From a virus: a stretch of 32,161 nucleotides of DNA. Location of the stretch: positions 1-32,161 of IMG/VR virus record IMGVR_UViG_3300030520_000083. One strand, written 5' to 3'. Of the stretch, positions 1-32,161 are shown in pieces (positions within the stretch are counted from its first letter, which is position 1; each line of letters opens with the position of its first letter). Position numbers and translations under genes: made by a program. The notes beneath the pieces were generated by a model. It searched no databases, was not told the DNA's origin, and was given only the letters and a program-made list of their open reading frames with translations.

Positions 1-127
1 GGACGTCGGCGCGGACCTCGTCGGGCGAGAGCCCCCAGCCCGCGGCCAGGACCACGGCCAGGCGGCCGAGCTGGTAGGAGTTCAGCGACACGACCCGGAC
101 GCGGTAGAACCATCGTTCCGGGCCGTC
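1..127. repeat. Terminal direct repeat, left copy (circle closure)
   Basis: Bases 1-127 are identical to bases 32035-32161. The repeat is exactly 127 bp, a common assembler k-mer size, and it falls inside an open reading frame that becomes continuous when the ends are joined. The simplest reading is that it marks closure of a circular or circularly permuted molecule of 32,034 bp and is not a biological long terminal repeat. Confidence 0.95.
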
Positions 128-250
128 CCCGACGGTCCCGAGCGTGGGCTCGCCCGACTCGAGCTCGAGGCAATCGGTCCCGAGGACCTCGAGCCAGGAC
201 TGGTACCGGGGCGACCTCGGGTCGATCGTGGCGTAGACGACCTGGCTCAA
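1..250 (-). CDS. Hypothetical protein crossing the circle junction (N-terminal part)
   Basis: This is the first part of a 118-residue protein that continues at 32034-31928 once the ends are joined. The start is TTG at 250-248, overlapping the TGA of the upstream gene as TTGA. A purine-rich Shine-Dalgarno stretch (AAGGGGGG) lies just upstream, so translation is probably coupled. I do not recognise a family. The motif W-L-E-V-L-G-T-D-C-L-E-L-E-S is shared with the 119-residue protein at 31022-31381 (W-V-R-V-L-G-C-D-Y-L-E-V-E-S), so the two are paralogues within the same operon. No signal peptide or membrane segment is visible. The product is probably a small cytoplasmic accessory protein. Confidence 0.7.
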   Translation of the reverse strand, partial: MSQVVYATIDPRSPRYQSWLEVLGTDCLELESGEPTLGTVGDGPERWFYRVRVVSLNSYQLGRLAVVLAAGWGLSPDEVRADV

Positions 251-498
251 GCTCCACCCCCCTTCTCGCAGGGGCGAGAGCCGAGGAGGACGAGCATGGC
301 GGCGAAGTGGATCAGCAGGCACGAGCCGAGGACGACGGTCGCCAGGACCTCGTCGGCCGAGAGGTCCGACCAGTCGGCCAGGAAGTTGGCCAGCATCGCC
401 GCCGAGAACGACGCCGCGGCGTTCGACGCGACGACCAGCGCCGCCACCCCGAACCGGGGCCGTCGGCGGCGGGGGAGGGGATCGGGAGAGGGCTTCAA
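247..498 (-). CDS. Small two-helix membrane protein
   Basis: An 83-residue protein. TTG at 498-496 is chosen as start because it overlaps the upstream TGA (TTGA) and follows the AAGGGGGG ribosome site; a longer frame upstream is Pro/Gly-rich and non-protein-like. The basic N-terminus (PLPRRRRPR) is followed by two hydrophobic stretches, about residues 17-40 (FGVAALVVASNAAASF...) and 50-73 (VLATVVLGSCLLIHFAAMLV), so it is likely an inner-membrane hairpin with positive residues inside. It sits in the minus-strand operon of small genes between integrase and parA. A two-TM protein in a phage could be a holin, but nothing here proves that. Function unknown. Confidence 0.65.
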   Translation of the reverse strand: MKPSPDPLPRRRRPRFGVAALVVASNAAASFSAAMLANFLADWSDLSADEVLATVVLGSCLLIHFAAMLVLLGSRPCEKGGGA

Positions 499-683
499 GC
501 GCCACCCCCCTTCCCGGCCGGGTGGGGGTCCTGGCGGCGGGCCAGGCACGCGTCATACTCGCGCTGCCAGGCGATCGACTCGCGGACCTCGCGGAGCGAG
601 ACGCCGCAGAAGGGGGCGAGCGGCGAGATCCGGGCCGGCTCGGGAGAGGGGCCGAGCGGGGCCGGTCGCGATGCGTCACGCAA
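495..683 (-). CDS. Small hypothetical protein
   Basis: A 62-residue protein starting at TTG (683-681) behind a GGAAGGGGGTGG ribosome site, the same junction sequence found before three other genes of this operon. The N-terminal third is Pro-rich. The second half is helical and charged (SLREVRESIAWQREYDACLARRQ). It ends in KGGGA, encoded by the ribosome site of the next gene. It lies 39 bp after the integrase stop codon and overlaps the next gene by four bases. I recognise no family. The conserved junction and gene packing are the main support for it being real. Confidence 0.55.
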   Translation of the reverse strand: MRDASRPAPLGPSPEPARISPLAPFCGVSLREVRESIAWQREYDACLARRQDPHPAGKGGGA

Positions 684-707
684 GGGCCACCCCCTTCCGG
701 GAGCGGT

Positions 708-722
708 CCTGCCGTCGGCAGG
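708..722. repeat. Perfect inverted repeat just after the integrase stop
   Basis: CCTGCC-GTC-GGCAGG, a 6-bp stem with a 3-base loop, directly abuts the integrase TGA (725-723). It may be a weak transcription pause or an mRNA 3'-end structure. No T-tract follows on the minus strand, so I do not call it an intrinsic terminator. Confidence 0.4.
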
Positions 723-1637
723 TCAGGCGAGCATGGCGGGCCGGAAGTCGATCCGCGTCATCGCCTCGCGGAGGTTGTCCATGTCGGCCGCGATGTAGTG
801 CTCCTGGGTCCTCTCGCTGGCGTGCCGGAGGATCTGCTGCACCTGCTTCGCCCCGAGCAGGAAGTGGGTCCGGGCGTGCGTCGACAGCGAGTGCCGGAGC
901 ATCAGCAGGTTCGTCCCCCCGGGCAGGCCCGCCGCGATCCCCGCCTCGTCGAGGAAGTCGGCGGGGCGCTTGCCGTTCGACCCGTTCACCCAGGGGCCCC
1001 GGCCCCGCGAGCCCGGGAATAACCAGTCCGAACCGCACCGGGCCGCCCAGGCCCGCAAGCACTCGAGGATCGCCGGCGGCACCGGGATCGTCGCCTCGGC
1101 CGCCTCGGTCTTGAGCCTCGACCGGGCGACGATCGAGAGCAACCCGGCCTCGAGGTCCACGTCCTCGACCTTCAGCCGCAACGCCTCCATCGCCCTCAGC
1201 CCGGTGTGGGCCAGCAACATCGCCAGGGCATAGAGCCGGCCGTCCTTCCAGCTCTCGGAGTGGCGGCGCTCGAGGTGGGCCAGGAGCGCCGAGATCTCCG
1301 CCCGGCTCAAGTGCCGACGCCTCGGCGACCGACCGACCCTGAGGCGATAGCTCTCGAGCTCGAACGGCGACCGGTCGAGATAGCCCCTCGAGGTCGCATA
1401 CCGGCACGCCCGGCGGAGATACGAGAGCAGCCCGTTGAAGGTGATCGGCCGCCGGTCGGGCCTCGACTCGATCCACCGGACCACGTTGGGCGGAGTCAGG
1501 TCGGCGGTCGTCGCCGCGAACTCGGCGAACTCGCCGAGCACCTGCCGCATCTTCTTCCTGGTCTTGGGGGCCTTCCGCCTCGGCGAGTAGAGCCCCAGTA
1601 ACTCGTCCTCGAACGCATTCCAGCCAATCGCACTCAT
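723..1637 (-). CDS. int: Tyrosine recombinase / phage integrase
   Basis: A 304-residue site-specific recombinase expected to integrate and excise the element. ATG 1637 is chosen because GGAGGAT lies 9 bases upstream; an in-frame extension to 1718 lacks this. The N-terminal half is a SAM-like core-binding domain (FNGLLSYLRRACRYATSRGYL). The catalytic half shows Arg I in HTGLRAMEALRL, a candidate Lys in the KTEAAEATIPVP beta-hairpin, LMLRHSLSTHA for box II, LRHAS for the second His, and the nucleophile in EHYIA. The first residue of the HxxR box is Leu here, which is unusual but known to vary in this superfamily. The putative attP with a tRNA-Thr half lies about 140 bp upstream, the usual arrangement for phage integrases. 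Confidence 0.93.
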   Translation of the reverse strand: MSAIGWNAFEDELLGLYSPRRKAPKTRKKMRQVLGEFAEFAATTADLTPPNVVRWIESRPDRRPITFNGLLSYLRRACRYATSRGYLDRSPFELESYRLRVGRSPRRRHLSRAEISALLAHLERRHSESWKDGRLYALAMLLAHTGLRAMEALRLKVEDVDLEAGLLSIVARSRLKTEAAEATIPVPPAILECLRAWAARCGSDWLFPGSRGRGPWVNGSNGKRPADFLDEAGIAAGLPGGTNLLMLRHSLSTHARTHFLLGAKQVQQILRHASERTQEHYIAADMDNLREAMTRIDFRPAMLA

Positions 1638-1774
1638 GAACACTATCCTCCGCGACACCATGAATCCGGTCGACGGAAGGGTACCCTTCGAATGCTCGCG
1701 CGGCTTGATGTTGCGCAAAGTGGGCGATCATGAACGAATCGGACGGTCGTGAGGGTTGACGAGAGATTGTCGCC

Positions 1775-1816
1775 TTCGTAAAGCGTAGGTCCTCGGTTCG
1801 AGTCCGAGCAGTGGCT
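1775..1816 (+). other. attP: Putative attP core: 3' half of a tRNA-Thr(CGT) gene
   Basis: The stretch reads exactly as the second half of a tRNA: anticodon loop TTCGTAA (anticodon CGT), 3' anticodon strand AGCGT, variable loop AGGTC, T-stem CTCGG with loop TTCGAGT and CCGAG, then acceptor strand CAGTGGC and discriminator T. The bases 5' of the anticodon loop (TCGCC) do not pair properly with AGCGT, and no D-arm or 5' acceptor strand precedes it, so it is not a complete gene. A tRNA 3' half beside an integrase gene is the classic form of attP: integration restores the host tRNA. Expected host gene: tRNA-Thr(CGT) with 5' acceptor strand GCCACTG. Confidence 0.8.
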
Positions 1817-1916
1817 CTCTCGGGATGGGTCGCAAGGCCGGTCAGGATCAGCATAAGAAAGGCGATCGTACGCCTAATATGCGTCCTAAGTCCCGACTGA
1901 GTCTCACTTTCCGCTG

Positions 1917-1946
1917 TTGACGTTGGCATTATGTCCACCGTATAAT
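1917..1946 (+). promoter_or_regulatory. Strong sigma70-like promoter, plus strand
   Basis: TTGACG (1917-1922), an 18-bp spacer, then a perfect TATAAT (1941-1946). The predicted start is near 1953. No plus-strand gene follows, because the replication gene lies on the opposite strand from 1952 onward. The only downstream element is a strong hairpin with a pyrimidine-rich tail at 1975-2030, so the promoter probably drives a short non-coding RNA. Confidence 0.7.
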
Positions 1947-1951
1947 GGGGG

Positions 1952-3205
1952 TCAGTGGGAAGCGTTGGTCAGGGCCGCCCGCCGGTGCGTCGGCAAAACA
2001 CAGCCGGCGGGCGGTCTCTTCTTCCTCTTTCGATCTTCGTAACCGGGCCGATAGGGCTCGATGAAGGTCGTGAACTCACGGCCACCCACTCCCTTCGGCG
2101 CCTTCCTGGCCTTCCTCAGGCCGATCATGTAAGTTTCCAGCTTGATCTTGCCGGCGGCCAGGGCCGCCAGGACCTGGGCGTGGAACACCTTCGATCCCGG
2201 GTCGAAGATCGACATGGCCAGGTCGAACGCGAGGTCCGCGATCGCCTCGCCGTCGAGGGCCTCGCCGCCGGCGAGCCGGCGGATCCGGTTGTCGAGCAGC
2301 TCGGCCGGCGACAGCGTGACGGTCGGCTCGGCCCGGGGCACGGCCGCCGCGACGGGGACGGGGCGGGGCGGGACCTTGCCGATCCACTCGACCGGGAGCC
2401 GGCCCGCGTCTTCGAGGCTCCAGAGCGCGGACCACTGGACGAACTTCACCCGGGGGTTCCTGGCCTCCACCAGCCACCGTGCGACGTCGGCCTCGCTCGG
2501 CCCGCGTTCCGGGGGCGGCTCGGCCGCCGGGATCTGCGGGCCTTCCTCCCGCGTGAGCGCCGTAACGTTCTGTTCGTCTCCCGTTCCCTTCGTAGGTTCC
2601 AGGTTCGAACCGTTCATTGTGGGATGCGCCGGCGCACCCTCCGGAGGGTGCGCCGGCGCATCCTTGTGGGTCGCGCCGGCGCACCCTTCCTGCTCGGCGA
2701 AGGTCGCGCCGGCGCGACCTTCGAAGGCCCCGAAATCGGGCCGGTCGCCGAGGAATTTCCAGAGGAGGACGATGAACCGCCGGCATCCCTGGCGGATCTT
2801 CGGCCGGACGACGCCGAACTTCGTGGCCTCGGCCCGAAACCAGGCCCAGAACCGGCCGGGGTTCAGTCGGGCGATGTACCCGGCGGCCTCGAGTTCGGCG
2901 AGGGCGGCGAGCGTCCGGGCCTTGCCCCTGTCCTCGTAGAGGGACGCCCAGCCGGCGAACCGGGCCAGTTCGAGGGTCGAGGGGAAGCAGGAGACGTTGA
3001 GGTCGGCCAGGCAATAGAGGGCGAGCTGGGTCGCGATCACCTTGGCGTCGGAGCCGAGGGCCGTGTTCATGCAGAGGCGGTCGAATGCCACCTCGACGGG
3101 CGAACGATTCGGGCGGGTCGGTCCCGGGGGCGAGTGCTTGTCGCGCGGCGGGTACGCACCGCGATCGGCCCCGGCCATCGGGCCGGGCTTCAGGCTTGGT
3201 GTCAT
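1952..3205 (-). CDS. Winged-helix replication initiator-like protein
   Basis: A 417-residue protein. ATG 3205 follows AGAGGATC. Residues about 45-125 form a helix-turn-helix/winged-helix domain of the HTH_36 type (AKVIATQLALYCLADLNVSCFPS...LARFAG...LAELEAAGYI), a fold common in plasmid and phage replication initiators. The middle (about 160-200) is Ala/Gly/Pro/His-rich with repeats such as APAHP, because the DNA there consists of four palindromic GCGCCGGCGC units. The C-terminal part has a helical region (about 310-375) ending in a basic tail (RKRKKRP). The layout of DNA-binding N-terminus, iterons inside the gene, and C-terminal helper domain resembles lambda O. Replication initiator is therefore my best call; a regulator is possible. 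It is the second gene of the minus-strand block. Confidence 0.65.
   Translation of the reverse strand: MTPSLKPGPMAGADRGAYPPRDKHSPPGPTRPNRSPVEVAFDRLCMNTALGSDAKVIATQLALYCLADLNVSCFPSTLELARFAGWASLYEDRGKARTLAALAELEAAGYIARLNPGRFWAWFRAEATKFGVVRPKIRQGCRRFIVLLWKFLGDRPDFGAFEGRAGATFAEQEGCAGATHKDAPAHPPEGAPAHPTMNGSNLEPTKGTGDEQNVTALTREEGPQIPAAEPPPERGPSEADVARWLVEARNPRVKFVQWSALWSLEDAGRLPVEWIGKVPPRPVPVAAAVPRAEPTVTLSPAELLDNRIRRLAGGEALDGEAIADLAFDLAMSIFDPGSKVFHAQVLAALAAGKIKLETYMIGLRKARKAPKGVGGREFTTFIEPYRPGYEDRKRKKRPPAGCVLPTHRRAALTNASH
1953..2030 (+). ncRNA. Candidate short antisense RNA to the 3' end of the initiator gene
   Basis: This roughly 78-nt transcript is inferred from the promoter at 1917-1946 and a terminator-like hairpin: perfect 11-bp arms CCGCCCGCCGG (1975-1985) and CCGGCGGGCGG (2004-2014) with an 18-base loop, followed by the tail TCTCTTCTTCCTCTTT. 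It overlaps the last 26 codons of the minus-strand replication gene, so it would be a countertranscript to that mRNA. Plasmids often control initiator synthesis by antisense RNA, though usually at the 5' leader. Its size, structure and position are seen or deduced from sequence; its function is inference. Confidence 0.5.
2555..2723. other. ori: Candidate replication origin inside the initiator gene
   Basis: Four copies of the palindrome GCGCCGGCGC occur at 2626-2635, 2650-2659, 2673-2682 and 2706-2715, spaced 24, 23 and 33 bp. Copies 1 and 2 lie within a perfect 42-bp palindrome (2622-2663). Copy 4 lies at the centre of a perfect 26-bp palindrome (2698-2723). Downstream in the gene's direction (2555-2621) the DNA is clearly less GC-rich (GTAACGTTCTGTTC, TTCGAACCGTTCATTG), as expected of a duplex-opening region. 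Iterons followed by an AT-richer stretch inside an initiator gene is the lambda ori design. The repeats are direct observation; ori function is inference. Confidence 0.55.
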
Positions 3206-3298
3206 GATCCTCTCGGTTGGTCAGGTCAAGCCATCGCTCGGGGCGTCGGTAAACACACCCTTGCGAAAGCGGTCTAAGGAACTCTCACGCTGCGTCGA

Positions 3299-3868
3299 TC
3301 AGTCGTCGTCGTCCTCACCTCCCTCTTGCCCGCCGGCGAGCCACTCGAGGCGCCTGACGGCCTCGTCGAGCAGGTCGGGCGTGTTGGCGTAGATGTGGTT
3401 GTGGTCGGCGCGGTCGAGGAGGACGATCCCCAGCGAGTCGCCGAGCGGGACGGTGTGGATCCAGCCGAGGGCCTCGAGCGCGGCCAGGTCGTCGAGCAGC
3501 TCGGGGACGGAGCGGCCGGAGCGGTCGGCGAGGTCCTCGGGCTCGACCAGGCAATGGCACCACTGGCGGCAGTGGGCCTCGGCGAGCAGGAGCAGGGTCA
3601 GGAGCCGGGGCTCCATCGGGTTGGACTGGTGGTCGAGGAAGCCGCAGAAGACCCGGATGGTCCAGGAGTTCTCGACGTCGATCGGCTGGAAGCCGGGATT
3701 CTTCCGCTTGCCCTTGGGGTTGCGGACCGACGTCGGCGACCAGGCCGGGGCCGGCACGGGCGGCGGGGCCTGGGCCCGGGCCTGTACCGGCGAGGCGAGG
3801 CGTCGACGCCGCAGCAGCATCGAGCCGAGAGGGGTGTTCGTCGTTGAGATCGTCTTGGCCTGCGGCAT
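3299..3868 (-). CDS. Winged-helix DNA-binding protein, possible replication accessory or regulator
   Basis: A 189-residue protein and the first gene of the minus-strand block. The N-terminus is Pro/Ala/Arg-rich and looks disordered (RRRRLASPVQARAQAPPPVPAPA). Residues about 85-160 form a likely winged-helix domain: RLLTLLLLAEAHCRQW, the recognition region LADRSGRSVPELLDDLAALEALGWI, and a wing HTVPLGDSLGIVLLD. It ends in an acidic tail (GGEDDDD). The helix pattern resembles the initiator encoded 93 bp downstream, suggesting an old duplication or shared role. It stands next to the palindrome-rich divergent control region, so it could regulate it. The ribosome site is weak. No exact family is recognised. 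Confidence 0.6.
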   Translation of the reverse strand: MPQAKTISTTNTPLGSMLLRRRRLASPVQARAQAPPPVPAPAWSPTSVRNPKGKRKNPGFQPIDVENSWTIRVFCGFLDHQSNPMEPRLLTLLLLAEAHCRQWCHCLVEPEDLADRSGRSVPELLDDLAALEALGWIHTVPLGDSLGIVLLDRADHNHIYANTPDLLDEAVRRLEWLAGGQEGGEDDDD

Positions 3869-3889
3869 GGTCGAGACCTGTTCGAGACG

Positions 3890-3923
3890 GGGGCGCCCGG
3901 TGCTTCTACCTACCGGGCGCCCC
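3890..3923. repeat. Perfect 12-bp inverted repeat
   Basis: Arms GGGGCGCCCGGT (3890-3901) and ACCGGGCGCCCC (3912-3923) are separated by a 10-base spacer. The repeat lies about 20 bp upstream of the minus-strand start at 3868, so it could be an operator or a leader hairpin. There is no adjoining T-tract on either strand. Confidence 0.7.
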
Positions 3924-3932
3924 GTACACCAC

Positions 3933-3950
3933 CGGGGAGCTAGCTCCCCG
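3933..3950. repeat. Perfect 18-bp palindrome
   Basis: CGGGGAGCT followed by AGCTCCCCG is fully self-complementary with no spacer, which favours a protein-binding operator over an RNA hairpin. It is 10 bp from the preceding inverted repeat. Confidence 0.65.
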
Positions 3951-4021
3951 ACCGTGTGTCCTGTGTTCCGAGCGGGTAGAAGCTCCGCATCCCATCAGAG
4001 TTTGGGTCCACATTGAGTGAG

Positions 4022-4058
4022 GCCGACATCGACCCTCAAGCCGACATCGACCCCTCAA
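4022..4058. repeat. Two-copy 18-bp tandem repeat
   Basis: GCCGACATCGACCC plus TCAA is repeated with an 18-bp period (4022-4035 and 4040-4053, each followed by a TCAA-type end). It lies at the edge of the AT-richer zone and could be a regulator-binding direct repeat. Confidence 0.5.
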
Positions 4059-4368
4059 ACTTACAGCCCCATCGAGGGCCGGGCAATGTCTCCGAAGGCC
4101 GAACGCATCAGGGAACGCCAATATTTGATTTCATGCGAATAGCGGCATACGCATGTTCAGTATCATCCTTGCTTTCCAGATTCCGATTTTCTCGGGATAA
4201 TACACTCTACCCGAAAAGTGAACTTCCGGAGCACTCAATAATAATCGATGGGTCGCTTGACGCAAGCTGAAACGATGGTAATCTCGGATCGGAAAAAGAA
4301 TTGAGTTAACCGAAAATAATTCCGTACTGTTTTTTCCGCACTCGGAATGCCGAAAGGTGGAATCGCGG

Positions 4369-5412
4369 ATGGGCAACCCGGCGAAGACCATCGAGACCTA
4401 CGCGGAGCTGAAGACATACCTGGAGGGATTCCGGGCCGGGAAGATCAATCTCCTGGTGCTCGTGGGGGCTTGGGGGGTGGGCAAGAGCCAGATCGTCCGC
4501 CAGGTCCTCAAGGGCGAGGCTTGCTGGATCGAGGGGAACTCGTCGGCCCTGGGCATCTACTCGAAGCTCTCGGAGTTCATCGACAAGCCTGTCGTGATCG
4601 ACGACGTCGACTCGATCTATTCGGACAGGAAGGCAATCGGCCTGCTCAAGCTGCTCTGCCAGAGCGACGTGAGGAAGCGTGTCGCCTGGAACGTCCATTC
4701 CACCTTCCTGAAGCGGGAGGGGATCCCGCCGGAGTTCGAGACCTCGAGCCGCGTGCTGATCATCGCGAACGATTGGAAGACCTTGAATCGCAACGTCGCG
4801 GCCGTCGAGGATCGGGCCCTGATGATCCGGTTCGTGCCGAGCCCTCGCGAGGTCCACGAACAGGCGGGGACCTGGTTCGAGGACGCCGAGGTGTACGAAT
4901 GGTTCGGCACCCGAGTCGATCGGATGAAGCGGTCCAATTCGTTCCGCAACTATCTCAAGGCGTCGACGCTCAGGATGTGCGGACTCCCCTGGAGGGACAT
5001 GCTCGACGATGACGGCACCCCTCCCAGGGAAGCCATCGTGAACGAGCTACTCCGCGACGAATCCTTCGAAACGATGGAGGACCGGGCCAAGGCGTTCACG
5101 AGCCGAGGGGGCGGCTCCCGGACCACGTTCTTCAAGTACTGCCGGAAGCTCGAAGCCGACAGAGAGGCCGCCGCCTTGATGCCCAGGAGGAAGCCCGGGA
5201 GGCCGAGGAAGGAGAAGGTGGAGGTGGCGCCCGTCGAGAAGGAGCCCCGCGTCGATCGCCGGGCGATCGTCGAGGCGATCCTCGACGACGAGTCCTTGGC
5301 CACCGGCAAGGCTCAGATGAAAGCCTGGCTGTGGAGGTGCGGCGGCTCCATCTCAACGTTCTACGCCATCCGGAAGAAGATCCTGGCCGAGAGGGCGGGA
5401 GCCGCGTCATGA
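4369..5412 (+). CDS. AAA+ ATPase with AT-hook and duplicated C-terminal module
   Basis: A 347-residue protein. ATG 4369 is preferred over GTG 4357 because AAAGGTGG sits 8 bases upstream of it. Walker A is GAWGVGKS (33-40), Walker B VVIDDVD (75-81), sensor-1-like strand VLIIANDW (129-136). The C-terminal third has two related modules: about 222-267 (NELLRDESFETMEDRAKAF...GGGSRTTFFKYCRKL) and 298-345 (EAILDDESLATGKAQMKAW...GGSISTFYAIRKKI), separated by an AT-hook-like RRKPGRPRK (273-281). These look like tandem helix-turn-helix units. The ATPase core fits a helicase loader or DNA-remodelling role in phage replication; a transcription activator is an alternative. It opens the plus-strand block and overlaps the next small gene by four bases. 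Confidence 0.8.
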   Translation: MGNPAKTIETYAELKTYLEGFRAGKINLLVLVGAWGVGKSQIVRQVLKGEACWIEGNSSALGIYSKLSEFIDKPVVIDDVDSIYSDRKAIGLLKLLCQSDVRKRVAWNVHSTFLKREGIPPEFETSSRVLIIANDWKTLNRNVAAVEDRALMIRFVPSPREVHEQAGTWFEDAEVYEWFGTRVDRMKRSNSFRNYLKASTLRMCGLPWRDMLDDDGTPPREAIVNELLRDESFETMEDRAKAFTSRGGGSRTTFFKYCRKLEADREAAALMPRRKPGRPRKEKVEVAPVEKEPRVDRRAIVEAILDDESLATGKAQMKAWLWRCGGSISTFYAIRKKILAERAGAAS

Positions 5413-5495
5413 CCCTGGACCTGCCCCCGGATCACTGGTGGATCTGCCGGGCCATGGGCGATATCCGGCGGATGTTCGAGGCCGAAAGGACCTGA
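5409..5495 (+). CDS. Very small protein between ATPase and HIRAN genes
   Basis: A 28-residue frame. Its ATG (5409-5411) overlaps the ATPase TGA in ATGA, a typical coupled start, and its stop lies 6 bp before the next gene. Sequence: acidic/Trp-rich start (LDLPPDHWWICRAM), then a short amphipathic helix (DIRRMFEAER). There is no recognisable family. The overlap and tight spacing support translation. Confidence 0.45.
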   Translation: MTLDLPPDHWWICRAMGDIRRMFEAERT

Positions 5496-5501
5496 CGGGC
5501 C

Positions 5502-6056
5502 ATGGCGTGGTATTGGTGGCTCGCGTTGGGGATCGTCGTCATCAACCTGCCGACGATCCTGCGCACTCGATCCCGGCGCAAGCCGCCCGCGCGTCGGGCC
5601 GGCGGCGGCAGCTCGGCACTCGACGTCTCCGCGATCCTGGGGGCCGCGGGCCCCGCTGACGACCGGGGCGACATCGACGAGCTGGCCGAGTTGACGGAGG
5701 AGGCCGTCGACCTGGAAGGCCGCGGCGAGTTCGACATGGCCGTGGCGGGGGCCTCGCACTATCAGGACAACCTCTCGAGGATCGCCGGCGGCAAGACGGC
5801 CAAGAAGGCCAGGCTCGAGGTCCTGGCCACGCTCGTCCTCGAGGACGACAACCGTTACGACGCCAAGGCCGTCCGCGTCGACATCGCGGGCCTGACGGTC
5901 GGGTACCTCTCGAAGGACGACGCGAGGGCCCATCGGAGGCGCCTCAAGAAGGCGGGCCGACCCGGTGAGGACCTCACCTGCCGGGCCCTCATCGTCGGCG
6001 GCTGGTACCGGAGCAAGTCCGACCAGGGCCACTTCGGGGTGCGGCTGGACATCTGA
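5502..6056 (+). CDS. Membrane-anchored HIRAN-domain protein
   Basis: A 184-residue protein. Residues 2-21 (WYWWLALGIVVINLPTIL) form one hydrophobic segment followed by a basic stop-transfer stretch (RTRSRRKPPARR), predicting an N-in or N-out membrane anchor with a soluble domain. Residues about 78-183 match the HIRAN pattern: MAVAGASHYQDNLSRI, then LEVLATLVLEDDNRYDAKAVRVDIAGLTVGYLSKDDA, and a final strand GHFGVRLDI. HIRAN domains bind DNA 3' ends in eukaryotic HLTF/Rad5 and are found alone in many bacteria and phages with little known function. A membrane-tethered HIRAN is unusual. It lies directly after the ATPase gene, probably in one operon. Confidence 0.8.
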   Translation: MAWYWWLALGIVVINLPTILRTRSRRKPPARRAGGGSSALDVSAILGAAGPADDRGDIDELAELTEEAVDLEGRGEFDMAVAGASHYQDNLSRIAGGKTAKKARLEVLATLVLEDDNRYDAKAVRVDIAGLTVGYLSKDDARAHRRRLKKAGRPGEDLTCRALIVGGWYRSKSDQGHFGVRLDI

Positions 6057-6057
6057 T

Positions 6058-6273
6058 GTGCCGCGAGAGGGATCACGACGAGATGACGAGAAACGCGAGA
6101 AGGCGGAAGCAACCCGAAGACGAGCCCGCCCCCACCCCCGCCGCCGCCGAAGCAAAAGTGATCGGGGCCAATCGCGGGCCGGCCCCTGGGCGATTATACT
6201 GCCTCTCATCGCCGGCGCGGCGGCGTGGATCGACACGCGGCCATCGGCGGGGGAAGCTTGCAAGGGACGCTAA
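6058..6273 (+). CDS. Possible small single-TM protein
   Basis: A 71-residue frame from GTG 6058, next to the stop of the HIRAN gene. The N-terminus is very basic, followed by a hydrophobic segment (GPWAIILPLIAGAAAWI), and the frame ends in CKGR. A second overlapping frame from ATG 6083 has better composition over its first 35 codons (KQPEDEPAPTPAAAEAKVIGANRG). The G/C third-position signal appears to switch from that frame to this one, so the stretch may hold one frameshifted gene or only one of the two. Low confidence in the exact product. Confidence 0.3.
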   Translation: MPREGSRRDDEKREKAEATRRRARPHPRRRRSKSDRGQSRAGPWAIILPLIAGAAAWIDTRPSAGEACKGR

Positions 6274-6398
6274 TAGCACGCCACGCGCGTCGTCGCGTGG
6301 AGACGGGGGTAAGTCCCGCCCCTCGGGCCCGCCCGCTCGCGGGGCTCGTGGTGCAGGCAGAGCCGGCTCGATCCGGCCCTCGTCGGCGATGTCCGATC
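6274..6398 (+). other. Non-coding leader of the tRNA-like element
   Basis: No convincing gene. The region is rich in short self-complementary runs (for example GCCGG-CTCGAT-CCGGC around 6362-6377, and CACGCGCG/CGCGTG around 6285-6300), suggesting structured RNA upstream of the tRNA-like element. I see no clear promoter consensus; TATACT at about 6196 lacks a matching -35. Confidence 0.3.
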
Positions 6399-6509
6399 GG
6401 AAGGCCCGTGCCCCGAGTGGCCATAAGGGGTGAGCCGGCTAGAGTCGATGGTGGGGCCGAGTTTCCCCGATACCATTGATACGCGGGTTCGAATCCCGCC
6501 GGCCTTCCG
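6399..6509 (+). tRNA. tRNA-like element, type II (Ser/Leu/Tyr-like), anticodon arm unclear
   Basis: The ends pair perfectly over 8 bp: GGAAGGCC (6399-6406) with GGCCTTCC (6501-6508), discriminator G. A D-arm typical of type II tRNAs follows (CCCC-GAGTGGCCATAA-GGGG, 6411-6430). The T-arm is textbook: GCGGG-TTCGAAT-CCCGC (6483-6499). A long helix, GTCGATGGT with ACCATTGAT plus GGGG/CCCC, occupies about 6445-6479 like an extended variable arm. Only about 14 bases are left for the anticodon arm, too few for a normal 17-base arm, and I find no good stem with U33. It may be a decayed tRNA, an unusual cloverleaf, or a tRNA mimic. Confidence 0.45.
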
Positions 6510-6518
6510 GATCGCGTC

Positions 6519-6815
6519 ATGCACTCTCATGAAAGACGTTGGGCCGAGTCTCACGGGGGATTGGGACTCTTCGACGCGATCGATGCCCTCCAGGCCCACG
6601 ACGACGGGGCGACGGATTCCGGCATCAAGGACGAGCGTATGAGGGCCGCGGTGGTCGCCCATTTGCTCTCCCTCGATCCTGCGGACCGACGCCGGACCCT
6701 GGCCGAGTTGGCGAGGCGATCGTTGACGGATGGGATGATCGCCCAGGGCTACGGCCTCGAGGACGTCGTCGCATTTGCCAACTGGCTCGTCGAACTCGGA
6801 GTGCCGCTCGGGTGA
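6519..6815 (+). CDS. Small hypothetical helical protein
   Basis: A 98-residue protein from ATG 6519; an internal ATG at 6639 has the better ribosome site (AAGGA 9 bases upstream) and would give 58 residues. The C-terminal part is helical and protein-like (RAAVVAHLLSLDPADRRRTLAELARRSLTDGMIAQGYGLEDVVAFANWLVELG). It resembles small helical domains of unknown function; no family is named. It lies 10 bp after the tRNA-like element and converges on the minus-strand gene ending at 6821. Confidence 0.6.
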   Translation: MHSHERRWAESHGGLGLFDAIDALQAHDDGATDSGIKDERMRAAVVAHLLSLDPADRRRTLAELARRSLTDGMIAQGYGLEDVVAFANWLVELGVPLG

Positions 6816-6820
6816 TCTGC

Positions 6821-7441
6821 TCAGTCGCGACCCGGGCCGGAGATCATGGAGCGGACCTCCTCGTCGGTGAAGAGGAAGATGGACGAGTCGAAGGGAGGGC
6901 CGTCGACGATGGGGCGGCCGGGCCAGGATCGATCGAGGAGGCCGTGGGCCATCGTGGCGAGGGCGGTGAGGTCTTCGGGGGCCTCGAGGTCCTCGAGCCG
7001 GGCGAGGTCCCTGGCGGCCTCGAGGGCCTCTCGCTCGGAGCAGTCGGCCATCCGGCGGATCTCGCCGGCGATGACGGCCAGGTCCTCGGGCCTGGCGGCG
7101 GGGCCGGCGCCCAGGGACCGGCGGCAGGCCTCGAGGACCCGGGCCTCGTGGTCGCAGAAGTCCTCGACGTCGAGGTCCCGGTACCTGAGGACCTTCAGCG
7201 CCCGGAACGAGCTGGACTCGGTCATCATGGGCACGAGGCACCGGCCGTTCCTCGTCAGGGCGACCGACCCGACGAGGTCGAGGATCTCGGCCTCGATGGC
7301 CTTGTACTCGGGCTCCTGGGCCCGGCGGTAGGACCGGGCGAGGCCGGTCCGGTTGAGCACGTCATAGAGGCCGAGGAAGCGGTCGACCAGCTCGGAGAGC
7401 GCGGCGGGCCGGGACTCGGTCGATCGGGTCGTCTCGGGCAT
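6821..7441 (-). CDS. Hypothetical protein, isolated minus-strand gene
   Basis: A 206-residue protein from ATG 7441, with AGGAG 8 bases upstream; an extension to 7459 lacks a ribosome site. It is largely helical, soluble and acidic, with no TM segment (ALSELVDRFLGLYDVLNRTGLARSYRRAQ, then EREALEAARDLARLEDLEAPEDLTALATMAHGLL). It is the only minus-strand gene inside the plus-strand accessory block and has its own promoter-like region and leader hairpin, so it is probably an independently expressed (lysogenic or 'moron'-type) gene. No family recognised. Confidence 0.7.
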   Translation of the reverse strand: MPETTRSTESRPAALSELVDRFLGLYDVLNRTGLARSYRRAQEPEYKAIEAEILDLVGSVALTRNGRCLVPMMTESSSFRALKVLRYRDLDVEDFCDHEARVLEACRRSLGAGPAARPEDLAVIAGEIRRMADCSEREALEAARDLARLEDLEAPEDLTALATMAHGLLDRSWPGRPIVDGPPFDSSIFLFTDEEVRSMISGPGRD

Positions 7442-7470
7442 GGGTCCGCTCCTCGGCACGCCGCAAGGGC

Positions 7471-7499
7471 GGGGGCCGGCGAGACGATCGCCGGCCCCC
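7471..7499 (-). promoter_or_regulatory. 12-bp inverted repeat in the leader of the minus gene
   Basis: Arms GGGGGCCGGCGA and TCGCCGGCCCCC have a 5-base loop (GACGA). It lies 30 bp upstream of the start codon at 7441 and downstream of the putative promoter, so it would be an mRNA leader hairpin or an operator. No T-tract follows, so a classical terminator is unlikely. Confidence 0.55.
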
Positions 7500-7516
7500 T
7501 AGAAATCGCGAGGTCC

Positions 7517-7550
7517 GATTAATAGTGGCGCATAGCTGCGTTGATGTCAA
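7517..7550 (-). promoter_or_regulatory. Promoter-like sequence for the minus gene at 6821
   Basis: A perfect -35 TTGACA reads on the minus strand at 7550-7545. Downstream at 17-20 bp lies CACTATTAAT, a moderate -10. Direction and position fit the gene starting at 7441, with a leader of about 75 bases. Confidence 0.4.
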
Positions 7551-7906
7551 GCGTCGTGGGGAACTCCGCGAAAACGAGGCGGCGGCGGTTTTGGCACCGC
7601 CGCCCCGCTGGAATTCAATCACATCGACAGTTCCGTCTGGGGCGGGGTGTCGGCAGGCTCTCCCCCACCAGTAGAGGAGGCCGGCGGCCCTTGACGTCCA
7701 CGACCCGCTTGACGACGTCGTCGGTCCGGGCCACTAGCCCTCGCCGGCCGCCCCTGAGGGCGTCGGGCCGGCAGAATCTTCGCGTTCCACTCGGCCCGGG
7801 TCAAGGCCGGCGATCGACGCACGTACCGATGTCCCGCGCATAGATTCGTGCAAGCCCGGCAGAAACACGGTTAGGCGACCCCGGATTTTTATGAATGTAA
7901 GGACAG

Positions 7907-7934
7907 GGCGAGTCGGACTCCGGTCCGACTCGCC
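7907..7934. promoter_or_regulatory. Perfect 12-bp inverted repeat upstream of the 7967 gene
   Basis: Arms GGCGAGTCGGAC and GTCCGACTCGCC flank the loop TCCG, 33 bp before the ATG at 7967. The central CGGACTCCGGTCC recurs in the terminator at 8673. It could be an operator or a leader hairpin. Confidence 0.55.
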
Positions 7935-7966
7935 ATGCCCGTCCGTCCGATCCGAGAGGTCCGCCG

Positions 7967-8218
7967 ATGTCCGCCTCCGCTCCCGTTTCCGCACTGGTCG
8001 AGATCAAGCCCCATCAGGTCACGCCCGAGTTGCTCGAGGCGGGCAACCGGCTCCTGAGGGAGTCCGGCGAGGCCGGCGACCGGGCCAGGCAACTCCAGGC
8101 CTCGGCCTCGGAGCTGGAGAAGCTCGCCGAGAAGGCCTGGGCCGAATCCTCGGCCAAGCTCAACGAGGCGAGGGCGATCTTCCTCGGCCCCTCGTCGCCT
8201 TACGCGCGGCCCCGCTGA
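7967..8218 (+). CDS. Small coiled-coil protein
   Basis: An 83-residue protein with ATG 7967 preceded by GAGAGG. After a short N-terminus (VEIKPHQVTPELLEAGNRLLRE) the chain is a continuous charged helix with heptad-like Leu/Ala spacing (RARQLQASASELEKLAEKAWAESSAKLNEARAIFL), likely a coiled coil. No membrane segment. It precedes a small membrane protein gene by 34 bp and is probably co-transcribed with it. A two-gene unit of a coiled-coil and a two-TM protein could be a lysis or exclusion pair, but that is speculation. Confidence 0.65.
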   Translation: MSASAPVSALVEIKPHQVTPELLEAGNRLLRESGEAGDRARQLQASASELEKLAEKAWAESSAKLNEARAIFLGPSSPYARPR

Positions 8219-8252
8219 TCGGACCCCACCCGCCCCACATCGGGAAGACGCC

Positions 8253-8615
8253 ATGAAAAAGTTCCCCGCCTGGACGACGGCCGGCCTGGGCCTGATGCTG
8301 GCCTATCCTCCGATCATCCTCGCCTTCGACGCGTTCTTGAAGTTCGTCCTCCATGACCCGACCATCACCGCCGAGGTCTCGGCCTCGATGGGCCGGCGGG
8401 TCGACGTGTCGCTCTACCTGACCCTCTGGACGGTCGCGCTCTGCCTCCATTTCGTCCTGGGTTGGTTCGACGGGTTCAAGCCCTCCGATCCGCCCCCGGC
8501 GGACGACGGCGACTTTCCCGAGCTTCGGGACCTCACCGAGGAGGACCTCGCCCTCTTCCGCGAACTCGAGGCCGAGATCGCCTCGAAGCTGCTCGCCTTC
8601 CCGCCCCCGAAGTGA
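8253..8615 (+). CDS. Small two-TM membrane protein
   Basis: A 120-residue protein starting at ATG 8253 (MKKFPAW). Two hydrophobic segments are visible: about 8-32 (TTAGLGLMLAYPPIILAFDAFLKFV) and 52-71 (VSLYLTLWTVALCLHFVLGWF). A long acidic C-terminal tail follows (ADDGDFPELRDLTEEDLALFRELEAEI). Both termini are probably cytoplasmic. Holin-like topology is possible, but the tail is long for a holin and there is no endolysin gene beside it. A rho-independent terminator follows at 8673. Confidence 0.65.
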   Translation: MKKFPAWTTAGLGLMLAYPPIILAFDAFLKFVLHDPTITAEVSASMGRRVDVSLYLTLWTVALCLHFVLGWFDGFKPSDPPPADDGDFPELRDLTEEDLALFRELEAEIASKLLAFPPPK

Positions 8616-8672
8616 CCTGCTGGGCCGTCCGGTTCCGGTCGGTACCGGCCAACCGGCGATCGGCCGATTTGA

Positions 8673-8709
8673 CGGACTCCGGTCCTGCAAGACGGGAGTC
8701 CGAGTTTTT
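8673..8709 (+). terminator. Rho-independent terminator
   Basis: The stem is CGGACTCC / GGAGTCCG (8 bp), one G-G mismatch, then GTC/GAC (3 bp) with loop CTGCAA, followed by AG and TTTTT. It ends the unit that includes the coiled-coil and two-TM genes. Confidence 0.8.
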
Positions 8710-8743
8710 GCATTCCACCCTGGAAAACAAGCCATTTGAGCCG

Positions 8744-9067
8744 ATGAAAAAGCAACCGCGTGGCCATCTTTATCGACGCGCCGGATCTCGCGTGGAGATC
8801 GATCTCGACGTCGAGACAATCCGCGCTTGGCGCGACCTGATCGAAGGCGGCAACGCGAAGTTCGTGATGTACGGATACCAGTCCAGGAGGATCTACGAAC
8901 TCGAATGGCGGGGGGCGACCATCCGGGTCATCTATAACCCAGAGACGCGATATATCGTCACGATCCTCCCGATGGGATCCCAGAAGCCTCGTCGTCCCGC
9001 GAAGTGCCTGATCCGCCAGCTCCGCGCCGACGCCGACGAGCGAGGGGAGGATCAGTGGACCTCATAG
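8744..9067 (+). CDS. Small basic protein of unknown function
   Basis: A 107-residue protein from ATG 8744 (MKKQPRGHLYRRAG). The core has a beta-rich pattern ending ATIRVIYNPETRYIVTILPMG. This resembles the final strands of small RNase-fold or DUF4258-like proteins, in which a conserved R-V-x-Y and I-V-T-I-L-P close the sheet. I cannot assign a family with certainty. Its 3' end overlaps the serine recombinase start by 13 bp, so the two are translationally linked. A toxin-like nuclease is one possibility; no antitoxin partner is evident. Confidence 0.6.
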   Translation: MKKQPRGHLYRRAGSRVEIDLDVETIRAWRDLIEGGNAKFVMYGYQSRRIYELEWRGATIRVIYNPETRYIVTILPMGSQKPRRPAKCLIRQLRADADERGEDQWTS

Positions 9068-9807
9068 GTTACCGCCGGGTCTCCACGGAGGATCAAAAGG
9101 ACCGAGGGTCAAGCCTCGAGGCCCAGTCGGACAAGATCCGGGCCTTCGCCTCGGCCCATGGACACCACCTCGTCGACATCATCGACGACGGCGGCGAGTC
9201 GGCCAAGTCGCTCGATCGGCCGGGCATCCGGCGTTGCCTGGCCATGATCGCCGCCGGCCAGGTCCGGGGCATCCTGTTCTCAAACCTCGACCGGCTCACT
9301 CGCCACGTCGGCGACCTGGTCGGCCTGGTCGAGTCGCACTTCCTCGAGCCGGGCGGCCCGGTCCTGCTCTCGGCCTCCGAGCCGATCGAGACGAGGACGG
9401 CGGTGGGCCGGTTGCAGATGTACATCCTGGCCGTCGTCAGCCAATACGGTCGGGAGTCCGGGGTCGAGCGGACGGCGGGCATCATGGCGAGGAAGCGGCG
9501 GGTCGGCGAGCGGACCGGCAACCTGGCCTTCGGCAAGAAGCTCGACCCGTCCGACCAGCGCCGGTCGAAGGCCGAGCGGCCGATCGCCCTGGTGGACAGC
9601 GACGAAGATCGGGACATCCTCGCCGAGATCCTCCGGCTGAGGGTCCACGGCCTCTCGCTCCGGGCGATCGCCGACGAGCTGAACGCTCGAGGAATCCCCT
9701 CGAAGCGAGGGGTCACGAAGAGGAGTACGGGCCTTTGGTCGAAGTCGACCATCGGCGAGATCCTGAGTCGGGCCGAGTCGAAAGTGGGGGCCAATGCCGA
9801 GGGGTAA
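9055..9807 (+). CDS. Serine recombinase (resolvase family)
   Basis: A 250-residue protein starting at GTG 9055, with GGGGAGG just upstream. The catalytic N-terminal domain is clear: IGYRRVSTEDQ with nucleophile Ser10, then AGQVRGILFSNLDRLTRHVGDL with the conserved DRLTR arginines, and a helix E ending in ERTAGIMARKRRVGERTG. The C-terminal region has a recombinase-type helix-turn-helix (LRLRVHGLSLRAIADELNARGIPSKRG...LWSKSTIGEIL). It is too short for a large serine integrase, so a resolvase/invertase role, such as resolving multimers of the circle, is most likely. It is the second recombinase class on this element. Confidence 0.9.
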   Translation: MDLIGYRRVSTEDQKDRGSSLEAQSDKIRAFASAHGHHLVDIIDDGGESAKSLDRPGIRRCLAMIAAGQVRGILFSNLDRLTRHVGDLVGLVESHFLEPGGPVLLSASEPIETRTAVGRLQMYILAVVSQYGRESGVERTAGIMARKRRVGERTGNLAFGKKLDPSDQRRSKAERPIALVDSDEDRDILAEILRLRVHGLSLRAIADELNARGIPSKRGVTKRSTGLWSKSTIGEILSRAESKVGANAEG

Positions 9808-10135
9808 GGCGCTACATAGTATGCAACGCGAGCCGGCCCTCGTCGCCGAGCTGCGGTCGGCGATCGCCGACTCGAAGGCCTCGCCGTATGCCCTGGCGAA
9901 GGCGGCCGGGCTCGACGAGGCGGCGGTCCGTAAGTTCATCGGCCGGGCCCGGTCCCTGAGCCTGGACTCGGCGGCGAGGCTGGCCGATGCGCTGGGCCTG
10001 CGCCTGGTCCGGCCCGCCAAGCCCCGGAAGATCGGCAGGTCCAAGAAAGAAACCCTCGAAAGGCCGGACGAATCCGGACCCGGCGAGGGCTTGGGGTCAC
10101 CGATCGATCGCGGCATCGTCGGGCCCGCCCCCTGA
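9794..10135 (+). CDS. Small HTH (XRE/Cro-like) DNA-binding protein
   Basis: A 113-residue protein. ATG 9794 overlaps the recombinase end by 14 bp; an internal ATG at 9821 is possible. Residues about 15-60 form a lambda-repressor-like helix-turn-helix (ELRSAIADSKASPYALAKAAGLDEAAVRKFIGRARSLSLDSAARLADALGLRLV). The C-terminus is basic then Gly/Pro-rich and probably disordered. It could be a repressor or Cro-like regulator of the adjacent genes. The overlap implies coordinated expression with the recombinase. Confidence 0.8.
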   Translation: MPRGKALHSMQREPALVAELRSAIADSKASPYALAKAAGLDEAAVRKFIGRARSLSLDSAARLADALGLRLVRPAKPRKIGRSKKETLERPDESGPGEGLGSPIDRGIVGPAP

Positions 10136-10319
10136 AGCCGCACCTGAGGGGGTTACGTAACATCATCGGTTGACGGCATCAATCCTGTCAAATGCGTTGC
10201 TTCAAAAGGGTGATCTGGCCTGAAAATGCCGGAAAGGGAGTGTTTCGGGGATCACTATGCCTTAAGATGCATGAGACCCTCGACGTTGAGGGCATGGGCC
10301 CAGGGCGGGAGCCTGCAAA
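10136..10319 (+). promoter_or_regulatory. Intergenic region with small palindromes
   Basis: No gene seen. It includes the palindrome GTTACGTAAC (about 10155) and a TTGAC...GTCAA inverted pair (about 10174-10195) that also offers a -35-like TTGACG without a convincing -10. It is likely the control region for the small genes that follow, perhaps acted on by the preceding HTH protein. Confidence 0.35.
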
Positions 10320-10529
10320 ATGCTGCGCGTGCATCGGCCGGACGACGGCAGGAATTATTCCCCATTCATAATTCCGGACGCCGAGCCGGAACGGACTCGA
10401 TGGGTCATCAACGGTCATCCGGCGACCATCGAGATCTGGCGGCCGGGCCGATTCCGGCCCCAGGCGGCGGCCGGGAATGCGGTCCAGTTCCTCGCCGACG
10501 GCTCGGCCGTCTCCCTGAGGATCGAATGA
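10320..10529 (+). CDS. Small hypothetical protein containing the shared 24-bp motif
   Basis: A 69-residue protein; ATG 10320 follows GGGAG at a good distance. It is beta-rich (RTRWVINGHPATIEIWRPGRF, then AVQFLADGSAVSLRIE), with no known family. Residues 12-19 (NYSPFIIP) are encoded by a strikingly AT-rich stretch that matches a site in parB. The stop overlaps the next ATG as ATGA, so the two genes are coupled. Confidence 0.65.
   Translation: MLRVHRPDDGRNYSPFIIPDAEPERTRWVINGHPATIEIWRPGRFRPQAAAGNAVQFLADGSAVSLRIE
10354..10377 (+). promoter_or_regulatory. 24-bp AT-rich motif, copy A
   Basis: ATTATTCCCC, four spacer bases, ATAATTCCGG. The same 10+10 bases with the same spacing occur on the minus strand in parB at 29249-29272, and a partial copy occurs at 29324-29347. 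It is coded with rare AT-rich codons (TAT, ATA, ATT) in a G/C-biased genome, which suggests selection on the DNA itself. Candidate binding site for ParB or another element-encoded protein. Confidence 0.55.
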
Positions 10530-10834
10530 CCATCGGCCAGCTCTGGCGACGCAAAAGGGACCTGACGATCGCCCAGGCGGCGATCCAGGGCACGTCCATT
10601 CGGTTCCTGGCCGACGTCTTCGACCTCGATCCGGCCAGGGTCTCGAGGATCCTCCGCGGGCTCCGCGCCGAGTTCCGCGAGTCGGGCGGCCTGACGGCCC
10701 AGGTCCTGGCTTGCGCGATTCGGACGCTGAACCGCCGATCTGACCGGGTCGAAAAGCTGTTAGTCGATGGCCGGACTCGGCTTGGGAAATCCATGCGCCT
10801 CGAAAAGTCAGCGCCCCCTTGCGCGAGGGGTTGA
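10526..10834 (+). CDS. Small helix-turn-helix protein
   Basis: A 102-residue protein from ATG 10526, overlapping the previous stop (ATGA). The central region TIAQAAIQGTSIRFLADVFDLDPARVSRILRGLRAEF has the form of a helix-turn-helix like those in sigma region 4 and recombinase C-termini. The C-terminus is basic. Likely a regulator or DNA-binding accessory protein; the specific target is unknown. Confidence 0.6.
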   Translation: MTIGQLWRRKRDLTIAQAAIQGTSIRFLADVFDLDPARVSRILRGLRAEFRESGGLTAQVLACAIRTLNRRSDRVEKLLVDGRTRLGKSMRLEKSAPPCARG

Positions 10835-11169
10835 CCGGACCGCCATGGCCGAGGAGTGAACTCGACCAGGTCCCGATATGGGAGGACTGGCCTCCCTCGG
10901 CCGCGGCGATCCAACTGCTGACTGGCCTCGACGCTGAGGCACGGGCGACGCTGCCCACTTCTCACCGCCGATGGAGGCGGTCACTCATGACTTTGATCCA
11001 ACCCCAGCTCTGGCGGCCGACCGTCCGCGAGCTGAATGGCCGCTTCATCTCACCCATCCTCAACCGAGCCGAAACCCATGACTCCGACCCCCGACGAAGT
11101 GGAGAGCCTGCCCTCGAGCGAGACCGCCGGCGAAACGGCGAGCCCGCCCGAGATCAGCGGCACGCCTGA
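10819..11169 (+). CDS. Possible hypothetical protein
   Basis: A 116-residue frame. The part before about 10985 looks protein-like (SELDQVPIWEDWPPSAAAIQLLTGLDAEARATLP). The part after 11078 has the composition of a shadow of the next gene. Either a short gene ends in this overlap or a frame change occurred. No ribosome site or family is recognised. Confidence 0.25.
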   Translation: MREGLTGPPWPRSELDQVPIWEDWPPSAAAIQLLTGLDAEARATLPTSHRRWRRSLMTLIQPQLWRPTVRELNGRFISPILNRAETHDSDPRRSGEPALERDRRRNGEPARDQRHA

Positions 11170-11323
11170 CCGGTTCACCCTAAAGCTGATCGAGGCCCTC
11201 GGCCTTGACCACCTCGACGTCGCCAAGGTCGAGCTGAGGATCGGGCCCAGGACCCAGTCCGCCGTGGTGAAGCTCAAGCTGACCCCCGAGCAGGCGGCCG
11301 AGCTGAACGCGATGGTCGTCTGA
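11078..11323 (+). CDS. Small hypothetical protein
   Basis: An 81-residue protein from ATG 11078; an upstream ATG at 11036 is possible. The N-terminal 30 residues are acidic, Thr/Pro-rich and probably disordered. The rest is a compact alpha/beta pattern (FTLKLIEALGLDHLDVAKVELRIG, then AVVKLKLTPEQAAELNAMVV). It resembles small phage proteins of unknown role; no family named. Confidence 0.6.
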   Translation: MTPTPDEVESLPSSETAGETASPPEISGTPDRFTLKLIEALGLDHLDVAKVELRIGPRTQSAVVKLKLTPEQAAELNAMVV

Positions 11324-11365
11324 ATGCTCGAGCCTCCAGATCAAGCGAGATAAGGAGCCGGTTCG

Positions 11366-11650
11366 ATGACAGCATGGCGTCTGATCGGTTGCCTACTCTG
11401 GGGCGTAGTGACCCGCCGGTTTCACGGTTCCGACCTCGTCGTGTACGAGTGGAGCGACGCCCTCGAGCCAGAGCCGATCTACAAAGCGGTGACATTCGTT
11501 GACGGCTGGGGAGCCGTGCCCGAGATCCCCTGCATGATGTGCGGTTGCCCTCCAGACGACGACGCCTGCGATTGCGTCCACCACAGGATGGTGAGCAACA
11601 AATCGCCGCACGCCACGGGACCATCCGTTCGCGTGATCTACCTGGACTAA
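11366..11650 (+). CDS. Small Cys-containing hypothetical protein
   Basis: A 94-residue protein; ATG 11366 follows AAGGAG. The centre is an alpha/beta core (DLVVYEWSDALEPEPIYKAVTFVDGWGAVP). A cluster CMMCGCPPDDDACDCVHH looks like a metal-binding knuckle (four or more Cys plus His). Function unknown. It lies just upstream of the HNH nuclease gene. Confidence 0.6.
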   Translation: MTAWRLIGCLLWGVVTRRFHGSDLVVYEWSDALEPEPIYKAVTFVDGWGAVPEIPCMMCGCPPDDDACDCVHHRMVSNKSPHATGPSVRVIYLD

Positions 11651-11696
11651 CCAGGTCCGGGCGAATTCAAGGGCCAGTGAGCTTCCAAGTTTTGAT

Positions 11697-11996
11697 ATGC
11701 CCGATCGAACCCCTTACCTCGACGAGGGCCGACCGACGCCCGTCGACCTCGCCGCCCGCGAGCGTTCGGCCTTCTACAGCTCGAAGCGATGGGCCCGGGT
11801 CCGCAGGGCGTTCCTCGCCAAGAATCCCCTTTGCGCCCACTGCCTGGCCGCCGGCGTGATCAAGGCCGCCCGGATCGTACACCACGTCGTCGAGCGGTTG
11901 AGCGACCCGAAGCTCGCCTGGGCCTGGTCGAACTTCGAGGCGCTCTGCTCGCCGTGCCACACGGCGCATCACAAGCGGAAGGTGAAGCATGACTGA
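11697..11996 (+). CDS. HNH endonuclease
   Basis: A 99-residue protein of typical HNH size. Motifs: FYSSKRWARVRRAFLAKNPLCAHC (first zinc pair), ARIVHHVVERLSDP (catalytic His region), NFEALCSPCHTAHH (second zinc pair and final His). Small HNH proteins of this kind sit next to terminase genes in many HK97-type siphoviruses and are needed for DNA packaging or cutting. Here it lies about 1 kb upstream of the small terminase. It overlaps the next gene by 8 bp. Confidence 0.9.
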   Translation: MPDRTPYLDEGRPTPVDLAARERSAFYSSKRWARVRRAFLAKNPLCAHCLAAGVIKAARIVHHVVERLSDPKLAWAWSNFEALCSPCHTAHHKRKVKHD

Positions 11997-12267
11997 CTTC
12001 TTCGAGGTGAGGTGCCGACGATACAAGGTCCTCATGATTGACCCTGACATCCTCATCCGGCTGGGCATGGTCGAGGGCATCGAGACCACCGGCAAGCCAA
12101 TGCCGCCGGATGCCAAGGTGGTCCATCGCTACTTCGATGAGCGTGGTCACCTCGGCCTGGTCGTCGAGTCTGAGTCATTCCCCGAAGTCCCGCCTGGAAG
12201 CTTCCCCGCCTTCTTCGAAGGTCTCCGCTTCCGACAGCAGATCTTCGCAAGCTCGACGTTGAGGTAG
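11989..12267 (+). CDS. Small hypothetical protein
   Basis: A 92-residue protein starting inside the end of the HNH gene. It has a beta-rich pattern (FFEVRCRRYKVLMIDPDILIRLG, AKVVHRYFDERGHLGLVVESESFPEVPPGSF) with no membrane segment. No family recognised. The overlap with the HNH gene supports co-translation. Confidence 0.6.
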   Translation: MTDFFEVRCRRYKVLMIDPDILIRLGMVEGIETTGKPMPPDAKVVHRYFDERGHLGLVVESESFPEVPPGSFPAFFEGLRFRQQIFASSTLR

Positions 12268-12430
12268 CACAGGGTAGGCCCCCCCGAAAAGGTTCCGGCC
12301 CCTTACCCGGAATCCGGTGCTGGATCTTGCACGTTTTTGGAGTGAATTCCGGGACTTTTTTCCGGTAGACCTGGCAATCTGGGCACTCCCGGACGATTGT
12401 CCACCGACGCGATTTTGAAAGGGAAACTCG
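12268..12430 (+). promoter_or_regulatory. Upstream region of the packaging/virion block
   Basis: A 163-bp gap, AT-richer in the middle. It holds an 8-bp inverted pair CCCGGAAT / ATTCCGGG around 12305-12350 and T-runs (GTTTTTGG, ACTTTTTTCC). TTGCAC near 12325 could be a -35 but the -10 is poor. It is the logical place for the late promoter; no consensus is firm. Confidence 0.35.
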
Positions 12431-12685
12431 ATGGCGAGGCAGAAACTTCCGCAGGGTCGTTCGATGTTCATGGAGACGCTCAACATCGTCCCGGGGAAGG
12501 ACGTCGTCCACCTCGGCCTGATGGATTACGGCCCCGATGGCGAGCGGCCCGAAGTCGACGGCGAGATCCTTTACATCACCCTCCCCCTCTCGCAGTTCCA
12601 GCCGATCCTCCACCAGTTCGACGAGGCCTTCGAGTCCGACGCGTACCTGCGCACGGTCGGCAAGCGGGTGGCCTCAATCCGGTAA
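12431..12685 (+). CDS. Small hypothetical protein at head of the virion block
   Basis: An 84-residue protein; ATG 12431 follows AAAGGGAA. It has a compact alpha/beta composition (SMFMETLNIVPGKDVVHLGLMDYG, GEILYITLPLSQFQPILHQFDEAFESD). No family recognised. Its position 15 bp before the small terminase suggests a packaging-related or early-late accessory role. Confidence 0.65.
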   Translation: MARQKLPQGRSMFMETLNIVPGKDVVHLGLMDYGPDGERPEVDGEILYITLPLSQFQPILHQFDEAFESDAYLRTVGKRVASIR

Positions 12686-12700
12686 TCCGAAGCCCGACCC

Positions 12701-13171
12701 ATGAAGCGAGGCCGCAAGAAGAATCCGGAGAACGTCGCGGCCGGATCCCAGCCCACCGCCGAGCCGATCGCCGCCGACGTCGAGCCGCCTCCGCACCTCG
12801 ATCCCGTCGCCAGGGAGATCTTCTCCCGGGTCGTCCGCACGCTCGCCGGCATGGGCATCCTGACCGAGGGCGACATCGACATCGTCGCGTCGCTCGCCGA
12901 GGTCAAGGCCCTGGGCCGCAAGCACAAGAAGATCCTCGACGACAAGAGCGCGCTCCAGACCACGACGACCGGGCGCAAGGTCTACGGCGGCGATTACCTG
13001 ATCTGGCGGGACATGCAGGCCGCCGAGCAGAAGCTGCTCAACGACCTCGGCCTGACGCCCGCCAGCCGGACCCGTGTCGCCGCGGCCGTCGCCGCCGAGG
13101 TCGACGAGTTCGCCGAGTTCATGGCCCGCCGCAATGAAACGACCGCCCAAGCCCAAGCCCCCGGCGACTGA
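12701..13171 (+). CDS. terS: Terminase small subunit (P27-like)
   Basis: A 156-residue protein. The pattern PPHLDPVAREIFSRVVRTLAGMGILTEGDIDIVASLAEVKALGRKHKKIL, followed by a Thr-rich linker and DYLIWRDMQAAEQKLLNDLGLTPASRTRVAAA, is that of phage P27-type small terminases: a helical oligomer that recognises phage DNA for packaging. The basic N-terminus (MKRGRKKNP) fits DNA binding. It overlaps the large subunit by 38 bp, the usual arrangement. Confidence 0.88.
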   Translation: MKRGRKKNPENVAAGSQPTAEPIAADVEPPPHLDPVAREIFSRVVRTLAGMGILTEGDIDIVASLAEVKALGRKHKKILDDKSALQTTTTGRKVYGGDYLIWRDMQAAEQKLLNDLGLTPASRTRVAAAVAAEVDEFAEFMARRNETTAQAQAPGD

Positions 13172-14783
13172 CAAGAGGTGGATCCGGACGAAGGCCGATC
13201 GCCTGGCCGTGAAGCAGGGCTGCTACTTCGACGCCGCCGCGGCCGACTTCGCCGTCGAGTTCATCGAGACCTTCTGCACCCTCACCAAGGGACGCACCGC
13301 CGGCAAGAAGGTCCGGCTCCTCGAGTGGCAACGCGACCTGGTCGCCCGCCTGTTCGGCTGGAAGCGGAAGGACGGCTCGAGGCGGTTCCGCACCGCCTAC
13401 ATCGAGATCCCCAAGAAGAACGGCAAGAGCCTCCTGATGTCGGCCATCGCCATCTACATGGCGGTCGCCGACGGCGAGTCCGGGGCCGAGGTCTACCTCG
13501 CCGCCGTGAACTCGAAGCAAGCTCGCATCATCTTCGACGAATGCAAGAAGATGATCCTGACCTCGCCCGCCCTCAAGAAGCGGCTGGAGATCAAGGACAC
13601 CAACAAGAAGATCCTCTACCGGACGAACTTCTCCAAGATCGAGCTGGTCACCTCCGACGCCGAGAGTCAGGACGGTTTCGACTCCAGTTGCACGATCTTC
13701 GACGAGCTGCACCGGCAGAAGAACTCGCGGCTCTGGGACGTCTTCGAGTTCGCGGGCCGGGGCCGCGAGCAGCCCCTGTTGCTCGCCATCACCACCGCCG
13801 GCCAGGACAAGTCCTCGGTCTGCTGGCAGGAGCACGAGCGGGCCAGGAAGATCATCGACGGGACCTCGCTCGACACCACGCACCTGGCCGTGATCTTCGC
13901 GGCCGACCGCACCGACGACCTCGACGACCCGGCCACCTGGAAGAAGGCCAACCCCTCGCTCGGCCACACGCTGTCGATCGAGGACTTCGCCAACGACCTG
14001 GCCAAGGTCCGCGAGTCCCCCTCGAGGCTGAATAACTTCCTCCGGCTCCGCCTCGACATCTGGACCGAGCCCGAGACCTCGTACATCAGCCACGAGGCCT
14101 GGTCCCGCTGCGGCGGCCCGATCGACGTCGCCGCGCTCGCCGGGCGGAAATGCTTCGCCGGCCTCGACCTGTCCTCGAAGAAGGACATCACCGCCCTGGT
14201 CCTGCTCTTCGAGGGCGACGACGGCGGGATCACGCTCGTCCCCCGGTTCTGGATCCCCGAGACCCAGGCCAGGGAACGCGAGCGAGAGGACTCGATCCCC
14301 TACTCGTCCTGGGCCTCGCAGGGGCTGATCACGCTGACCCCGGGATCGGGCATCGATTACGACCTGATCGAGCTGGAGATCCTCGACCTCAACGGCCTGT
14401 ACCGGATCCGCTCGATCACCTCAGACGACTGGGGCTCGGCCGAGGCGGTCTGCCAGCGGGTCGCGAAGAAGGGGATCAAGACCGGGTTCATGGGCCAGGG
14501 CTTCCGGTCGATGAGCGAGCCCACCAAGGAACTCGAACGCCTGGCGATCATCGGCAAGCTCAACCACGGCAACAACCCGATCCTCGGGTGGATGAACGGG
14601 CATGCCGCGGTCGTGTCCGACGCCGCGGCCAACGTCAAGCTCGTGAAGCCCGCGGCCAACAGCCCGAAGAAGATCGACGGCCTGATCGCGTCGATCGAGG
14701 CCCTCTTCGCCCTCCTCCTGACGAGGAAGGCGAAGCCCAACGCCTACAGCACGCGCAAGGTCGAATTCCTGTCCCGGAAGTGA
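13134..14783 (+). CDS. terL: Terminase large subunit
   Basis: A 549-residue packaging motor. ATG 13134 gives MKRPPKPKPP; the frame is open further upstream but reads as a shadow of terS. The ATPase domain has Walker A IPKKNGKSL (about 92-100) and Walker B CTIFDELH (186-193). The nuclease domain starts at FAGLDLSSKKDITAL, with Asp345 as a likely metal ligand and SDDWGS further on. This is the Terminase_1 / HK97-type family, which usually cuts at cos sites; the unique circle is compatible with cos or headful packaging. It pairs with terS and feeds DNA through the portal encoded next. Confidence 0.96.
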   Translation: MKRPPKPKPPATDKRWIRTKADRLAVKQGCYFDAAAADFAVEFIETFCTLTKGRTAGKKVRLLEWQRDLVARLFGWKRKDGSRRFRTAYIEIPKKNGKSLLMSAIAIYMAVADGESGAEVYLAAVNSKQARIIFDECKKMILTSPALKKRLEIKDTNKKILYRTNFSKIELVTSDAESQDGFDSSCTIFDELHRQKNSRLWDVFEFAGRGREQPLLLAITTAGQDKSSVCWQEHERARKIIDGTSLDTTHLAVIFAADRTDDLDDPATWKKANPSLGHTLSIEDFANDLAKVRESPSRLNNFLRLRLDIWTEPETSYISHEAWSRCGGPIDVAALAGRKCFAGLDLSSKKDITALVLLFEGDDGGITLVPRFWIPETQAREREREDSIPYSSWASQGLITLTPGSGIDYDLIELEILDLNGLYRIRSITSDDWGSAEAVCQRVAKKGIKTGFMGQGFRSMSEPTKELERLAIIGKLNHGNNPILGWMNGHAAVVSDAAANVKLVKPAANSPKKIDGLIASIEALFALLLTRKAKPNAYSTRKVEFLSRK

Positions 14784-14793
14784 CGCACAAATC

Positions 14794-16098
14794 ATGCGGC
14801 GATTCGCCAAGAAGATGAAGGGACGGCTCCGCCTCCGGTCCGGCCCGGGCGGCTCGCCGTCGACCAACGCCGGCTGGTACTACTCGGCGCTCCGGCCCAA
14901 CTCCTCGGGCGTCCTGATCGACGAGGTCACCAGCCTCAACCTCGCCGCGATCTGGCGGGCGGTGACCGTCAAGGCCGGCGACCTGACCAAGCTCCCCTTA
15001 AACCTCTACGAACGCCTCGAGGGCGGCGGCCGTCGGCCCGACCCGTCGCACCGGGTCTTCGAGCTGCTCAACTATCCCAACGCCTACCAGGCCGGCCGCA
15101 AGCTCCGCCACGCGGCGATCGTCCACCTGATCCTCTGGGGCAACGCCTACCAGGAGATCATCCGCGACGAGGAGACGGGCGACCCGATCCGGCTCGAGCT
15201 GCTCGACCCCCGGTGGGTCGAGCCCAGGCGCGACGACGGCGGCCGGCTGGTCTACTGGCTGAGGGGCAAGAAGTCGCCCTGGTCGGGCAAGACCCACCTC
15301 CTGCCCGAGAACGTCCTCCACTTCACCGGCCTCTCGCTCAACGCCGACTCGGCCCTCTCGGCGATCCAGTCGATGACCGAGCCCCTCGGCATCGCCGCGG
15401 CCCTGGACAAATACGCCGGCACCTTCTGGGGCAACGGTGCGATCCCCGGCGGCGTGATCGAATGCCCGCCCGGCTGGGACGACGATGCCCGTGTCAACTT
15501 CCGCCAGTCCTGGCAGGACGAACACGGCGGGGTGACGATGGCCAACCGCACGGCCATCCTCGAGGAGGGGGCGAAATACGTCGCCACGGCGCTCAACCCC
15601 CAGCAGACCCAGATGCTCGAGGCCCGCGAGTTCTCGGTCGTCGAGATCGCCCGGATCGTCGGCGTCCCGCCCCACAAGCTCTTCGACATGAGCCATGACA
15701 TCGAGCGCGGCCTCGAGGAGTCCAACCGCGACTACTTCGAGACCGACCTCGAGCCGATCTGCCTCATGATGGCCGACGAGATCGGCCTCAAGCTCCTCTG
15801 GCACGACGAGCGAAAGCGATACTACGCCGCCTTCGACATGAACAGCCTGATGCGTCCCAACGCCCTCGAGCGGGCCCAGGCCTGCGAGATCGAGATGAGG
15901 AACGGCGTCCTCACCCAGAACGAGTGGCGGGCCGACCTCGGCCGCAACCCGTTCCCCGAGGACGTCCGGCTCGTGCCGCTCAACATGAAGGCCGTCTCGG
16001 GAGAGACCGACCCCGCGCCCAACCCGGCCGACGGCGACGACAACCTCGAGCCCTCCGACCCCGAACCCCTGCCGGCCGGCGAGGCCGAGGCATCATGA
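14794..16098 (+). CDS. Portal protein (HK97 family)
   Basis: A 434-residue portal that forms the dodecameric DNA channel at the capsid vertex. Diagnostic parts: SLNLAAIWRAVTVKAGDLTKLPLNLYER near the N-terminus, HAAIVHLILWGNAYQEIIRD, SALSAIQSMTEPLGIAAALDKYAGTFWGNGAIPGG, and REFSVVEIARIVGVPPHKLFDM. It ends in an acidic Pro-rich tail. It starts 11 bp after terL; the stop overlaps the protease start as ATGA. Confidence 0.95.
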   Translation: MRRFAKKMKGRLRLRSGPGGSPSTNAGWYYSALRPNSSGVLIDEVTSLNLAAIWRAVTVKAGDLTKLPLNLYERLEGGGRRPDPSHRVFELLNYPNAYQAGRKLRHAAIVHLILWGNAYQEIIRDEETGDPIRLELLDPRWVEPRRDDGGRLVYWLRGKKSPWSGKTHLLPENVLHFTGLSLNADSALSAIQSMTEPLGIAAALDKYAGTFWGNGAIPGGVIECPPGWDDDARVNFRQSWQDEHGGVTMANRTAILEEGAKYVATALNPQQTQMLEAREFSVVEIARIVGVPPHKLFDMSHDIERGLEESNRDYFETDLEPICLMMADEIGLKLLWHDERKRYYAAFDMNSLMRPNALERAQACEIEMRNGVLTQNEWRADLGRNPFPEDVRLVPLNMKAVSGETDPAPNPADGDDNLEPSDPEPLPAGEAEAS

Positions 16099-16703
16099 CC
16101 AGCAAACTCGAGTTCCGCACCCGCAAGGTCGCGATCCAGCTCCGCGACGACGACCCCGCCGCCCCGAAGCTCAAGGGCTACGCGGCGACCTTCGACAGCC
16201 CGTCGCAGGACCTCGGCGGCTTCGTCGAGATGCTCAGGCCGGGATGCTTCGCCAAGACCATCGCGTCCGACGACATCCGGGCCTTCTACAACCACTGCTA
16301 CGATCACCTCCTCGGCCGGACCAAGAGCGGCACGCTCAGGCTCTGGGAAGACGAGGTCGGGCTCGCCTTCGAGATCGACCTCGACCTCTCGATCCCGCTC
16401 CACCTGTTCATCTACAAGGCCGTGAAGCGGGGCGACCTCGACGGGGTCAGCTTCGGCTTCTACGCCCTGCGTGACGAGTGGTCGGCCGACGGCAAGACCA
16501 ACACGGTCCTCGAGGCCCAGCTCATCGAGATCAGCCCGGTCGTCTTCCCCGCCTATCTCAACGGCCCGGTCGTCGAGGCCCGGTCCGGCGACCGTCCCAA
16601 CGCCGTGAGCCCCGACCGGCTCGCCCGCCGCCCCGCGCCCAACCCCCGCCTGCCGCGGCTCGAGAGGGCCCGGCGGATCGTACGCCTCGACGACGAGCGC
16701 TGA
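16095..16703 (+). CDS. Prohead protease (HK97 gp4 family)
   Basis: A 202-residue serine protease that processes the procapsid. The start ATG 16095 overlaps the portal stop. Catalytic His67 sits in FYNHCYDHLLG and catalytic Ser119 in DGVSFGFYAL, matching the family's NH-x-LG and G-x-S-x-G-F boxes. It precedes the capsid gene, whose charged N-terminal delta-like domain is its probable substrate. Confidence 0.94.
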   Translation: MTSKLEFRTRKVAIQLRDDDPAAPKLKGYAATFDSPSQDLGGFVEMLRPGCFAKTIASDDIRAFYNHCYDHLLGRTKSGTLRLWEDEVGLAFEIDLDLSIPLHLFIYKAVKRGDLDGVSFGFYALRDEWSADGKTNTVLEAQLIEISPVVFPAYLNGPVVEARSGDRPNAVSPDRLARRPAPNPRLPRLERARRIVRLDDER

Positions 16704-16806
16704 GCGCCCGAAGTCGATCCCAGGAGTCCCCGGGCGATCGTCCGCCAGAGGGGTCATGACCGGAGGAATCCAGCGATGACGACCCGACAAGAGACTCCCC
16801 CGACCC
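16704..16806 (+). promoter_or_regulatory. Capsid-gene leader with an out-of-frame strong start
   Basis: A strong ribosome site GGAGGA lies 8 bases before ATG 16776, but that ATG is one base out of frame with the capsid gene. The in-frame ATG 16807 has no good ribosome site. A run of five C lies between them. This could be a short leader frame, +1 frameshifting, or a one-base assembly error. Confidence 0.5.
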
Positions 16807-18192
16807 ATGAATTCCGCCGAACTGAAGCGCCAGCGTGCCGCCCTGAAGGCCGAACGCAAGACCCTGGCCGACGCCCTCCGCGAGCGCGACCTCGACGACG
16901 CCGAGCAGTCGACCTTCGACGATCTCACCAAGAAGATCGAAGCCCTCACCAGCCGGATTGACAAGCTCGAGAAGGTCGAAGACGACGACGACCCCGTCGA
17001 CGGCGACCCCGAGGCGACCCCGGCCGACGCCGACGACGACCAGGCCGAGCGCTCGAAGCCCGCGAAGAAGGGCGAGCGGCAGCTCGACTTCCCCGCCGGC
17101 AACATCGCCACCTCGAAGACCCGCAAGGACTCGCACGATTATTCGATCCGCCGGGCCATGGCGATGTACACCGAGGGCAAGACCGTCAACGGCCTCGAGG
17201 GCGAGCGGAGCCAGGAGATCGCGGTCCGGTCGGGCAACCGGCCCAACGGCTTCTTCATGCCCCACGACTTCAAGGTCCGGGGCCAGCACAGGCTCAAGCG
17301 CCGCGATTTCACCACCTCGAGCGGTGCCGGCGCCGTCGGCATCAAGGTCGAGAGCACGTTCATCGAGCTCTTGCGGAACCGGATGGTCTGCGACGAGCTG
17401 GGCGTCACGGTCACCCACAGCCTGACCGGCAAGTATGCCCGGCCCCGCCAGAGCGGCGCCTCGACGATGTACTTCATCGGCGAAGGGTCCTCGGCGACCG
17501 CCTCGAATCAGACCTTCGACCAGGTCAACTTCGTGCCGAAGACGGCCGCGATCCAGGTCAACATCAGCCGCAAGTCGCTGTTCGAAATGTCGATCAACGC
17601 GGAGACCGCCGTCGAGTCGGACATGTTGAAGGTGCTGGCGATCGGCCTCGACACCCAGGTCCTCGCCGGCACCGGTGCGGGCGCCAACCCGACCGGCGTC
17701 CTGTACGACTCGGGCGCCCAGACGCTCGCCCTGGCGGCCGACACCGGCAACGGCGCGGACATGAGCTTCGCCGACGCGCTCAACTGCGAGAACCTCGTCG
17801 CCCAGGTCAACGCCGACGGCCAGTCGATGGCCTTCGTCACGACACCCGCCGTCCGCTCGAAGCTGAAGCAAACCCCGAAGATCAACAGCGGGCAGGTCTA
17901 CCCCGAGTTCGTCTGGGCCCCCGACAACACGGTCAACGGGTACCGGGCCTTCGTCACGAACGAGATGCCCAACGGCCTGACCAAGGGCACGTCGACCGGG
18001 ACCCTCAACTCCCTGATCTTCGGGAGCTGGGAATATGCCGAGCTGGCCCTCTGGGGCGGCATCGACATCGTCATCAACCCCTACATCAACGTGTCCCAGG
18101 GTGCCATCCAGTACAACCTGTTCCAGGAAATGGACACCCAGCGGGATCACTCGAACGCGTTCGTGATCTCGTCCGCCGTCGCCACCACCTGA
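16807..18192 (+). CDS. Major capsid protein (HK97 fold)
   Basis: A 461-residue precursor. Residues 1-100 are a highly charged coiled coil (ELKRQRAALKAERKTLADALRERDLDDAE..., then an Asp-rich linker), the typical delta scaffold domain removed by the protease. The mature HK97-fold region follows, with markers VESTFIELLRNRMVCDELGVT, FVPKTAAIQVNISRKSLFEMS, VLAGTGAGANPTGVL, FVWAPDNTVNGYRAFVTNEMP and SWEYAELALWGGIDIVINPY. It is the most abundant virion protein and is followed by a stable hairpin. Confidence 0.95.
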   Translation: MNSAELKRQRAALKAERKTLADALRERDLDDAEQSTFDDLTKKIEALTSRIDKLEKVEDDDDPVDGDPEATPADADDDQAERSKPAKKGERQLDFPAGNIATSKTRKDSHDYSIRRAMAMYTEGKTVNGLEGERSQEIAVRSGNRPNGFFMPHDFKVRGQHRLKRRDFTTSSGAGAVGIKVESTFIELLRNRMVCDELGVTVTHSLTGKYARPRQSGASTMYFIGEGSSATASNQTFDQVNFVPKTAAIQVNISRKSLFEMSINAETAVESDMLKVLAIGLDTQVLAGTGAGANPTGVLYDSGAQTLALAADTGNGADMSFADALNCENLVAQVNADGQSMAFVTTPAVRSKLKQTPKINSGQVYPEFVWAPDNTVNGYRAFVTNEMPNGLTKGTSTGTLNSLIFGSWEYAELALWGGIDIVINPYINVSQGAIQYNLFQEMDTQRDHSNAFVISSAVATT

Positions 18193-18201
18193 TCTGACGG
18201 C

Positions 18202-18233
18202 CGGAGGGGGCACGCACTCGCGGGCCCCCTCCG
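18202..18233 (+). terminator. Hairpin after the capsid gene, possible partial terminator
   Basis: Perfect 10-bp arms CGGAGGGGGC (18202-18211) and GCCCCCTCCG (18224-18233) with a 12-base loop. No T-tract follows, so it may act as a leaky terminator or mRNA-stabilising element that sets capsid expression above that of downstream genes. Confidence 0.5.
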
Positions 18234-18248
18234 CCCCGGGGGAACTCC

Positions 18249-18497
18249 ATGCGCATCATGCTCCTCAAGTCCGAACTCATCGGCAAGACAACCCACGCCC
18301 AGGGCGACGACGTCGAGTGCGACGACCAGCGAGGCCGGTACCTGATCCGCCACGGGTCCGCCCTCGAGATCAAGGTCACCCGCCCCGCCGCCCCGGACCC
18401 CGGGCCCGAGTCGCCCGATCCCAACGAACCCGAATCGCCCGAGAAGCGCGAGGCCGTGAAGAAGCCGAAGACGCGCAAGGCGAAGCTCGATGTATGA
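18249..18497 (+). CDS. Small head protein, unknown
   Basis: An 82-residue protein from ATG 18249 behind GGGGGAAC. A short folded part (MRIMLLKSELIGKTTHAQGDDVECDDQRGRYLIRHGSALEI) is followed by a charged Pro-rich tail (PESPEKREAVKKPKTRKAK). It matches the small genes often found between capsid and connector genes; a function is not known. It overlaps the next gene by 8 bp. Confidence 0.6.
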   Translation: MRIMLLKSELIGKTTHAQGDDVECDDQRGRYLIRHGSALEIKVTRPAAPDPGPESPDPNEPESPEKREAVKKPKTRKAKLDV

Positions 18498-19290
18498 GAG
18501 CCTGATCACGACCTCCGCCCCCTCCGCCCCGTCGGCGGCCGACCTGGCGACCTTCAAGGCCCACTGCCGGGTCGACGCCTCGGACACCACCGAGGACCTC
18601 AACCTGGCCGTCTACCTCGAGGCCGCCCGGCACGCCGCGTCCGCCTACCTCAAGCAGACGCTGGCCGGGAGCCGCTCGTATCAGCTCACGCGCGACCTCC
18701 TGCCGACGAGCGCCCTCACCGGCCCGACCGGGTCCGCGGCGTTCAACACGTTCTTGAACACGTCGGTCTATCCCTACACGCTCGACTCGGTCTTCAAGAT
18801 CCTCAAGCCGCCGTTGATCTCGATCGACTCGATCCAGTATCTCGACACCTCGGGCACGCTCCAGGCCCTGCCCTCGGACTATTACAAATACGTCCCCGGG
18901 TTCCCCGGCCGGGTCGCCCCGGCCTATGGCAAGATCTGGCCGTTCACGCTGCCCCAGGTCGGCTCGGTCGTCATCGCCTACACCTGCGGGTTCGGCACCA
19001 CGACGACGACCGTCGCGATCGCCGGCGGCGTCACGACCACCACCCGGGTCGTCACGGGCCCCGGCCTGGCCACCCCCATCACGACGACCTCGACCGCCGC
19101 GACGGTGCAAGCCGACGTCGCCGGCGTGACCGTGTCCGACAACATCCCGTTCCCCGCCATGGCCGGGATCCTGCTCTGGGGCGCGAGCCTCTACCGCAAC
19201 CGAGAGGCGATCACCGAGGGCGTGCTCTCGCCCATGCCCTACGGCGTCAAGGAACTCTTCGACACCTGCAACAAGGGCTTCTACAAGTAA
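18490..19290 (+). CDS. Head-tail connector (gp6-like)
   Basis: A 266-residue protein. The N-terminal helical part ADLATFKAHCRVDASDTTEDLNLAVYLEAARHAASAYLKQTL is characteristic of the phage connector family that docks beneath the portal. The C-terminus FPAMAGILLWGASLYRNREAI is also typical. Family members are usually around 190-200 residues. The extra length comes from a Thr/Val-rich insert (about residues 175-215, TTTTTVAIAGGVTTTTRVV...) between CGFG and the last helix. Confidence 0.85.
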   Translation: MYESLITTSAPSAPSAADLATFKAHCRVDASDTTEDLNLAVYLEAARHAASAYLKQTLAGSRSYQLTRDLLPTSALTGPTGSAAFNTFLNTSVYPYTLDSVFKILKPPLISIDSIQYLDTSGTLQALPSDYYKYVPGFPGRVAPAYGKIWPFTLPQVGSVVIAYTCGFGTTTTTVAIAGGVTTTTRVVTGPGLATPITTTSTAATVQADVAGVTVSDNIPFPAMAGILLWGASLYRNREAITEGVLSPMPYGVKELFDTCNKGFYK

Positions 19291-19293
19291 GCC

Positions 19294-19626
19294 ATGAAGA
19301 ATATCAACGCCGGCGACCTCCGCCACCGCGTGACGCTCCTGAGGGACTCGGGCTCGCCGAACTCGGTCGGCCAGCACATCCCCGACTATCAGCCGGTCGG
19401 CACCTATTACGCGAAGGTCGAGCGCCTCGGCGGCGCGGAGGCGACCAACGCAAAGCAGCTCAAGGGCGTCCTCCGCTACAAGATCACGCTCCGGGCCGCC
19501 TCGGGCCCGATCCTCCCCTCCGACCAATTCGCCTGGAACGGCCTGACCCTGAACGTGGCCGCCGCCGTCCCCGACCCCTTCGGGATCCTGATCGAGGTCG
19601 ACGCGACCGAGAAGGGGGCGCAATAG
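19294..19626 (+). CDS. Head-tail adaptor / joining protein
   Basis: A 110-residue protein, likely of the SPP1 gp16-like head-tail joining family: an N-terminal GDLRHRVTLLRDSG, central YYAKVERLGGAEATNAKQL and beta strands RYKITLRAASG...WNGLTLNVAAAVPDPFG. It closes the connector after DNA packaging. It follows the connector gene by 3 bp and is contiguous with the next gene. Confidence 0.85.
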   Translation: MKNINAGDLRHRVTLLRDSGSPNSVGQHIPDYQPVGTYYAKVERLGGAEATNAKQLKGVLRYKITLRAASGPILPSDQFAWNGLTLNVAAAVPDPFGILIEVDATEKGAQ

Positions 19627-20010
19627 ATGGCCCGCCACGTCGCCTGGACGAAGGACCTCGAGCGGACGCTCGACTCGCTCGACGCGAAGGTCCAGAAGAA
19701 GCTCATCCGCAAGTCGATCCGGGCCGCCGCCAAGGTCCTCGCCGGCGAGATCAAGGCGAAGAGCCCCGTCGGCGAGGGCCTCCTCAAGCGGTCCGTGAAG
19801 GTCCGATCCGGCAAGCGGAAGAAGGGCAACATTTCGATGGTCGTCATGGTCGAGGGCGGCCGCGAGGAGGGCTTCGCCGGCTTCGTCGAGTTCGGCCGCC
19901 GCAACCAGCCGGCCAACCCGTTCGTCCGACGCTCCATCGCCGCCAGGCGCGAGGACGTCGTCGACGAGATCGTCAACGGCCTCGCCGAGGCCATCTCCTC
20001 GATCTCCTGA
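19627..20010 (+). CDS. Tail completion / neck protein (HK97 gp10 family)
   Basis: A 127-residue protein. The features DAKVQKKLIRKSIRAAAKVLAGEIKAKSPVGEGLLKRSVKVRSGKRKKG and FAGFVEFGRRNQPANPFVRRSI are hallmarks of the HK97 gp10 family (K-S-P-v-G-x-G-x-L-k-x-S and E-F-G-x-x-x-x-x-x-x-P-f-x-R-p). It joins head to tail. It starts immediately after the adaptor stop codon. Confidence 0.9.
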   Translation: MARHVAWTKDLERTLDSLDAKVQKKLIRKSIRAAAKVLAGEIKAKSPVGEGLLKRSVKVRSGKRKKGNISMVVMVEGGREEGFAGFVEFGRRNQPANPFVRRSIAARREDVVDEIVNGLAEAISSIS

Positions 20011-20084
20011 TCTCGCATCCCACCACGGCATCGATCCCCCCTCGAAGCCCTGAACCTCCCCACTAACCCACGGCACGGCAACGC

Positions 20085-21989
20085 ATGGCGACTGGAACCT
20101 TCTCCGACGCTCAAATCTCGGCAGTCGGCGGCTGGACGGGCCTGTTCGACCTGACGACGGCCTCCGGCCAGCGGATCATGATCAGCGACTTCTCGTGCCT
20201 GATGACTTACATCACCGGCACGGGATTCACGCTGGCCACGACCTGCCAGGCGGGGCTCAATCCGTACATGATCTGGGTCGATGGCTCGCCGGCGGTGAAT
20301 CCGGTCGTGGCCAGCGGCGTCGTCGCGGTCACCGGCCTGGCCGAGGGGACGCACCTCGTCCGAATCGTGAGCCAGGATGGGTATGTTGGCTATGCCAACA
20401 CGCCCATGACCGGCGCGGTGCTGACGGTCACCGGGGCCGCGCCCGCGATCTCGGCGGGCTCGGACATCGGGCCCTACCACAACTTCACCGACCCGACCTA
20501 TCCCGGCGGTGCGATCTTCCAGGTCGCGAACTCGGCCAGCTACACGAACGCCACCGCCCCGCTCCCGGCGACCGTCGTCAGCCGGGCCTTGCTCTCGCTC
20601 AACGGGTCGGCAGCCGTCCGGGCGAACTGCACGGACCTTTGGGTCTACACCGCCGACTCGCACTGTGCTTATGCGATCGACGGCGGGGCTTTCACGACGG
20701 TCGCCCTGGACAACACCGGCGACGCCTTCCGGCGTCCCCGCAAGGTCGCGACCGGGCTCAGCGGCACCCACATCTACACGGTGATCCCGGGGTTCGCCAC
20801 GGCCACGCCGGTCTACCGGGGGCCGATCGGCATCATGGTCGGCGGCGGGACGGGCTTCGTCGGCACGTACAAGCCGCAGACCATCGTCCAGTACGGCGAC
20901 TCGATCACGGCCGGCGAGGACGCCACCTACTCCAGCGACCTCGACTTTTTCCAGTATGCCCATGCGTATGGGATGCTCGCGATGGGCGTCGGCGTCCCGG
21001 GCTACACGACCGCCCAGATCCTGTCCTACCTGCCGACCTGGCTCGCGGCCTTGAACGCGCCGCCAACCTACGCGGTGTCGGCAGCCGGTCGGAACGACTC
21101 GACCTCCGATTCGACGGTCCCCGGCAATTACACGGCCTGCATCACCGCCGCGCTGGCCGCCGGTGCCCGGACCGTCATCGCCCGGGGCGTCACCCCCTGG
21201 GTCTGGGCGTTGAACCCGACGCTCGCGGCGGCCGTCGCGGCGATGAACAATCCGAACGTCATCTACGTCGAGACGGACACCTGGGCCCCGATCGAGACCG
21301 GCGGCGCGGGCGACGGCAACCCGATCTCCGAAGTGACCGGCACGCACCCGACCACTTACGGCTATCAGGAGATGACGGCGTTCGAGATCCCGGCCTACGC
21401 CTCGATCCTGGGGAACCCGGTCGTCGCCTCATCCTCGACCTCGGTCGACCCGGGGATCGCCTATGTCCTCTCGCCGGCCAGCGGGGGGCCGACGAATTAC
21501 GCCATCAACGGGACGACGCTCGTCGGGACCGCGACGATCCCCCTCGCGACCACGGTGCTCTCGACCGCGCCGCACTATGGGGTCGGGGGCACGGGCTCGA
21601 CGGGGACCGTCGTCCAGCCTCCCGCCAACACGGTCCTCTCGACCCAGACCTTCGGGCCGGGCAGCACCATCGCGGGCACGGTCATCCAGCCCACAACGGG
21701 CCAGGTCGAACTCAGCGTCCCTTTCGGCCCGGGCGGCGGCCTGACCGGAACCTACTCGGCCGGGGGCGGATCGGGCCTGACGCTCGGCACGGTGATGAGC
21801 ACGCCCCGGAACGTCGCCGGGCTCGCCGACGGGCAGGTGACGGTGGCCGACATCTTCTGGGGTATCTACGCGGCGGCGGCCGGGCAGGCGGAGGTGTCGG
21901 GGACGAGCTTCACGCTCAAGACGCCGGCCGGCACCACGATCCGACCGTTCGCGCTGGACTCCGCGACGGTCCCGACCGAGAGGACGTGA
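20085..21989 (+). CDS. SGNH/GDSL hydrolase-like virion protein
   Basis: A 634-residue protein. Residues about 260-440 show SGNH blocks: IVQYGDSITAG with nucleophile Ser273, VGVPGYT for the block II Gly, AGRNDS with Asn337, and GTHPTTYGY with His421. The usual Asp three residues before the His is Thr here. The N-terminal 250 residues are beta-rich like other large esterases of this class. The C-terminal 200 are low-complexity Gly/Thr/Ser-rich strands resembling phage fibre or decoration repeats. It lies among head-tail genes, where a hydrolase is unexpected. It could be a capsid/tail-displayed esterase or depolymerase acting on host surface polysaccharide. Confidence 0.75.
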   Translation: MATGTFSDAQISAVGGWTGLFDLTTASGQRIMISDFSCLMTYITGTGFTLATTCQAGLNPYMIWVDGSPAVNPVVASGVVAVTGLAEGTHLVRIVSQDGYVGYANTPMTGAVLTVTGAAPAISAGSDIGPYHNFTDPTYPGGAIFQVANSASYTNATAPLPATVVSRALLSLNGSAAVRANCTDLWVYTADSHCAYAIDGGAFTTVALDNTGDAFRRPRKVATGLSGTHIYTVIPGFATATPVYRGPIGIMVGGGTGFVGTYKPQTIVQYGDSITAGEDATYSSDLDFFQYAHAYGMLAMGVGVPGYTTAQILSYLPTWLAALNAPPTYAVSAAGRNDSTSDSTVPGNYTACITAALAAGARTVIARGVTPWVWALNPTLAAAVAAMNNPNVIYVETDTWAPIETGGAGDGNPISEVTGTHPTTYGYQEMTAFEIPAYASILGNPVVASSSTSVDPGIAYVLSPASGGPTNYAINGTTLVGTATIPLATTVLSTAPHYGVGGTGSTGTVVQPPANTVLSTQTFGPGSTIAGTVIQPTTGQVELSVPFGPGGGLTGTYSAGGGSGLTLGTVMSTPRNVAGLADGQVTVADIFWGIYAAAAGQAEVSGTSFTLKTPAGTTIRPFALDSATVPTERT

Positions 21990-21992
21990 CCC

Positions 21993-22505
21993 ATGAGCCT
22001 GCTCCTGACCGGCGGCCTGCTCGGGTCGCCGCCCTACCTCCTCACCGGCGGCCTGGGCTCGTTCGCGCCCCCGACGCCCGACCCGACGCCCGGGATCTTC
22101 GAGGAGGACCTCCTCGCGTACCTCTCCGCCCAGGGCCTGGGCGTGGACATCTACCCCGGGCACATCCCCCAGGGCGACGAGACTCCGGACGCGATCAGCT
22201 ACTTCGCGGTCGAAGAGGAGCCCTATTACACCATGGCGCGGGCCGCCGGCCTGACCGCCCGGGTGTACCAGTTCAGCACCTGGTCGACGAGCTACCTGAC
22301 CACCGTGCAGCTCGAGCGGTCGCTCCGCGCCGTGCTCCACGGCTTCCGCGGCTACATGGGCACGACGAAGGTCTCCTCGTGCCGGCTCCAGCAATGCCTC
22401 GACCTCCCCTACGAACCGAACATCGACGGGACGGACGCCGGCACCTACCAGCGTGCCGTGGAATACCGGATCGCCTTCAAGGAAACGGCCCCGACCTTCG
22501 ACTGA
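21993..22505 (+). CDS. Tail terminator / completion protein (DUF3168-like)
   Basis: A 170-residue protein. The segment FEEDLLAYLSAQGLGVDIYPGHIPQGDETPDAISYFAVEEEPYYTM...ARVYQFSTWSTSYLTTVQLERSLRAVLHGFRGYMG fits the DUF3168/gp17-like tail-terminator fold, and RAVEYRIAFKE forms the closing strand. The first 27 residues contain a duplicated LLTGGL phrase absent from relatives I know. It sits just before the tail tube gene, as expected. Confidence 0.75.
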   Translation: MSLLLTGGLLGSPPYLLTGGLGSFAPPTPDPTPGIFEEDLLAYLSAQGLGVDIYPGHIPQGDETPDAISYFAVEEEPYYTMARAAGLTARVYQFSTWSTSYLTTVQLERSLRAVLHGFRGYMGTTKVSSCRLQQCLDLPYEPNIDGTDAGTYQRAVEYRIAFKETAPTFD

Positions 22506-22531
22506 TCACCCCATAGAAACGAAAGGCAATC

Positions 22532-22981
22532 ATGTCCCTGAGCACTTCCCCCCAATCCGGCCTGGGGATCTCCCTGAGCTGGAAGACCGCATCCGGAGGG
22601 ACCTTCGCCTCGCTGGTCCAGCTCCTCGACGACGCCGAGTTCGACGGCTTCGACACGACGATCATCAACCTTCCCACCCTCGCCGTCGGCACGATGGCCA
22701 AGGCCCCGGGCCGGACCGACAACGGCACCTTCACCGGGAGCTGCTACCTCGTCTTCGCCGACGCCGGCGTGACCGAGCTGATGGCCCTCGGCTCGAGCAA
22801 GGCCACCATCTACTGGCAGGTCATGCTCAACGACGGCTCGTCCCCGACCACGGGGTCGACCTACGCGTTCCAGGGGTTCATCTCGAACCTCAAGCCCGGC
22901 AACTTCTCCGGCGACGACGCGCCGCACCTCGACTTCACCATCGCGATCTCGGGCGCCATCACGGCCACGGCGGGGACCTGA
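22532..22981 (+). CDS. Major tail (tube) protein
   Basis: A 149-residue beta-rich protein between tail terminator and chaperone genes, the standard tube position. Typical features: an early LGISLSWKTASGGTFASLVQLLDDAEFDGFDTT and a final FISNLKPGNFSGDDAPHLDFTIAISGAIT (deduced tube fold). ATG 22532 follows AAAGGCAA. It should polymerise around the tape measure. Confidence 0.8.
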   Translation: MSLSTSPQSGLGISLSWKTASGGTFASLVQLLDDAEFDGFDTTIINLPTLAVGTMAKAPGRTDNGTFTGSCYLVFADAGVTELMALGSSKATIYWQVMLNDGSSPTTGSTYAFQGFISNLKPGNFSGDDAPHLDFTIAISGAITATAGT

Positions 22982-22987
22982 TCCATC

Positions 22988-23329
22988 ATGACAACCGCAC
23001 GGCAGGCCCTCCGCCACTCGATCCTGGCGGCCCGGGACTTCAGGCTCAAGTCGATCGACGTCCCCGAGTGGGGATTCCCCGTCCACGTCCGGACCCTCTC
23101 CCTGCTCGAGGCGATCGCCTTCGAGGAGGCGCGAGCGTCCACCCAGGACACGAAGGTCGTCCCGCTCTACCTGACCTTCTGCGTCTGCGACGAGGACGGC
23201 CAGCTCGTCTTCGAACGGGGCGACGTCGAGGACCTCTGCGCCAAGGATCCCGACGTCCTCAGCCGGATCTTCAACGAGGCGCACGCGCTCTCCGACGAGT
23301 CCACGGGGGAAGCCGCGGGAAAACCCTGA
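22988..23329 (+). CDS. Tail assembly chaperone (gpG-like)
   Basis: A 113-residue zero-frame product. A basic N-terminal domain (ARQALRHSILAARDFRLKSIDVPEWGFPVHVRTLSLLEAIAFEE) and an acidic end are typical of tail assembly chaperones that bind the tape measure. The last codons contain the slippery GGGAAAA, two codons before TGA. About one reading mode continues into the next frame. Confidence 0.85.
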   Translation: MTTARQALRHSILAARDFRLKSIDVPEWGFPVHVRTLSLLEAIAFEEARASTQDTKVVPLYLTFCVCDEDGQLVFERGDVEDLCAKDPDVLSRIFNEAHALSDESTGEAAGKP

Positions 23330-23658
23330 GCCGCCCCCTCGTCCGCCGCGCCTTCGAGCTGGCGGAGCGTCTGGGCGGCATGACGGCCTTCGAAGTGATG
23401 GCCCGGATGTCGCTCGAGGAGGTCAAGCTCTGGGACGAATTCGACCGGACCCACGTCCCCGAGTGGTCGCACCCCTTCGCCGCGATCATGGCCAAGCTCG
23501 ACTGGATCAAGGGGGTCAAGAAGCCCGACCCCACGCGCTACCTGCCCAGACCGAAGAAGGCGGAGCGGAAGCGGACCCTGGCCATGGTCAAGGCGTCGTT
23601 CGAGATCGCCGCGGCCAAGTCGGGCCGCCTGAGGGAAACCCACACCCATGAGCAATAG
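22988..23658 (+). CDS. Frameshifted tail assembly chaperone (gpGT-like)
   Basis: Reading 22988-23323 and then stepping back one base (23323-23658) gives 223 residues. The site G-GGA-AAA (23317-23323) is an exact X-XXY-YYZ heptamer in the zero frame, just as in lambda G/GT. The -1 segment has no start codon of its own, yet is clearly coding (RAFELAERLGGMTAFEVMARMSLEEVKLWDEFDRTHVPEW) and ends 11 bp into the tape measure gene. It supplies the T domain that recruits tail tube subunits. Confidence 0.8.
23317..23323 (+). promoter_or_regulatory. -1 ribosomal frameshift site GGGAAAA
   Basis: The zero-frame codons are GCG-GGA-AAA-CCC-TGA. Tandem slippage on GGA-AAA moves ribosomes to the -1 frame, which is open for a further 110 codons. 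The stop codon two codons after the slip adds a pause that may promote shifting. Confidence 0.8.
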
Positions 23659-25435
23659 ACGAATCAACGGGATCACGGTCCCGGTCGGCGCCGACGTCTC
23701 CGGATTCTCCAGGGGCCTCAAGGCGTGCAAGAAGGACGCCGAGGTCTTCGGCTCGAGCACGGCCAAGGCCTGGTCCGCGATGGGGACGGGGATCTCCAAC
23801 TCGATCGACAAGGTCAACCTCAAGCTCAAGACCCTGAACGGCTCGAACATCGGCATCCTCACCAAGGGGTTCGCCGGCCTGACCGCCGCCGCCGTCGGCT
23901 CGGCCGCCGCGCTCGCCGGGCTCGGGTTCAAGCGGATCGGCGACCTCGGCCGGGACGCCGAGGCCCTCGGCACCTCGGCCGACGCGCTCTCGAGGCTCCG
24001 GTCCGTCGCGAAGTCCACGGGCGTCGACGTCCAGGACCTCGGCTCGTTCATGACGACCCTGACCGCGAACATCAACGGCTCGATCGGCCGGGTCACCGAC
24101 GCCAGCCAGGCGTTCAAGGCGCTGGGCACCTCGGCCGAGCAGCTCCAGGCCATGAGCCCCGAAGACCAGATCAAGGCCCTGAATAAAGGCTTCGCGGCGC
24201 TCCCCGACAACGCCGAGAAGGCCCGGATCGCCATGCTCCTGGCCGGCCAGGACGGCGTCAAGGTCTCCCGGATGCTGACCCTCTCGGGCGACAAGTTCAA
24301 GGCCGCCTTCGACGCCGCGCCAATCATCTCCGACGAGGACGTCTCCGAGGCCCGCAAGCTCGAGATCTCGCTCAACCGGATCTCCGACACCCTCGCCCAC
24401 ATCGCCGACATCTTCACGGTGGCGATCGCCCCCAAGATCGCCCAGGGCGTCGACTTGATGACGGCGTTCGCGAACAAGTTCGCCGGCGTGCTCGGGGTGA
24501 CGATCCCGCCCCCGTCCCTGCCGACGATCCCGGGCATCCCCGCCCGCCCGGCCGCAGCCCAGGCGCCGGCCCCGCCCAAGGTCGACGCCGCGGACGTGAA
24601 GGCCGACGAGCAGGCCAGGGCCGCCCTCCAGGCCAGGCTCGACGCCAGCCAGAAGAAGGTCGACGAACTCCAGGCCAACTTCGACAAGCAACGCGAGAAG
24701 ATCGGCCAGACCAAGGCCCAGTTCACCGTCTCGAACAACGGCCTCTACAAGCGGCGTACCAAGCCGCAACAGGCCATGCTCGACCAGCACGCCACCACCG
24801 CCGTCCAGCTCGGCGGCGCCAAGGCCGAGCTCGAGGCGAGGAAGAAGGCGATGCAGACCCAGGCCCAGGCCGCCGCGCTGGCGACCCGGATGAACGCCGC
24901 GCTGGCGACCCAGGTCAACGCGATGCGGGACGCCAACCGCGAGACGATCGCCACCGCCGGCCAGGACGAGATCCACCGCCAGGTCGGTGCGCTCAAGGGC
25001 ATCTCCGCCGGCGACCGCAAGGACCTCCTCCGGGGCGGCTACGAGGCCCGCGAGGCCTCCAAGGCCAGCGCCCTCCGCGACGAGCTTCAGGAGTCCACCA
25101 AGACCCCGCTCCAGAAGCTCCAGGAGGACCTCGCACGGATCGACAAGATGGCCAAGCTCGGCGAGGCCAACGGCGGCCTGTCGAAGGCCCAGGCGGTCCG
25201 GGCCGCGGCCCAGAAGACCGCCGAGTCGGGGCTCGGCGGCCCGACCCAGCTCGCCGGGGCCGTGCAGGCCAACTCGGTCGAGGGCCGGTCGTACCTGCTC
25301 TCGCAGATGTCCTCCAACTTCAACGACCCCATCGCCGTCGCCCGCGAAGGCGTCGCGCTCGCCGGCCAGGGCAACGCCACGCTCCGGTCGATCCTGGCCG
25401 CCGTCCAGCGCCCCGACGTCCAGGCCGGCTTCTGA
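23648..25435 (+). CDS. Tail tape measure protein
   Basis: A 595-residue, mostly helical protein directly after the chaperones. Start: MSNRRINGITVPVGADVSGFSRGLKACKKDAEVF. A hydrophobic stretch (GLTAAAVGSAAALAGLGF) lies at about 78-95. Long Ala/Gln/Lys coiled coils follow (EQARAALQARLDASQKKVDELQANFDKQREKIG), and there is no lytic-enzyme domain. At the usual 0.15 nm per residue, it predicts a tail of about 90 nm. Confidence 0.88.
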   Translation: MSNRRINGITVPVGADVSGFSRGLKACKKDAEVFGSSTAKAWSAMGTGISNSIDKVNLKLKTLNGSNIGILTKGFAGLTAAAVGSAAALAGLGFKRIGDLGRDAEALGTSADALSRLRSVAKSTGVDVQDLGSFMTTLTANINGSIGRVTDASQAFKALGTSAEQLQAMSPEDQIKALNKGFAALPDNAEKARIAMLLAGQDGVKVSRMLTLSGDKFKAAFDAAPIISDEDVSEARKLEISLNRISDTLAHIADIFTVAIAPKIAQGVDLMTAFANKFAGVLGVTIPPPSLPTIPGIPARPAAAQAPAPPKVDAADVKADEQARAALQARLDASQKKVDELQANFDKQREKIGQTKAQFTVSNNGLYKRRTKPQQAMLDQHATTAVQLGGAKAELEARKKAMQTQAQAAALATRMNAALATQVNAMRDANRETIATAGQDEIHRQVGALKGISAGDRKDLLRGGYEAREASKASALRDELQESTKTPLQKLQEDLARIDKMAKLGEANGGLSKAQAVRAAAQKTAESGLGGPTQLAGAVQANSVEGRSYLLSQMSSNFNDPIAVAREGVALAGQGNATLRSILAAVQRPDVQAGF

Positions 25436-25465
25436 CCCCGACCCCACCTTCGACGAGGGATAAAC

Positions 25466-26404
25466 ATGGGGCTCCTCGGCCTCTTCCCGCAGAAATCCGC
25501 CAGCACCGAAAACGACCAGTGGGAGCGCTCCGGGTCGAGGACCTACACAGCCGCGTTCACCACGGATTGCGACGAGAGCTACGCCCGGTCCAACCTCGGC
25601 GCCGGCTTGATCATCAACTATCCCCACCCGTCCGACTCCGGGCAGGTGGTGGCGGAGATCTCCGTCGAGCAGGGCGACGTGATCAGCGGGTTCGTCAACC
25701 CGCTCGACGCCGCCGACGTGAACACGGACACCGCCTGCTACTGGTGGGACGTCACGGTCACCTATGGACCGTGGGACCCCCTCACCCACACGGCGACCGG
25801 CAACCCCGTCGACCAGCCGATCGACGTGAGCTTCCAGTGGCAGGTCTTCGAGCAGGTCGCCGACATCGCCATGACGCCGGGCTCGAGCCCGCCGGCCTAT
25901 GTGCCGGTCGTCAACTCGGCCGGCGACCCCTTCGACCCGCCGGTCACCCGCGAGCAACTCAAGGGCATCCTCCGCGTCTCCTGGAACAGCCTGACCTTCA
26001 ACCCGGCGGCGTTCTTCACGTACGGGAACATGATCAACTCCGACGTGTGGAACGGCTTCCCGGCGTTTTCGATCAAGTTCTCCCCGCCCAACATGCCGCA
26101 GCGGCTCTACTCCCAGTTCATGGGCCAGAACTACTACCGGCTCGAGGGGGAATTCGCCTTCAACCCCAACGACGGCGGGTGGAACGCCAAGCCGATCGAC
26201 CGTGGCTACCGGGCCAAGAACACATCCGGGGGCCTCAACAAGATCGTCGACATCACCGGCCAGCCGATCTCCCAGCCTGCCCTCCTCGACGGGTCCGGCA
26301 ACGTGCTGACCACGCTCTCGGACTACGTCCAGCTCGAGTTCCAGGTCTACACCAGCACCGTCTTCGCCACCGCCTTCCCGAACCTCACCACGCTCTTCAG
26401 TTGA
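25466..26404 (+). CDS. Tail protein, probable distal tail/tip
   Basis: A 312-residue beta-rich soluble protein following the tape measure, where distal tail or tip proteins reside. It is rich in Asn, Thr, Tyr and Trp (DTACYWWDVTVTYGPWDP, MINSDVWNGFPAFSIKFSPPNMPQRLYSQFMGQNYYRLEGEFAFNPNDGGWNA). No sequence family is certain. Host binding or tail-tip structure is inferred from order only. Confidence 0.6.
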   Translation: MGLLGLFPQKSASTENDQWERSGSRTYTAAFTTDCDESYARSNLGAGLIINYPHPSDSGQVVAEISVEQGDVISGFVNPLDAADVNTDTACYWWDVTVTYGPWDPLTHTATGNPVDQPIDVSFQWQVFEQVADIAMTPGSSPPAYVPVVNSAGDPFDPPVTREQLKGILRVSWNSLTFNPAAFFTYGNMINSDVWNGFPAFSIKFSPPNMPQRLYSQFMGQNYYRLEGEFAFNPNDGGWNAKPIDRGYRAKNTSGGLNKIVDITGQPISQPALLDGSGNVLTTLSDYVQLEFQVYTSTVFATAFPNLTTLFS

Positions 26405-26421
26405 TCGGAGGGAGATTGCAC

Positions 26422-26787
26422 ATGTCACGCGCCTCCGGCGTCAAGCTCTCCCGCGCCGCCGCCCGACGCCTCCTCGACGTCGGCCGCTTCGTCGAGCAGC
26501 AGCCCCGATCGACGGCCCCCCCGATCGACGGGCCGGTCGCCTTCGGCGGCTCGGCCATGCTCCTCACCACCACCACGATCACGCGGGGATCGGGTGCCAC
26601 CCCGGGCACGGGATCGGGGAAGTTGCAGCAGTTCAACGGCACGAGCTACTCCGACCTCTCGACGACCACGTACCCGATCCTGAACGACACGACGGCGCTC
26701 GTCGGCATCGGGTCCTACGTGCTGTGCGTCCCCGGCCCCGGCGGCAAATACCACTTCGTCATGACGAGCTGCGGGAACATCACGTGA
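26422..26787 (+). CDS. Small tail-end protein
   Basis: A 121-residue protein; ATG 26422 follows GGAGGGAG. The N-terminal helix is basic (SRASGVKLSRAAARRLLDVGRFVEQQPRS). The rest is Thr/Gly-rich beta (AMLLTTTTITRGSG, SYSDLSTTTYPILNDTTALVGIGSYVLCVPGPGGKYHFV), typical of small fibre or tip components. Its stop overlaps the next start as GTGA. Confidence 0.55.
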   Translation: MSRASGVKLSRAAARRLLDVGRFVEQQPRSTAPPIDGPVAFGGSAMLLTTTTITRGSGATPGTGSGKLQQFNGTSYSDLSTTTYPILNDTTALVGIGSYVLCVPGPGGKYHFVMTSCGNIT

Positions 26788-27245
26788 ACCTTTGCTGCTG
26801 CGGGGGCGACCCCTATAGCGGGGCGACGGGCGACTTCCCCGGCTGTTTCTGCCCGACCGCGCCGCAAAATCTGGCGATGTTCAGCGGGTCCGAGACGTGC
26901 AATTACGGGATGTTCCAGAGCTGCTCGATCGTCTATGGCCCGACGCCGGCCGGCTATGCCGACCTCGGCCTCGGCACCAACTCATGGCTCTCGACCGAGA
27001 GCTTCCCCGACGTCATCGCCGACAACGCGATGTTCCAGTATCTGCTCACCTGCTACTACAACCAATTCAACCTGTCGCGGGTCTACCTCGACTCGCCCTA
27101 CGGGTCGCCCTATCGCGACGGCATCCTCTACACCTGGGTCGTCGGCAGCTACGCCAACACGTGCGTCCCTTTCAGCCTGACCAGCGGGACGACGTTCTCG
27201 GGCTCGGATGCGGCGTGCTACGTCTCGATCACGGGGGATGACTGA
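26784..27245 (+). CDS. Cys-rich tail-end protein
   Basis: A 153-residue protein from GTG 26784 overlapping the previous TGA. The N-terminus begins NLCCCGGDPYSGATGDFPGCFCP and further Cys follow (ETCNYGMFQSCS, YLLTCYYNQ, ANTCVPF, AACYV). About ten Cys suggests disulfides or metal binding in an extracellular virion part. It is rich in Tyr, Ser and Asp. No family is named. It overlaps the next gene by one base (TGATG). Confidence 0.6.
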   Translation: MNLCCCGGDPYSGATGDFPGCFCPTAPQNLAMFSGSETCNYGMFQSCSIVYGPTPAGYADLGLGTNSWLSTESFPDVIADNAMFQYLLTCYYNQFNLSRVYLDSPYGSPYRDGILYTWVVGSYANTCVPFSLTSGTTFSGSDAACYVSITGDD

Positions 27246-27562
27246 TGGCCACCGACACCGCCTTGACCCCGGGCCAGCTCGCCTTCAGGGCCCGGCTCGA
27301 GTCCTGGCGGGCGATCCCCCCCGGCGAGCAGCTCGCCCGCCTCGGGGCGAACGCCGGGGCCGGGGACGCCCCGGGCTTCGACCCCGGGCGAAACCGCTCG
27401 ATCAAGCTCCTGGTCCTGGGCTGCGACTATCGGGGGGACTTCGCCACCGAGTGCGGCTGCACGAGCACCAGGGTCTGCCTCGCCGGCAAGGGCCGCCCGG
27501 TACCGGGCACGAGCCTGACCGACGTCACCGACCGCGACTGCCGCGAGTGTGTCGGCGGCTGA
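27245..27562 (+). CDS. Small protein with Cys-rich C-terminus
   Basis: A 105-residue protein, last gene of the virion block. The N-terminal 60 residues are helical and ordinary (PGQLAFRARLESWRAIPPGEQLARLGANAG). The C-terminus carries CDYRGDFATECGCTSTRVC and DRDCRECVGG, six or seven Cys that could bind metal. The start overlaps the preceding stop. A strong terminator follows within 10 bp. Confidence 0.6.
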   Translation: MATDTALTPGQLAFRARLESWRAIPPGEQLARLGANAGAGDAPGFDPGRNRSIKLLVLGCDYRGDFATECGCTSTRVCLAGKGRPVPGTSLTDVTDRDCRECVGG

Positions 27563-27570
27563 TTGAAACC

Positions 27571-27613
27571 AAAAGGGGGCGGGCGATCCATCGGGATCGG
27601 CCGCCCCCTTTTT
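27571..27613. terminator. Strong bidirectional rho-independent terminator
   Basis: Outer arms AAAAGGGGGCGG (27571-27582) and CCGCCCCCTTTT (27601-27612) pair over 12 bp, with an inner CGATCC/GGATCG helix and a further T. The A-run and T-run make it work on both strands. It separates the plus virion block from the convergent minus genes. Confidence 0.92.
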
Positions 27614-27616
27614 CCA

Positions 27617-27805
27617 TCATTCGACGGCGTCTCTACCCTTCCTCAGCCAGATAGCTTGAAGCCGAAAGAGACGCTTGGCGATGATTTCACCTTGCTCCCT
27701 CTCGGTATTGTCATGGGTCCAATCCAATCCGAGATGTGTCGCCGCTTCCCAATAGGCTTCCGCCCTTGCATAACATTCCCTTTGATTCATCACTGACATT
27801 GGCAA
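27617..27805 (-). CDS. Small hypothetical protein
   Basis: A 62-residue protein, last gene of the minus block; the start may also be at an internal Met (MSVMNQRE or MNQRE). It is helical and charged with aromatic residues (RECYARAEAYWEAATHLGLDWTHDNTEREQGEIIAKRLFRLQAIWLRKGRD). Codon use is less GC-biased than neighbours, hinting at separate origin. No family is recognised. Confidence 0.5.
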   Translation of the reverse strand: MPMSVMNQRECYARAEAYWEAATHLGLDWTHDNTEREQGEIIAKRLFRLQAIWLRKGRDAVE

Positions 27806-27871
27806 TCTCCGATTACTTGGCTGTCTATTGGCGTCCGTCCGAAGACTGTTTCAAACACCGCTGGCTGGCGG

Positions 27872-28138
27872 CTAGAAGCCGACGCGTTCGATCGTCTCGC
27901 GGCGTTCGAGCCGGTCGGCGCATGCCCTCATGGCGAGGATCACATCGGACCGCCGGCCATTCGAGATATATTGGGCGAGCCCTGGATCGTCGAACGCCAG
28001 GAGCGTGAACAGGGTTCCCGGGGGCAGGCCCGCCTCGATGAGCCTGGCCGCTCGCTTCATGAGCAAGGCCAGCTCGCCCTCCGTCATGTCCCGCAGCGGC
28101 TTCTCGCGGCGGCCGGGCTTCCGCATTCGATCTGACAT
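27872..28138 (-). CDS. Small hypothetical protein downstream of parB
   Basis: An 88-residue protein from ATG 28138 behind GAAGGG. The N-terminus is basic (RMRKPGRREKP). The rest is helical (EGELALLMKRAARLIEAGLPPGTLFTLLAFDDPGLAQYISNGRRSDVILAMRACADRLERRETI). It follows parB by 130 bp with a hairpin between. Unknown function; a small DNA-associated protein is plausible. Confidence 0.6.
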   Translation of the reverse strand: MSDRMRKPGRREKPLRDMTEGELALLMKRAARLIEAGLPPGTLFTLLAFDDPGLAQYISNGRRSDVILAMRACADRLERRETIERVGF

Positions 28139-28167
28139 CAGCGTGCCCTTCGCTTCGAATGATGACA

Positions 28168-28200
28168 GGGGGCGATCCACCGCGGATCGCCCCCCCTTTT
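28168..28200 (+). terminator. Hairpin with T-tail, plus-strand orientation
   Basis: Arms GGGGGCGATCC (28168-28178) and GGATCGCCCCC (28184-28194), loop ACCGC, followed by CC and TTTT. On the plus strand it is a good intrinsic terminator; it shares GGGCGATCC with the terminator at 27571. It would block plus-strand transcripts from entering the parAB region. Confidence 0.7.
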
Positions 28201-28268
28201 CATGCGCCGGGAGGAAGCTCGATCCGTCGAGCTGAGGTCTCCTGACTCCCCCCGGCCGGTCTCGCGGC

Positions 28269-30104
28269 CTAGCGTCCGAGCCTGCGCTCGAGGTTGGCCA
28301 CCACCTCTCGGGCCAGGGCGAGGAGGGCGACGGTGGGACGCCGGTCCTCGTCGCACCGGAAGACGGCCTCGATCCCGTCCAGCTCGACGACGACGACTTC
28401 CGAGGTCTGACAGAACGGGGTCCGCCTCCATTCGAGGTCGGGCAGGAGGTCGACGAGCCGGGCATGGCGAGGCTCGACGACGGGCTTGGCCCGGCCCTCG
28501 ACCTCGTGGGGCTCGGCCCCCGGATAGGGGATCGAGAGGAGCGCCCTCACGCGGTCCCTGAGCTTCGCACCGTAGAGAGTCGGCCTCTTGGACCACGGAT
28601 AATCGGGGATGAAGATCGCCGGATTCTTCCCCCCTTTGTAGCCGATCCTCCGACCGTGCCAGAAGCCGGTCGTCGATCCCCCGATGCCCATCTCTGAACC
28701 GATCTTGGCGAACAGGTCCACATCGGACAGCCCTGTCTTAGCCGCCTCGGCCCATCGCTCCTCATGGCCCTGGAATATGCCGATGGCACGCCTCAGCTCG
28801 ATGTCCGCAACCTCTCCCTCCGATGGCCTCTCGGGAAGGAGGCATGCCGAGCAGAGATCCGGCTCGACCCATTGGCAGGGCCGGCCCGTCTTCTCGATGC
28901 ATTGCCGGCAATCGTCGTCGGTGCAACCGCATTCGCGGCAGGTCCGCTTCGGGGCGGGCATCACGACGGGTCCGAAGTCGAAACTTGCCACGAAGGGGTC
29001 GGGGTCGCCGGCCTCCTCTCGGATCTCGAGCAGGGCCTTCTCGAGGTTCTTGGCCTCGAGGTAGGGCCAGCCGAGGTCCATGCAGAGGACGCCCCCCTCG
29101 AGCAGGCCCCAGGCCTCGCCGGCGGACTCGATCCCATCCTTCGCGAGCCGGTTGGCCAGCGCGGCCGGGAGCCCCAGGCCCATCGCCGGCCGGTCTCTCC
29201 AGTCGGGCAGGGCCTTCGAGGGGAGGGCGGGGTTGAGCGGCCGGGGGCCCGGAATTATTCCCGGGGAATAATCCTCGGCGTCTTCGGGGGTCGGGTCGTC
29301 GGGGTCGCCCGGGTCGTCGGGCCCGGCGTTTATTCGTGGGGAATAATCCTCGGCGTCCTCGAGCTCGTTGTCGACCTCGTCGGCGGCCCTCCTCTTGCCC
29401 CACTGCTCGGTCATCGCCCGCTCGATCAGGCGATGGCGTGCCTCGGGATCTTCGACCCGGCCCAGCTCGCGGGCGACGGCGGCCGACAGCTCGCCGTCGA
29501 CGACCTGGTCGATCAGGTCCTGGGGCAGGTCGAGCAGGGCCAGGGTCTTCGAGACGCTCGGCTGCGAGATCCCCAGGTCCTTGGCGAGCCGGGCCTGCGT
29601 CCACCCCTCACGCTCGAGGAGCGACCGCATCGCCTCGGCCTGGTCGATCTGCGAGAGGTCCACCCGGGCGCAGTTCTCGACGAGCTGGTCGACGAGCAGG
29701 AGCGTGGCGTCGACCGGGCGATCGTCGACGATGCAGTCCATGGTCGCCAGCCCGGCGAGCATGGCGCCCCGGAAGCGTCGCTCGCCGGCGATCACGACGT
29801 AGCGATCGGCCGGCTCGGACCACCGGACCCGGATCGGTTGGAGCTGGCCCTTCGACTTCAGCGACTCCGACAATCGCTCGAGGGATTCCTCGTCGAAGGT
29901 CTTCCTCGGCTGGTCGGGGTCCGCGATGATCCGGTCGAGCGGGATCGAGAGCGCGGCGGCGATCCGGGCGGCGCCCTTCATCCGGTCGGGCTTCGGCGGG
30001 GCCTCGGGCTTCCCCTTCGTCTCGGGCCGGGCGACCTTGGGCCGCATCGACTCGCGGGCGTTGGCGGCGACGGCCTTGCGGAGGCTGGCGGTCTTGCTGC
30101 CCAT
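28269..30104 (-). CDS. parB: ParB-like partition protein with zinc-ribbon C-terminal extension
   Basis: A 611-residue protein, about twice the size of usual ParB. Residues about 50-190 are canonical: IPLDRIIADPDQPRKTFDEESLERLSESLKSKGQLQPI, box II GERRFRGA (107-114), ENCARVDLS (143-151) for CTP binding, and the HTH WTQARLAKDLGISQPSVSKTLALL (168-191). An acidic linker holds a duplicated EDAEDYSP phrase coded by AT-rich DNA. A 300-residue C-terminal extension carries a Cys cluster at 389, 392, 394, 399, 402, 410, 418 and 421 (zinc ribbon-like), then a domain of unknown role in place of the usual dimerisation end. It lies directly after parA. Confidence 0.88.
   Translation of the reverse strand: MGSKTASLRKAVAANARESMRPKVARPETKGKPEAPPKPDRMKGAARIAAALSIPLDRIIADPDQPRKTFDEESLERLSESLKSKGQLQPIRVRWSEPADRYVVIAGERRFRGAMLAGLATMDCIVDDRPVDATLLLVDQLVENCARVDLSQIDQAEAMRSLLEREGWTQARLAKDLGISQPSVSKTLALLDLPQDLIDQVVDGELSAAVARELGRVEDPEARHRLIERAMTEQWGKRRAADEVDNELEDAEDYSPRINAGPDDPGDPDDPTPEDAEDYSPGIIPGPRPLNPALPSKALPDWRDRPAMGLGLPAALANRLAKDGIESAGEAWGLLEGGVLCMDLGWPYLEAKNLEKALLEIREEAGDPDPFVASFDFGPVVMPAPKRTCRECGCTDDDCRQCIEKTGRPCQWVEPDLCSACLLPERPSEGEVADIELRRAIGIFQGHEERWAEAAKTGLSDVDLFAKIGSEMGIGGSTTGFWHGRRIGYKGGKNPAIFIPDYPWSKRPTLYGAKLRDRVRALLSIPYPGAEPHEVEGRAKPVVEPRHARLVDLLPDLEWRRTPFCQTSEVVVVELDGIEAVFRCDEDRRPTVALLALAREVVANLERRLGR
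29249..29272 (-). promoter_or_regulatory. 24-bp AT-rich motif, copy B, inside parB
   Basis: On the minus strand: ATTATTCCCC, four bases, ATAATTCCGG, identical to copy A outside the spacer. It also forms a perfect 9-bp dyad (ATTATTCCC-G-GGGAATAAT, 29254-29272). Candidate parS-like or operator site. Confidence 0.55.
29324..29347 (-). promoter_or_regulatory. 24-bp AT-rich motif, partial copy C, inside parB
   Basis: The left half ATTATTCCCC is perfect; the right half retains ATAA and then diverges. It lies 75 bp from copy B in the same orientation and shares the flank GACGCCGAGG with it. Confidence 0.45.
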
Positions 30105-30105
30105 T

Positions 30106-30942
30106 TCAGATCACCTCCGCGACGGAGCCGGCGGGGCAGGGGGACTCGACGAGCCCGGCACGCAAGAGGATCTCGAAGGCCAGGGCCCTCATCTCGTGGG
30201 CGGGATTCGACCGGGGCTGATACTGCTCGATCGGCCGACGGCGGGCGATCGCCTCGGCATAGGCCGCGGCCGAGGGGATGCGGGTCGTGAAGACCTTGTC
30301 GCCGTACAGCTCGCGGAGCTCGGCCTCGTACACCCGGTGGATCGACTGCCGCTTGATGACGCGCGTCAGCACGAAGCCCAGCGTCGTGAGCGTCGGGTTG
30401 ATGCTGGCCCGGACGTGGGCGGCCGACTCCTCGACCTCGGGCAGGCCCTGGCTCGCGTAGTCCTCGGGCTGGAGGGGCACGACGAGGTGATGGGCCGCGG
30501 CCAGCGCCGCCCAACTGCACAGGTGGAGGTTGGGCGGGCAGTCGACCAGGACCAGGTCATAGGCGACCGGGCCGACCTCGACCTCGTGGAGGAAGTTCCG
30601 GAGCGACGCCTGCGCCGCGATCGGGGCGTCGAACGGCCGGGGGATGTTGTGGTCGGTCGCCGCCTTCGAGCCCGGGACGATGTCCGTCCGGGGCGCGACG
30701 TTGGTGCGGATGAGGTCCTCGGGGAACGGCAGCTTCACGCCGAGGATCGCCGCGGCCGTCGAGTCGGGGTCCATGCCCCGGACCATGTCCGGGCCGAACA
30801 GCCCCTGGGAGAGCGACGCCTGCGGGTCCAGGTCGACGAGCAGGACCGACTTCCCGAGCCGGCCGAACGCGCCGGCCAGGTGGTGGCACAGCGACGTCTT
30901 GCCGACGCCGCCCTTCTGATTTAATAGTGCAATCACTCGCAT
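30106..30942 (-). CDS. parA: ParA-type partition ATPase
   Basis: A 278-residue ATPase of the deviant Walker family. ATG 30942 is preferred to TTG 30948 because GGAGG lies 7 bases upstream. Motifs: KGGVGKT (10-16), LLVDLDPQASLSQG for A-prime, and LVLVDCPPN for Walker B. It lacks an N-terminal regulatory HTH, as in the short ParA class. It drives segregation of the circular element together with ParB, encoded 1 bp downstream. Confidence 0.95.
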   Translation of the reverse strand: MRVIALLNQKGGVGKTSLCHHLAGAFGRLGKSVLLVDLDPQASLSQGLFGPDMVRGMDPDSTAAAILGVKLPFPEDLIRTNVAPRTDIVPGSKAATDHNIPRPFDAPIAAQASLRNFLHEVEVGPVAYDLVLVDCPPNLHLCSWAALAAAHHLVVPLQPEDYASQGLPEVEESAAHVRASINPTLTTLGFVLTRVIKRQSIHRVYEAELRELYGDKVFTTRIPSAAAYAEAIARRRPIEQYQPRSNPAHEMRALAFEILLRAGLVESPCPAGSVAEVI

Positions 30943-30972
30943 GTCCAACCTCCGAAATGTCAGGGGATCGAC

Positions 30973-30993
30973 GCCCCGGCAGCGTGCCGGGGC
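30973..30993. promoter_or_regulatory. Inverted repeat upstream of parA
   Basis: Perfect 9-bp arms GCCCCGGCA and TGCCGGGGC with loop GCG, 31 bp before the parA start. With no T-tract, it is probably an operator or leader hairpin for parAB, possibly autoregulatory; a weak end for the upstream genes is possible. Confidence 0.5.
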
Positions 30994-31021
30994 CGTGGCC
31001 TGGTGATGACGTGTGGGCCTG

Positions 31022-31381
31022 TCAGGCGTCGGCCTTCTTGCGGAACATCTCGGCCTCGCCGACGGGGTCGGAGACGAGCAGGCACCTCGAGGCGGGGATC
31101 ATGATCCCCTCGCCCTGGACGGCGTCCAGGAAGGCGCCGAACTGGGAGAGGTGGGGATGGTCCCGGGCGATCAGCTCGCAGACCTTGATCAGCGAGGCCT
31201 GGCCCAGCGCCCGCACCTCGATCCGGACGGCCGGGCCCGTCGGCCCGGCGACCAGCTCGGGCGACTCGACCTCGAGGTAATCGCAGCCCAGGACGCGGAC
31301 CCAATCGGCGTACCAGGGCATCTGCGGGTTGAGCAGGGCATAGTGCGGCGGGAAGAAGCCGCGTTCGGGCCGGTCCCTCAT
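31022..31381 (-). CDS. Hypothetical protein, paralogue of the junction-crossing gene
   Basis: A 119-residue protein; ATG 31381 overlaps the upstream stop as ATGA. It shares YA-x-x-N/D-P, W-V-R-V-L-G-C-D-Y-L-E-V-E-S, and a later helix-strand pattern with the protein spanning the circle junction, so the pair arose by duplication. It ends in a basic FRKKADA. It is the last small gene before parA. Function unknown, though conservation of the fold in two copies argues for a real role. Confidence 0.7.
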   Translation of the reverse strand: MRDRPERGFFPPHYALLNPQMPWYADWVRVLGCDYLEVESPELVAGPTGPAVRIEVRALGQASLIKVCELIARDHPHLSQFGAFLDAVQGEGIMIPASRCLLVSDPVGEAEMFRKKADA

Positions 31382-31683
31382 CGTGCCACCTCGCTTTCCG
31401 CGATCGTCCCCGGGCCGGGAAGGGCCGGGCGATCGCCCCCTTCGAGCTGCCTCGCCCGGCCCTTCATCCCGAAGCCGAGGGCCTGCTCGAAGGTCCATTC
31501 GATCCGGCCCCTGACGAAGGCCTGCTCGATCGAACCTCGCGAGATCACCAGCCATTGCTTGATGACCTGGGCCGTGTTCAGGTCCCACAACGCGGGGCCG
31601 ATCTCGCGGCCGTCGAGAGAGAGCTGCCAGTAGGTGTGGCCGTCCCGGCCCACCTTCGGCCCGATGTCGATCACGAGCCTCAA
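31378..31683 (-). CDS. Small hypothetical protein
   Basis: A 101-residue protein. TTG 31683 overlaps the upstream TGA (TTGA) behind GGGGGGTGGCC, the recurring junction of this operon. The N-terminal part is beta-rich (RLVIDIGPKVGRDGHTYWQLSLDGREIG). A helical middle follows (NTAQVIKQWLVISRGSIEQAFVRGRIEWTFEQALGFG), and the tail is Gly/Pro-rich. No family recognised. Confidence 0.6.
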   Translation of the reverse strand: MRLVIDIGPKVGRDGHTYWQLSLDGREIGPALWDLNTAQVIKQWLVISRGSIEQAFVRGRIEWTFEQALGFGMKGRARQLEGGDRPALPGPGTIAESEVAR

Positions 31684-31931
31684 AGGGCCACCCCCCCTCT
31701 CGGGTCGTCGTCGCCGGCGACCTCGGAGGCCACGTCGAGCATGTGGGTCGCGATCCGCCGGGCCTCGCCGGCCTCGAGCCAGAGGTCGAGCACGGTCCCC
31801 TTGTGGCGGACCAGGAGCCGGACCCGGCCGCTGCTCGGCTCGACCCGGACCTTCGCACGGACGTAGCTGCTCTTGGCGTCGACCTCGATCTCCTCGGCCT
31901 TCGAGCCGACGCTGGTGCGGTCGGGCTTCAT
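31680..31931 (-). CDS. Small hypothetical protein
   Basis: An 83-residue protein from ATG 31931, overlapping the previous TGA (ATGA); the longer frame upstream is a shadow. It looks like a small beta-sheet with a C-terminal helix (SYVRAKVRVEPSSGRVRLLVRHKGTVLDLWLEAGEARRIATHMLDVASEVA). The last residues (RGGVAL) are encoded by the ribosome site of the next gene. Function unknown. Confidence 0.6.
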   Translation of the reverse strand: MKPDRTSVGSKAEEIEVDAKSSYVRAKVRVEPSSGRVRLLVRHKGTVLDLWLEAGEARRIATHMLDVASEVAGDDDPRGGVAL

Positions 31932-32161
31932 GGCTGAGACCTCCCCGCCTCGACGGCGAATCGGGCCCGGCCCGTGTGGCGATCGGTGCCGAGATGGACG
32001 TCCTCGGCGAGGATCGGCAGGCCGTGCTCGCCGAGGACGTCGGCGCGGACCTCGTCGGGCGAGAGCCCCCAGCCCGCGGCCAGGACCACGGCCAGGCGGC
32101 CGAGCTGGTAGGAGTTCAGCGACACGACCCGGACGCGGTAGAACCATCGTTCCGGGCCGTC
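31928..32161 (-). CDS. Junction-crossing hypothetical protein (C-terminal part)
   Basis: This is the second part of the 118-residue protein that starts at TTG 250. Bases 32035-32161 duplicate bases 1-127 and should be counted once. Visible end: SYQLGRLAVVLAAGWGLSPDEV, then a charged tail to GRSQP. The stop overlaps the next gene's ATG (ATGA). Confidence 0.7.
   Translation of the reverse strand, partial: DGPERWFYRVRVVSLNSYQLGRLAVVLAAGWGLSPDEVRADVLGEHGLPILAEDVHLGTDRHTGRARFAVEAGRSQP
32035..32161. repeat. Terminal direct repeat, right copy
   Basis: Exact second copy of bases 1-127. See the left copy for interpretation as circle closure. Confidence 0.95.

Follow-up and report, generated by a model that had tools for sequence, protein, structure and literature searches.

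Origins within initiator genes

In bacteriophage lambda, the part of gene O for the N-terminal DNA-binding portion of the initiator precedes the origin, and the part for the C-terminal portion follows it. Placement of an origin inside the gene of its own initiator is already known, both from lambda ori and from oriL of phage SPP1. In lambda and the lambdoid Stx phages, four iterons of 19 bp occupy the central part of the initiator gene, adjoining an AT-rich tract (PMC7466680, PMC3985674). In SPP1, direct repeats and an AT-rich unwinding element are located within the initiator gene 38 (PMC6316719). For the HTH_36 plasmids pAES7, pMARC3, and pMOS2 of Paracoccus, the predicted oriV was placed at the rep start or upstream of it (PMC3832669). 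In the literature that we searched, there was no description of an origin for planctomycete phages or plasmids.

The locus analyzed here is probably a variant of the layout seen in lambda and SPP1. As in lambda, four repeats occur inside the initiator gene, with an AT-rich tract on one side; as among lambdoid phages, the locus and its relative L391 differ in the N-terminal domain and in the repeats over a shared C-terminal domain. The differences from lambda are several. The protein, P0001, has no detectable sequence similarity to Phage_rep_O, and the repeats consist of perfect G/C palindromes, lack A-tracts, and are spaced by 23–24 and 33 bp. The flank is moderately AT-rich, no P-like partner (helicase or loader) was recognized among the genes scanned, and the replicon is a phage-plasmid with ParAB and a probable planctomycete host. 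The likeness to SPP1 gp38/oriL is one of layout, with repeats and an AT-rich element inside the initiator gene; SPP1 differs in possessing another origin, oriR, along with a helicase and loader of its own. The Paracoccus HTH_36 plasmids share the winged-helix N-terminal domain type of several P0001 relatives and have iteron-like repeats in cis (PMC3832669), but these repeats, as described, are part of that oriV and do not lie within the rep gene.

Genomic context

The window is the entire record IMGVR_UViG_3300030520_000083 (32,161 nucleotides). It bears a 127-bp direct terminal repeat, and because its first and last 127 bases (1..127 and 32035-32161) are identical, it is a complete circle of 32,034 bp. 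Pfam and PHROG scans revealed virion genes for TerL, portal, head protease, major capsid, and tape measure proteins. Their co-occurrence with a tyrosine integrase, a serine recombinase, ParA, and ParB identifies the record as a phage-plasmid: virion, plasmid partition, and replication genes are combined on one circular record. The genes and sites considered below are as follows.

723..1718, minus strand: tyrosine recombinase (integrase; PF00589, E = 1e-17; phrog_1), directly downstream of rep
1952..3205, minus strand: Rep/initiator gene, product P0001 of 417 aa, with an N-terminal winged-helix-like domain, an Ala/Pro-rich linker whose coding sequence carries the array, and a C-terminal domain
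3299..3868, minus strand: wHTH-like gene of unknown role, upstream of rep in the same direction (weak HVO_A0114 match, E = 0.018)
28269..30104, minus strand: ParB partition protein (PF02195/PF17762), with a candidate intragenic parS
29254-29272, minus strand, with a degenerate copy at 29329-29347: the candidate parS, ATTATTCC-N3/4-GGAATAAT
30106..30948, minus strand: ParA partition ATPase (phrog_164, E = 7.5e-45)

The closest plasmid-borne matches of the window ParA come from planctomycetes, above all from Isosphaeraceae and Gemmataceae, and the phage host is therefore probably a planctomycete. The serine recombinase gene is located at 9004-9807 (plus strand). Among the structural genes, one for a large protein (20085-21989, plus strand) encodes a GDSL lipase/acylhydrolase-like domain. 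An identical terminase (100%) is present on L125 and L126, contigs of two other metagenomes, so the phage recurs in other samples.

The palindrome array in the rep gene

The rep reading frame shows coding-like GC contents at the three codon positions (0.69/0.55/0.88). It contains four copies of the core GCGCCGGCGC, starting at 2626, 2650, 2673, and 2706, and a whole-record search found this core nowhere else. The copies are embedded in three elements, numbered here in gene order and assigned to neither strand.

2698..2723: candidate iteron 1, a perfect 26-bp palindrome (core GCGCCGGCGC at 2706-2715)
2669..2686: candidate iteron 2, GGTCGCGCCGGCGCACCC (core at 2673-2682); hairpin pairing with iteron 1 is also possible
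2622..2663: candidate iterons 3 and 4, mirror copies (cores at 2650-2659 and 2626-2635) that together form a perfect 42-bp palindrome

The initial annotation had reported four palindromes within the initiator coding sequence, among them the perfect 42-bp and 26-bp ones, and every position that it gave proved exact. In gene order, the cores start at gene positions 491, 524, 547, and 571, with a spacing of 33-23-24 and in codon phases 1, 1, 0, and 0. Two reading frames are used for near-identical array DNA, which encodes GRAGAT/GCAGAT in one and DAPAHP/GAPAHP in the other.

Composition cannot account for the palindromes, because palindromes did not reach 26 bp in any of 200 second-order Markov copies of the window (the longest was 24 bp). 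The encoded peptide cannot account for them either: 1000 synonymous-codon shuffles of rep yielded palindromes of up to 22 bp, compared with 42 bp observed, and the repeat-pair statistic reached at most 15 in 300 synonymous shuffles, compared with 35 for the actual gene. The core itself, observed four times, was found at most three times in the 1000 shuffles, and that in a single one.

No DnaA box was detected within one mismatch in the region 1.5-4.3 kb. The GC skew, suggested in the initial annotation as a check on the origin, tracks the orientation of the genes, does not switch at 2.6 kb, and is uninformative in this respect.

The Rep protein

Two domains flank the linker.

2726..3118, minus strand: predicted DNA-binding domain, N-terminal and winged-helix-like (about residues 30-160), delineated by alignment and a structure model
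2093..2497, minus strand: C-terminal domain (residues 237-371)

P0001 has no match to any Pfam family at E ≤ 0.1, and hence none to Phage_rep_O (PF04492); its PHROG match to an initiator family is weak (phrog_270, E = 0.014). The HTH_36 label given to it in the initial annotation holds only indirectly. The protein does not reach the curated cut-off of HTH_36 (PF13730), but a profile built from four HTH_36-matching related Reps finds it at E = 3.4e-7. The alignment-based AlphaFold model of the N-terminal domain (pLDDT 74, pTM 0.70) is mostly helical with two short strands, and a Foldseek search with this model retrieved mostly wHTH folds (Fur/MarR, Orc1, RctB domain 1), none of them at E<0.001. 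A single-sequence fold of the whole protein had a pLDDT of 42.

When P0001 was used as a protein query, no relative emerged from genome contigs, viral contigs, phages, plasmids, or 392 Planctomycetota genomes. A profile of the C-terminal domain likewise had no match in 170 genomes representing one planctomycete order, which contains a close ParA relative.

Arrays in related replicons

Since P0001 searches gave no relatives, related replicons were reached through ParA, and further wHTH genes were collected by an HTH_36 search in the ParA-related records. The plasmids pSINAC02, pPL62-3, and pEP7_01/02 and the uncultured phage-plasmids L390, L391, L392, L394, and L396 have the same ParA/ParB family as the window. 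Most of them contain a wHTH initiator-like gene, and several contain intragenic arrays; however, the repeat sequences differ from those of the window, and pSINAC02 and the pEP7 plasmids have no significant arrays. The Reps of the relatives match PHROG initiation families, including phrog_270, with E from 9e-14 to 3e-3. Those annotated as "replication initiation O-like" are represented by phrog_391 (E = 2e-7 to 3e-3) and also by phrog_345 and phrog_678. The relatives L394 and L397 exceed the HTH_36 (PF13730) cut-off.

In eight wHTH initiator genes of ParA-linked replicons, one of them that of the window, the winged-helix domain is directly followed by a repeat array, whose sequence differs from gene to gene. 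The 180-aa wHTH ORF of L397 was left out of this count. The arrays of the seven relatives are listed below.

L390: four GGCGCCGA/TCGGCGCC half-palindromes, followed by DNA of 40% GC
L391 (32.7-kb record): GCGC.GAAACCTGCGC three times, as two full copies and a third overlapping one, followed by DNA of 38% GC
L516: four copies of GTGGAACATYCCCG
L518: four copies of ACACAACTGTGTG
L512: three copies of GGTCAATCA
L515: three copies of GGTGAAAT
L514: two copies of GCGCYRGCGC

L390 has the gene order Rep-Int-ParA-ParB, as in the window. L516 comes from the same record as L392, and its portal is also related to that of the window. The arrays of L516, L512, and L515 consist mainly of direct repeats. 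Spacing is mostly 21-25 bp. A 33-bp step occurs in the window, L516, and L518; wider steps are also present in L518, and the half-sites of L390 are paired at 10 bp. The spacing in L516 is 33-22-23, compared with 33-23-24 in the window. In most of the eight genes the repeats fall in different codon phases, which indicates that DNA rather than peptide has been kept.

The motifs used for spacing and phase were picked by eye, and the objective measure is the repeat-pair statistic alone. By this measure all eight genes stand out from synonymous shuffles, with 0-4 of 300 reaching the observed score. It replaced an earlier statistic (12-mers with two mismatches), which was too lenient in GC-rich DNA. 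For L391, whose highest score came from a Pro-rich repeat, the sequence preceding this repeat was tested again by itself, and none of 200 shuffles reached its score. Similarly low values were obtained for three of the 16 control genes, namely the window ParB, the L390 ParB, and the tape measure gene, and the two ParB cases coincide with palindromes in parB. Across twelve related loci, the window core is restricted to the window except for one copy in L503, while three other repeat types occur only in their own rep gene or are absent.

The pair formed by the window and L391 is the one example in which the N-terminal domain and the repeats change together over a conserved C-terminal domain. BLAST aligns the C-terminal domains of the two Reps at 34% identity (E = 2e-14) and finds no similarity between the N-terminal domains. 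Such a change of the palindrome sequence with the DNA-binding domain is as expected for origin specificity.

According to the initial annotation, the palindromes should be conserved as DNA where the peptide is not. What is retained among the relatives is an array at the same place in the gene, with repeats in mixed codon phases and AT-rich DNA after it; the palindromic sequence itself differs. A conserved linker lacking the palindromes had been named as evidence against the proposal, and a partial counter-example of this kind is provided by two L515-type genes from EP7 plasmids, which keep a similar linker and have no clear array. The wHTH gene of pSINAC02 has a very AT-rich stretch (24% GC) and no significant repeats.

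The AT-richer flank

A further element directly follows the array in the gene direction.

2561..2621, minus strand: AT-richer stretch, a candidate DNA-unwinding element

The lowest GC content in the rep gene, 52% compared with 71% gene-wide, is found from about 2620 down to 2561. Thus, the AT-richer stretch described in the initial annotation is real but modest, and for the window taken alone its significance is p = 0.09. Across the eight genes, the Fisher combined probability is p = 4e-4 for DNA after the arrays and p = 0.70 for DNA before them. The window flank contains TTCGAAC (2603-2609) and AACGTTA (2563-2569), and both are also present in the same region of L391 (about 1407-1445) and L514 (about 1822-1843); AACGTTA alone also occurs in pSINAC02. 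The recurrence of these two words reflects in part a shared peptide, xTLTx.

Proposed origin function and alternative explanations

Very probably, the four palindromes serve as iterons, sites for initiator binding in a theta-type replication origin that lies inside the gene, with both binding and origin activity predicted from sequence. A location of the origin inside the initiator gene fits the layout, the domain swapping, and the O-like PHROG matches of the relatives. The lambda-like reading of the initial annotation is strengthened by the arrays of the relatives, the mixed codon phases, and the AT-rich flank. Rep would bind the four G/C palindromes through its N-terminal winged-helix domain, probably as dimers, and would wrap the array, and the adjacent AT-richer stretch would open. 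The C-terminal domain, possibly the part that contacts a helicase or loader, would bring in the replicative helicase of the host or a loader. Replication in the plasmid state, beside ParAB, may be driven by this initiator as well.

Palindromes of this kind could serve other DNA-binding proteins. The phage encodes both ParA and ParB, and ParB sites are often perfect palindromes, so the cluster could be a parS-like centromere. However, a better candidate for the ParB site, ATTATTCC-N3/4-GGAATAAT, lies within parB and is common to the window and L390 (11620-11643, 11818-11835, and 11880-11899 in the latter), whose ParBs are 47% identical. The rep repeats differ between these two replicons, and they go with the N-terminal domain of Rep and not with ParB; we regard a centromere in rep as quite improbable. 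Canonical parS sites were looked for and not found. Short palindromes are also typical of dimeric repressor sites, and a wHTH gene (3299-3868) is located just upstream. The array could therefore be a set of operators through which Rep or this wHTH protein regulates transcription or copy number, in which case the actual origin would lie at another place. Such operators are improbable in view of the position of the array in mid-gene rather than at a promoter, the absence of additional copies around the rep start and in other places, and the AT-rich stretch consistently found downstream across relatives.

Two very stable hairpins are formed when the minus strand of the array is folded (-58.5 kcal/mol, z = -9.8), and these could act in mRNA or single-stranded DNA as an attenuator, a single-strand initiation site, or a cruciform site. 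But the mainly direct repeats found at the same place in L516, L512, and L515 mean that hairpins are not a shared property, which makes protein binding the likelier common one, and an Rfam search with the array matched no family; a hairpin function is highly improbable. A dispersed host element, similar to the Rickettsia palindromic elements, or a chance product of an Ala/Pro-rich peptide would be favored by Ala, Pro, and Gly codons in a gene of 71% GC and by the commonness of the core in GC-rich genomes. Yet the extended element occurs in only 13 of the 170 genomes of the planctomycete order (0-5 copies), more rarely than a reversed control. Synonymous and Markov shuffles do not yield the array, and the relatives carry unrelated repeats at the same place, so that this origin of the palindromes is barely credible. 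Among the matches listed for paired GCGCCGGCGC copies in viral and genome contigs, low-complexity or tandem repeats predominated. A reading of the 42-bp palindrome as a protelomerase site was abandoned, given the circularity of the record and a neighboring recombinase of the ordinary phage integrase type.

Implications for phage-plasmid replication

Given the known precedent, an intragenic origin is only moderately surprising. Iteron function of the array would extend the lambda and SPP1 layout to winged-helix initiators of phage-plasmids and provide a concrete candidate origin for phages and plasmids of planctomycetes. The related genes would also supply naturally occurring initiator/iteron pairs that differ in specificity. 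The rep gene alone, about 1.3 kb long, could, if active, serve as a minimal replicon for vectors in these bacteria.

A more tentative suggestion, which we put at somewhat below even chances, is that cis sites of the maintenance systems in the planctomycete phage-plasmid group studied here sit in the genes of their own readers. The iterons would lie in rep, where the N-terminal domain and the repeats would be swapped jointly as a single cassette while the C-terminal domain is conserved, and parS would lie in parB. If so, replication and partition specificity could each be exchanged by one recombination step, giving rise to new incompatibility groups.

A contig labeled as uncultured Cenarchaeum (L343, 158-1337) contains a long tandem repeat in 45-bp steps with the same GCGCCGGCGC core and is apparently unrelated. 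The wHTH profile also found two phages outside the close group, L453 and L463, in which direct repeats (TTGTGACGCTCAAA at about 4010-4060 and TGCAAAATATGCAGAC-like at about 4266-4320, respectively) come right after the wHTH domain and are followed by AT-rich DNA; judging by these two loci, the intragenic layout may be general in this class of wHTH initiators.
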